Of a stretch of DNA of 40,876 nt, positions 1 through 40,876 are shown piece by piece. The notes beneath the pieces were generated by a model. The model did not search any database, had not been told where the DNA came from, and worked only from the letters and a program-made list of their open reading frames with translations. Position numbers and translations under genes: made by a program. Source of the stretch: an uncultured Prochlorococcus sp. (GTDB taxonomy: Bacteria > Cyanobacteriota > Cyanobacteriia > PCC-6307 > Cyanobiaceae); contig CACAXN010000009.1 of assembly GCA_902536455.1 (NCBI GenBank), positions 1 through 40,876 on the forward strand. Direction: 5' to 3'. Within the stretch, counting starts at the first letter, position 1. Every line of letters begins with the position of its first letter.

Positions 1-271
1 CAGGAACAGAGTATTTATCAGCTGTTTTAATTATTAAAGAGTTGAATGTTCTTAATTCCTCTTGCAAAAGGCCTGCTGCTCTATCTTGATTCAAGGCCCC
101 AAAACTATTGCTACAAACAAGTTCAGCAAATTCACCTGTATGGTGTGCAGGAGTTAAGGTAAGGGGCCTCATTTCAACTAATTTAACAGCTATCCCTGCG
201 TTAGCTATTTGCCAGGCTGCCTCTGACCCTGCTAAACCTGCCCCAATAACTATTACTTCTTTTTCTATCAA
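1..271 (-). CDS. trmFO: TrmFO, tRNA (uracil-54) methyltransferase, N-terminal part
   Basis: Only the first ~90 codons are in the window; the gene continues beyond base 1. The protein opens with a dinucleotide-binding strand and loop ([18 protein letters not shown], about residues 5-22). Then come the TrmFO/Gid landmarks [24 protein letters not shown] and a segment ending LLQEELR. The family methylates U54 of the tRNA T-loop using methylenetetrahydrofolate and FAD. The most likely start is the TTG at 269-271, because an in-frame stop lies three codons upstream and no ATG precedes the nucleotide-binding motif. It is read away from psbY, whose stop lies just 7 bases upstream of this start, so the two may be cotranscribed. 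Identity is confident; the exact start is less so. Confidence 0.9.
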
Positions 272-277
272 ATTTAA

Positions 278-394
278 TTAATCCTTACCCAAAAAATCCC
301 TATTGAATTGTTCCCTTGCAGGCTTTTGTATATTGAATATGACCCAAGCTAGAGCGGCAATAATTGGTGCAAAAACGACAATAGTTCTCAACAT
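278..394 (-). CDS. psbY: Photosystem II protein PsbY
   Basis: A 38-residue single-span membrane protein. It begins [20 protein letters not shown] and continues with a short positively charged tail, matching the cyanobacterial PsbY pattern (hydrophobic span with an A-W near its end, then a basic stretch). PsbY is a non-essential low-molecular-mass subunit next to cytochrome b559 in photosystem II. The stop is 7 bases before the trmFO start, suggesting a shared transcript. Identified from pattern and length. Confidence 0.85.
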
Positions 395-571
395 CTTAGA
401 TTAATTTATAGTTCATACAACATTTTACCTATCAACTGAAGATAAAGAGAGAATTTTTAATCTTTTATCTTATAAGTTAAGATTTGTATTTCAATTGTTC
501 AAGTTATAATATTAAGTTGTTTTTTTGGCCTTAAAAAGGGATAATTTTTAATGTACTCAATTTTACATAAT

Positions 572-643
572 GGGTCGCTAGCTCAGCGGTAGAGCATCCG
601 GCTTTTAACCGGCTGGTCCTGAGTTCGAATCTCAGGCGACCCA
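572..643 (+). tRNA. tRNA-Lys (TTT)
   Basis: A complete cloverleaf can be folded. The acceptor arm GGGTCGC pairs with GCGACCC and the discriminator is A. The D-arm has AGCTCAGCGGTAGAGC, the anticodon loop is CTTTTAA (anticodon TTT), and the T-loop carries GTTCGAAT. CCA is not separately encoded beyond the usual end. It is 72 nt long. Confidence 0.95.
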
Positions 644-992
644 TATCTACAAAATTGAATACTTTTATCGAACTAAAAAAAGAAGTTTAAATAAATTAAT
701 CAATACTTGCGAAATTTCAGGAACATTCAATCATTTAATCAGAGCATATGAGGCAATGTAAAGAGAGTAAAAATACAACTAAAATTTACTGATTAATTAT
801 CTTATATATTGTTACGAAATTAAGATTAATATTTAGCTCGACTGAATTAACTGAGAAATTTCTTTTACCTTAAATTCCTAAATTTACCTAAACAAAAAAT
901 AAAGTAAATGCACACCTCTGTAACATTTCTGCAAAAAAATGGCTAGATATCAGTGGTAAATACAATATTTTTTTTTAAAATATAAAAAATAC
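644..992. other. Non-coding gap between tRNA-Lys and hli
   Basis: About 350 AT-rich bases with stops in all frames. I see no gene or clear hairpin; only the hli promoter at its right end is recognisable. Confidence 0.5.
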
Positions 993-1022
993 TTTACAAA
1001 GCTTCATGAATACTGTTACAAT
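993..1022 (+). promoter_or_regulatory. Predicted promoter of the hli gene
   Basis: TTTACA at 993-998 and TACAAT at 1017-1022 are separated by 18 bases, close to the sigma-70 consensus. They lie 26 bases before the hli start codon. Read by eye only. Confidence 0.5.
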
Positions 1023-1048
1023 AATTTATATAAATTTCTTTTATTATT

Positions 1049-1156
1049 ATGACTCCTGAAGCAGAACGTTTTAATGGTTGGGCGGCAATGTTAGGTTTCG
1101 TAGCAGCTGTCGGCGCATACGTTACTACTGGACAAATCATTCCAGGATGGTTCTAG
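1049..1156 (+). CDS. High-light-inducible protein (Hli/HLIP), short form
   Basis: A 35-residue protein carrying the single chlorophyll-binding helix of Hli proteins: PEAERFNGWAAMLGFVAAVG, with the conserved E, N-G and M-L-G-F positions. It ends in a short GQIIPGWF tail. Hli proteins bind chlorophyll and carotenoid in the thylakoid and protect the photosystems under stress. A promoter lies just upstream and a terminator follows at about 1311. The length is normal for the shortest Prochlorococcus Hli proteins. Confidence 0.92.
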   Translation: MTPEAERFNGWAAMLGFVAAVGAYVTTGQIIPGWF

Positions 1157-1308
1157 TTTTTACTTACAAAATTTTTAAAAACTTAAGAATTATTAGTTGT
1201 TAGCATAAAGAACAATTTACCAAAGCTCTAATTAGTAAAGCGACTATCGTCTTAACTAATGAACTTTTAATTAAGTCTTATCTAGTATCTATATTTTTGA
1301 GAACTTAA

Positions 1309-1467
1309 TCAATAAAAGTCTTTAAATAGACTTTTATTTTTTTTTGTATTTTTTTCTATATTATCCAAGCACGTCGAACACAATAAATGACCTTTCCTTA
1401 TCCAAAATGTTTTTGTTGATCGTTCTATGTCTTTTCTGCAAATCAAACATTTAAAGATAGGACTCAT
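1309..1467 (-). CDS. Small protein with two CxxC knuckles
   Basis: A 52-residue ORF read by hand. It has CLIC (residues 7-10) and CSTC (residues 30-33), spaced as in a treble-clef or zinc-ribbon finger, then a Lys/Asn-rich tail. It begins with ATG at 1465-1467 and its stop lies inside the hli terminator. Cys pairing predicts one zinc site; the partner (nucleic acid or protein) cannot be told. Moderate confidence because the C-terminal third is low-complexity and overlaps the terminator. Confidence 0.6.
   Translation of the reverse strand: MSPIFKCLICRKDIERSTKTFWIRKGHLLCSTCLDNIEKNTKKNKSLFKDFY
1311..1349 (+). terminator. Terminator downstream of hli
   Basis: AATAAAAGTC and GACTTTTATT form a 10-bp stem around a short loop, followed by a run of T. 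It overlaps the 3' end of the convergent zinc-finger ORF. Confidence 0.7.
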
Positions 1468-1653
1468 TTTAAATTTAGTTATTATAAAGTTAAAATATTA
1501 ACTATATTATGAAGGGAATTCATTAAATAGATATTTAATAAAAGTTTTCTAAAATTTTAAGAACACTATTTATAGAAGTTATTTTATATTTTCATTAAAA
1601 AGTAGAAATTTTGTATGTAATTTATTAAATCTAAATTATTTGTTTCTTAATCA

Positions 1654-1685
1654 CAAAAAGACCTGCTATTAAGCAGGTCTTTTTG
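1654..1685 (-). terminator. Terminator of the first porin gene
   Basis: AGACCTGC and GCAGGTCT form a perfect 8-bp stem, with A and T runs on either side, so it can act in both directions. It lies 35 bases past the porin stop. A near-identical copy follows the second porin. Confidence 0.8.
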
Positions 1686-2654
1686 TGTGTTGGAGACTTT
1701 CTAAATTAAACTAATAAATTTAGAAGCTGAATGAGGTCTTAACCATTACACCAGTTGTGTCATCTTTAGCGGATGTTGAATTTTCCTTAGTAAAGATTAA
1801 TGGAGTAACTGTCATTCCATCGTTAACATCATATGAGTAATATGCTTCATACATATACTCCTCTTCATCTGCTTCCATAGTGTTGCTATGACCTAAAGCA
1901 ATACCAGCAGTTCCTGGTCCTACTTCATCCCAAGATAAACCAACAAAGAAACTTGTTTTTTCATCGTTAGATGATACTGCTCCACCGAGATCACCGATTT
2001 CGTAACCAACACTTATAGAAGGAAGGCTTCCATCAGGAGTGTAGTAAGCATTAGCTGCAGTGTAAGTATCTTCGTTTGTTAAACCTGCATTTTCAACAAC
2101 AGAATAAGTTAGAGAAACACCGTAGCTGTCAGCTGTGTAAGCTGCGTTGAATGCATAAGCATCTGCAGACTCATCAGTAAATACACCAGATGCAGTACTA
2201 GATGTTTGGAAACCAGTAGCAGCAGTGAATCCATTACCAAAGTCGTAGCTAGCACCGATTGTTGCTTCACCACCGGTAATACCAGCATTTACGTTAGCGC
2301 AATCATCCAACATTGCAGATGGTCCACCGTACGCACAAGCTGTAGTGAAAAGTGCACTACCGTCAGTAGAGTCACCAACGATCATAGTTGCATCACCAAG
2401 TGGGAAAGTATAAGAAATACCGTCAACTATTAAACCGTCGCCAGTTGTGTTTCCATCAAATTCAGCAACACCTTCACTAACGTTACCAGCATCTAATGTG
2501 ATATCAAGAGAATCTTCGCCAGTAAAACTTGTATTAAGGCCTATTCCTAGACTGTAACCAAAAGTAAGAGCGTCATCAGCAACAGAATCATCATCATCTG
2601 TTGATCCTAAGTAGAAATCAAGACCGAATGATGCAGTTGTTGTTTCTGAAAAAC
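1672..2654. repeat. 983-bp exact direct repeat, copy 1 (porin body)
   Basis: This stretch and 2975-3957 read the same base for base at a constant offset of 1303. It runs from inside the terminator stem to the codons just before the barrel domain. Upstream of it the two porins differ completely until their signal peptides. Confidence 0.9.
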
Positions 2655-2862
2655 CACCATCATGACTGACTAATCCCTCTCCGCCTGCAATTAAAGATTC
2701 TTTATTAGAATCTTCGGTCTCAAAAGAATTAGCAAATTCTATACTCTCAGTATCAGAATAATTTGCAATTTCATTTAGATTTACTTCAGAAGCGTTTGCA
2801 GTCATAGGTGCTAAAAGACCTAATGTTGCTGGTGCAACTAGCAAACTCTTAAATAGTTTCAT
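1720..2862 (-). CDS. Outer-membrane porin, paralog 1
   Basis: A 380-residue secreted protein. The signal peptide is MKLFKSLLVAPATLGLLAPM with a likely cleavage after TANA. Residues 25-70 are a short acidic region (NLNEIANYSD...LIAGGEGLV) that recalls the linker of cyanobacterial SLH-domain porins. From about residue 70 onward alternating polar and hydrophobic strands build a beta barrel that ends in a terminal Phe (KTSFSF), the usual outer-membrane assembly signal. Two Cys in the CAYGG...DDCANV segment may form a loop disulfide. It would let small solutes through the outer membrane. The start is preceded by GAGGA 7 bases upstream. The barrel is identical to that of the next porin, while the N-terminal 50 mature residues are unrelated. 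Confidence 0.88.
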   Translation of the reverse strand: MKLFKSLLVAPATLGLLAPMTANASEVNLNEIANYSDTESIEFANSFETEDSNKESLIAGGEGLVSHDGGFSETTTASFGLDFYLGSTDDDDSVADDALTFGYSLGIGLNTSFTGEDSLDITLDAGNVSEGVAEFDGNTTGDGLIVDGISYTFPLGDATMIVGDSTDGSALFTTACAYGGPSAMLDDCANVNAGITGGEATIGASYDFGNGFTAATGFQTSSTASGVFTDESADAYAFNAAYTADSYGVSLTYSVVENAGLTNEDTYTAANAYYTPDGSLPSISVGYEIGDLGGAVSSNDEKTSFFVGLSWDEVGPGTAGIALGHSNTMEADEEEYMYEAYYSYDVNDGMTVTPLIFTKENSTSAKDDTTGVMVKTSFSF

Positions 2863-2954
2863 AAAAATTCCTCACACAGAAATTCAGTACTTTAAAAATA
2901 AATGATAAATAGCATATTAACAAGACGCTATAGACGAAAATATATTTGTCCTCA

Positions 2955-2987
2955 TAAAAAAAGACCTGCTTAATAGCAGGTCTTTTT
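2955..2987 (-). terminator. Terminator of the second porin gene
   Basis: AGACCTGC TTAATA GCAGGTCT forms an 8-bp stem with A and T runs outside. It is almost the same as the terminator of the first porin. Confidence 0.8.
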
Positions 2988-3957
2988 GTGTGTTGGAGAC
3001 TTTCTAAATTAAACTAATAAATTTAGAAGCTGAATGAGGTCTTAACCATTACACCAGTTGTGTCATCTTTAGCGGATGTTGAATTTTCCTTAGTAAAGAT
3101 TAATGGAGTAACTGTCATTCCATCGTTAACATCATATGAGTAATATGCTTCATACATATACTCCTCTTCATCTGCTTCCATAGTGTTGCTATGACCTAAA
3201 GCAATACCAGCAGTTCCTGGTCCTACTTCATCCCAAGATAAACCAACAAAGAAACTTGTTTTTTCATCGTTAGATGATACTGCTCCACCGAGATCACCGA
3301 TTTCGTAACCAACACTTATAGAAGGAAGGCTTCCATCAGGAGTGTAGTAAGCATTAGCTGCAGTGTAAGTATCTTCGTTTGTTAAACCTGCATTTTCAAC
3401 AACAGAATAAGTTAGAGAAACACCGTAGCTGTCAGCTGTGTAAGCTGCGTTGAATGCATAAGCATCTGCAGACTCATCAGTAAATACACCAGATGCAGTA
3501 CTAGATGTTTGGAAACCAGTAGCAGCAGTGAATCCATTACCAAAGTCGTAGCTAGCACCGATTGTTGCTTCACCACCGGTAATACCAGCATTTACGTTAG
3601 CGCAATCATCCAACATTGCAGATGGTCCACCGTACGCACAAGCTGTAGTGAAAAGTGCACTACCGTCAGTAGAGTCACCAACGATCATAGTTGCATCACC
3701 AAGTGGGAAAGTATAAGAAATACCGTCAACTATTAAACCGTCGCCAGTTGTGTTTCCATCAAATTCAGCAACACCTTCACTAACGTTACCAGCATCTAAT
3801 GTGATATCAAGAGAATCTTCGCCAGTAAAACTTGTATTAAGGCCTATTCCTAGACTGTAACCAAAAGTAAGAGCGTCATCAGCAACAGAATCATCATCAT
3901 CTGTTGATCCTAAGTAGAAATCAAGACCGAATGATGCAGTTGTTGTTTCTGAAAAAC
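2975..3957. repeat. 983-bp exact direct repeat, copy 2 (porin body)
   Basis: Identical to 1672-2654. Identity ends at 3957, where this copy has T and the other has C, and the sequences then diverge at once. Confidence 0.9.
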
Positions 3958-4132
3958 TACCAGCTTCAATATTATTTAATCTTGCTTCTAAACCGTCTAC
4001 ACGGCTATTAGTGATAGCAAGTTGTTCAGCAGGTGTAAAGTCACTAATAGTAACTTCGTTTGCTGTAGCAGCCATAGGAGCTAATAATCCTAGTGTCGCA
4101 GGTGCTACAAGCAAGCTTTTAAAAAGCTTCAT
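3023..4132 (-). CDS. Outer-membrane porin, paralog 2
   Basis: 369 residues from the ATG at 4130-4132. An upstream in-frame start at 4195 exists, but the MKLFKSLLVAPATLG signal peptide and a GAGGAAATTT ribosome site mark 4132 as the true start. After the signal peptide (cut near ATA-NEV) comes a heptad-like stretch (AEQLAITNSRVDGLEARLNN), probably a trimerising coiled coil. The beta barrel follows, identical in protein and DNA to the neighbouring porin and ending in Phe. The two genes are tandem, each with its own terminator. Family: Prochlorococcus porins; the substrate is unknown. Confidence 0.9.
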   Translation of the reverse strand: MKLFKSLLVAPATLGLLAPMAATANEVTISDFTPAEQLAITNSRVDGLEARLNNIEAGSFSETTTASFGLDFYLGSTDDDDSVADDALTFGYSLGIGLNTSFTGEDSLDITLDAGNVSEGVAEFDGNTTGDGLIVDGISYTFPLGDATMIVGDSTDGSALFTTACAYGGPSAMLDDCANVNAGITGGEATIGASYDFGNGFTAATGFQTSSTASGVFTDESADAYAFNAAYTADSYGVSLTYSVVENAGLTNEDTYTAANAYYTPDGSLPSISVGYEIGDLGGAVSSNDEKTSFFVGLSWDEVGPGTAGIALGHSNTMEADEEEYMYEAYYSYDVNDGMTVTPLIFTKENSTSAKDDTTGVMVKTSFSF

Positions 4133-4487
4133 AAATTTCCTCACACGAAATTTAAAGGACACCCAATAATAGTGTATGTCGAAGTACAAAATCAAGTATC
4201 AAGCAATACATTATTTGAATGAATGTACCAGTTTTTAAACTTGTACAGTGAAAATCTAAAAGAGATTTTATTTAGCTAGCCCCTTTACATTTAAAATTAA
4301 GCAATTAAAAACTAATTCAATTGATTCGATAAATTAGTATGAATTAATGTTTTTTGATAGTTAAATAATAAATCTGAATAATTCCCAAATAAACATTAAT
4401 GAAATCTCTTTCTGAATATTTAAGTGCAAATTATAGAGTGACTTTTGAATTTAAAATCAATTCAATTCAGAAAAAATTAGTAGGTGA

Positions 4488-5963
4488 TTAATTCTTATTT
4501 TTTTTATTTAAAGATAATATTTCGATTGCAGGATGAAGCATATCCCTGTAATTTTTCCATCCTCCTACAGATTTTGAATTTATAGGAGATCTAACTTCAA
4601 CATTACTTCGGGTAGAGACTGAGCGTTCATTTAAGTGCGGACATAAGTAATTTTCATTCCATTCCCATTGCAACCAACTTATTAAAGATTTTATTTCTCT
4701 TGAAGGGTTAGTTACCAATTCATCGTAATTTAAGTCGTAAATATATGATCTAAATTTTTTTTTATACGTATTCATAATCTCTTCTTGATCATTATAAACT
4801 TTGGCACAGTCAATTAAGGAGGAAGAGAATGAATTACCAGTGTTGAAATGCGCTCGATAAATCGAAAGAATATTATCTAGAGGATTTCTATAACAGTGAA
4901 TTATTTTTGCATTTGGGATTGTACTGGCAATTATTCCTACATACTGATAATTAAATAACCATTTATTTGTGGTTATGGCCAATTGATCATTATTCAGTGA
5001 TTTTTTTTTGTAAATATCTGAAATAGTTTCTCGTTTATCAGAATGTATATATTTTCTATAGGATTCTTCAAAAATATTAACTTCTCCAAGGTCATTTACT
5101 TGGGGATTTAAACTTATAATAGATTCGATCAAAGTAGAACCGCACCTAGGAAGTCCAACTATAAAAATACTTATTGGATCATTTGAATTTTCTTGAAAAT
5201 TTCTCCTAATATTACCTGAAGAAATTTTTAATTTATCAGTTTTTTTAATAAGCAAATCTGCTTCTGATTTATACATCATGAGCTTTAAATTGTTTGCTTT
5301 TACGAGATTTAATGCACTTTCCCTATACTTCTTTTTTTTATGAAGAATGTTTGACCTTGCAAAAAGAATATTCACCAACTCCTTATCATTCTTATTTTCT
5401 AAAAAACTTTCAGAAAAAAGTTGGTTTTTCCATTTTTGCTCTTTTTCGGTTTCTTGCATAGTTGAAAGAGACAAGTATGCATCAGTAAAATGAGGATTTA
5501 TTTCAAGTACTTTTTTATAATGTAATTTTGCTTCCTGAAATTTACCCAGATTTTTCAAAATAAATCCTAGATTATAATGAGCATTTGCAAAATCAGAATT
5601 AAGAACAATTGCTTTTCTGAGATTAATTTCTGCTTTTGGTAAATCACCCTTTTCAATAAATATACCTGCAAGATTATAGAAAGCGTTAGCATATTTAGGA
5701 TTTAATTTAATAGCTTTATTAAGTTCTTTTTCTGCTTCTTGATATTTTCCAATTTCTTTAAGGAATGCTCCATAATTAGAAAAAACTCTATAGTCTTCTA
5801 AACCTTTTTTAATTAAATATGAGTAATATTTTGCCGCTTCTAATTTTTTCCCTTGAGCTTGAAGTTGGAATGCTTTCTTGATTAATTGATCATTATTTAA
5901 TTGCTTATTTTCATTTTTTAGTTTTTTATTTTTTGATTGTTTTTTATCTCCAAATCCCTTCAT
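4488..5963 (-). CDS. TPR-repeat sulfotransferase
   Basis: 491 residues from MKGFG; the paralog at 6134-7840 starts with the same five residues, which decides this start over the upstream in-frame one at 5978. Residues ~25-165 form several 34-residue tetratricopeptide repeats. The second half is a PAPS-dependent sulfotransferase domain: IFIVGLPRCGSTLIESII is the 5'-phosphosulfate loop, and IHCYRNPLDNILSIYR fits the 3'-phosphate site. The C-terminus has PINSKSVGGWKNYRDML. Such proteins resemble tyrosylprotein sulfotransferases and transfer sulfate to a protein or glycan. The N-terminus has a Lys/Asn-rich cytosolic lead and no signal peptide. The target is unknown. Confidence 0.87.
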   Translation of the reverse strand: MKGFGDKKQSKNKKLKNENKQLNNDQLIKKAFQLQAQGKKLEAAKYYSYLIKKGLEDYRVFSNYGAFLKEIGKYQEAEKELNKAIKLNPKYANAFYNLAGIFIEKGDLPKAEINLRKAIVLNSDFANAHYNLGFILKNLGKFQEAKLHYKKVLEINPHFTDAYLSLSTMQETEKEQKWKNQLFSESFLENKNDKELVNILFARSNILHKKKKYRESALNLVKANNLKLMMYKSEADLLIKKTDKLKISSGNIRRNFQENSNDPISIFIVGLPRCGSTLIESIISLNPQVNDLGEVNIFEESYRKYIHSDKRETISDIYKKKSLNNDQLAITTNKWLFNYQYVGIIASTIPNAKIIHCYRNPLDNILSIYRAHFNTGNSFSSSLIDCAKVYNDQEEIMNTYKKKFRSYIYDLNYDELVTNPSREIKSLISWLQWEWNENYLCPHLNERSVSTRSNVEVRSPINSKSVGGWKNYRDMLHPAIEILSLNKKNKN

Positions 5964-6133
5964 CTTACACAGAATCACTTAAATCATCTATAACTATAAA
6001 TTTAGGATAATGCTTATGTTGTAATCAAATTAAAATAATACTTGGATTAATTTATTGAAATTATAAATAAAGTAAAAAGATTTTTTAAATTCTGAGAAAA
6101 ATTAACTTTGAGGCATATTTATTTATTGATACT

Positions 6134-7840
6134 TCATAAGAGCAAGCCTCGATATCTATCAGTTTCTGTAAGGATTTTAATGGAAGGTTTAAGCATATTT
6201 TTGTAGTTTTTCCATCCACCCCTTGACTTTGAATTAATTGGGGCGCGAACTTGAACACTGCTCGCAGTAGATACTGGACGAGGATTTAGATGAGGGGATA
6301 AATATGAATCATCCCACTGCCAACCTAACCAAGAGATCAAAGATTTAATTTCTTTATATGGATCAACTACTAAGGAATCATAATTTAGATCATATATTTT
6401 TGATCTAAATTTGTCCTTATACTTACTCATTATGTCTTCCTGATCTAAATATATATTTGAGCAATCAACTAATGAAGAAGAATATTCGTTTCCGCTTTCA
6501 AAATTTGCTCTATAAATAGAAAGAATATTATCTAGAGGATTTCTATAACAGTGAATAATTTTGGCTTCAGGAATTTGACTTATAATTATACCTGTATATT
6601 GATAGTTATATAACCATTTGTTTGTTGTTATTTTAAATTCATTTGTGTAAAGACTTATTTTATTCATATATATGTCAAAGAGGGTTTGTTCTTGATCAAA
6701 TTGTTTTTGCTCTAAATATGATTCTTCAAGTATATTTACCTCACCTAAATCATAAACATCATTATTCAAACTGAGAATTGACTCAAGCAAAGTAGACCCA
6801 CTCCTTGGCATCCCTACAATGAAAATACTCTCTGGAAATCTGGTACATTCTTTTTTGTTAGTCTCTTTTTTATTTTTTTTTATTTTGTTAGTTTCAATAA
6901 ACAATCTCTTAGATTTTTTAATTCTTTCCTCTGATTGAGACGGTTTAATATCAAGTTTTAGATTATTTGCTAAATTATAGTACCGGGAACTTTCTTCGTA
7001 TTTTTTTTCCTTATGAAGAATATTACCTCTTGCAAAGTATATATTTATTTTATTTTTTTTTAATTTGGTCTTTAAAATATTTTCAGAGAAAAGATGTTTT
7101 ATCCATACACTATCTTCGTTTGAATATTTAAGAGTCGACAAAGAAAAATATGCGTTTGCTAAATAAGGTTGAATTTTAATAGCTTTGCAAAAACAAAATT
7201 CTGCTTCTTTTAATTTCCCAAGATTTTTTAATATACTCCCCAGATTAGAATGAGCTAAAGCATAATCAGGCTTGATTTCAATTGCTTTTCGGGTGGAAAA
7301 TTCTGCTTCTTTTAATTTCCTAAGATCTCTCAAAATGGTCCCCAGATTTGAATGCGCCTCGGCAAGGCCAGGGTTTATTTCAATTGATTTTCGGGTCGAA
7401 AATTCTGCTTCTCTTAATTTTCCTAGATCTCTCAAAATGGACCCCAGATTTAAATAAGCCAACGCATAATCAGGGTTTATTTTAATTGCTTTGCGTATAG
7501 CAAATTCTGCTTCCTTTAATTTTCCTAGATCTCTCAAAATGATCGCAAGATTTGAATGGGCCAAAGCGTATTTAGGGTTTATTTTAATTGCTTTGCGTAT
7601 AGCAAATTCTGCTTCCTTTAATTTTCCATAGTTTTTCAAGATGACTCCATAATTTAAAAAAACTTTATGATCATTACATCCTTGATTTATTATGTTTCTA
7701 TAATAATTAATTGCATCTGAAATATTGCCCATTGAATGTAACTGAATTGCCTGACTAGTTTTTTGTATTTTTAAGTTTTCTAGATTTGAATTTTTTTTTA
7801 TCTCATTATTAGATTTTTCATGGTTTCCAAAACCTTTCAT
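6134..7840 (-). CDS. TPR-repeat sulfotransferase, longer paralog
   Basis: 568 residues. After an MKGFGNHEKSN lead it has six or more near-identical TPR units of the form LGKLKEAEFAIRKAIKINP (about residues 45-250). The sulfotransferase domain follows: IFIVGMPRSGSTLLESIL is the 5'-phosphosulfate loop and IHCYRNPLDNILSIYR the 3'-phosphate motif. The C-terminal block is shared with the paralog just downstream (PINSKS.GGWKNY). The two genes are tandem, 170 bases apart, and clearly arose by duplication; the difference is mainly in repeat number. The nearly identical DNA repeats suggest that repeat number changes readily. The substrate cannot be inferred. Confidence 0.87.
   Translation of the reverse strand: MKGFGNHEKSNNEIKKNSNLENLKIQKTSQAIQLHSMGNISDAINYYRNIINQGCNDHKVFLNYGVILKNYGKLKEAEFAIRKAIKINPKYALAHSNLAIILRDLGKLKEAEFAIRKAIKINPDYALAYLNLGSILRDLGKLREAEFSTRKSIEINPGLAEAHSNLGTILRDLRKLKEAEFSTRKAIEIKPDYALAHSNLGSILKNLGKLKEAEFCFCKAIKIQPYLANAYFSLSTLKYSNEDSVWIKHLFSENILKTKLKKNKINIYFARGNILHKEKKYEESSRYYNLANNLKLDIKPSQSEERIKKSKRLFIETNKIKKNKKETNKKECTRFPESIFIVGMPRSGSTLLESILSLNNDVYDLGEVNILEESYLEQKQFDQEQTLFDIYMNKISLYTNEFKITTNKWLYNYQYTGIIISQIPEAKIIHCYRNPLDNILSIYRANFESGNEYSSSLVDCSNIYLDQEDIMSKYKDKFRSKIYDLNYDSLVVDPYKEIKSLISWLGWQWDDSYLSPHLNPRPVSTASSVQVRAPINSKSRGGWKNYKNMLKPSIKILTETDRYRGLLL
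7180..7650. repeat. Tandem ~102-bp repeats encoding TPRs
   Basis: Inside the sulfotransferase gene the block containing AATTCTGCTTC...TTTTCCTAGATCTCTCAAAATG recurs about every 102 bases (34 codons), with only a few changes between units at 7290, 7392, 7494 and 7596. Confidence 0.8.
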
Positions 7841-7958
7841 TTTTTTAAAGAAGTTTTATCAACAGGACAATTATAGTGTCCAAATAAATTGAAAATTTTA
7901 CTTAGTTCAAAGCAAAAATATTTTCAAAATTATAACTACTAATGTTTAAGATTAAATA

Positions 7959-8126
7959 TTAAATATTTTTTTTTGAAATTTTGTAAGTAATTTCTTTAGT
8001 TTTGTATTTTTTTTTCTTATTGATACCTTCAGAATCAACATACCATCCTGATGCTAGTCTTGTATCAATTTCTTCGTAGCTTTCACTACGATTTAAATTT
8101 TTCAGAGATTTTTTTTTGTAGTCCAT
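7959..8126 (-). CDS. Small hypothetical protein
   Basis: 55 residues if started at the ATG at 8124-8126 (MDYKKKSLKNLNRSESYEEI), followed by DTRLASGWYVDSEG and a very basic tail. An upstream in-frame start would add 22 residues that look unlike a coding sequence. The GWYVDSEG segment looks like a folded core; the rest is Lys-rich. Function unknown; no clear ribosome site. Confidence 0.5.
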   Translation of the reverse strand: MDYKKKSLKNLNRSESYEEIDTRLASGWYVDSEGINKKKKYKTKEITYKISKKNI

Positions 8127-8349
8127 AAGGAATACACAATTGGTGTTAATATAGCATCTCAAAAAGTTATTAACATAAATATCTTTTTTCAATCATTATT
8201 TCTCTTATGAAATTTTCCGAATTTTTATAATTTTTTTATGTATCTTTGAATTCTTTAGAAAAAAGAAAATATTCCATAACAACCCTCAACAAAAAAAATT
8301 GTTAGTTATATTTTTATAAATTTAAAAAACCTGAGGAGCACAAGGTCAA

Positions 8350-8454
8350 ATGACTCAAATCAATTTATTTGTAAACTCTTTACCGAGAGACTTACTTGAA
8401 TTTTCTTTTTTTCTAGTGGTAGGTTTTACAGCTGGATCTGTAGGTTTAATTTAA
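8350..8454 (+). CDS. Single-span membrane peptide (34 aa)
   Basis: MTQINLFVNSLPRDLLEFSF is followed by a hydrophobic, Gly-rich end (LVVGFTAGSVGLI). It has the size and layout of small photosystem or cytochrome b6f subunits, but I cannot match it to a named one. A GAGGAG and an AAGG lie upstream of the ATG. Confidence 0.6.
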   Translation: MTQINLFVNSLPRDLLEFSFFLVVGFTAGSVGLI

Positions 8455-8552
8455 AAACATCTACCTATTAAATAACTTAAATCCAACATCTAGGTATCTA
8501 TTTTGAGATTTTTAGGTTTTATAAGTGTCCAAGAAGATTCGTATTACAAGGC

Positions 8553-9230
8553 CTATTTAATACTAAAATATTTTTTAAAGTTTTCTAAAATATGTAAATA
8601 AATACCAGTAGATAATAGAAATTCAAATATTTCTTGATCATTTCTTATCTGTTCTGTTGTTGAAGCCCATGAAATATCAAAATAAAAATAAAATAAGGCT
8701 ACAAATAGAAAAAATAACGAATATTTTTTACTTGGAAATGCATTTATTTTTTTAAATCGTTTCCAACCTATCCATCCAAAAAAAATACAACAAATTTCAA
8801 AAGCGGGGTCCAGTAAGTAATTATGAAAAAAAGGCAAATTATGAAAATTGGTTTCACCTTGCACATTGATACTTGAAATCGAACTTATTCCTATACCAGT
8901 TAATCTCTCTCCCCAGCTTATTTCCTCACCGGCAATCAAAAAACAGAAGAGCGCCATTAAAAGCCAAATAATTGTATTAATTTCTCTTTTTTTCTTTTGC
9001 TTAAAAAATATCATAAAAGATAAAAAAGAGGATAAAGAATATTCAATAAACTGAATCCATTCGAGAGGGCCATCTTCACTTCTAAGCCAATCAAACCAAC
9101 TAGTTCCAATAAAAAGTTTTCCGAAAGGAAGTATATATATAAAACAATAAATAAATAATAAATAATAAATTGGGAACAGACTTACCTCTGGTGTTAATTT
9201 CCCCCAAGGTGTTTTAATTTCTTTAGTCAT
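8553..9230 (-). CDS. Multi-span membrane protein with GEEISWGER motif
   Basis: 225 residues with about six hydrophobic spans. Between spans 3 and 4 lies AGEEISWGERLTG, followed by INVQGETNFHNL; these acidic, Asn and His residues are the conserved signature of a group of uncharacterised bacterial membrane proteins. The conserved Glu/His set could bind a metal, as in CREST-type membrane hydrolases, but that is inference only. It starts at the ATG at 9228-9230. It is convergent with nothing obvious and separated from apt by a 140-base gap. Confidence 0.75.
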   Translation of the reverse strand: MTKEIKTPWGKLTPEVSLFPIYYLLFIYCFIYILPFGKLFIGTSWFDWLRSEDGPLEWIQFIEYSLSSFLSFMIFFKQKKKREINTIIWLLMALFCFLIAGEEISWGERLTGIGISSISSINVQGETNFHNLPFFHNYLLDPAFEICCIFFGWIGWKRFKKINAFPSKKYSLFFLFVALFYFYFDISWASTTEQIRNDQEIFEFLLSTGIYLHILENFKKYFSIK

Positions 9231-9371
9231 TTAAAAAGAGAATAAAAATTTCATAAATTGGAATTGAAATCTATTAGTTCAAAACAAATTTCAAGAAACT
9301 AATTTGAAAGATTTTTATATTTATGTATATTTTAAGGTTTTAAGGGTCTATAAAGATCAATTTTTAAATTA

Positions 9372-9884
9372 TCAAAAACAAATTGCTGACTCAACTGGAA
9401 AGTTAAATTTTGACCTGGCCTTAAGTTCAGTCAATTCCACAACGGTTATTAGTCCCAAAACTTCTTTACCATTTTTCTCTAGTAAATTTGAAACGCAATT
9501 TACAGTTCCCCCAGTAGCGAGAAGATCATCTACAACAGCAAATGAAGCATATTTCCTTAAGGCACTTCTTTGTAATGAAAGCGAACTTTCGCCATATTCT
9601 AAGTTGTAATTTTGTTTAATAACTTCTCCAGGCAACTTTCCTGGTTTTCTTGCAACTATCATAGGTTTAGCCGCCTGTAAAGAAATCGCTGAACCAAAAA
9701 TGAAACCCCTAGCATCTATTGAGATTATTGCTTCACAATTTTTTATGATTTTACTATTAGACATTTTTAAAATAAGATCCTTAAAGATTGCAGGCTCTTG
9801 AATAATTCCAAGTACATCCTTAAATTCAATTCCTTTTTTTGGGAAATCCTTATAGGTTAAAATTAAATCTTCTAGTTTTTTCAT
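9372..9884 (-). CDS. apt: Adenine phosphoribosyltransferase
   Basis: 170 residues, the normal length for Apt. The PRPP-binding loop is VVDDLLATGGT (about residues 117-127), preceded by the ARGFIFGSAIS segment and the ARKPGKLPGEVI flap typical of the family. It salvages adenine with PRPP to AMP in the cytosol. It begins with ATG at 9882-9884. It is a core gene and marks the left border of the tRNA-Pro island. Confidence 0.93.
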   Translation of the reverse strand: MKKLEDLILTYKDFPKKGIEFKDVLGIIQEPAIFKDLILKMSNSKIIKNCEAIISIDARGFIFGSAISLQAAKPMIVARKPGKLPGEVIKQNYNLEYGESSLSLQRSALRKYASFAVVDDLLATGGTVNCVSNLLEKNGKEVLGLITVVELTELKARSKFNFPVESAICF

Positions 9885-10035
9885 GCTTTCAATTTAAAAA
9901 GAGAATGTTCTTGTAATTATTATTATGAAATCAAATTTTAATTCATATTTTAGCTTCGAAATAATATTTTAAGACTGAATTTGGTTTCAATCAAGATTAG
10001 AGATGATTTCTGTCGCTGCAAAAGACTAATTTCTA

Positions 10036-10078
10036 GTGACAAAACATCTGTTTTTCTAGTGACAAAGTAGCGACAAAG
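10036..10078. repeat. Iterons GTGACAAA upstream of intact tRNA-Pro
   Basis: GTGACAAA at 10036, GTGACAAAG at 10059 and GCGACAAAG at 10070; the last two are spaced exactly 11 bases. The pair lies about 138 bases before the tRNA segment that is repeated in the island. That is the same distance as right-end iterons from each tRNA fragment. Confidence 0.6.
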
Positions 10079-10168
10079 ATCATTTTCTAGCCTAAAAAGT
10101 GATTTTTTATAAAATATTTAGCAATTTGGTCTTTTGTAGATGCCTGTTATGAACTAATATCTTATGAG

Positions 10169-10242
10169 CGGGGCGTGGCGCAGCTTGGTAGCGCGGGTGC
10201 TTTGGGAGCACTAGGTCGCAGGTTCGAATCCTGTCGCCCCGA
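10169..10242 (+). tRNA. tRNA-Pro (TGG), intact, island anchor
   Basis: The acceptor arm CGGGGCG pairs with CGCCCCG, discriminator A. The D-arm is GCGCAGCTTGGTAGCGC, the anticodon loop is TTTGGGA (anticodon TGG), and the T-loop is GTTCGAAT. It is 74 nt long. Bases 10197-10240 (anticodon arm to 3' end) recur six more times downstream, so this gene is the integration target of the island. Confidence 0.96.
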
Positions 10243-10295
10243 TCAGTTATTGCAGTAGGTTTGAGATATTGACTAATCGTCTTAATATAAGATTT

Positions 10296-10319
10296 GCCCC
10301 TCTAGTAGCCCCTCCTGAG
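10296..10319. repeat. Unit A left iteron pair
   Basis: GCCCCTCT at 10296 and GCCCCTCC at 10308, period 12. They match the triplet at the other end of the unit; both continue into TGA and then a TGCTATT. Confidence 0.7.
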
Positions 10320-10383
10320 CTATAGCTTGCTATTACTTGCACCTATTGGTGCTCCCTTTGCCTCTCAAATATTTTGAGAGATT

Positions 10384-11295
10384 TTAAAAGGTTTGAAATT
10401 TAGGAGTGAATGGACCACTTCCAAACTCGACGTCATATGGATTATTTCCACCAAATACAGATACTCCTCTATCAGTAATTGTGAAAGTTACCTCTAAACC
10501 TTGAGTTTGTTCAGAAATTACAACATCATTTGTTGGTGAAAATACTCCAAATAATCTTGTTGAATCTCCGCAGTTAGCTTGGGTAGTCCCTGTATAAGTA
10601 CTACCACTTACAGAAGCCAACAATGCTTTCATTGTGCCTGTCACCCCAGTACTAAAAGTTTCGGAAGCAGCCATTAATCTATTACTTTCAACTGGTTCAC
10701 ATGAGCTACCCTTATCAAAATCTACTAATTTTTCCTCCCATTCTTCATAATTAGATTCATCAGTATCAGAAACGCCGTTTTCTACTCCACTTTGTATGAC
10801 ACCCTTTGAATAATAAGTAGTACCTCCCAAGGTATAAGAACCTTTTAATCCAAAAACATTTTTTATTTTTATATAAGCATGGCCATAGCTTCCGGTTGGT
10901 GGTCTCAAATTAGTACCTCCTGTGAGAGCCTGTGCTGCTCCACCAGCAAGATCAAGCGTAACTCCATTTTCATTTATAAAAGTTGCAGAACAAGAGCTCT
11001 CATTTATCGCATAATCAGTCGTTACATCGCCATTCTCTGCCACGGTTGTAGTTGCTAAAGGATCAGCAGTACATAAGCCCATCTCATAAACAGTAATTTT
11101 GTAGGCATCAGGAGTTATATAGCAACTACCATTACTATTAAAATATGAACTGCTAGGGTTGGTAGGACATGCATTTGCAGATACTTTATTCGTTGAACTA
11201 AGTAAAGAGGCAATAAAACAGAATCCTAGACCTGATAAAGTTTTTAAGAAATTCTTAGAAATCAACTTCATTTTAGTTTTTTTGTTTTTAAGCAT
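10384..11295 (-). CDS. Secreted Cys-containing surface protein
   Basis: 303 residues. A basic N-terminus and hydrophobic core (LSGLGFCFIASLLSS, cut near VSA-NAC) form a signal peptide. The mature part is Ser/Thr/Gly-rich with scattered Cys (ACPTNP, GSCYI, GLC, SSC) that may pair as disulfides, and it shows segments such as YKITVYEMGLC and HAYIKIKNVFG. No catalytic motif is recognised. It begins 5 bases after the stop of the barrel protein on the same strand, so the pair is almost certainly one operon. A partner or passenger for that barrel is a reasonable guess, not shown. An inner start (MKLISKN) is also possible. Confidence 0.75.
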   Translation of the reverse strand: MLKNKKTKMKLISKNFLKTLSGLGFCFIASLLSSTNKVSANACPTNPSSSYFNSNGSCYITPDAYKITVYEMGLCTADPLATTTVAENGDVTTDYAINESSCSATFINENGVTLDLAGGAAQALTGGTNLRPPTGSYGHAYIKIKNVFGLKGSYTLGGTTYYSKGVIQSGVENGVSDTDESNYEEWEEKLVDFDKGSSCEPVESNRLMAASETFSTGVTGTMKALLASVSGSTYTGTTQANCGDSTRLFGVFSPTNDVVISEQTQGLEVTFTITDRGVSVFGGNNPYDVEFGSGPFTPKFQTF

Positions 11296-11300
11296 TTTGA

Positions 11301-12509
11301 TTAAACTCCTTTAGCTCGATTTTGGAATGTACCTGATGACCTCTCTAGAAGAACATCATATTTACGTTTTACAGGTTGAGTCATTTGAGTAATCATATTT
11401 TTCTTATAATCTTTTTTGCCAAATATCACTGGGCTGCCTGTGATATTCATTCTTAATCCAAAAAAAGTCTCATCTGTTCCAGGTAATGAAGTATTAACAG
11501 TTGTAGAAGCTGCGGAGATTTCATTAGAGACCCAAGCTTCAAGACCAACATGAGGAGTGGCTTGCCAACTAACAGAACCTTCTAAACCAGAATTATCTTG
11601 CGTATTTTTGTAGTCCCAGTTAAATCCTCTTACAAAGAAAGCAAGTTCTGGGTTATTTGGTAATCTGTAACCTACTTCCACATCCCATCCTGGTACTACT
11701 CTCTCTTTGTAGGAAACACCTTTTATAGTTACATCTTTTTCATCAGTTATTGACATATACCAGTTATTTCTAAATTCAAAATCTTTCCAGAAATATTCTC
11801 CACCTAATCCAAGTCTGCTATGGGCATCACTATAATCAGTCATTCTGTAATCCCAGAACGCATTAGCTCCAACCATAGAAATATCATTGGGACGATTTCT
11901 AATCCCTAAACCAAGGTTAATAGTGGAACCATCTGCATTTGTAGCAGTAGCAAATCTTGCTTGAGAGAAGGCAAGAGTCTTTAAATCACCCTCATCATCT
12001 TTTGCAAGTTCACTAAGTTTCATCAAACTATTTATTGAGAAGCTTGTATCAGATTCTGTTCCTCCAGAAATATTTACGGTTGTCTGAGCAAAAAATGGAA
12101 TGCTTTGAATAGAACTATTAGCAGTTGAATTTACAAAGTCATATCCGGCATCAGCTAATATTCTTTTACCATCACTAAACATCAGATCAGTATATTCACT
12201 GCCTTCTGCGCCATTATTCATTAAAGGAACAAACTTAGTTGAATAAGTTGCTCCATTAATTATGTATTCATCTAATTTGTCTTTTGGTTTATAACTATTT
12301 TTGGAATTTAAACAATTTTCAACAGCAGCTTTATTTAAATTGCAATTAGCTTGAGCATAATTTTTATTATTTAAAATTTTCTCCTCATTTTGTATTTGCA
12401 AATCAGCAAAAGCAAAAGGGACATTACCTATTAGAAAAGTTGCTAATGCTATTTGTAAATATTGATTTTTAATCAAAGTTATATTTAGAGTTACATTATT
12501 TATAAACAA
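11301..12509 (-). CDS. Inverse-autotransporter-type (intimin/invasin-like) beta-barrel protein
   Basis: 402 residues with an N-terminal hydrophobic export signal ending near AFA-DLQ. Residues ~140-370 match the inverse autotransporter barrel pattern: GANAFWDYR, SRLGLGGEYFWKDFEFRNNW, then GWDVEVGYRLPNNPELAFFV. In that family the barrel sits in the outer membrane and exports a C-terminal adhesin. Here only ~30 residues follow the barrel, so there is no large passenger. The next gene encodes a secreted protein of 303 residues, which might be a separated passenger. First gene of the unit A operon. Confidence 0.75.
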   Translation of the reverse strand: MFINNVTLNITLIKNQYLQIALATFLIGNVPFAFADLQIQNEEKILNNKNYAQANCNLNKAAVENCLNSKNSYKPKDKLDEYIINGATYSTKFVPLMNNGAEGSEYTDLMFSDGKRILADAGYDFVNSTANSSIQSIPFFAQTTVNISGGTESDTSFSINSLMKLSELAKDDEGDLKTLAFSQARFATATNADGSTINLGLGIRNRPNDISMVGANAFWDYRMTDYSDAHSRLGLGGEYFWKDFEFRNNWYMSITDEKDVTIKGVSYKERVVPGWDVEVGYRLPNNPELAFFVRGFNWDYKNTQDNSGLEGSVSWQATPHVGLEAWVSNEISAASTTVNTSLPGTDETFFGLRMNITGSPVIFGKKDYKKNMITQMTQPVKRKYDVLLERSSGTFQNRAKGV

Positions 12510-12606
12510 AAAAATTTAAATTATCTACAAATTTTAGTATATTAATGTAATTCAATTAAAGGTAAATTTAAACCCAATATTCTCTGAGGCACTAGGTTGT
12601 TAAAGA

Positions 12607-12638
12607 GCCCCTCCAAGAGCCCCTCCAAGAGCCCCTCC
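12607..12638. repeat. Unit A right iteron triplet
   Basis: GCCCCTCC at 12607, 12619 and 12631, exact period 12, followed by TGACTAATATC. Same motif and orientation as the left end of the unit. Confidence 0.8.
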
Positions 12639-12761
12639 TGACTAATATCATGCTATTTCAAGCAATATCAAGACCTCTTTTCTGTCTCAAAATTGATTAG
12701 CGATCAGAAAAATATTTAGTGATAGTAACTGTTCTTATAATTCTCTATGAAAATATCCCGA

Positions 12762-12805
12762 GTGCTTTGGGAGCACTAGGTCGCAGGTTCGAATCCTGTC
12801 GCCCC
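12762..12805 (+). repeat. tRNA-Pro fragment 1 (att-like)
   Basis: 44 bases identical to 10197-10240 of the intact tRNA-Pro, from the anticodon arm to the acceptor 3' strand. The 5' half is missing, so this is not a tRNA gene. Confidence 0.9.
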
Positions 12806-12837
12806 AATTGACTTCTCAAGATTCTCAAAAACGTTTC

Positions 12838-12857
12838 GGGCGAGGAATGGGCGAGGA
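12838..12857. repeat. Unit B left iteron pair
   Basis: GGGCGAGGA at 12838 and 12849, period 11. A second 12-base echo (ATAACTTTGA ATAACTTTGG) follows directly. Confidence 0.75.
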
Positions 12858-13010
12858 TTTGTATAACTTTGAATAACTTTGGAGGGTATCTCAACAGTTT
12901 TTAAGATGAATATGCCTGAATTATATTATTTTAATATTCTAAGATTTCCCACATTATTTAATGTTTGATTAAAATTAGAAGAATGAACCTAAAACATTAA
13001 TATTTAATTT

Positions 13011-13628
13011 TTGGACCTTGAAACTCTTACACAAAAATTTCAATCATACAGTGGATTAGTTTTAGTTTTTTTTATTGCAGTACACCTTGCAGGAGTTATT
13101 TTTGCAGGAATTAATCCTGATGCTTTTGAAATATACGCGTCAAATTTACATTCAAGTTTATTTTTAACTTATTCTGAAATAGTACTTGCTATAACATTCA
13201 CAATTCATATTTTTCTAACATTAAAAAAGGTTTTAAAAAATAGATCAATTGGTAATAAAGCAATATTAAAGACTAGGAGAAATGATTACCTAGGAGTACT
13301 TGCATCCAAAGTTCAACCTTTTACAGGCGTAATCTTAGCTTCCTTTTTAATAATTCATCTCTTGCAATTGAGATTCCCTAGACCAGGCGATAACTTGGAG
13401 TTAATTTCTCTAAAAAATAAATTGGGAGGTGTTCATATTTTAGTTCTTTATTCTTTAGCATCAATCTCACTTTTTTTTCATATGGTACAAGGTATTGAAT
13501 CAGGCCATAGAAGTTTAGGGATCTTAAGTCAAAGTAATTCGTTAAACATAAGATATATAAGTAGATTTATATCTATATTTTTTGGACTTTCTTATTTAAT
13601 AATGACTTTTTACCTAAGATTTAAATAA
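13011..13628 (+). CDS. sdhC: Succinate dehydrogenase cytochrome b subunit
   Basis: 205 residues, about five membrane spans. This is the single-subunit cytochrome b of B-type succinate dehydrogenase/fumarate reductase. His25, His66, His116 and His157 lie in spans at intervals of 41, 50 and 41, as expected for two hemes. HLAGVIFAG and HMVQGIESGHRS are family-like. It anchors SdhAB and passes electrons to or from quinone. The start is a TTG; no in-frame ATG exists before the first span. sdhA starts 4 bases after its stop, so sdhC leads the operon. This type is common in Bacteroidetes and Bacilli, so transfer into this genome is plausible. Confidence 0.88.
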   Translation: MDLETLTQKFQSYSGLVLVFFIAVHLAGVIFAGINPDAFEIYASNLHSSLFLTYSEIVLAITFTIHIFLTLKKVLKNRSIGNKAILKTRRNDYLGVLASKVQPFTGVILASFLIIHLLQLRFPRPGDNLELISLKNKLGGVHILVLYSLASISLFFHMVQGIESGHRSLGILSQSNSLNIRYISRFISIFFGLSYLIMTFYLRFK

Positions 13629-13632
13629 TAAA

Positions 13633-15558
13633 ATGAATAACGTCATTAATCCAAATTTACCAACCGGAGAAGTAGAAGGAGCGTGGCAAAAAACAGTTAA
13701 AAACCTATCAAATCTTACTACTGAAAAGAAAAATAAATTTGAAATTATTATTGTAGGATGCGGCTTATCAGGCAGTTCTGCTGCAGCTACTCTCGCTGAG
13801 GAAGGATTTAAGATTAAACTTCTCACCTATCATGATAGTCCCAGAAGAGCACACTCAGTATCAGCCCAAGGAGGTATTAATGCTGCAAGATCATTATCAG
13901 ATGAAGAAAATAAAGTTGTTATAGATCAATTATTTAAAGACACCGTACTTGGGGGAGATTTTAGAGCAAGAGAAGCAAGTTGCCAACGTCTTTCTGAATT
14001 AAGTAGTTCAATAATTGATCAATGTGTCTCACAAGGTGTGCCTTTTGCTCGTGAATATGATGGAACTCTTGCTACTCGTAGATTTGGAGGTGCTGTAGTT
14101 AGTCGAACTTTTTACGCCCGAGGTCAAACAGGGCAACAGTTACTATATGGAGCTTACCAATCCTTATCTAGACAGGTGAATCTTGGAAATATTGAACTTA
14201 TAACAAAAAGAGATGTACTTGATTTAGTAATTGTGAATGATATTGCAAGAGGAGTAATTGCAAGAAATTTAATTAATGGAAATTTAGAGACTTATAAAGG
14301 ACATTGTGTTGTTTTAGCAACTGGTGGATATAGCAACGTATATTACCTATCAACAAATTCATTAAAATCGAATGCCACCGCAATTTGGAGGGCCCACAAA
14401 AGGGGGGCAAATTTTGCAAATCCCTCTTTCACACAAATACACCCAACATGTATACCTCCTGGAGATATTTATCAAAGCAAATTAACTTTAATGAGCGAAA
14501 GTCTAAGGAATGATGGAAGGATTTGGTTACCAAAAAAAATTGATTCCAAAGATGATCCTGAAAATATTCCAGAACATGAAAGAGACTATTTTCTGGAAAG
14601 ACAATATCCTAAATATGGGAATTTAGTTCCTAGAGATGTCGCCTCTAGAAGAGCAAGAGAGATCTGTGAAAAAGGTTTTGGTATTGGTTTTGGTGGTAAA
14701 GGAGTATATCTTGACTTACAAGACTCAATAAAAAAAGATGGATTAAAGGTAATAAAGGCTAAATATGGGAATTTATTAGAGATGTATGAACGAATTGTTG
14801 GTGAAGATCCAACAAAAGTACCTATGAAGATTTATCCAGCCCCTCATTACACAATGGGTGGATTATGGGTTGATTACAATTTAATGAGCAATATTGATGG
14901 CCTTTTCGTTTTAGGAGAGGCTAACTATTCTGTGCATGGCGCTAATCGGCTAGGAGCAAATGCTTTATTGCAATGCTTGTGTGATGGATACTTTATATCA
15001 CCAAAAACTATCACCTCTTGGTTAGCAAATAATAAGGGGATAGATAACAGAAGAATTGATGAGGCTTGTAAAGAGGCTTTAAATTACGTCGATAAAAAAA
15101 TAAAAGCTTTACTAAAAATAAAAGGTGAAAAACCTGTTGACTATTTCCACAGAGCACTAGGAGAAATAATGATCTCAAAATGCGGTATTAGTAGAAATAG
15201 AAATGACCTGAAATCTGCCCTTGAAGAAGTAGAAATTTTAAGTAATAATTTTTATTCAAATTTAAAAATACCTGAAACAAATTCTGGTTTAAATGTAGAG
15301 CTTGAGAAAGCTTTAAGGCTAGAAGACTTTATTGAACTCTCAATACTAATGATTAAAGATGCTATTGAAAGGGAGGAATCATGCGGAGCCCATTTCAGAG
15401 AAGAATATCAAACTAAGGAAGGAGAAGCCAAGAGAAATGATGACCTTTTCTCCCACATAGCAGTTTGGAAATTTAATTCTGACAATAATTCTCACATGAG
15501 ATTTTCTGAAGACCTAAACTTCAAAAAGATTAACTTAAATACTAGAAACTATAAATGA
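13633..15558 (+). CDS. sdhA: Succinate dehydrogenase flavoprotein subunit
   Basis: 641 residues. The FAD-binding strand is IIIVGCGLSGSSAAATLAEE (residues 38-57). RRAHSVSAQGGINAA contains His74, which carries the covalent FAD in this family. Substrate-site landmarks are PTCIPPGD, LMSESLRNDGR and HYTMGGLWVDYN. The enzyme oxidises succinate to fumarate (or runs in reverse) at the membrane. The length and the R-R-AHSV motif fit the B-type enzyme. It overlaps sdhB by ATGA, which indicates translational coupling. Confidence 0.96.
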   Translation: MNNVINPNLPTGEVEGAWQKTVKNLSNLTTEKKNKFEIIIVGCGLSGSSAAATLAEEGFKIKLLTYHDSPRRAHSVSAQGGINAARSLSDEENKVVIDQLFKDTVLGGDFRAREASCQRLSELSSSIIDQCVSQGVPFAREYDGTLATRRFGGAVVSRTFYARGQTGQQLLYGAYQSLSRQVNLGNIELITKRDVLDLVIVNDIARGVIARNLINGNLETYKGHCVVLATGGYSNVYYLSTNSLKSNATAIWRAHKRGANFANPSFTQIHPTCIPPGDIYQSKLTLMSESLRNDGRIWLPKKIDSKDDPENIPEHERDYFLERQYPKYGNLVPRDVASRRAREICEKGFGIGFGGKGVYLDLQDSIKKDGLKVIKAKYGNLLEMYERIVGEDPTKVPMKIYPAPHYTMGGLWVDYNLMSNIDGLFVLGEANYSVHGANRLGANALLQCLCDGYFISPKTITSWLANNKGIDNRRIDEACKEALNYVDKKIKALLKIKGEKPVDYFHRALGEIMISKCGISRNRNDLKSALEEVEILSNNFYSNLKIPETNSGLNVELEKALRLEDFIELSILMIKDAIEREESCGAHFREEYQTKEGEAKRNDDLFSHIAVWKFNSDNNSHMRFSEDLNFKKINLNTRNYK

Positions 15559-16286
15559 AAGATTTTATTTCTGTTAAATTTAAAGTTTGGAGGCAAGTTA
15601 GCAATGAATCTAATGGGTCATATGAAGAATTTAGTTTAGAAAAAGTATCTGTAAAAATATCTTTACTCGAAGCCTTAGATCAATTGAATGAAGAATTAAC
15701 AACTAAGAATATTAGGCCCGTTACCTTTGATCATGACTGTAGAGAGGGAATATGTGGAAGTTGTGGTTTTTTAGTAAATGGTCAACCTCATGGGCCAAAA
15801 AAAGGTACAACTACTTGTCAGCTTTATATGAGAAATTTTAAAGATAATGCTTTGATAATCCTTGAACCATGGCGAGCAAAATCATTCCCAATTATCCAAG
15901 ACTTGTCAGTAGATAGAAATGCATTGGATAAATTAATTATTTCGGGTGGTTATTTTTCTACCGAGACTGGCAACGTACCCGATGCCAATTTAATTCCAAT
16001 AAGTCCTAAAAAAGCATTTTCGTCTTTTGAAACTGCTACGTGTATAGGTTGTGGGGCGTGTGTTGCAGGATGTAAAAATGCATCATCAAGTCTTTTTGTA
16101 GCGGCAAAACTAGCTCATTTAGGACAACTCCCTCAAGGTATTAATGGTAAAAAAGAAAGGTCAATAAAAATGCGAAAACAAATGACTATTGAAGGTTTTG
16201 GTCAATGTAGTAATAATCTTGAATGCGAGGCTGTTTGTCCCAAAGAAATATCCGCCGATTGGATTAGCTGGATGAATAAAAGTTAA
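15555..16286 (+). CDS. sdhB: Succinate dehydrogenase iron-sulfur subunit
   Basis: 243 residues with all ligands in place. The 2Fe-2S cluster is bound by C62, C67 and C70 (CREGICGSC) and C88. The 4Fe-4S cluster is bound by C163, C166 and C169, with C173 and C224/C228 sharing the second group. The 3Fe-4S cluster uses CSNNLECEAVC. It relays electrons from the flavin to the cytochrome. Its start overlaps the sdhA stop (ATGA). Last gene of the operon; unit-end iterons begin 44 bases later. Confidence 0.95.
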   Translation: MKDFISVKFKVWRQVSNESNGSYEEFSLEKVSVKISLLEALDQLNEELTTKNIRPVTFDHDCREGICGSCGFLVNGQPHGPKKGTTTCQLYMRNFKDNALIILEPWRAKSFPIIQDLSVDRNALDKLIISGGYFSTETGNVPDANLIPISPKKAFSSFETATCIGCGACVAGCKNASSSLFVAAKLAHLGQLPQGINGKKERSIKMRKQMTIEGFGQCSNNLECEAVCPKEISADWISWMNKS

Positions 16287-16329
16287 GAAAGTTCTTTGAA
16301 TTAAATTTATAAAACCTTTTTTAAATTGC

Positions 16330-16349
16330 GGGCGATAAACGGGCGAGGA
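16330..16349. repeat. Unit B right iteron pair
   Basis: GGGCGATAA at 16330 and GGGCGAGGA at 16341, period 11. The second copy equals the left-end motif. Confidence 0.75.
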
Positions 16350-16478
16350 ATTTTATCTTTATGGATAAATTTGTATACCTTTGACCTATTTCTGAGAATA
16401 ACAACCTCTCTAAAATTACAACTTACTTGTCACAGCCTAACTTGTTTATTAAGATTACTTCCTCAAATTGGAGGGCGA

Positions 16479-16522
16479 GTGCTTTGGGAGCACTAAGTCG
16501 CAGGTTCGAATCCTGTCGCCCC
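16479..16522 (+). repeat. tRNA-Pro fragment 2 (att-like)
   Basis: 43 of 44 bases match 10197-10240; the one change is A for G in CTAAGTCG. Similarity goes on past the fragment: GATCAGTTAT.GCAGT is shared with the bases after the intact tRNA. Confidence 0.9.
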
Positions 16523-16576
16523 GATCAGTTATAGCAGTGAGTCTCAGCTAATAATATATTTACCCTAAAAAGTAGA

Positions 16577-16598
16577 GTGCCCAAAAAGTGCCCAAAAA
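16577..16598. repeat. Unit C left iteron pair
   Basis: GTGCCCAAAAA at 16577 and again at 16588, exact period 11. Confidence 0.8.
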
Positions 16599-16700
16599 TT
16601 ATTTTCTCCAGAATAATTGGCATAACTTTAGAATAAAGTTTGGTATTTCGTTCTACCCGACTTGGCGTAACTTAAAGGGGTTTTCTCTCGCCCCATTTTT

Positions 16701-16719
16701 GCAAGTAGTAAGCGTTTCA
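16701..16719 (-). pseudogene. Remnant of a signal-peptide gene start (KRLLLA)
   Basis: The 19-base word GCAAGTAGTAAGCGTTTCA reads on the minus strand as the codons KRLLLA, preceded by GTG. The reading then runs into unrelated sequence. The same word occurs at 17668 and 22727, where the ATG is intact. Confidence 0.4.
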
Positions 16720-16785
16720 CAAAAAAACAGCTAAGGATAATAGATTTTATTTAAGATATAAAAACAAAAATTTCGGGAGTATTAA

Positions 16786-17163
16786 ATGTCTATCATTACC
16801 GACAATACAGTGTTAGTTCATATTTACAGCGGTTTAGAATCCAAAAATAAAGTAACTTTAGGTTTATTAGTTGCCCTTACTGCAGAAAAAAACGATCATA
16901 AAGTAACTCTTTTTCTAGCAGGAGACGGAATACAAATATTAGATTGCAAAAAAGCTGGTGAAATAGTTGGTCAAGGTACTGGAGATTTATACGAACATCT
17001 TCAAAATTTAAAGAACTCAAAAGTTACCATATATGTTTCAGGTATGTCTGCTAAATCTAGGGGTTACGATGAGAAGCTTCTAGATGGATATTCAGCAGAA
17101 TTTGTGATGCCGGATGTTCTAATTGAAGAATCAATTAAAGCGGATAGCGTACTTTGCTATTAA
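16786..17163 (+). CDS. DsrE/DsrF-like sulfur-relay family protein
   Basis: 125 residues. The fold pattern of the DsrE family is visible: a first strand VLVHIYSG, a helix rich in Leu/Ala (TLGLLVALTAEKN), VTLFLAGDGIQIL, then VTIYVSGMSAKSRG near residue 85. These proteins are small trimers or hexamers; some carry persulfide on a Cys. Cys53 (ILDCKK) and Cys124 (VLCY) are the only Cys here and do not clearly match the active Cys of TusD/DsrE, so a sulfur-transfer role is uncertain. It is the only plus-strand gene in unit C. Confidence 0.75.
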   Translation: MSIITDNTVLVHIYSGLESKNKVTLGLLVALTAEKNDHKVTLFLAGDGIQILDCKKAGEIVGQGTGDLYEHLQNLKNSKVTIYVSGMSAKSRGYDEKLLDGYSAEFVMPDVLIEESIKADSVLCY

Positions 17164-17164
17164 A

Positions 17165-17205
17165 AAAAGGAGCTAACTGCTCCCTAATTTAGATCGACTG
17201 TCAAT
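17165..17205 (-). promoter_or_regulatory. Shared leader element without downstream gene (also terminator of DsrE gene)
   Basis: On the minus strand: TTGACAGTCGATCTAAATT, then the hairpin GGGAGC AGTTA GCTCC and a T-run. This is the leader seen in front of several small genes here, but it runs into the 3' end of the DsrE-like gene. It can serve that gene as a terminator. Confidence 0.5.
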
Positions 17206-17229
17206 TAATCAAACATTTAAGTTATTTTT

Positions 17230-17511
17230 TTAAGCAGCATCATATTCATCCCTGTCTTCAAGCTCTCTCATAAATCTTTTATCTAATAAGTAATTGTCTA
17301 TAAGCTCTGCTGCCATTACTATCTCAGCAGCATTTTTGGATAGTTCTTGTGGATCTTTGTCTAATAAGTAATTGTCTATAAGCTCTAGATTGTACTCGTT
17401 TTCTTTAATTGGTTTATCGCTGTCTAATAGCTTTCTTATTTGTGTAAATACAAGCTCTTGATCGTATCCACTTTCTCTAATTTCTTTCAACATTTCGTCT
17501 GGAATTTCCAT
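17230..17511 (-). CDS. Small acidic helical protein with internal repeat
   Basis: 93 residues from the ATG at 17509-17511 (MEIPDEMLKEIRESGYDQEL). GGGGG lies 9 bases upstream of the ATG and decides against the TTG three codons earlier. The segment ELIDNYLLDK occurs twice (DNA 17359-17388 repeated at 17281-17310). The first 30 residues and the whole upstream region are shared with the 37-residue gene at 26139. Predicted all-helical and cytosolic; function unknown. The pattern of a short helical lead is faintly like Nif11 leader peptides, but there is no Gly-Gly site. Confidence 0.65.
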   Translation of the reverse strand: MEIPDEMLKEIRESGYDQELVFTQIRKLLDSDKPIKENEYNLELIDNYLLDKDPQELSKNAAEIVMAAELIDNYLLDKRFMRELEDRDEYDAA

Positions 17512-17667
17512 AATCTTCAACCCCCATGTGAAAGTTTTTTAGAGCAAATTAGAGCCTATATACGCATACTTACGAAGATTTAAGAAAAAAGCAAGAAAAG
17601 AATGTGCAGAATTATTGAAAGAGGTTTGGAAGAAAACCAGTATTTTTAGAAGTTATTTTTAAGCGGT

Positions 17668-17686
17668 GCAAGTAGTAAGCGTTTCA
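17668..17686 (-). pseudogene. Truncated signal-peptide gene (MKRLLLAPL)
   Basis: Just past the stop of the 17689-17949 gene the minus strand reads ATG then KRLLLAPLKNNF and a stop. MKRLLLAPL is a typical export-signal start in this genome (compare the porins), so this looks like the stub of an exported protein. An identical stub stands at the same place after the paralog at 22748. Confidence 0.45.
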
Positions 17687-17688
17687 TT

Positions 17689-17949
17689 TTATTCAACTGG
17701 AGTTAGTGAATAACAAATATCTTTATAACCATTTTCTTTATCCCACTCTTTCATCTCTGGAGTACTTGTAGCCGCAGCAAACCCTTCTAAATCTTTAACT
17801 TTCAGTATTAAGTGACTTTTATGGTCATTTACCTTGATGAGTTCATATTCCTCGACATATTTATGTCCCTCTTTTTCATGGAAATCTGCTACAAATTTAT
17901 CGAAATCTTCAAAAGAACAATCAAAAGTAGAAACTATTAAGGTATTCAT
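17689..17949 (-). CDS. Small alpha/beta protein (MNTLIVSTF family)
   Basis: 86 residues. It is clearly a paralog of the 87-residue protein at 22748: both start MNTLI.STF.C.FE.F, share VNDHKSHL in the middle and end in a WDK.N...D..YS segment. The layout (two half-repeats of strand and helix) suggests a dimeric ferredoxin-like fold. I do not recognise a named enzyme; picocyanobacterial proteins of this sort are listed as DUFs. It sits directly behind a shared leader element whose T-run abuts the ATG. Confidence 0.7.
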   Translation of the reverse strand: MNTLIVSTFDCSFEDFDKFVADFHEKEGHKYVEEYELIKVNDHKSHLILKVKDLEGFAAATSTPEMKEWDKENGYKDICYSLTPVE

Positions 17950-17995
17950 AAAAAAAGAGGATTTTATCCCTCTATGTTAGTTTGACTGTCAATCG
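17950..17995 (-). promoter_or_regulatory. Shared promoter-hairpin leader
   Basis: Minus strand: ATTGACAGTCAAACTAACAT, then GAGGGATAAAATCCTC and seven T ending at the ATG. The hairpin and T-run resemble a terminator placed directly before the start codon. Confidence 0.55.
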
Positions 17996-18297
17996 TGATA
18001 TCCAACTTTAGAAACAATATTTCCTGAGACAGGATCAGTAACTCCAAGTTCAGGAGACAACTCTTCCATAAATCCTCTTATCTCATCAAGGTGAGCAATC
18101 ATAGCTGGTCTTTGAGCTGCAATAGCTTCTGCACTTTTCCAGATCCCAACAAAACAGTAATCATAATTTCCAGTTTTAGCGATATATCTTTGAGTCATCC
18201 CCTCAAAATTTGTTTTATCTATTATTTCGAAATACTTATCTACACAATCAGACTTTAATTTAAATCGAACAACATTCATAAATTTTTGAGCAGTCAT
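17989..18297 (-). CDS. ABM-like (antibiotic biosynthesis monooxygenase fold) protein
   Basis: 102 residues from the ATG at 18295-18297, chosen because the shared leader's T-run ends exactly there; the longer in-frame form would read through the leader hairpin. MNVVRFKLKSDCVDKYFEII, then YDYCFVGIWKSAEAIAAQRP and a helix IAHLDEIRGFMEEL match the dimeric alpha/beta barrel of small monooxygenase-type stress proteins. Substrate unknown. Confidence 0.7.
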   Translation of the reverse strand: MTAQKFMNVVRFKLKSDCVDKYFEIIDKTNFEGMTQRYIAKTGNYDYCFVGIWKSAEAIAAQRPAMIAHLDEIRGFMEELSPELGVTDPVSGNIVSKVGYHD

Positions 18298-18345
18298 AAA
18301 AAAGAGGGTTTTTATACCCTCCAATTTTAGATCAATTGTCAATTA
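18298..18345 (-). promoter_or_regulatory. Shared promoter-hairpin leader
   Basis: Minus strand: TTGACAATTGATCTAAAATT, then GGAGGG TATAAAAA CCCTC and a T-run up to the ATG. The GGAGG that could serve as ribosome site is inside the hairpin stem. Confidence 0.6.
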
Positions 18346-18362
18346 AAAACTTCATAGACTAT

Positions 18363-18384
18363 GTGCCCAAAAAGTTCCCAAAAT
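18363..18384. repeat. Unit C right iteron pair
   Basis: GTGCCCAAAAA at 18363 and GTTCCCAAAAT at 18374, period 11; same motif as the left end. Confidence 0.8.
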
Positions 18385-18472
18385 CCAAGACATTAGTCCG
18401 AACTAGTCCATACATATTCGCCTAAATGTCCTGATATAGCTATAAGTCTCAATTATAGTCTTGTTGGTGCAA

Positions 18473-18516
18473 GTGCTTTGGGAGCACTAGGTCGCAGGTT
18501 CGAATCCTGTCGCCCC
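18473..18516 (+). repeat. tRNA-Pro fragment 3 (att-like)
   Basis: Exact 44-base copy of 10197-10240. The bases after it (TTGACTTCTCAAGATTCTCAA) also follow fragment 1, so the two junctions share a flank. Confidence 0.9.
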
Positions 18517-18548
18517 GATTGACTTCTCAAGATTCTCAATTATCCTCT

Positions 18549-18567
18549 GGGCGATCTCTGGGCGATC
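18549..18567. repeat. Unit D left iteron pair
   Basis: GGGCGATC at 18549 and 18560, period 11; followed by TTTGCAATACCTTGCATAGC. Confidence 0.75.
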
Positions 18568-18602
18568 ATTTGCAATACCTTGCATAGCTTACTAGTTCTA
18601 AA

Positions 18603-19574
18603 TTACCTTCCTATTCTTCCAACAGCCTCAATTGATTTTTTTAAAATTTCTCCTTTCAAGGGAACGAAACCTAAGGCAGGAGCTTTATCTTGATATTCAT
18701 CACTGAGTAATTTATAGAATGTATCTTGAATTGCCTTAGTATTTCTTCCGTTACCTTTTTCATAAGCAAGTATCCAAGTCAAAGTTGCTATTGGATAAGC
18801 TCCTTTAGCAGAAGGATTCGGATTTTTACCAGCCAAGTTTTCATCAAGATTTATTCCATTCAAAGCTATCGCGCCTGATTCAGTATTAGGAGTAACGAAT
18901 TCACCAGAAAGATTTTGAAGTGCAGCAGCCTTAACATTACCTTTAATGTATGACTGGTTTACATAACCGATTGCACCCGGAGTATTTTGAATAAAACCTG
19001 CAACACCAGAATTACCTTTTGCTCCAACTCCCGAAGGCCATTTAACAGATTTACCAGTACCTAAATTCCAGGTTTTAGAGAAAGCCTCCATAGAATTTGT
19101 AAAAGCTTTAGTCGTGCCTGATCCATCAGAACGATGCGCCCAAGTTAATTTACCTGACTTACATCCTAATTCCTTCCAATTTTTTATCATTCCCATCGCT
19201 ACCTGAACAGCCTGCTCTTGTGTTAGTTTCAGGTCGCAATCATAGTTATATCCAAACGCAATTGTTCCACCTACCATCGGTATTTGCACAAGTCCTCTTT
19301 TAACTTTCTCTATATCAGAATCTTTCATAGGATCATCTGATGCACCAAAATTTACAGTTTCGTCTATGAAAGCTTTTCTTCCAGATCCAGAACCTACTGC
19401 CTGATAATTAACTCTAGGGCCTCCAGATTTAGCTAAGTCAAAAAACCACCTGGTATAAATTTTCGAAGGAAATGATGCACCAGCTCCGCTCAATCTTTTT
19501 GAAGCCATCGCAGATGGAGCAAGTATTAATGAAATTGCAGAAGATAAAATGAGAGATTTTTTTAAAATACTCAT
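18603..19574 (-). CDS. pstS: Phosphate ABC transporter substrate-binding protein
   Basis: 323 residues, with a signal peptide cut near AMA-SKRL. Phosphate-binding segments are visible: LSGAGASFPSKIYTRW at the N-terminus, VGSGSGRKAFI and NFGASDDPM, then WAHRSDGSGTTKAF and PGAIGYVNQSYI. It captures phosphate in the periplasm for PstCAB. There is no lipobox Cys, so a soluble periplasmic form is expected. It stands alone in its unit, without pstCAB or phoBR, so it would act with a transporter encoded elsewhere. A possible single Pho-box half lies upstream at 19632. Confidence 0.95.
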   Translation of the reverse strand: MSILKKSLILSSAISLILAPSAMASKRLSGAGASFPSKIYTRWFFDLAKSGGPRVNYQAVGSGSGRKAFIDETVNFGASDDPMKDSDIEKVKRGLVQIPMVGGTIAFGYNYDCDLKLTQEQAVQVAMGMIKNWKELGCKSGKLTWAHRSDGSGTTKAFTNSMEAFSKTWNLGTGKSVKWPSGVGAKGNSGVAGFIQNTPGAIGYVNQSYIKGNVKAAALQNLSGEFVTPNTESGAIALNGINLDENLAGKNPNPSAKGAYPIATLTWILAYEKGNGRNTKAIQDTFYKLLSDEYQDKAPALGFVPLKGEILKKSIEAVGRIGR

Positions 19575-19630
19575 TAACCACTTTGATAAAAGTCAATTCA
19601 TTTATAGCATCAAACAAAAGACGAAATTCA

Positions 19631-19640
19631 AAGGTTAAGA
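19631..19640 (-). promoter_or_regulatory. Possible Pho-box half-site before pstS
   Basis: TCTTAACCTT on the minus strand, about 57 bases before the pstS ATG. Cyanobacterial Pho boxes are built from repeats like CTTAACC; here only one good half is visible, so this is weak. Confidence 0.3.
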
Positions 19641-19818
19641 ATACATCAAATTATTTTGATATAATCAATAACTCTTGATATATATCTAGCAACTGATTTA
19701 AAGCTCTTACTTCTTGCATAAAAAAGCTAAGCCTGCATTATTTATTACTTAAGGCCACATTGTGACAATGATTGGCTCGTAAAAATTATTATTGTTTTTA
19801 TGACACTAGGTCATAGCT

Positions 19819-19837
19819 GAGCGATCCCTGGGCGATC
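19819..19837. repeat. Unit D right iteron pair
   Basis: GAGCGATC at 19819 and GGGCGATC at 19830, period 11; same motif as the left end of the unit. ACTAGGTCATAG, similar to part of the tRNA fragment, lies just before it. Confidence 0.75.
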
Positions 19838-19968
19838 AAATGCTTAACTTTGCAACACTTTGCTGGCATATAAGACAATTCTTGAGACTCATTTTGATAA
19901 CAAATATTTCAAACTAAAGTCATAGCCTCACTTCGTTCTCATGGGTACTGTCGCAATTTGCTGATCGA

Positions 19969-20012
19969 GTGCTTTGGGAGCACTAGGTCGCAGGTTCGAA
20001 TCCTGTCGCCCC
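19969..20012 (+). repeat. tRNA-Pro fragment 4 (att-like)
   Basis: Exact 44-base copy of 10197-10240. Confidence 0.9.
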
Positions 20013-20033
20013 GACTCTTATAATCCAAGTCAC

Positions 20034-20060
20034 AGACAGGTTTCCCAGCCTGTCTTTTTT
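20034..20060 (+). terminator. Terminator after tRNA-Pro fragment 4
   Basis: AGACAGG TTTCCCAG CCTGTCT and a T-run. The same arrangement (CCAAGTC, hairpin with a CCCA loop, T-run) follows fragment 5 and the vestigial junction at 22612, suggesting an ancestral tRNA-Pro terminator carried by these units. Confidence 0.75.
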
Positions 20061-20086
20061 ATTATTTAAATTCTGTCCTCAATGAT

Positions 20087-20108
20087 TGCGGACAAATTGC
20101 GGACAAAA
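20087..20108. repeat. Unit E left iteron pair
   Basis: TGCGGACAAAT at 20087 and TGCGGACAAAA at 20098, period 11. Confidence 0.8.
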
Positions 20109-20113
20109 GATGC

Positions 20114-20527
20114 TTAATTGAAAGGGAAAGTATTCTTAGTAGGAGATATAAAAAGCACTTCAAAAACAATTCCAGTCAAAGCAATAGGCAAAACCCAAAT
20201 AGCAATAAACCTATGATCAAAAAATCTTAAATGGTCTTCTCCTTTAAAAACACTTTTTAAAGAGGTGTACAAAGTTTCTGGTCTTTTATAGGAAGGGCCA
20301 TTTTTAATTGGAGAATATGGTTTTATAAATGCAGAGGAAGCTGCGAATTTTGCAATTTTTCTAATTATATAAATAGGTAATACCCAAAGGGCTAAATATC
20401 TTCCACCTAACCACTGTCTCGCATTAGGGAGAGCATATTCTTTAATAGATTTATTCTCTGGCATTCCAGATTCCAAATTCTTGTAGATATTTTCTAATGA
20501 GGATACTTTTTGTGATTTATTGATCAT
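20114..20527 (-). CDS. Two-span membrane protein, unknown
   Basis: 137 residues. Two similar segments, YLALWVLPIYIIRKI (~residue 44) and FIAIWVLPIALTGIVFEVLF (~residue 107), each preceded by a Arg-rich motif (RQWLGGRY / LRFFDHRF), suggest an internal duplication. Each half has one membrane span. No known family recognised. It is the last gene at the left edge of unit E and starts with ATG at 20525-20527. Confidence 0.65.
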   Translation of the reverse strand: MINKSQKVSSLENIYKNLESGMPENKSIKEYALPNARQWLGGRYLALWVLPIYIIRKIAKFAASSAFIKPYSPIKNGPSYKRPETLYTSLKSVFKGEDHLRFFDHRFIAIWVLPIALTGIVFEVLFISPTKNTFPFN

Positions 20528-20784
20528 TTGTTTTTAAGAAAAAATTACCCTTAAAATAAAAATATTCCTAACTACTAAAATAACTAAAACGTAGTTAAGA
20601 ATATTTTCGTTGGCTAGGTTCATAAAGACGGAATCTTATACCGTTGCAGATTTGCCAAATATCTACATATTCTTTATAAAGAAAAAACTCTTTTTTAAAA
20701 AGTAAATAATATACATAACCATGAATAAAATTTAATGACTGGATTTATATAGAAAATTAACTTTAATATTCCTGACTAATAAAA

Positions 20785-20905
20785 ATTATTTAAACCTCAT
20801 TTTCTAAGATTGCGAAAAAGAAAATGAGGTCAAAGGGAGGTTCTCATTACGAACCGCTTTATCAAAGCTAGCGGTTAGTAGATTGCCCTAATATCTACTT
20901 ACATA
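20785..20905 (-). ncRNA. Candidate structured RNA in unit E
   Basis: A 455-base gap between genes holds a compact set of hairpins. 20794-20805 pairs perfectly with 20819-20830 (12 bp). GGTTC/GAACC pair at 20839-20855. AACCGC/GCGGTT pair at 20852-20876, and AGTAGAT/ATCTACT at 20878-20904. The second and third helices overlap and exclude each other. Read on the minus strand, the 12-bp hairpin is last and is followed by a T-rich run, like a terminator, and an exposed CCTCCC precedes it. The strand is inferred from this. Function unknown. Confidence 0.5.
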
Positions 20906-20981
20906 TTTATATAATGAGATTTAAAATAGAGGAAGATTAATTTTATACAAATAAGTGTTTAATATTTTATGTGATTATTGC

Positions 20982-21080
20982 TTAGGAAAAACTAATTAAT
21001 GCATTAACTATAGTTATTGAAAGATAAAGAAATGCATAAAGAGAAACTGCAAAAAATAAATACTGTTCTATGGGAATCAT
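20982..21080 (-). CDS. Single-span membrane peptide (32 aa)
   Basis: MIPIEQYLFFAVSLYAFLYL then SITIVNALISFS. One hydrophobic span, no charged tail. Size as for small photosystem subunits, but no match to a named one. It lies 35 bases after the stop of the next gene on the same strand. Confidence 0.5.
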   Translation of the reverse strand: MIPIEQYLFFAVSLYAFLYLSITIVNALISFS

Positions 21081-21115
21081 AACAAGGTATTAATTAAGGG
21101 GTGAGAAAAATTTGA

Positions 21116-21304
21116 TTAATTTTTTGTTAAAAAGATATTCTCTAAAATATAACTTTGTTCTATTGATTCATTTTTAAGAGAAATATTTTTTGGCAAATTA
21201 TTATTCGTAGAATTAAAAGCACCCCATTTTTTTAGCCAAAATAAGGTATAAAAAAATGCAATTAAAAATGGTGCTCCAACAATTAAAAATCTGATGTCCA
21301 TCAA
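21116..21304 (-). CDS. Small membrane protein related to the PsbF-like gene's N-terminus
   Basis: 62 residues (61 if the second Met is used). MDIRFLIVGAPFLIAFFYTL FWLKKWGAFN resembles the first 30 residues of the 98-residue neighbour ([29 protein letters not shown]). The C-terminal half is polar and Asn-rich. It begins 9 bases after the neighbour's stop, so they form an operon. A duplicated N-terminal span is the simplest reading. Confidence 0.65.
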   Translation of the reverse strand: MMDIRFLIVGAPFLIAFFYTLFWLKKWGAFNSTNNNLPKNISLKNESIEQSYILENIFLTKN

Positions 21305-21313
21305 AATTTCCTA

Positions 21314-21610
21314 TTAATAAGTTTTAAACTGCATTGCCAATATTGCTCCAAGGAAGAAAACAGTTGGAATCCCTAGGGCATTAACTGCTGCGGTTCTTAC
21401 AGTAAAAACTGGATAACCTTCTGCTGGTCTGCCAACATCAGGAATTAATGCTGAATCTTCCCATACTTGATAATTTTTAAAAGGAGTTACTCCCTTCTTT
21501 GGTAATCCTAGTGGCGTTAATCTAAATACATCCCACCTACCTAACCAAAAGACTGTAAATATCCATGAGAATATTATTGGTGTAATAACAAGTAAAATCC
21601 TGAAATCCAT
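21314..21610 (-). CDS. PsbF-like (cytochrome b559 beta-like) protein without the heme His
   Basis: 98 residues. Residues 66-95 read [30 protein letters not shown], very close to the PsbF span (YP.FTVRW.AVH.LG.PT.FFLGAIAAMQF). The His that ligates heme in PsbF is replaced by Asn77. An extra N-terminal span (residues 4-24) and a 40-residue linker ([12 protein letters not shown]...) precede it; genuine PsbF is about 40-45 residues. It therefore cannot form the normal bis-His heme and may instead occupy or modify the cytochrome b559 site in photosystem II. Role inferred. Start at ATG 21608-21610. Confidence 0.75.
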
Positions 21611-21831
21611 TTCTAAAAAGTAATATTAAATTTGATTATTATTTTGTCTTTTTTAGTTAAATAAATGATTTGATCATTAACTTATATTTAAAGAAAAACC
21701 CCTAATAACGTTGTTTATAATCATTAGTAACATCATGAAATGATTAATTGAATTATTTAAAGTATATTTTTTTTGATTGAGATATTTTAGATAAATTTTT
21801 GATGTAGATTTTAGTTAATTAAAAAACAAAT

Positions 21832-22200
21832 ATGGAAACCTTTAGATTCTTACTTTTTGGTTTTGCAGGGGTTAGTGTAGTTTTCTGGGTGGCAATAATA
21901 GCTTTATGGCATGCATACATGTTTCCAAGATTCTTCAATGAAGATAAAGGTTTAAATTCTGTTATCAATCAAGAAATAAAAGTTTCAACAGATTCAATTT
22001 TAGGCAGTTTGGTTAACAGCAATAATTTCAGAAATAGAGATAAATATTCAATGAAAGGTTTTGTTATTGCAGACTTTTCATCTGCAAGTAGTAATTTCAA
22101 ACTAAATAAACTCTACACAACAGTAATGATTGGAGTTACTTTTGCAAGTTTTATTTTTCTCACTTATGGATTAAGCAGTTCAATAACAACGGTAAGTTAA
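21832..22200 (+). CDS. Two-span membrane protein, unknown
   Basis: 122 residues. The first span is FRLLLFGFAGVSV-type (residues 4-27) followed by WHAYMFPRFF; the second is near the C-terminus (YTTVMIGVTFASFIFLTYGL). The middle is polar. The next ORF starts at the base directly after its stop. No family recognised. It faces away from the PsbF-like operon across a 220-base AT-rich gap likely to hold both promoters. Confidence 0.6.
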   Translation: METFRFLLFGFAGVSVVFWVAIIALWHAYMFPRFFNEDKGLNSVINQEIKVSTDSILGSLVNSNNFRNRDKYSMKGFVIADFSSASSNFKLNKLYTTVMIGVTFASFIFLTYGLSSSITTVS

Positions 22201-22284
22201 ATGGAATCTATATATGTAATTGTTTTTATTACTTGCTTTGTTTATTTAATTTTTGACTCATTCAAAAATATAAATATTAAATAG
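22201..22284 (+). CDS. Single-span membrane peptide (27 aa)
   Basis: MESIYVIVFITCFVYLIFDS then FKNINIK. Its ATG follows the stop of the upstream gene without a gap, so translation is probably coupled. The MES/T-Y-hydrophobic start recalls PsbT (ME..YV...), but it is shorter and lacks the PsbT tail, so this is only a resemblance. Confidence 0.5.
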   Translation: MESIYVIVFITCFVYLIFDSFKNINIK

Positions 22285-22288
22285 ATTG

Positions 22289-22450
22289 CTAATGTTTTTT
22301 ACCAGTTAATAAAATTTTTCTTCTTATGTAAAAGAATACTAATGTAGTTATTATCATTACAGGTGGATGAAATGATATTGAATTTAGATATTCGAAGTAA
22401 TCAAATGATTCCAAAATTTTTGCTCGTAATTCCCAAAAACTATATTCCAT
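22289..22450 (-). CDS. Small membrane protein (53 aa)
   Basis: MEYSFWELRAKILESFDYFE is followed by a span VMIITTLVFFYIRRKILL and a basic end. One predicted span. Convergent with the 27-residue gene 4 bases away. Its start region marks where the 150-base stretch shared with 27531-27678 begins. Confidence 0.5.
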   Translation of the reverse strand: MEYSFWELRAKILESFDYFEYLNSISFHPPVMIITTLVFFYIRRKILLTGKKH

Positions 22451-22594
22451 CTCTCAAATTTTTATTGATTTAAATAGATCAATATCTTGTATAAAATGCT
22501 ATTAAAGTTTTTCTTAACTAATATTTTGCGGACAAATTGCAGACAAATATTGCTTTATTTGTCATGACAAACTTCGCAAAACCAAGCAAAAAGT
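22444..22594. repeat. Unit right-end segment shared with 27531-27678
   Basis: From ATTCCATCTCTCAAATTTTT through the iterons to AACTTCGCAAAACCAAGC the sequence matches 27531-27678 with scattered changes. It marks a common right end of E-type elements. Confidence 0.75.
22527..22548. repeat. Unit E right iteron pair
   Basis: TGCGGACAAAT at 22527 and TGCAGACAAAT at 22538, period 11; the first is identical to the left-end motif. Confidence 0.8.
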
Positions 22595-22624
22595 CAGATG
22601 TAGCTTTAAAACCAAGTCATAATA

Positions 22625-22650
22625 GCGAGTTACCCAGACTCGCTTTTTTA
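22625..22650 (+). terminator. Terminator at vestigial junction
   Basis: GCGAGT TACCCAG ACTCGC followed by a T-run; same kind as after fragments 4 and 5. Confidence 0.7.
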
Positions 22651-22726
22651 TTGTCTGCAATCTCAAATGAGAAAGGGGCGCTAGTATATTCGAAGATCTT
22701 GAAAAGGTGCTTAATTTTATAGCGGT

Positions 22727-22745
22727 GCAAGTAGTAAGCGTTTCA
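22727..22745 (-). pseudogene. Truncated signal-peptide gene (MKRLLLAPL)
   Basis: Minus strand reads ATG KRLLLAPL stop, identical in DNA over about 25 bases to the stub at 17663-17687. It stands just after the stop of the 22748 gene, as its twin does after the 17689 gene. Confidence 0.45.
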
Positions 22746-22747
22746 TA

Positions 22748-23011
22748 TTATCCAACAAGTTCAATCGAATAGACGGTATCCTGACAATTATTTTTTTTAT
22801 CCCATTCTTTAGCAAAAGGCGATTCCATTTCTGCTCCTAATTTTTCTAAGTCAGTACAGTTCATTAATAAATGAGATTTATGGTCATTGACTTTAACAAA
22901 CTCATAATCAGTCACAAACTCTTTGCACATTTCTTCAAGAAATAATGTAGTTACATCATTTTTAAATTCTTCAAATGTACAGCTAAACGTAGAGATGATG
23001 AGAGTGTTCAT
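22748..23011 (-). CDS. Small alpha/beta protein (MNTLI.STF family), paralog
   Basis: 87 residues. Starts MNTLIISTFSCTFEEFKNDV; mid-region VNDHKSHLLMNCTDLEKL; ends EWDKKNNCQDTVYSIELVG. Same family as 17689-17949. A shared leader element precedes it. Function unknown; a dimeric alpha/beta fold is likely. The conserved DHKSHL could be part of a binding site. Confidence 0.7.
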   Translation of the reverse strand: MNTLIISTFSCTFEEFKNDVTTLFLEEMCKEFVTDYEFVKVNDHKSHLLMNCTDLEKLGAEMESPFAKEWDKKNNCQDTVYSIELVG

Positions 23012-23062
23012 TAATTAATAAGAGGAGCTAATTGCCCCTTATTTTAGATCAAATGTCAATCT
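23012..23062 (-). promoter_or_regulatory. Shared promoter-hairpin leader
   Basis: Minus strand: ATTGACATTTGATCTAAAAT, then AAGGGGC AATTA GCTCCTCTT. The upstream box is conserved; the hairpin differs in sequence from those with GAGGG but keeps the same place. Confidence 0.55.
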
Positions 23063-23071
23063 CATAATTAT

Positions 23072-23344
23072 TTATGAGTAGACTTTGGCAACTATTGGAC
23101 CAGCTTCTTCATCGGTAAATACAGGTGTAGTTTCCCAATTTAGAAATTCACCCCATTCAGCAGCATGTTGATATATTGCTTTTGGATCATCAGTCTTTAA
23201 AACTATCCAGCCCTCCAGAGAACCGGGTGCGTGATATCTTCCAATCATCTCAACTCCAGGATAATCTCCCCCACCACCAAGAAATTTTTCTGCACCTTTT
23301 TGATGATATCCGGCCTTAAATGACCAATGCTGAACATAAAGCAT
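23072..23344 (-). CDS. DUF3303-like small protein
   Basis: 90 residues. MLYVQHWSFKAGYHQKGAEK, GWIVLKTDDPKAIYQHAAEW and TPVFTDEEAGPIVAKVY match the picocyanobacterial DUF3303 pattern: a single alpha/beta domain with conserved W and a TPV..D.E end. A related 103-residue protein is at 32392. Role unknown. A degraded leader (TTGATCTGCAATAAGGG) lies about 75 bases upstream on the same strand. Confidence 0.72.
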   Translation of the reverse strand: MLYVQHWSFKAGYHQKGAEKFLGGGGDYPGVEMIGRYHAPGSLEGWIVLKTDDPKAIYQHAAEWGEFLNWETTPVFTDEEAGPIVAKVYS

Positions 23345-23492
23345 TTTATTTTTTAATTTTTATTGGCTTTCTATTACTAGCAAAAAAAATAATTCCTGAA
23401 AATAAATATTTTTAATTGTCCCTTATTGCAGATCAACTTCCCAAAAACTATCAAATCTCAGACCTAGTTAACAGAGGATACTAGGTCATAGA

Positions 23493-23502
23493 GGGGGGCG
23501 CT
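23493..23502. repeat. Unit F right-end motif
   Basis: GGGGGGCGCT, matching GGGGCGCT at 22675 near the left end. Only single copies, so weaker than the other units. ACTAGGTCATAG lies just before, as at the right end of unit D. Confidence 0.4.
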
Positions 23503-23628
23503 AAATTCTATAAACATCTTGTATGATCTTCGAAGATATTGCAAAATGTTGTCTCAAACTCGTTCCACCATCTATAGTTACTCTAGGCTATAAATAAAGC
23601 CTCAAGGTTTTCTTAAAAATAACACCCA

Positions 23629-23672
23629 GTGCTTTGGGAGTACTAGGTCGCAGGTTAGAATCCTGTCGCCCC
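23629..23672 (+). repeat. tRNA-Pro fragment 5 (att-like)
   Basis: 42 of 44 bases match 10197-10240; changes are T in GAGTACTAGG and A in GTTAGAATCC. Confidence 0.88.
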
Positions 23673-23697
23673 GACTCTTAAACACCAAGTCGTGCTA

Positions 23698-23722
23698 TCG
23701 AGTCTCCCAACTCGCTTTTTTA
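23698..23722 (+). terminator. Terminator after tRNA-Pro fragment 5
   Basis: CGAGT CTCCCA ACTCG followed by CTTTTTT; same layout as after fragment 4. Confidence 0.65.
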
Positions 23723-23747
23723 TTGTTTACTGTCTCAAATTAAGAAA

Positions 23748-23767
23748 GGGGAGCTGTAGGGGGAGCT
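23748..23767. repeat. Region G left iteron pair
   Basis: GGGGAGCT at 23748 and 23760, period 12. Confidence 0.6.
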
Positions 23768-23949
23768 CATGTGAAGTACTTTAATCTAAATTGTGCCTTG
23801 AAATAGATCCGGAAGATACTTGTTTTCTTCCACCCCTGATCCAGTAGTTGTTTATATTCCTTCCTAGCTGCTTCGATAGTTTCAACTCTGCTTCCCTTCA
23901 TAACTGGTTTACTACTTCTCTTATAAACACACCCATAGGAAATCATCAT
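23767..23949 (-). CDS. Small protein (GCVYKRS..PVMKGSRVE family)
   Basis: 60 residues: MMISYGCVYKRSSKPVMKGS, then RVETIEAARKEYKQLLDQGW and a basic tail. The helix followed by L.QGWK recalls the C-terminus of DUF1651 proteins (AR..Y..L..GW). A frameshifted relative is at 33080, and the upstream DNA is also related, so this is a real gene family. The second Met (23946) may be the start. Function unknown. Confidence 0.65.
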   Translation of the reverse strand: MMISYGCVYKRSSKPVMKGSRVETIEAARKEYKQLLDQGWKKTSIFRIYFKAQFRLKYFT

Positions 23950-24048
23950 TGTATCAATACTAGGACTAGGCTTCGATACATCTTCAAATGGTTCAAATAC
24001 TTGTATCCTCGATCTATATTTATTGATTAAGAGTAAATTTTTCCATTA

Positions 24049-24162
24049 CTACTTATATGTATTGAGTAATGCTATGTAAATTCCCAACAATATCAATATT
24101 GACATGCCTACACCGATAACTTCATTTGGTTGATTATTCCAAAGCTCCTGAAAATATCCCAT
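24049..24162 (-). CDS. Single-span membrane peptide (LWNNQP family), copy 1
   Basis: 37 residues: MGYFQELWNNQPNEVIGVGM, then a span ending IYIALLNTYK. A paralog at 25623-25736 has the same length and the same LWNNQP and LLGIYI positions. Conservation at protein level between two diverged DNA copies supports both as genes. Possibly a small accessory subunit of a membrane complex. Confidence 0.65.
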   Translation of the reverse strand: MGYFQELWNNQPNEVIGVGMSILILLGIYIALLNTYK

Positions 24163-24204
24163 AAAAAATTCACTCTATAGTTAAGAATACTAAAGAAAAT
24201 AATT

Positions 24205-24327
24205 ATGGAAAGAATAGAAAAGTTTTACGAAGAAATTGGAAAGATAATAAAAGATTTAGCTTTCACTTATGTGGACAAACAAGGTGAGCTCTGGGATGAT
24301 AGAAAAAAAGAATGGGAGAAAATTTGA
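24205..24327 (+). CDS. Small charged protein (40 aa)
   Basis: MERIEKFYEEIGKIIKDLAF TYVDKQGELWDDRKKEWEKI. Helical and charged, no span. Its last 16 bases overlap the next gene in another frame, suggesting coupled translation. Unknown function. Confidence 0.5.
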   Translation: MERIEKFYEEIGKIIKDLAFTYVDKQGELWDDRKKEWEKI

Positions 24328-24506
24328 TTACTAAATTGGATGAAACTTCTTGGCAGAAAGAGTTCTTGGAGATGAAGTCACATTCAACCTCAGATATAAG
24401 ACTTCTAATGCAAGGTGCAAAAGGATTCAGAGAGGCTTGGCACTTAGGTTCTCTGCATGAAGAATACAAAATCATGAAACGTCGAGAGCACCAACAACAG
24501 CAGTAA
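24312..24506 (+). CDS. Small hydrophilic protein (64 aa)
   Basis: MGENLITKLDETSWQKEFLE MKSHSTSDIRLLMQGAKGFR, then EAWHLGSLHEEYKIM and a Gln-rich end. Starts inside the previous gene. The opposite strand also has a long open frame (24263-24475), but it lacks protein-like composition. Unknown function. Confidence 0.55.
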   Translation: MGENLITKLDETSWQKEFLEMKSHSTSDIRLLMQGAKGFREAWHLGSLHEEYKIMKRREHQQQQ

Positions 24507-24582
24507 CTAAATAACGAATACCAAAATACAAAAAGCCAAATTAAGTATCAAACTTAAGGTTTTAGAAGTAAATTTCATAAAC

Positions 24583-24773
24583 AAAAAAAGGGCGACAGAT
24601 TCGCCCTAAATAAAAAAGCTTGATAATCCCCATCACCCAGCTTTTAAAGATCCTAGCACTATATATGGTGTTTGTAAGTATTAAAAAATACCTATCGATG
24701 GGGTTGTTTGTTCCTTTTTAATTTGTCATGATAGGAATCCCCATCATCCAGGCTCGCAAGGGTCTTTTTTTTT
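24583..24773. ncRNA. Candidate non-coding RNA element, copy 1
   Basis: A 190-base element flanked by outward-facing hairpin-T terminators: GGGCG ACAGAT TCGCCC with an A-run on the left, and GGCTC GCAA GGGTC with nine T on the right. Inside are two copies of TCCCCATCA(C/T)CCAG on this strand and a central TTTGTAAGTATT..AATACCTAT block. The reverse complement matches 32804-32997 with high similarity. No ORF of note. The transcribed strand is unknown; either end could be the 3' end. Confidence 0.6.
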
Positions 24774-24884
24774 GCCTTTAAAAACGATTCAAAAAGCAAC
24801 ATATACATATAACAGTCTCTCTAGATACACAAAAAATCCATCACAAAGTATTAGGATAGTTCCATTAAAGATAAGGTATTCAAT

Positions 24885-25139
24885 ATGTCTCTAAAGAATC
24901 AAACTAATGATATTTATCCATGGGATTATCAAATAGGAGATGATAATTTCCAATATGAGCCTTGGATTCTAGAAAAAGGGAAAGAATTTGTGTCTATTGA
25001 GAAAAATATAGATAACAAAGGTTTTTTTTATTTACAAAAGAATAAGGAGAAACGTCTTTCTCTTAACTCTTTACAAATAAAATCAACTTATAATCAATTG
25101 ATGAATTATGGTTATAAGTTACGAATAAGCAATCTCTAA
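24885..25139 (+). CDS. Hypothetical protein (84 aa)
   Basis: MSLKNQTNDIYPWDYQIGDD NFQYEPWILEKGKEFVSIEK, then a Lys/Asn/Leu-rich second half (LQIKSTYNQLMNYGYKLRI). The end pattern (L..YGYKL) is faintly like the end of DUF1651 proteins. Cytosolic, aromatic-rich N-terminus. Unknown function. Confidence 0.55.
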   Translation: MSLKNQTNDIYPWDYQIGDDNFQYEPWILEKGKEFVSIEKNIDNKGFFYLQKNKEKRLSLNSLQIKSTYNQLMNYGYKLRISNL

Positions 25140-25303
25140 TTTTCTTTTGATTTATAGTAATAATCTTCAGAATCGCGAAGTAATAATAACTAATTATTTC
25201 TATTAAATTTATTGAATTTTTTAGGATATAAGCATTCCTTACATCTATAAATAGAGTTGGTTGCTATCCTTATTGGCAGATGGTTATCAAATATTGATAT
25301 TTA

Positions 25304-25621
25304 ATGTTGCGACTTCTCCCTATACCTTTCTTCATTTGCGTCTATCTATTCTCTTACTGGAGTTGTAGAAAAAATATTACTGCTAGTGATAAGCAACTAA
25401 AACCATGTATTGATTGGGCATATTTAAAAAATTTACCTCTTCCTCCCAAACCTTCATTCGTCGAGTTTTATATTGTTTATGTTTCTTCTTTTTTTAAATT
25501 TCCCTTTGGGATAATTATTCAACAACTACCTTTCTCAAAGAAAGTAAGATACTACGAAAGAGAAATGAAATTAATATTTGATAAATGGAATCTAGAAAAA
25601 ATTAAAAAAATAATTAACTAA
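25304..25621 (+). CDS. Membrane-anchored hypothetical protein (105 aa)
   Basis: An N-terminal hydrophobic segment (LLPIPFFICVYLFSYW) is followed by a CIDWAYLKNLPLPPKPSF segment, a second weakly hydrophobic stretch (FPFGIIIQQLPF) and a basic helical end. Its stop abuts the convergent 37-residue gene. Not recognised. Confidence 0.55.
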   Translation: MLRLLPIPFFICVYLFSYWSCRKNITASDKQLKPCIDWAYLKNLPLPPKPSFVEFYIVYVSSFFKFPFGIIIQQLPFSKKVRYYEREMKLIFDKWNLEKIKKIIN

Positions 25622-25622
25622 T

Positions 25623-25736
25623 TTATTGATATGTTTGGAGAAAAGATATATAAATTCCTAATAATAGAAATATTGCTACACCTATTCCCATAAATGTAGT
25701 TGGTTGATTATTCCAAAGATTAGTTAAAAATTCCAT
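25623..25736 (-). CDS. Single-span membrane peptide (LWNNQP family), copy 2
   Basis: 37 residues: MEFLTNLWNNQPTTFMGIGV, then AIFLLLGIYISFLQTYQ. Paralog of 24049-24162. It starts 8 bases after the stop of the 41-residue gene upstream, so the two form an operon. Confidence 0.65.
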   Translation of the reverse strand: MEFLTNLWNNQPTTFMGIGVAIFLLLGIYISFLQTYQ

Positions 25737-25744
25737 TGAGAAGT

Positions 25745-25870
25745 TTAAACTTTTTTAGCCCTATTAGCTCTATTCGTTAATTTGCTCAAAATATTATTTT
25801 TAATTGATAAATCAGAAATATAATAAAGAGCTAAAAACAAAATTACCTTTGCAAAAAATGAGATTTGCAT
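25745..25870 (-). CDS. Small membrane protein (41 aa)
   Basis: MQISFFAKVILFLALYYISD then LSIKNNILSKLTNRANRAKK V. One span and a basic tail. First gene of the operon with the LWNNQP peptide. Unknown function. Confidence 0.5.
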   Translation of the reverse strand: MQISFFAKVILFLALYYISDLSIKNNILSKLTNRANRAKKV

Positions 25871-25954
25871 AATAAAAATTAACTCTAAACTTATAAAAGC
25901 AAAATTAATTAAATTTGCCAATTTTTAGAAGACCTTATAGGAGGTATTTTTAAT

Positions 25955-25990
25955 ATTTAACACTCGATTTAAAATAAGGGGTAAAGAGTC
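25955..25990 (+). promoter_or_regulatory. Degenerate shared leader
   Basis: AACACTCGATTTAAAATAAG GGGTAAAGAG resembles the conserved box and hairpin start seen before other small genes, but no ORF starts just downstream. Confidence 0.3.
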
Positions 25991-26138
25991 CAATTCTGTT
26001 TAACGGTGATTTTCTTGCTTTTTTCTTATATCTTCGTAAGTATGAGTATATAGGCTCTAATTTGCTTTAGAGAAGTCTATTACTGGCTTATTTTGGCTTA
26101 TTTTCCTCTAAAAAACTTTCACATGGGGGTTGAAGATT

Positions 26139-26252
26139 ATGGAAATTCCAGACGAAATTATGAAAGAAATTAGAGAAAGCGGATACGATCAAGAGCTCGT
26201 ATATACCTACATAAGAGAGCTATTAGACAGCGACAAAGAATATGATGTTTAA
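26139..26252 (+). CDS. Small acidic protein (37 aa), short paralog of the 17230 gene
   Basis: MEIPDEIMKEIRESGYDQEL VYTYIRELLDSDKEYDV. The first 31 residues match the 93-residue protein at 17230-17511, and about 100 bases upstream (TTCGTAAGTATG.GTATATAGG, then CTTTCACATGGGGGTTGAAG) are also shared, with a ~50-base insertion here. GGGGG gives a ribosome site. Lacks the duplicated ELIDNYLLDK part. Overlaps the next ORF by 8 bases. Confidence 0.65.
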   Translation: MEIPDEIMKEIRESGYDQELVYTYIRELLDSDKEYDV

Positions 26253-26379
26253 CTTTCCAATTTTTGTAAAAGGTTTATTAATGCCTTTAACAGTTCTATG
26301 TGTATTTGTTGTTCATAAGAGATCGAAGAGAAAGAAAATAAAGTTTCATGCACCTTCAACTTATCAACTACCTAGTTAG
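26245..26379 (+). CDS. Small membrane protein (FHAP.T.QLPS family), copy 1
   Basis: 44 residues: MFNFPIFVKGLLMPLTVLCV, then FVVHKRSKRKKIKFHAPSTY QLPS. One span, a basic stretch and a distinctive end. A paralog with the same end is at 33642-33758. Starts within the previous gene. Confidence 0.6.
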   Translation: MFNFPIFVKGLLMPLTVLCVFVVHKRSKRKKIKFHAPSTYQLPS

Positions 26380-26517
26380 GTGGAAGAAAAAGGTTTTAAT
26401 GTAACTCAGGGCTTAGCTTTACTACTTTTGAAGCCTTTAGATTTACCTGCGAACCTAGTTCTTAAATTAATTATTTTTATAACAGACCCCAAAAACAATA
26501 TTGGGTATTAAACAAGA

Positions 26518-26551
26518 AACCCTTCCAGAAATTCCAACTACTGAAAGGGTT
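26518..26551. terminator. Hairpin, possible terminator
   Basis: AACCCTT and AAAGGGTT form a stem around 19 bases; followed by ATTAAATT, which is only weakly T-rich. Confidence 0.45.
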
Positions 26552-26652
26552 ATTAAATTGACTCGCAAACTATATTGAATCAATCTATGTCTTGCAGCAA
26601 ACGTAGAGTGTGCCGACGAGGTTTGGCCTCAATTAACATATAGCAAAAATTT

Positions 26653-26868
26653 TTAAACTCCGGCTACTTTTCTTTCCGCTTGTCGTTTTTTTAGAATTGA
26701 ATAAGCTTGTGAAGCCCATTTTCGAGAAATATCAAATTCAGCATCTAACTTCTCTCTTAGTAATTTGCCAATTCTAAAAACTTCTACGAAGGCTAGATAA
26801 ATTATTACCAGCAGCTTAGTTATGATTACTGCAAAGGCTACTATCTTTTCAATTCTTTGATCTTGCAT
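26653..26868 (-). CDS. Small membrane protein (71 aa)
   Basis: MQDQRIEKIVAFAVIITKLL is followed by VIIYLAFVEVFRIGKLLREK, one long span, then an amphipathic helical tail (WASQAYSILKKRQAERKVAG). Unknown; topology suggests a membrane-anchored helix. Confidence 0.55.
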   Translation of the reverse strand: MQDQRIEKIVAFAVIITKLLVIIYLAFVEVFRIGKLLREKLDAEFDISRKWASQAYSILKKRQAERKVAGV

Positions 26869-26961
26869 TTGAACTTATCCAATTCAACTAAAATTATCAG
26901 TTGTAAGAAATTATGCAAATGTTTTTTCAAATTAAAATAACTTATAAATATATTTTTAATA

Positions 26962-27006
26962 ATTTACAGTCGATCTAAACTTGGAGGGATAAAACCCTTT
27001 TTTTTA
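26962..27006 (+). promoter_or_regulatory. Shared promoter-hairpin leader
   Basis: TTTACAGTCGATCTAAACTT, then GGAGGGATAAAACCC and eight T running into the ATG. It is the plus-strand example of the leader before the SnoaL-like gene. Confidence 0.6.
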
Positions 27007-27395
27007 TGACAGATAGAGAAACAATTGAATCGATGTTGTACGAGTTAGCAACACCTCAGAATATGGGCTCATTTTTTGTAAATAATGCCACTTCAGATTT
27101 TTTACTCATCAGGCCAAGTGGGAACCCAATAAGTGCAAAGGGATTCGAGGAAATGATGAGTTCTGGAGATTTTGTTCAGGAGAAAGCAGAAATTACAAAA
27201 ATTCATAAGTTTGAATTTCTTTCTAACGATGTAGCAATGTGTGTTTTTACGCTTGGGGCAAAATTCTCTTACAAAGGAACTCCTAATGATGATTTGCCAA
27301 CTATAACTTCTATCTTTAAAAAGATTAATGGGATTTAGAAAATCCATTGGATGCAAAGATCATCAGGAGATTCAGATTTGTCTTTATGGGATTAG
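27006..27395 (+). pseudogene. SnoaL/DUF4440-like protein with in-frame amber stop
   Basis: The first 110 residues (MTDRETIESMLYELATPQNM ... SIFKKINGI) have the layout of a SnoaL/NTF2-like fold. A TAG at 27336-27338 interrupts the usual end. The frame then stays open for KIHWMQRSSGDSDLSLWD before TAG at 27393. The pattern FKK.NG.WKIHWMQRSS is typical of this fold's last strands, so the TAG most likely replaced a Trp (TGG). Either a recent nonsense mutation or a shortened protein of 110 residues. A shared leader precedes it. Confidence 0.65.
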
Positions 27396-27507
27396 CAAGT
27401 AATTAATAGTCAGAATATTTATGGAATAGCAATTACTTATACGGTTGCTAGTTTGTTATTACAAATTGGTTTTACTTATTTAACCTTCAAAATAACTTCT
27501 AAACAAT

Positions 27508-27525
27508 AAAACGCTTACTACTTAA
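27508..27525 (+). repeat. Inverted partial copy of the KRLLLAP word
   Basis: TAAAACGCTTACTACTTAA, the reverse orientation of the 19-base word found at 16701, 17668 and 22727. No start codon here. Confidence 0.4.
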
Positions 27526-27530
27526 ACTAC

Positions 27531-27678
27531 ATTCCATCTCTCAAATTTTTATTGATTAATATAGATCAATTTCTTGTATAAAATGCTAGTTAAATTTTTT
27601 TAACAAATGTTTTGCAGACAAAATACGGAAAATGTTACTTTATTTGTCACGATAAACTTCGCACAACTAAGCAAAAAA
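27531..27678. repeat. Unit right-end segment shared with 22444-22594
   Basis: Same order of blocks as in unit E: ATTCCATCTCTCAAATTTTT, TAGATCAAT, TTGTATAAAATGCTA, iterons, TTTATTTGTCA, AAACTTCGCA. Confidence 0.75.
27613..27634. repeat. Region G right iteron pair (E-type)
   Basis: TGCAGACAAAA at 27613 and a decayed TACGGAAAATG at 27624, period 11. Confidence 0.6.
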
Positions 27679-27723
27679 AAATAGTAATAGCTTGAAAACC
27701 TAGTGCTGAAATTGATCTGTTAA

Positions 27724-27767
27724 GTGCTATGTAAACATTAGGTCACAGGTTAGAATCCTGTCGCCCC
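27724..27767 (+). repeat. tRNA-Pro fragment 6 (att-like, decayed)
   Basis: About 35 of 44 bases match 10197-10240. The anticodon arm is destroyed (GTGCTATGTAAACATTAGG); the T-arm and acceptor part (CAGGTT.GAATCCTGTCGCCCC) remain. Confidence 0.8.
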
Positions 27768-27899
27768 GATTGGGTTCACATAAAATCTGGAATAAGCTGA
27801 GCCAGCTTGATGCAAATTTTGCTATACCTTGTGATACTTTATTACTGCCTAATATACCTCTCTATAAGATGAAATAGCTGTTATGTATAGTAGTTATTT

Positions 27900-28127
27900 T
27901 TAAGGATAAAAGTCCACTTTCCAACGCATCACGCAATAACTTAGAGGGTTATATCCATAGCAATTCCAGAGCTTGAATATTTTTACAAAGAAATTGTGAA
28001 TACTAGCATCATTAAAAAATGCCCAACAAAAATAAATAGCAAATGCAGTTACACCAAACGCAGCATATTGAAGCCAATGCTTTCCAGACTTATCTAAACC
28101 ATTTTTATCAAAATTAGAATTACTCAT
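27900..28127 (-). CDS. Small membrane protein downstream of hli
   Basis: 75 residues: polar start, then a span (YAAFGVTAFAIYFCWAFF) and an aromatic-rich end. Its ATG is adjacent to the stop of the hli gene, so the two are cotranscribed. A helper of the Hli protein is possible but not shown. Confidence 0.6.
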   Translation of the reverse strand: MSNSNFDKNGLDKSGKHWLQYAAFGVTAFAIYFCWAFFNDASIHNFFVKIFKLWNCYGYNPLSYCVMRWKVDFYP

Positions 28128-28382
28128 TTAAAGGATTGGATATGCTATCCATCCAAATAAGGTGTAATTAATAATGACAGCCATAAAGCCTATCATTGCC
28201 AGCCTTCCGTTTGTTCTTTCCGCAATAAACCAGTAGCTATTTGGCCACTCGAATTTAGAAGTATTAGATATTCGATCCTCTAAAAGTGGGGTCTCTTTAG
28301 GAGAATTGTCCTGATCCAGATAATAATTACTGTCTGGATAATAGCTTTCGCTTCGAATATTGTCTTCTTTTTTTTCAATCAT
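28128..28382 (-). CDS. High-light-inducible protein (Hli), long form
   Basis: 84 residues. The last 32 hold the chlorophyll-binding helix AERTNGRLAMIGFMAVIINY with the E, N-G-R and M-I-G-F residues, then TLFGWIAYPIL. A 50-residue acidic N-terminus precedes it. It protects photosystems under high light or stress. Located just outside tRNA-Pro fragment 6. Leads the operon with the small membrane protein. Confidence 0.92.
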   Translation of the reverse strand: MIEKKEDNIRSESYYPDSNYYLDQDNSPKETPLLEDRISNTSKFEWPNSYWFIAERTNGRLAMIGFMAVIINYTLFGWIAYPIL

Positions 28383-28469
28383 TTTTTAAGAGATTTAAGT
28401 TTTTTATATCTTAAAACTAAAAAGGCTAAATAGGGTAAAAGGTCTTTTAGATGAAGATAGTTAAGGCAA

Positions 28470-29204
28470 ATGATTCTTATTTATAATCAAGAGATAAGCC
28501 TATTAAATCTTAGAATGGCCAACAAAAATGAAAGTCTGGAATCAATAAGTATTGTTTGTGCCTGCATGAACCGATCCAAACCTCTTAAGGCTTGCATAGG
28601 TTCTTGGTTATTAGACAATCGTATTAATGAAATTCTAATTATCGACTGGAGTTCATCAATTAAATTAAAGCTTGACAACCTAGATCCTCGAATACGCATA
28701 GTGAGAGTAGATGGTGAGAAGTATTTCAACTTGGGTAAGGCTTATAACTTGGGTTTTAAGCTGGCAAAATCTAAGAAAATTATGAAGATGGATACAGATT
28801 ATTTTATTAATCCTTATTACGACTTGATTGGCAAGTTACCACTTCCAAAGTCTAATTTTTATACAGGGAATTGGATGCTTCATAAGTTTGATGGAGATAT
28901 GGGTTTTTTTCGATATACAAACGGTTGGCTTTACATAGATAAGGAAGATTTCCTAAGCGTTGGTGGTTATCGTGAAGACTTGAAAGGTTATGGTTTTGAT
29001 GACTCAGATTTATATCAAAGGCTCATAAAAAGTGGGATTACAAGAGCAACTCTAAATCTCAATTCGATACCATTGATCTTTCATGTGCCTCATAACACAA
29101 AGGTTAGAGTCGAGAATTATGAAAATAAAAATATTATTGAAACGGAGCGATACAATCGAAATCTTTGCTTAAATTCTAATAATCAATCCAAAGTTGATCA
29201 TTAA
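28470..29204 (+). CDS. Family 2-type glycosyltransferase
   Basis: 244 residues (229 if the inner ATG at 28515, MANKNES, is used). ISIVCACMNRSKPLKACIGS is the first nucleotide-binding strand, IIDWSSS the following loop, and MKMDTDYFI the DxD metal/nucleotide-sugar motif. Later GGYREDLKGYGFDDSDLYQR matches the acceptor-side ED..D..R region of the galactosyltransferase-type C-terminal domain. No span or signal peptide. It transfers a sugar, probably in cell-surface glycan synthesis; donor and acceptor are unknown. Confidence 0.85.
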   Translation: MILIYNQEISLLNLRMANKNESLESISIVCACMNRSKPLKACIGSWLLDNRINEILIIDWSSSIKLKLDNLDPRIRIVRVDGEKYFNLGKAYNLGFKLAKSKKIMKMDTDYFINPYYDLIGKLPLPKSNFYTGNWMLHKFDGDMGFFRYTNGWLYIDKEDFLSVGGYREDLKGYGFDDSDLYQRLIKSGITRATLNLNSIPLIFHVPHNTKVRVENYENKNIIETERYNRNLCLNSNNQSKVDH

Positions 29205-29357
29205 TTGCTTTAATAGATATTTTTTTCCAAACCAGGTCCTTACATAGAATCTCAAGACTCTTTTTTAAAATAGTAATTATAACTTAATCAGTTTTCCTCA
29301 AAATCTGCAAAAAAAACAATCTCAAATTTAAAAATTAGCAAATAGATGAAATATAGA

Positions 29358-30080
29358 TTAGTTAAATGTTTTTAAAGAGTTCTCAAGTAATCTATTTATT
29401 TCTAAGAGTTCTTCTTTAGTAAATTCACGATATTTACCCGTTGGTAAATCTAACTTAATATTCATAATTCTTACACGTTTTAATGTTTGAACTCTGTAGC
29501 CTAAGATCTCACACATTCTTCTAATCTGGCGGTTAAGTCCTTGAGTGAGAATAATTTTAAATTTTCTTGGTCCCAGTTGTTTTACAAAACAATGCTTAGT
29601 GATGGTATCTAATATTTCAACTCCATTACTCATTTTTTCAATAAAGTCTCTATTAATCAAACGATTAACGCTTACGATATATTCTTTTTCATGATTATTT
29701 CTTGCTCTTAGGATTTTATTTACAATATCACCATCGTTAGTTAAAAAAATTAACCCCTCACTGAGCTTATCTAATCTTCCGATAGGAAAAATTCTTTTAG
29801 GATATTTAATAAAATCTATGACATTATTAGGTTCTACTTTTCTATCAGTGGTGCAAACGATTCCAACAGGTTTATTAAAAGCTAAGTATATTTTTTTTTG
29901 TATAATTGATTTTTCTATTCTTTGACCTTTAACTTCTACTTGATCACCTTCTTCTACCTTGGTGCCAAATTCTGGAATTTCTCCATTAATGGTTACTTTC
30001 CCTTCTTTAATTAATCTATCTGCTACTCTTCTTGAACAATAACCGACTTCGCTTAAATATTTATTTATTCTGGTAGCCAT
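29358..30080 (-). CDS. 23S rRNA pseudouridine synthase (RluB/E/F type)
   Basis: 240 residues. An N-terminal S4 RNA-binding domain (INKYLSEVGYCSRRVADRLI, residues 5-24) is followed by the synthase domain with FNKPVGIVCT and the catalytic block GRLDKLSEGLIFLTNDGD, where Asp104 is the nucleophile. LTQGLNRQIRRMCEILGY is the conserved RNA-contact motif. The sequence is closest to RluF by feel. It converts a uridine of 23S rRNA to pseudouridine. Preceded by a partial shared leader box. Confidence 0.9.
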   Translation of the reverse strand: MATRINKYLSEVGYCSRRVADRLIKEGKVTINGEIPEFGTKVEEGDQVEVKGQRIEKSIIQKKIYLAFNKPVGIVCTTDRKVEPNNVIDFIKYPKRIFPIGRLDKLSEGLIFLTNDGDIVNKILRARNNHEKEYIVSVNRLINRDFIEKMSNGVEILDTITKHCFVKQLGPRKFKIILTQGLNRQIRRMCEILGYRVQTLKRVRIMNIKLDLPTGKYREFTKEELLEINRLLENSLKTFN

Positions 30081-30130
30081 TTTGGATGTTTCTTTTTTCT
30101 CTGCAATAAATTAAAAAATTAACCATTTAC

Positions 30131-30155
30131 CTAATATTTTAGGTCGGCTGTCAAT
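30131..30155 (-). promoter_or_regulatory. Partial shared leader box
   Basis: Minus strand TTGACAGCCGACCTAAAATA followed by the small hairpin ACCTAAAATATTAGGT; about 60 bases before the pseudouridine synthase start. Confidence 0.4.
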
Positions 30156-30231
30156 TTTAGTTAATATTCAATCAGTTAAATTTCAAATTATTTTCATTAG
30201 TGAATTCTTGCGCACAGATCTAACTCTCTAT

Positions 30232-30477
30232 CTAAGCCCAAACCTTTTCAATTTTCCTCCATCCCTGTGAAATTAATCTTTCATAAATTTCTCTGGCTAA
30301 ATCTATTTCAACAGAAATTGTATTTGTCATTAATGGTGGTCCTTTTCCTAATCCTCCCACTATTTTTCCAGTATCTATAAACATATACTCAAAAACTCCA
30401 TCAATACATTTATCATTTTTCATAAATCTTTTAACTTCTGACCTATTTGAATTAATCAACCAATAAGATTTAGCCAT
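30232..30477 (-). CDS. DUF1651-like protein
   Basis: 81 residues from the ATG at 30475-30477. SYWLINSNRSEVKRFMKNDK at the start and DLAREIYERLISQGWRKIEK at the end match the DUF1651 layout (W.I...., RF...., AR..Y..L...GW). A longer in-frame version would overlap the upstream gene by 55 bases and lacks family similarity. Function unknown; the family is common in Prochlorococcus and Synechococcus. Confidence 0.72.
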   Translation of the reverse strand: MAKSYWLINSNRSEVKRFMKNDKCIDGVFEYMFIDTGKIVGGLGKGPPLMTNTISVEIDLAREIYERLISQGWRKIEKVWA

Positions 30478-30509
30478 TACTATAATCTCGCAATTAATAA
30501 GCGTTCCAT

Positions 30510-31148
30510 TTAAAACAAACTCATTTGATCTGTTTCTTTTTTCTCTACATCTTCTACTAGCCAACCATCAGGGGACCAACCCATCATCATTGGGAATAAA
30601 CCTTTTAATTCATCTGCATTCTTAACTTGCTCTGTCCACTGTTCTTCATATCCATTGGGTATTATTACAGGCATGCGGCGATGTAAAGGTTTAATTAAAT
30701 CATTTGGTGCAGTTGTTAAAATGCAGCAACTCTCAAGTTCTGCTCCATCTGGGGAAGTCCACTTACTCCAGATTCCTCCCAACCAAAAAGCCTCATTATT
30801 CGCTTTTCGAACCCGATAATTTTTTTCAAAAAAACCACTTGCAGGTATTAAGCACCTTTTATGTTTCCAACTTCCACTAAATAATTTTTTTTTGTCTACA
30901 GTTTCTGATCTTGCATTAAATGGTTTTAGTTTATCTTTATCAAATGGGTCTTTCGCCCAAGGGGATATATAGCCCCATGTCATAAAAGTAGTTTTAATTC
31001 TACCTTCATTTTTAATTACAAGCACAGGATCATTAGGTCTTATTAGATTTTGTGTCTTGTATTTAAAATCAAGTCCAATGGGATAATCTTGTTTTAAAAC
31101 CTTTGGTAATTTCTCAAATTTAGTTTGCAGCTCAAATCTTCCGCACAT
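30510..31148 (-). CDS. SRAP-domain protein (YedK/HMCES type)
   Basis: 212 residues. Cys2 directly after the initiator Met (MCGRFE) is the residue that crosslinks to abasic DNA in this family. The other active-site residues are present: Asn78 in FNARSET, Glu108 in GFFEKN and His156 in LHRRMPVII. It protects abasic sites in single-stranded DNA by forming a thiazolidine link. Full length. Start is fixed by the need for Cys2. Confidence 0.93.
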   Translation of the reverse strand: MCGRFELQTKFEKLPKVLKQDYPIGLDFKYKTQNLIRPNDPVLVIKNEGRIKTTFMTWGYISPWAKDPFDKDKLKPFNARSETVDKKKLFSGSWKHKRCLIPASGFFEKNYRVRKANNEAFWLGGIWSKWTSPDGAELESCCILTTAPNDLIKPLHRRMPVIIPNGYEEQWTEQVKNADELKGLFPMMMGWSPDGWLVEDVEKKETDQMSLF

Positions 31149-31336
31149 TGATTATTAAAATTTTTTAAAACTAACTTAAAGAAAGCAGGATATTTTCCTT
31201 ATTTTAAATCTACTTTCAGTTTTCTCAAATAAAAAAATTTATTGATCGCAGAAAGTTTTTCATCTGAATAATTAAAAGAAAATATAGATATTGTAAAGCC
31301 ACCTCAAATTTAATTTAAATGTTTCAAACTTAAGAT

Positions 31337-31486
31337 ATGACGGATCCAATTCTATATTTATCTATGTTACTAGGATTAGGAGGAGTTTATGTATTAATCT
31401 CTTCCTTCCATGACGATGACGATGGTGATGATGATGATGGAGGAAAATATATTTTTAATCTAGAGCATACTAATTTAGTAATATAA
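31337..31486 (+). CDS. Small membrane protein with Asp-rich segment
   Basis: 49 residues: MTDPILYLSMLLGLGGVYVL followed by ISSFHDDDDGDDDDGG and a short tail. One span with a strongly acidic cytosolic or lumenal stretch that could bind cations. Unknown function. Confidence 0.6.
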   Translation: MTDPILYLSMLLGLGGVYVLISSFHDDDDGDDDDGGKYIFNLEHTNLVI

Positions 31487-31736
31487 TTGTTGTATCAATA
31501 AAAAGTCAAATTAGTAAATAGAAACATACGAAAAAAGGCTAAATTGAAAGAAACTTTTTTATGAATAACGGAAAAATTATTTTATTCAACACAATTAACT
31601 ATGTGTAATTATATTCATTTTTAAATTTAGTTGTTGGTCATATATCCGTATATGTTTGTGCCTTAAACCGTACATTATTATTATTCGGTTGATAAGCATG
31701 TCTAGTTAGAACTTAATGGTATCAGAAATAAATTAA
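31487..31736. other. Non-coding gap
   Basis: About 250 AT-rich bases. I see no gene, only a possible weak palindrome around CATATATCCGTATATG at 31639. Confidence 0.4.
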
Positions 31737-31922
31737 ATGCCTTCAACACCGATAAAATCTTGTAATAAATATGTGTTGAGTTACAAAGATTCATCAAATA
31801 AGACACATGAAGTTGGCTTCTATGCGCGCGATGCATACGATTGTCTAATGCTTGCGAGAGAATTCAACTCTTACGTACACGACCACCCAGGATCTGTAAT
31901 CAGAATCCAACAAAAATTTTGA
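31737..31922 (+). CDS. Small conserved-looking protein (61 aa)
   Basis: MPSTPIKSCNKYVLSYKDSS, then HEVGFYARDAYDCLMLAREF NSYVHDHPGSVIRIQ. A compact strand-helix-strand layout, soluble. The next gene's ribosome site overlaps its stop, so they are an operon. Not recognised. Confidence 0.7.
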   Translation: MPSTPIKSCNKYVLSYKDSSNKTHEVGFYARDAYDCLMLAREFNSYVHDHPGSVIRIQQKF

Positions 31923-31933
31923 GGAAATTAATC

Positions 31934-32098
31934 ATGAATTTTAAAAGATCACCATTTGCGATTCAAGATAAAAATTTAAGAGATCTCGATAATGCAAAAG
32001 ATTATCCAACGATTGAAGATTTAATGCGAGAACAGAAAGTTCCACAAGATGAAGGAAATACAGTTCACCATCGTAGAGATTTAGACTCTCTCGGTTAG
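31934..32098 (+). CDS. Small hydrophilic protein (54 aa)
   Basis: MNFKRSPFAIQDKNLRDLDN, then YPTIEDLMREQKVPQDEG and HHRRDLDSLG. GAGGAA 9 bases before the ATG fixes this start; an upstream in-frame start would run through the previous gene. Probably poorly structured; unknown function. Confidence 0.65.
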   Translation: MNFKRSPFAIQDKNLRDLDNAKDYPTIEDLMREQKVPQDEGNTVHHRRDLDSLG

Positions 32099-32165
32099 TA
32101 TACGAGAATGGCTATCAATTAATTTTTAAAAATCAACATTAATAATTAATACCACTGGCGTTCAT

Positions 32166-32332
32166 TCATAATAAAAATTTTTTTCCCTCAAGTTTTGTTT
32201 TAAGCTCCATAGGCAAATGTTCAATATCTTTCTTTATTGCTTAAATAGCATCTCTGTACTTTTCAGGTTCTGCTAAAAACTTTTTATTAAATTGTATAGA
32301 CTTTCTATTTCTTCAGAAGTAAATTTTTCCAT
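32166..32332 (-). pseudogene. Broken small gene (MEKFTSEEIESLYNL...)
   Basis: From the ATG at 32332 the frame gives MEKFTSEEIESLYNLIKSF and a stop. Shifting one base restores KKFLAEPEKYRDAI, then TAA, then AIKKDIEHLPMELKTKLEGK before the final stop. The continuous helical character across both breaks indicates a ~55-residue gene with one frameshift in an A/T run and one nonsense change. Shared leader upstream. Confidence 0.55.
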
Positions 32333-32335
32333 AAA

Positions 32336-32375
32336 AATTGATACTACCCTTTTATTTTAGATCAACAGTCAAACA
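32336..32375 (-). promoter_or_regulatory. Shared leader before the broken gene
   Basis: Minus strand: TTGACTGTTGATCTAAAATA AAAGGGTAGTATCAATTTTT ends at the ATG. The box is conserved; the hairpin is weak. Confidence 0.45.
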
Positions 32376-32391
32376 TTCAAAAGATTAACTA

Positions 32392-32703
32392 TTAGTTAGA
32401 GGCTGCTGCGATTTCTTTGTGGACGGAAAGAAATTCTTTATCGGTTAGAACTGGTGTAACTTCAATTTCTACCCCAAAATTATCAACCCAGATACTACTC
32501 CATTTCCAAATGTTCTGATGGTTTGAAGATTCAACTATTGCCCAACCATTAGCTCCCTCAGGATTTACTACCCGATTAAGAACTTTAAACCCATCAAATT
32601 CATCACCTTCGCATCCTCCTTCAACAAATCCCGCAAAAGCTTCGGCCCCTTGCATATGACTTTCTTGATCTGGAAATTGCCAGTGTACTATGTAAGTTTG
32701 CAT
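32392..32703 (-). CDS. DUF3303-like protein (103 aa)
   Basis: MQTYIVHWQFPDQESHMQGA at the start, GANGWAIVESSNHQNIWKWS in the middle and VTPVLTDKEFLSVHKEI at the end. The layout equals that of the 90-residue protein at 23072 (HW.F, GW.IV......I, TPV.TD.E). Likely a dimeric alpha/beta fold; function unknown. Confidence 0.72.
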   Translation of the reverse strand: MQTYIVHWQFPDQESHMQGAEAFAGFVEGGCEGDEFDGFKVLNRVVNPEGANGWAIVESSNHQNIWKWSSIWVDNFGVEIEVTPVLTDKEFLSVHKEIAAASN

Positions 32704-32803
32704 GAATAAAAATTTTTTTTAATTATTAATTATAGAATTTAAAAGTTAAATAAAAAGTCTTTAAACACTCATTAAAAAGGTTTAAACCTAAAAGGCAAAA
32801 CAA

Positions 32804-32997
32804 CAAAAAAAAAGACTCTTACGAGCCTAGGTGATGGGGACTCTTATAATGACAAATTAAACAGAAACAAACAACCCCATAAATAGGTATTTTTAAATAC
32901 TTACAAACACCATATGTAGTGCTAAAATCTTGATAAAGGCTAGGTGATGGGGATTATCTCGCTTTTTGATTTGGGCGAAGCTAACGCCCTTTTTTTA
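32804..32997. ncRNA. Candidate non-coding RNA element, copy 2 (inverted)
   Basis: Reverse-complement relative of 24583-24773. It carries CTAGGTGATGGGGA twice (about 32827 and 32939), a central ATAGGTATTTTTAAATACTT ACAAACACCATA block, and a strong right-hand terminator GGGCG AAGCTAA CGCCC plus seven T. An A-run and GACTC..GAG hairpin close the left end. Conservation of both end hairpins and both GGTGATGGGGA boxes between diverged copies argues for an RNA function. Confidence 0.6.
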
Positions 32998-33079
32998 TTG
33001 AGAAATTTACTTTAATCAATAAAGCTAGATCGAGGATTAACGTATTTAACCTTTTGAGGATAGTTCTAAGAACTCTTCT

Positions 33080-33255
33080 ATGATTAATGCAATTTTAAAC
33101 ACTTATGGTTGTGTTTTTAAGCGGTCAATTAAGCCAGTTATGAAAGGCTCTAGGGTTGAGTCTATCGATGATGCGAGAAAAAAATATAAAAACTATTAGA
33201 GAAAGAGTGGGGAAAACTTATAGATTCAATAGTTTTTTTAAAAAATGGTGGATAG
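33080..33255 (+). pseudogene. Frameshifted paralog of the 23767 gene
   Basis: MINAILNTYGCVFKRSIKPV MKGSRVESIDDARKKYKNY stop. With one base shifted the sequence continues KLLEKEWGKLIDSIVFLKNG G. The first part matches GCVYKRSSKPVMKGSRVE of the 60-residue protein at 23767, and the 80 bases upstream are also related. Confidence 0.65.
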
Positions 33256-33353
33256 GTACTTTACTTAATATTTGACATCATTAAAAATTAATTGCTAGAT
33301 AAGCTCAAGAATGAAAGATTAACCATGAAAAAAAACATTTATTAAAATATTAA

Positions 33354-33491
33354 AGATTCAAATGCTTTGGAAAGTTTTTTGAATGTATAACTTCTTGTAA
33401 CATAAATAGTGAGGGAGTAAATTTCACAACAGCATGTTATGTAAAACATTTAGAACCAAACAATATCGATTACCCTTTAAAATTTTCATAA
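33354..33491 (+). pseudogene. Possible broken small Cys-containing protein
   Basis: An open frame without a start reads FECITSCNINSEGVNFTTAC, then YVKHLEPNNIDYPLKFS. An ATG with MKK follows a different frame at 33326, next to an A-run, so a frameshift may separate them. Weak. Confidence 0.35.
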
Positions 33492-33524
33492 GCAAAGCTT
33501 ATTGATAATTGTTATATTTCATTG

Positions 33525-33638
33525 ATGTTATTTCCACCACCTCAAGTTATTTTTGGTCTATTGCTTTTATCTATAGCAGTTGTTCTGATCTGGGATATTA
33601 GATACAATCCTTTTGGAGAAGACGAAGATGGAATTTAA
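33525..33638 (+). CDS. Single-span membrane peptide with acidic tail (37 aa)
   Basis: MLFPPPQVIFGLLLLSIAVV, then LIWDIRYNPFGEDEDGI. One span and an acidic end. Unknown function. Confidence 0.55.
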   Translation: MLFPPPQVIFGLLLLSIAVVLIWDIRYNPFGEDEDGI

Positions 33639-33641
33639 TTT

Positions 33642-33758
33642 TCAACTAGGGAGCTGATTTGTAGGTGGAGCGTGAAATTGACGTTTCTTTCTTTTGAGTC
33701 TTTTGTAAACGACAAAAAATCCTAATAATAACAATGTAATAGCAATTGAGTTAATCAT
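33642..33758 (-). CDS. Small membrane protein (FHAP.T.QLPS family), copy 2
   Basis: 38 residues: MINSIAITLLLLGFFVVYKR, then LKRKKRQFHAPPTNQLPS. Same span, basic stretch and end as the protein at 26245. Protein conservation with diverged DNA supports both as genes. Convergent with the preceding gene, 3 bases apart. Confidence 0.62.
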   Translation of the reverse strand: MINSIAITLLLLGFFVVYKRLKRKKRQFHAPPTNQLPS

Positions 33759-33940
33759 ACCAAGTTTATATATATATATATAAAAACAAATATCTTCTAA
33801 ATATCAATGATTAAAGTTATTTTTCAAAAAGTGACTAATTATGGACTAATTTATAATATTCGTCTTTTACATTAGGTACCCAAAAGAACCGAGGAAAAAT
33901 GCTTATCTGAAAAAAGTAATTTATATGCAATAAGAATAAA

Positions 33941-34045
33941 TCACTTTTTCTTATTTCTCATTTGATATTGCAGAACAGCTTTTAAGTGTTGCACTTCTTT
34001 TTCTAAAGTCTCAATTCTTTTTTCAAGTTCTTCATTAGTTGCCAT
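33941..34045 (-). CDS. Short coiled-coil protein (34 aa)
   Basis: MATNEELEKRIETLEKEVQH, then LKAVLQYQMRNKKK. Clear heptads (I/L at a and d positions), resembling SlyX-like short coiled coils. Probably forms homodimers; function unknown. Confidence 0.6.
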   Translation of the reverse strand: MATNEELEKRIETLEKEVQHLKAVLQYQMRNKKK

Positions 34046-34189
34046 ATTTTTGAAGGATAAATTTTTTGATATTTATACTATTAAAAGATGACTTATTATC
34101 CATGGCAAACTTCAAATAAGTATTAGAGCCTATTGAAGGGCATAATTTCTCTAGATAAATTATGCAGAGTATAAATTTAGGGGGAATTT

Positions 34190-34333
34190 ATGAGTGGAGA
34201 TTATGAGACACTAGAAATTAATCAACCTAAAATTACATATTTTCAGAAAATATCCGAAAATAATACAGAATGGTTAGATAAATTAATCAACCAAATTGAA
34301 GACATGAAAAATAATATATCCAAATCTGCTTAA
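34190..34333 (+). CDS. Small hydrophilic protein (47 aa), first gene of operon
   Basis: MSGDYETLEINQPKITYFQK, then ISENNTEWLDKLINQIEDMK and a short tail. GGGGGAA lies 5 bases before the ATG. The stop overlaps the next start (TAATG). Unknown function. Confidence 0.6.
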   Translation: MSGDYETLEINQPKITYFQKISENNTEWLDKLINQIEDMKNNISKSA

Positions 34334-34449
34334 TGACAGAAAAAGAGTTGAAGGAATTAGAGAAATTTGCAAAAGAACATGTATACAATGACGAGTTAAA
34401 AGATATATATTTAATGGAATTTATTGACAGAAATAAAGAATACGAATGA
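34333..34449 (+). CDS. Small acidic helical protein (38 aa)
   Basis: MTEKELKELEKFAKEHVYND, then ELKDIYLMEFIDRNKEYE. Starts on the last base of the previous stop and ends in ATGA overlap with the next gene, so translation is coupled on both sides. Confidence 0.6.
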   Translation: MTEKELKELEKFAKEHVYNDELKDIYLMEFIDRNKEYE

Positions 34450-34676
34450 GATCTAATTTTCGACCAAACATTCGACTAGCTACAAACATTCTTTTAGTTA
34501 TTGGTACTTTTGGTATTGCTTTAAAGATTGCTCCAATAGCAGAGTTACATCAGGAAAAAAATTTATGTATTAAATATTTAAAACATCAAATAAATAGAGA
34601 CAAAATTATCAAAAGACTAAAAATAGTTAAACAAGCAAATCCATCTAGTATTTGTGACTCTATTCTTAAAAGTTAA
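34446..34676 (+). CDS. Membrane-anchored small protein (76 aa)
   Basis: A basic start and one hydrophobic segment (ATNILLVIGTFGIALKIAPI, residues 12-31) followed by a Lys-rich soluble part with two Cys (LCIKYL, SICDSI). Could be an uncleaved signal anchor facing the periplasm. Overlaps the upstream gene by 4 bases; the next gene starts 2 bases after its stop. Confidence 0.65.
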   Translation: MRSNFRPNIRLATNILLVIGTFGIALKIAPIAELHQEKNLCIKYLKHQINRDKIIKRLKIVKQANPSSICDSILKS

Positions 34677-34678
34677 AA

Positions 34679-35131
34679 ATGAAGATTAAGTCATTTACCC
34701 CCTTATTTGCAGTCTTTGGTACTTCATTTTTAATAACCATTACATTGCTTAAAAGTTTCCAAATTTTTATGGGTATATCAATTTGTCTTTTAGCCATGCT
34801 TAAGCTTATGGATATTGAAGCTTTTGGAACAAGTTATAAGAAATATGATTTAATATCTTCTCAATTTGATAACTGGATATATATTTATCCTTTTTTCGAA
34901 TTATTAATTGGAATAAGTTTTCTTAATTCTTCTCCACAGCCTTTAATTATTGTTATCGCCCTAATTTTAGGAATTTCTGGAATGATTTCAGTATTTAAGG
35001 CTGTTTATTTAGATAAATTAAAATTAAATTGTGCATGCATTGGTGGATATGCAAAAACTCCTTTGGGAATTATTAGTTTTATCGAAAATCTTTTAATGGC
35101 AATTATGAGTGTCTTGATTTTGATTAAATAG
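34679..35131 (+). CDS. MauE/DoxX-like membrane protein
   Basis: 150 residues with four hydrophobic spans. LLAMLKLMDIEAFGTSYKKY, YPFFELLIGISFLN and a C-terminal CACIGGYAKTPLGIISFIEN match the MauE/DoxX-type fold in which a Cys pair (here C119, C121) precedes the last span. Such proteins often sit next to DUF411 copper-related proteins, as here, and may assist disulfide or metal handling. Role inferred from context. Confidence 0.75.
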   Translation: MKIKSFTPLFAVFGTSFLITITLLKSFQIFMGISICLLAMLKLMDIEAFGTSYKKYDLISSQFDNWIYIYPFFELLIGISFLNSSPQPLIIVIALILGISGMISVFKAVYLDKLKLNCACIGGYAKTPLGIISFIENLLMAIMSVLILIK

Positions 35132-35192
35132 CAATTTTATAAATTTTCAATTATTGTTGATTTAAATATTCAAAAATAATGTCTTAATTGTT

Positions 35193-35708
35193 ATGGCATA
35201 TAAAAAATCTAGTAAAAAAAGATTTTTAAATACTCTGATTTTTTCTGGAATTCTTTTTACAAATATAATTTATCCAAATAAGAGTATTGCTTTAACTCAA
35301 GAAAATATAGATATCCCAAAAGTTGTTTCTTATAGATCAGCATCGTGTGGTTGTTGCAAAAAATGGATCAATCATTTAAGAGATAATGGATTAGAAGTTG
35401 TTGATAATGTAATTGAAGACATTTCAGTCATAAAAGGCCAATATCAAATTCCCAATAATTTGAGATCATGTCACTCTGCTCAAATAGCTAATTACATTAT
35501 TGAAGGACATGTACCTATAAAATCAATCAACAAACTTTTTAGAGAAAAACCAGGTATCAAAGGTATAGCTGTGCCGCGAGTGTCACTTGGCTCTCCTGGA
35601 ATGGAAATGCATTCTCACGAATCGCACTCTCATGATTATGAGAATTACAAAGTGGTTTCATTTAGTAATACTGGCAAAACGAAAATATTTGATAAAATTT
35701 CTCCTTAA
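35193..35708 (+). CDS. DUF411 metal-binding-type protein
   Basis: 171 residues with a hydrophobic N-terminal signal (LIFSGILFTNIIYP). VVSYRSASCGCCKKWINHLR has the CGCC motif of DUF411, with a thioredoxin-like context, followed by LRSCHSAQIANYIIEGHVP, the family's second conserved block, and IAVPRVSLGSPGME. A His-rich stretch (HSHESHSHD) near residue 148 can bind metal. The family is associated with copper homeostasis. Periplasmic. Confidence 0.87.
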   Translation: MAYKKSSKKRFLNTLIFSGILFTNIIYPNKSIALTQENIDIPKVVSYRSASCGCCKKWINHLRDNGLEVVDNVIEDISVIKGQYQIPNNLRSCHSAQIANYIIEGHVPIKSINKLFREKPGIKGIAVPRVSLGSPGMEMHSHESHSHDYENYKVVSFSNTGKTKIFDKISP

Positions 35709-35730
35709 AACAAATATTAAATTTAAAAAA

Positions 35731-35952
35731 ATGCATATTATTCATAGAAATTTTAAATTTTTTATTTTTTTATTTTTCTTATCTCTAAATTTGAATAGTT
35801 ATTCTCATGCTCATATGAGGGGTATATTTCTCTCTGAAGAGGACGCTAAAAAAAGATCTTTAGAACTTGGTTGCGAAGGGATACATAAGAACCAAGATAA
35901 ATTTATGCCATGCAAAAACGAAAAAGAATTACATATCTATTTGAGGAAATAG
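35731..35952 (+). CDS. DUF3721-like exported protein
   Basis: 73 residues from the ATG at 35731; a longer frame opens inside the previous gene but has no signal peptide. A signal peptide (FFIFLFFLSLNLNSYSHA) is followed by GIFLSEEDAKKRSLELGCEG IHKNQDKFMPC, the pattern of picocyanobacterial DUF3721 proteins, with Cys at residues near 51 and 62 and nearby His. It is part of the metal-related operon. Confidence 0.78.
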   Translation: MHIIHRNFKFFIFLFFLSLNLNSYSHAHMRGIFLSEEDAKKRSLELGCEGIHKNQDKFMPCKNEKELHIYLRK

Positions 35953-36213
35953 ATGGAAAAATTAAAAACAAATCAAAGAAAAATTCACAGAAAAATAACC
36001 GCAATTTCAGCAATCCCTTTACTAATTACTATTGTATCTGGGACTATTTATAGTATTCTTCAACCATTAGGAGTAGATGCTTTTTGGTTAATAAAATGGC
36101 ATACGGGTAATTTTGGCATTATTAATTTGCAACCTTTTTACTCAATATTTCTTGGTATAGCTTCAATAATATCAATAATATCTGGCGTTAGACTATTACA
36201 AAAAAAACCTTAG
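35953..36213 (+). CDS. PepSY-type two- or three-span membrane protein
   Basis: 86 residues beginning at the base after the previous stop. KIHRKITAISAIPLLITIVS, then GTIYSILQPLGVDAFWLIKW HTGNFG, resemble the first spans of PepSY-associated membrane proteins (conserved H-R-K and SG), followed by a last span. Last gene of the operon. Role unknown. Confidence 0.7.
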   Translation: MEKLKTNQRKIHRKITAISAIPLLITIVSGTIYSILQPLGVDAFWLIKWHTGNFGIINLQPFYSIFLGIASIISIISGVRLLQKKP

Positions 36214-36242
36214 ATATATTCTAAGCCGATCCAAAAATATAA

Positions 36243-36443
36243 TTAATTAATACTATTTGCTCCGCCACTAACTAAGAAAATTATCGCGCCTAAAGCCATT
36301 GTTGCTACACCAATATAAGGGTATTTCTTAATTCTTGATTTGGTAATAGGAAGCCATGAAATGTATCTATCAGATTTATTTAATTCAACTTTTTTTTGTC
36401 TAGGTGGCAATCCTAATTCCTCTCTTCTTTTAGATTCGCCCAT
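36243..36443 (-). CDS. DUF2839-like small membrane protein
   Basis: 66 residues: MGESKRREELGLPPRQKK at the start, one span near the end (PYIGVATMALGAIIFLVSGG). The MGE.KRR..LG.PPR signature marks a cyanobacterial family (DUF2839-like); another copy is at 38652. Function unknown. Confidence 0.75.
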   Translation of the reverse strand: MGESKRREELGLPPRQKKVELNKSDRYISWLPITKSRIKKYPYIGVATMALGAIIFLVSGGANSIN

Positions 36444-36549
36444 AATCTTAAATTTGTTTATATATCAATATTAAAAATTATGTTCTACACCTGCGAGTTA
36501 ACTTTATTAAAAACAGAGGTCATTTATAGATAAACAAATTATTTAAAAT

Positions 36550-36696
36550 TTATTTAGCCTTCTTTAAATATAGATTCTTTGTATTTGCCTGATCTGATGT
36601 AAATAACAAAATTAAGATAGTTCCAACTAGAAATGAAAAAATCATTGTCAAACCAACAACTTCAACCATTTCACTAGGCAGATAATTTAGAAACAT
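36550..36696 (-). CDS. Small membrane protein (48 aa)
   Basis: MFLNYLPSEMVEVVGLTMIF, then SFLVGTILILLFTSDQANTK and a basic tail. One span. Unknown function. Confidence 0.55.
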   Translation of the reverse strand: MFLNYLPSEMVEVVGLTMIFSFLVGTILILLFTSDQANTKNLYLKKAK

Positions 36697-36852
36697 TTAA
36701 TGAATAGATATCTTATCTTAAACTTAGCAATTGTATTTTTTATGTAAAGTAAGTATTCCTCCTTAAATTTCGAAAAGAACTTTCAGAGACTTTTTAATCT
36801 TTATTTATTTATATTCGCGTTATAAATCTAGTTCTAGCCGATCACAATTTTC

Positions 36853-37143
36853 TTACTTAGCTATTCCTATTTTCTTAAGCAATTTCAGGTAAGGCAAGGC
36901 CCAATTACCAAAGGTAAAAGAGATTGTCGTATTTTTTGTAGTTGGAAATAATGTTTTAAAACGTGTAGAGGCTAATTTAGAAAATATCTTAATAGTCTCT
37001 ACTTCTAGATTATCCATATACAATTTTTTTTGAACATCTCGATCTTTCTTTTGGGGCAAATAATTTTCTATAAGCCATAAAACTAGTTCTAAATTTGATT
37101 TATTGGGTGCGGTTTTAATTTGTTTATTTTTCTTTTTAAACAT
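36853..37143 (-). CDS. Hypothetical protein (96 aa)
   Basis: A Lys-rich start (MFKKKNKQIKTAPNKSN) is followed by LELVLWLIENYLPQKKDRDV and IKIFSKLASTRFKTLFP, then a FTFGNWALPYLKLLKKIGI end. Mostly helical and soluble. No family recognised. Confidence 0.62.
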   Translation of the reverse strand: MFKKKNKQIKTAPNKSNLELVLWLIENYLPQKKDRDVQKKLYMDNLEVETIKIFSKLASTRFKTLFPTTKNTTISFTFGNWALPYLKLLKKIGIAK

Positions 37144-37274
37144 ATTTATTTACCTCTTAATTACTGAATTAAACTTGCCATTTATATAATTTAAATCAAT
37201 AGTACAAGCATCAAAATTTTGTTCTTTTTAATAATCGATAATCGAAAAAATAAATAAATAATTACGTTGTTTTT

Positions 37275-37325
37275 ATAAAAATAAAAAAAAGAGAGGGATA
37301 AAACCCCCCCTTCTATATTTATCAG
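37275..37325 (-). terminator. Terminator downstream of the 37339 gene
   Basis: On the minus strand a G-run, TTTTATC and CCTCTC followed by eight T can pair (GAGAGGG / CCCCCC on the plus strand). It lies about 15-65 bases after the stop of the 37339 gene. Confidence 0.5.
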
Positions 37326-37338
37326 GTTCAAAAAGAAT

Positions 37339-37509
37339 TTAATTTTTTGAGTCTTTCAATTTCATTTCTTTTTGTGTTTTCCTGATTCTTTCTTCAAAGA
37401 CGGATCTTCTGTATGGAGTAACTTCTCCACTTTTAGTAGCCAAAAGTTGGGCTTCATATAGCCTATTGGCTCTTTTGATTTTTTCTCTTATTTGTAAGAG
37501 GTTATTCAT
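37339..37509 (-). CDS. Small charged helical protein (56 aa)
   Basis: MNNLLQIREKIKRANRLYEA, then QLLATKSGEVTPYRRSVFEE RIRKTQKEMKLKDSKN. Helix-turn-helix-like layout of two amphipathic helices around a short turn; strongly basic. Possibly nucleic-acid binding. Not recognised. Confidence 0.62.
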   Translation of the reverse strand: MNNLLQIREKIKRANRLYEAQLLATKSGEVTPYRRSVFEERIRKTQKEMKLKDSKN

Positions 37510-37697
37510 GGTCTTTTGCAGTTAATGAGAATCCCGTTCCTTACTCCCATTTCATGCGTCCAGAGATATAAACTTGGATGAACGTAAGTGAACAATAACA
37601 TCTTTAAAAAAATTCTGCGAGAGTAATTTTTACTAAATTTTTCACAAAAAATAAATATTGAATAGATAGTATAAACAAGGTTTTAATATTTCCTAAA

Positions 37698-37973
37698 TTA
37701 GGATAAGAAAATTGTTTGCGACCCATCATTATTATCCTGAATCACTATTTTTTTATTAGGGAAAATATCTGATAATATTCTTTTCAAATTTGAATTATCT
37801 GAATGAATTATATTACTAATATTTTTTGAATTAATTTTCCAATTTTCATCTACAAATAGTTCTTTATCATCACCTTTTTCATTCTCCAGTGATGTCTTAT
37901 TTAGAATCTTAAGTAACAGTTCTGAATCATAATCTTTAAATTCTTCAGGGCCCTCTTTTAATTTTTTAATCAT
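37698..37973 (-). CDS. Acidic hypothetical protein (91 aa)
   Basis: MIKKLKEGPEEFKDYDSELL, then a charged middle and IFPNKKIVIQDNNDGSQTIF at the end. Soluble. Unknown function. Confidence 0.58.
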   Translation of the reverse strand: MIKKLKEGPEEFKDYDSELLLKILNKTSLENEKGDDKELFVDENWKINSKNISNIIHSDNSNLKRILSDIFPNKKIVIQDNNDGSQTIFLS

Positions 37974-38198
37974 TATTTAGAAATCTAATGTTTCTAAATC
38001 TTGCATAAAAAATTTGAAGAATACAAGGTATTAATTACCTAAAAATTTCTCTTAAGTTAAAAAATCCAGATGCAATTAAAATAATTTTCTTTAGAAAATT
38101 TAATTCCAAAATAGCTAAAGAATGATATTTAAAAAGATTAATTAATCATTTACACCATTTATTTACTTGTTAGGTTTCAATTAAGAGAATCAGAAAAG

Positions 38199-38330
38199 AT
38201 GCCAAGAGTAATTAACAAAAAAATTAGACTTTTAAGATGGTTAAACTCAGGCATGATACTACCATTTATCATTATGGCTGCATCCTCATCAATCATTCTT
38301 TATGGTGTTTTATTTATCCTAATTAAATAG
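38199..38330 (+). CDS. Small membrane protein (43 aa)
   Basis: MPRVINKKIRLLRWLNSGMI, then LPFIIMAASSSIILYGVLFI LIK. A basic start and one long span. Unknown function. Confidence 0.55.
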   Translation: MPRVINKKIRLLRWLNSGMILPFIIMAASSSIILYGVLFILIK

Positions 38331-38335
38331 TTTTT

Positions 38336-38470
38336 TCAAGCAGCTAAGTTTTCCTCAGATTTAGAAATAATTATTGCAGCTTTTTTTAATAAACTAACTA
38401 CTTCTTTTCTTCCAATTGCATTATCAGCTTTACGCATTATTTCATAATATTTTTTATTTATTTTCTTCAT
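38336..38470 (-). CDS. Small helical protein (44 aa)
   Basis: MKKINKKYYEIMRKADNAIG, then RKEVVSLLKKAAIIISKSEE NLAA. Reads like one short TPR-like helix pair. Convergent with the preceding gene. Confidence 0.55.
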   Translation of the reverse strand: MKKINKKYYEIMRKADNAIGRKEVVSLLKKAAIIISKSEENLAA

Positions 38471-38651
38471 AAATAGTTTTAATTTAATCTAAAATTACAA
38501 CACCATATGATGGTGTCAACTGTAAATAATTCTCACATATTATTTCTTTGATTATTTTTGCGCAATAAAAATTGCTCATTTATTATCCTTCAAATTTTTT
38601 TAATTGATAATGCCAAAAAATCATAAATATCAAAATTAATAATCCTTTTAA

Positions 38652-38867
38652 TTAAGCTATATTGAAGGATTTGAAAACATAAAATAAACCTCCGATTAGG
38701 ATCAATATTGCAGCTCCATAAAAAAGAAAAGGGATAATTGGATATTTATACAATGTAGACCTTACTTTTTGTTGTATGGCTTTTTTATCAAGTTGAGGCA
38801 ACTTTATATCTTCAGTTTTTTCTCTAGGCGGAATACCTAAATTTTTTCTTCTCTTTACCTCTCCCAT
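38652..38867 (-). CDS. DUF2839-like small membrane protein
   Basis: 71 residues from the ATG at 38865-38867. MGEVKRRKNLGIPPREKTED is the family signature; one span near the end (PFLFYGAAILILIGGLFYVF). Its start lies 3 bases before the stop codon of the upstream gene (38870), so the two are cotranscribed. Paralog of 36243-36443. Confidence 0.75.
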   Translation of the reverse strand: MGEVKRRKNLGIPPREKTEDIKLPQLDKKAIQQKVRSTLYKYPIIPFLFYGAAILILIGGLFYVFKSFNIA

Positions 38868-38869
38868 AA

Positions 38870-39100
38870 TTAATACTGAGGTATTCCCATACATTTTAAA
38901 TAATTGTTATCAGCTAAATCTAAAATTTGATTCCATTCTTCATGAGATGTTTCCAAATTATTTTTAAAATCTTTTTCAAATTTAAGAATACACCTTTTTT
39001 CTATATTTTCTGGAGAATTATAATTTCTTAAAAAAGAAACACTCAAAACCGATAATGATGAAAAAACTATAATTATTTTAGCAATCCTAAAATTATTCAT
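38870..39100 (-). CDS. Exported or anchored small protein (76 aa)
   Basis: A hydrophobic signal or anchor (IAKIIIVFSSLSVLSVSFL) is followed by a soluble part with two Cys (KRCILKF, YLKCMGIPQY) that could form a disulfide. Directly upstream of the DUF2839-like gene. Unknown function. Confidence 0.58.
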   Translation of the reverse strand: MNNFRIAKIIIVFSSLSVLSVSFLRNYNSPENIEKRCILKFEKDFKNNLETSHEEWNQILDLADNNYLKCMGIPQY

Positions 39101-39181
39101 ATCTTAAATAATATTGCCAAAAAAAAAATAAGGTAATTGTTGGTTTTATAATTAATTTAATCTATTAAAAACAATTATCAA

Positions 39182-39379
39182 ATGATAAATTCGGTGAATT
39201 TTAACCATTTACCTATTCAGGATTTGGTTGTTTCAGGGTTAATAATCTTTATAATGTCGACGATTATTACCAATATTTACGACCCATTATTAGGAATAAC
39301 TTATGCATTTGGGAATATACTTACTCTTACCTTTTTGAGCTGGTTATACAAAGAGACTTGGAGTGATCCAAAGAAATAA
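39182..39379 (+). CDS. Small membrane protein (65 aa)
   Basis: Two hydrophobic segments, LVVSGLIIFIMSTIITNIY and LGITYAFGNILTLTFLSWLY, with a short polar end. Not recognised. Confidence 0.58.
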   Translation: MINSVNFNHLPIQDLVVSGLIIFIMSTIITNIYDPLLGITYAFGNILTLTFLSWLYKETWSDPKK

Positions 39380-39409
39380 ATCTAATAAAGAAAAAAGATA
39401 AATAAAAAA

Positions 39410-39523
39410 CTACTTCTGTATTTTTAATTTCGAAGAATACTTTAAATTAACTATGTACGTTGCAAGCAGAGAGAGTATCAAAAAAAATAATAAGCTTTCC
39501 AAGGTAGATTGGGGCATAACCAT
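39410..39523 (-). CDS. Single-span membrane peptide (37 aa)
   Basis: MVMPQSTLESLLFFLILSLL, then ATYIVNLKYSSKLKIQK. One span and a basic tail. An overlapping plus-strand frame (39452-39610) looks less protein-like. The third residue Met is another possible start. Confidence 0.45.
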   Translation of the reverse strand: MVMPQSTLESLLFFLILSLLATYIVNLKYSSKLKIQK

Positions 39524-39652
39524 GAGTAGTACCAAAAATGATATATCTTTAAAGAAACGAATTCTGAAAAAAAATCAACCCTTTCATCATTTTTTATTCT
39601 CAAACTTATAAATTTAGTTTATCTTATAAAATCTCTGAGATTTACATTGATT

Positions 39653-40009
39653 TTAATTTGAAAAATATTTTTCTGCCCTCCTAAAGGCTTTTACTGATCC
39701 TTTATAATCAAGACTTTTGAATTTTTCCTTACTTTTTTGTTCCAGCATTTTTACTATTTGATTTCTCTTTATTTCATCAATTTTCAGCTTATGATCGAAA
39801 ATAAGATCAAATTTTGAGGAATACAATCTGGATAATTCTTCTCTATATTTTTCAATAATTTTTTCATCACAAGATTTGGATTTCAAAATTGCATTAGCCT
39901 TCATTTTGTCATCTATTGCCCCTTTAAAATTTCCTTGTTTAAATTTCTTTTCACTTGATCTAGTTAGCTTAATAATATTTCCCAATATCAATTCATTAGA
40001 ATCTTTCAT
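39653..40009 (-). CDS. Helical, TPR-like protein (118 aa)
   Basis: Two TPR-like segments are visible: SSEKKFKQGNFKGAIDDKMK near residue 18 and KSKEKFKSLDYKGSVKAFRR near residue 92 (G.FKGAI / DYKGSVKA). Between them is a charged helical spacer. Likely a protein-binding module; partner unknown. Confidence 0.65.
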   Translation of the reverse strand: MKDSNELILGNIIKLTRSSEKKFKQGNFKGAIDDKMKANAILKSKSCDEKIIEKYREELSRLYSSKFDLIFDHKLKIDEIKRNQIVKMLEQKSKEKFKSLDYKGSVKAFRRAEKYFSN

Positions 40010-40089
40010 TTATTAATCTGAGCCTAGGTTAATGCTATCAGAATAAAGAAAAAACAACTTATTTTTTTAATATTCAAATAATTAAACAA

Positions 40090-40389
40090 TTAACCAATAA
40101 CAAGTCCTTTTTCAAGAAGTAAATCGAAAACCTCCACACTTTTCGTTTTCCCAAATTGGGGGGGTTTATGTAAATCTAATATTTCAGCAAGGCACATAAT
40201 CCAATAAGTATCTTTTTTTAAATTTAGACCTTCACAAATATGGGTGGGGGCCGATTTAAAACAGCCAAAATCTGTTGATATATTGATGTTCATGATTTGA
40301 GTTTCAAGTTCCAGACTTAAAAGTTCTATTTCTTGCTCGGAAAGGGCTGTCCCAAAAGAATATGATTCAATTAAAAGTTGATAATTCAT
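40090..40389 (-). CDS. Hypothetical protein (99 aa)
   Basis: MNYQLLIESYSFGTALSEQE at the start, CFKSAPTHICEGLNLKKDTY WIMCLAEILDLHKPP and VFDLLLEKGLVIG at the end. Soluble, mixed. It begins 15 bases after the stop of the next gene on the same strand, probably an operon. Confidence 0.62.
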   Translation of the reverse strand: MNYQLLIESYSFGTALSEQEIELLSLELETQIMNINISTDFGCFKSAPTHICEGLNLKKDTYWIMCLAEILDLHKPPQFGKTKSVEVFDLLLEKGLVIG

Positions 40390-40404
40390 AAAAGATTTAT
40401 TTTT

Positions 40405-40686
40405 TCAAGAAATCCATCGAGTTATTTTTGTACCCTCATAAATATGCCCTGAAGCTTCAACAATAGGTTTTGTTTCAGGATTCATAAAAATATCGTATAG
40501 AACATTTTCTGGTCCTTGAAAAATTACAGTTGCCTTTTGTGGATCATCTAATGATTTACCAATATAAAATGTTTTAACTCCCATTTCTTTAAACATAGAC
40601 TGCTGTTCCTCAGCATTCATATGTGATTCATACTCCTCATAGGTATTACTTAGTTGAAAATCTAAAATAGTTGTTTCAATAGTCAT
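40405..40686 (-). CDS. Small alpha/beta protein (DUF3764-like)
   Basis: 93 residues. LDFQLSNTYEEYESHMNAEE, MGVKTFYIGKSLDDPQKATV IFQGPENVLYDIF and SGHIYEGTKITRW match a picocyanobacterial family I recall as DUF3764 (FKL...FEEW....E......GIK....G.S..DP.K). Likely a dimeric ferredoxin-like fold. Role unknown. First gene of the pair with 40090. Confidence 0.68.
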   Translation of the reverse strand: MTIETTILDFQLSNTYEEYESHMNAEEQQSMFKEMGVKTFYIGKSLDDPQKATVIFQGPENVLYDIFMNPETKPIVEASGHIYEGTKITRWIS

Positions 40687-40783
40687 AAGAATAATTTAAG
40701 TTTTTTAATTCTAAATCTTTATCAAAATAATTAATCTAAAAAAATTAGTTTTTATTAAGCAAAGTGTTAACTAATTTTCATTT

Positions 40784-40858
40784 ATGAGTTATAAATCAAC
40801 TATAAAAAACGATTTTGATTTTGGACTCAAAAATTTCTCAGAGAGAACAATGGACTAG
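40784..40858 (+). CDS. Possible tiny ORF (24 aa)
   Basis: MSYKSTIKNDFDFGLKNFSE then RTMD and a stop, at the window edge. Composition is protein-like, but there is no supporting motif or clear ribosome site. Confidence 0.25.
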   Translation: MSYKSTIKNDFDFGLKNFSERTMD

Positions 40859-40876
40859 TAAGCTAGGATTCATTCT

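Follow-up and report, generated by a model that had tools for sequence, protein, structure and literature searches.

The window (the whole 40,876-nucleotide stretch of Prochlorococcus DNA that was analysed) encodes a new variant of the beta subunit of cytochrome b559, in which a PsbY-like membrane span is fused to a PsbF-like span that has asparagine in place of the heme-ligating histidine. The earlier note on this DNA had pointed to the substitution; the finding is confirmed, and it is larger than first noted. The fusion has quite probably replaced both PsbF and PsbY in the genus of NATL2A type (g3) and in the genome G310, where cytochrome b559 would be without bis-histidine ligation, and elsewhere it would serve as an alternative beta subunit.

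It seems reasonably likely that Prochlorococcus of the NATL2A type and its sister lineage carry out oxygenic photosynthesis without a bis-histidine cytochrome b559, one fusion of the asparagine type standing in for PsbF and PsbY, and that in picocyanobacteria the b559 site, supposedly universal, was rebuilt on two or more occasions, since genome G399 is changed on the alpha side (PsbE H23Q, R18K, Y19F). A free-living, culturable group that apparently lacks the histidine of the beta subunit is a natural experiment on the purpose of the heme. The fusion also ties PsbY physically to the beta subunit; according to passages of PMC9214863, the loss of PsbY in Arabidopsis abolishes the high-potential form. 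Finally, it draws attention to a neighbouring membrane protein, so far uncharacterised, whose occurrence goes along with its own.

The features are collected in Table 1. Strain names are used on the assumption that G416 (g3) is NATL2A, G114 is SS120, G223 is MIT9211, G358 is AS9601, G217 is MED4, G163 is MIT9301 and G493 is MIT9515.

Table 1. Coordinates of the features discussed (positions in the window unless a locus is named)
Feature	Position	Strand	Basis or remark
PsbY-PsbF fusion ('cytochrome b559 subunit beta, long form')	21314..21610	minus	98 aa, ATG start
PsbY-like N-terminal membrane span and flank, residues 1-31	21518..21610	minus	hhalign against PsbY; weak alignment to PDB 7ymi chain F
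Hydrophilic linker, about residues 32-65 (about 34 residues)	21416..21517	minus	alignment and AlphaFold helix limits; presumed cytoplasmic
PsbF-like span, residues 66-96, with Thr73 and Asn77	21323..21415	minus	PF00283 and frame survey
Codon of Asn77 (heme-ligand position)	21380..21382	minus	residue 77 invariant in 22 aligned long forms
Stand-alone tandem paralogue of the PsbY-like span	21116..21304	minus	62 aa from TTG, 61 from ATG
Linked conserved membrane protein	20114..20527	minus	137 aa, two 'R(Y/F)xA(L/I)WVLPI' spans; adjoins the long form
Small membrane protein, divergently transcribed	21832-22200	plus	beside the long form in NATL2A, G137, G310 and AS9601
PsbE of G399	L240, 1612-1884	minus	heme His changed to Gln

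Identity and parts of the long form

NCBIfam already has a name for the family: the protein matches NF002720 ('cytochrome b559 subunit beta, long form') end to end (residues 1-98, 204.2 bits, cut-off 127), and it matches Pfam cytochrome b559 (PF00283) over residues 66-88 (32.2 bits, cut-off 30). It scores under the cut-offs of the PsbF equivalog TIGR01333 (53.8 bits, cut-off 61.15) and of Pfam PsbY (PF06298, 12.6 bits, cut-off 24). The best matches in the PDB are chain F of 7ymi (E 4.8e-11, over its PsbF stretch) and then PsbF chains, from E 1.6e-10. The likeness to PsbF is therefore due to homology, not to chance in a hydrophobic span, which the earlier note had named as one way in which its reading could fail, and its description of the C-terminal third as almost PsbF, with Asn77 for the heme histidine, stands.

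Like PsbF (PF00283, TIGR01333), this third has a 31-residue span of the form YPxFTVR...P(T/S)VFFLGAI.AMQF, in which the arginine of the heme propionate is kept. Unlike PsbF, the fusion has Asn for the heme His and Thr for Trp, carries an extra N-terminal span and a linker, and is encoded outside psbEFLJ. The descriptions of NF002720 and NF002717, the 'long form' family to which it belongs, are silent on the missing ligand, on the PsbY-like front and on its status as the sole such protein in one group. Of 142 relatives, the best 80 all carry titles that read Prochlorococcus or uncultured Synechococcaceae, and the nearest named ones among these 80 are Prochlorococcus single-cell genomes. The AlphaFold model has helices at residues 3-25 and 71-97 only, with a mean pLDDT of 61, a low confidence that makes it too weak for geometry.

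The extra span, which is conserved in all 22 aligned sequences, is PsbY-like by alignment, and the protein is on this evidence a fusion of two neighbouring subunits of photosystem II. This is an addition to the earlier note, which had not seen the relation to PsbY. When 16 long-form N-termini were compared by hhalign with 12 PsbY sequences, the probability was 95% and the score 35.0 over 31 columns starting at residue 1. The controls PsbL, PsbJ and PsbF scored 8.5, 12.6 and 15.8 against the same span, and the top score among 200 column-shuffled PsbY alignments was 17.2 (0/200 reach 35.0). Searches with other inputs gave less: residues 1-25 of the window fusion align weakly with the PsbY part of 7ymi chain F (i-Evalue 3.8), a profile search of the N-terminal span against the PsbY stretch in the PDB was also weak (E 0.65), and Pfam PsbY was not listed for any of the five fusions scanned as proteins.

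Two stand-alone relatives bear on the same point. G399 has a free-standing relative of the N-terminal span (IDFRLLIVLAPIVASVAWTAFWLFRWGVFNLDN...), which scores 78 by hhalign against the span of the long form, matches a PsbY chain in the PDB (E 4.3e-4) and reaches 24.5 bits with Pfam PsbY as a protein (cut-off 24), although only 22.5 bits, under that cut-off, in the genome search. The tandem paralogue in the window is matched within its own genome with E=2.2e-6, and its hhalign scores are 62.6 to the N-terminal domain of the fusion and 29.6 to PsbY. Stand-alone PsbY-like frames number 77 in 86 loci (L004-L089). The span differs from PsbY (PF06298), with which it aligns over those 31 columns, in that it is joined to PsbF and is without the 'W..FNI' pattern of PsbY.

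A comparable arrangement has a solved structure. Chain F of PDB 7ymi and 7ymm (99 aa, 'Photosystem II protein Y'), presumably from Acaryochloris marina, is matched by the long-form profile and also joins a PsbF stretch and a PsbY stretch in a single chain. It reads as a PsbF-PsbY fusion in the reverse order: PsbF comes first and, unlike in the long form, the heme histidine is kept (RWLAVHTLG).

Occurrence of the long form and probable loss of psbF and psbY

The survey covered 200 genomes of the window's family, comprising the window's own incomplete genome (63%, 1.0 Mb) and others of at least 95% completeness. The long form is present in 49 of them: 26/38 in the window's genus, 12/12 in g3, 1/1 in g12, 3/3 in g2, 2/2 in g6, 1/1 in g157 and 4/23 in g4. 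In a sample of the phylum (386 genomes), matches of this strength came only from members of the window's family, and a phage origin was rejected, as a tblastn search of 50,697 phage records gave no match at E<=0.01. The gene lies outside psbEFLJ in the window and in 11 other contexts, and psbF occupies the operon where it is present.

In 13 of the 200 genomes, that is all 12 of g3 and G310, the long form is the only PsbF-type match. Eleven of the 13 have a readable psbE, and in all 11 psbL comes immediately after psbE, then psbJ, with no psbF between (in G416, psbL starts 30 bases past the psbE stop). PF00283 matches only psbE and the fusion in these 11, and only the fusion in the drafts G448 and G470, in which psbE was not found; the operon counts leave out these two drafts and G489, which has no psbE or psbF match. 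Genes of the D1/D2 type were found in the three long-form-only genomes tested (G416, G137 and G310), and NATL2A produces oxygen in culture, as stated in a passage of PMC6517427. The suggestion that the protein could replace PsbF is supported at the level of genomes.

The apparent loss extends to PsbY. In the profile search PsbY is below the cut-off in 13/13 long-form-only genomes, and it passes in all 15 tested genomes that have the long form and a further family match (G489 among them) and in 16 of the 18 tested genomes that have canonical psbF only. The exceptions are G399 and G391 (g148). G391 has canonical psbE-psbF, no long form and no PsbY match at E<=0.5, so that PsbY loss alone need not imply the fusion. 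Canonical psbF itself varies: it has the FTIRW variant in MED4 and the FTVRFF variant (FTVRFFAVH, with the histidine kept) in G399.

A structural argument points the same way. PsbY adjoins PsbE and PsbF in solved photosystem II (passages of PMC7184784 and PMC4823308), with an antiparallel orientation to them in that of the green alga C. ohadii (in part of PMC10416949). A hairpin of PsbY and PsbF with a cytoplasmic linker therefore fits without rearrangement: the N-terminal span would run from lumen to cytoplasm, the linker would join the two spans on the cytoplasmic side, and the PsbF span would return from cytoplasm to lumen. The fusion would thus pair with PsbE in the PsbF site and supply the PsbY helix too, a placement in photosystem II that we infer from sequence and genome content. 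According to passages of PMC9214863, assembly of photosystem II requires both alpha and beta subunits in Synechocystis, Chlamydomonas and tobacco. As the beta subunit is needed in the species tested, its site should be filled where psbF is missing, and no candidate other than the fusion was found. In g3 and G310 it would then be the sole beta-type subunit, having taken over from psbF and psbY. It counts against this explanation that most heme-ligand mutants of Synechocystis and Chlamydomonas accumulate little photosystem II, as is also stated there.

The other long-form genomes are different. A further family match accompanies the long form in 36/49, and canonical psbF was seen in the operon of 14 two-form genomes, where examined, and in the window's own. 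In the window's genome canonical psbE and psbF lie on a different contig and a canonical psbY at positions 299-391 of the window. Since the canonical psbE-psbF pair persists there, the fusion could only compete with PsbF, the second of the roles that the earlier note had considered, or coexist with it as an alternative subunit. There is about an even chance that in two-form strains the fusion takes the place of PsbF and PsbY in a sub-population of photosystem II, for example in certain light or during assembly or repair, which is compatible with replacement in g3 and G310. Besides the co-occurrence of the two forms, the strong conservation of the long form (pN/pS 0.05, see below) and a regulated 'PsbF-like' transcript in MIT9312 (a passage of PMC6517427) favour such a conditional role. 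This role by itself leaves the 13 fusion-only genomes unexplained, and 12/38 genomes of the window's genus manage without the long form, which must therefore be dispensable there.

The MIT9312 transcript of the 'PsbF-like protein', which we infer to be the long form, decreases under one leachate, as do those of psbB, J, K, T and O. The proteome of SS120 includes PSBF_PROMA (in part of PMC5451487), a detection that is ambiguous because SS120 carries both forms. The long form has been named by annotators, and there is a single printed mention of the 'PsbF-like' gene of MIT9312 (PMC6517427, in the passage concerned); no functional description of it, and none of the asparagine substitution, the PsbY fusion or the psbF loss in the NATL2A group, was found in the open-access literature searched (titles, starts of abstracts and passages).

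Changes in PsbE accompany the loss of psbF. Among 44 PsbE sequences compared over 50 columns (T. elongatus numbering), T26A, I/L32V and T40S are present in 11/11 psbF-less genomes and in 0/33 others, and these are the only three columns that separate the two sets. T26 has been mutated together with H23 and Y19 in studies of b559 in T. elongatus (passages of PMC4709441). In a tree of the proteins Ycf48 (42 genomes) and MTAP (29 of these), g3 groups with G310 with a support of 73. Given this sister relation, the PsbE changes may go back to one ancestral event, and T26A cannot be counted as independent evidence of co-evolution.

G399 mirrors this case. Its PsbE has H23Q, R18K, Y19F and S16D, plus I14L, a change at residue 24 and A33S, none of which occurs in the other 43 sequences, and its PsbF is canonical with the histidine. 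The genome is a single contig of 2.03 Mb in which D1/D2-type genes are present. Judged from these sequences, the b559 site was altered independently in G399, in the alpha subunit.

Asparagine at the heme-ligand position and the fate of the heme

Frames from all loci were chosen with a PsbF pattern in which the ligand and tryptophan positions were left free, so that the selection was blind to both. All 102 long-form frames so chosen have Asn at the ligand position and Thr at the nearby Trp position, whereas the short PsbF frames from the same selection have His in 33/33 and Trp in 32 (Phe in 1). Another selection, which demanded YPVFTVRT, gave Asn in 103/103. No substitute histidine is present from the proline of the first span onward in any of the 102 frames. 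Of 15 long forms checked, 14 have AAT as the codon of Asn77 and one has AAC. Across the 22 aligned sequences the extra N-terminal span, the asparagine at residue 77 and the propionate arginine are conserved, and within the fusion conservation is highest in the PsbF-like span. Over its 31 codons the mean pN is 0.037, the mean pS 0.74 and the ratio pN/pS 0.05 (15 long forms, 105 pairs, uncorrected), values that indicate strongly purifying selection. The uniform asparagine and this low ratio indicate that the residue is genuine and maintained by selection, and the possibility of a single-strain error, raised in the earlier note, falls away.

With Asn and Thr in place of His and Trp, the usual bis-histidine ligation is impossible in a cytochrome b559 built from PsbE and the fusion. 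The preferred view of what happens to the heme, to which we give roughly one chance in two, is that it would be kept by PsbE through a single histidine ligand, with Asn or an open site opposite. Indeed, Arg8, Arg18, Tyr19 and His23 of PsbE are retained in each of the 11 psbF-less genomes read, as are the propionate arginine and the invariant asparagine in the fusion, and both sets of residues favour a heme with one histidine.

As the main alternative, the fusion could fill the PsbF site for structural purposes only, cytochrome b559 being an apo-protein in the psbF-less genomes. This is possible, if somewhat doubtful, and compatible with the replacement of PsbF. The loss of both His and Trp in all 102 frames, with no other histidine from the first-span proline onward, agrees with it, as does T26A in PsbE. 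It also has a precedent in T. elongatus, where the alpha mutants H23A and H23M assemble active photosystem II with apo-b559 (passages of PMC9214863 and PMC4709441). These mutants belong to an engineered series (H23A, H23M, Y19F and T26P) which alters the same pocket, but they are single laboratory changes in PsbE, whereas the change described here is natural, lies in the beta subunit and is fixed across genera. Against a heme-free site, drift would be expected to erode the PsbE residues just listed, and the arginine and asparagine of the fusion, if no heme were bound.

That the long form derives from PsbF but has an unrelated role in the membrane, for example regulatory or in another complex, is unlikely. 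Its location outside psbEFLJ in the contexts read, its linkage to an uncharacterised membrane protein and its absence from several genomes of the window's genus would suit such a role, but no other beta-type PF00283 protein was found in the 13 genomes, D1/D2 genes being present in the three tested, and its other half resembles PsbY, the subunit next to PsbF. Very unlikely is a heme held by the histidines of two PsbE in psbF-less strains, the fusion being only a PsbY-like accessory: His23 is conserved in the 11 genomes read and a homodimeric b559 has reportedly been reconstituted in vitro, but both subunits are needed for assembly in the three organisms cited above, and an accessory role would not demand that the PsbF-like span be the most conserved part. 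The chance that the asparagine is a sequencing error or the frame a pseudogene is negligible. The frameshifted C-terminus of the long form in G294 (L102) speaks for it, but 102/102 Asn, the pN/pS of 0.05 and seven single-contig genomes that have the long form only (G137, G366, G416, G421, G435, G442 and G310) speak against it; the 102/102 Asn, the pN/pS and the PDB matches rule out error, pseudogene and chance hydrophobic match alike.

Genes next to the long form

At E<=10 neither Pfam nor NCBIfam gives a match for the linked membrane protein. Its gene adjoins that of the long form here, and the same holds for 8 of 11 other contexts compared (AS9601, NATL2A, G137, G310, SS120, MIT9211, G165 and G350) and does not lie beside it in G494, G501 and G400. 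In a set of 40 genomes, a full-length homologue is present in 17/19 with the long form (not in G494 and G501) versus 2/21 without (Fisher p 5e-7, uncorrected for relatedness). Among the remaining 19 genomes without the long form, the gene is partial in G276 and reduced to fragments in G163 and G519, and it was not found in 16. G399 has a near full-length copy elsewhere on its chromosome. This pattern makes the protein a candidate for association with photosystem II.

Several smaller observations concern the same loci. In G399 and G259 the divergently transcribed small membrane protein is also encoded close to the neighbour gene. In G259 (L302) the long form is missing between neighbours that persist, and in G163 (L303) only fragments of the neighbour gene are left. 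In the long form of G294 the frameshifted C-terminus reads ..PTVFFSRSYFSNAV, which may reflect an early pseudogene or a sequencing error. Sequences of about 48 bp recur around the G259 and G163 sites in several genomes of the window's genus, and they may mediate loss.
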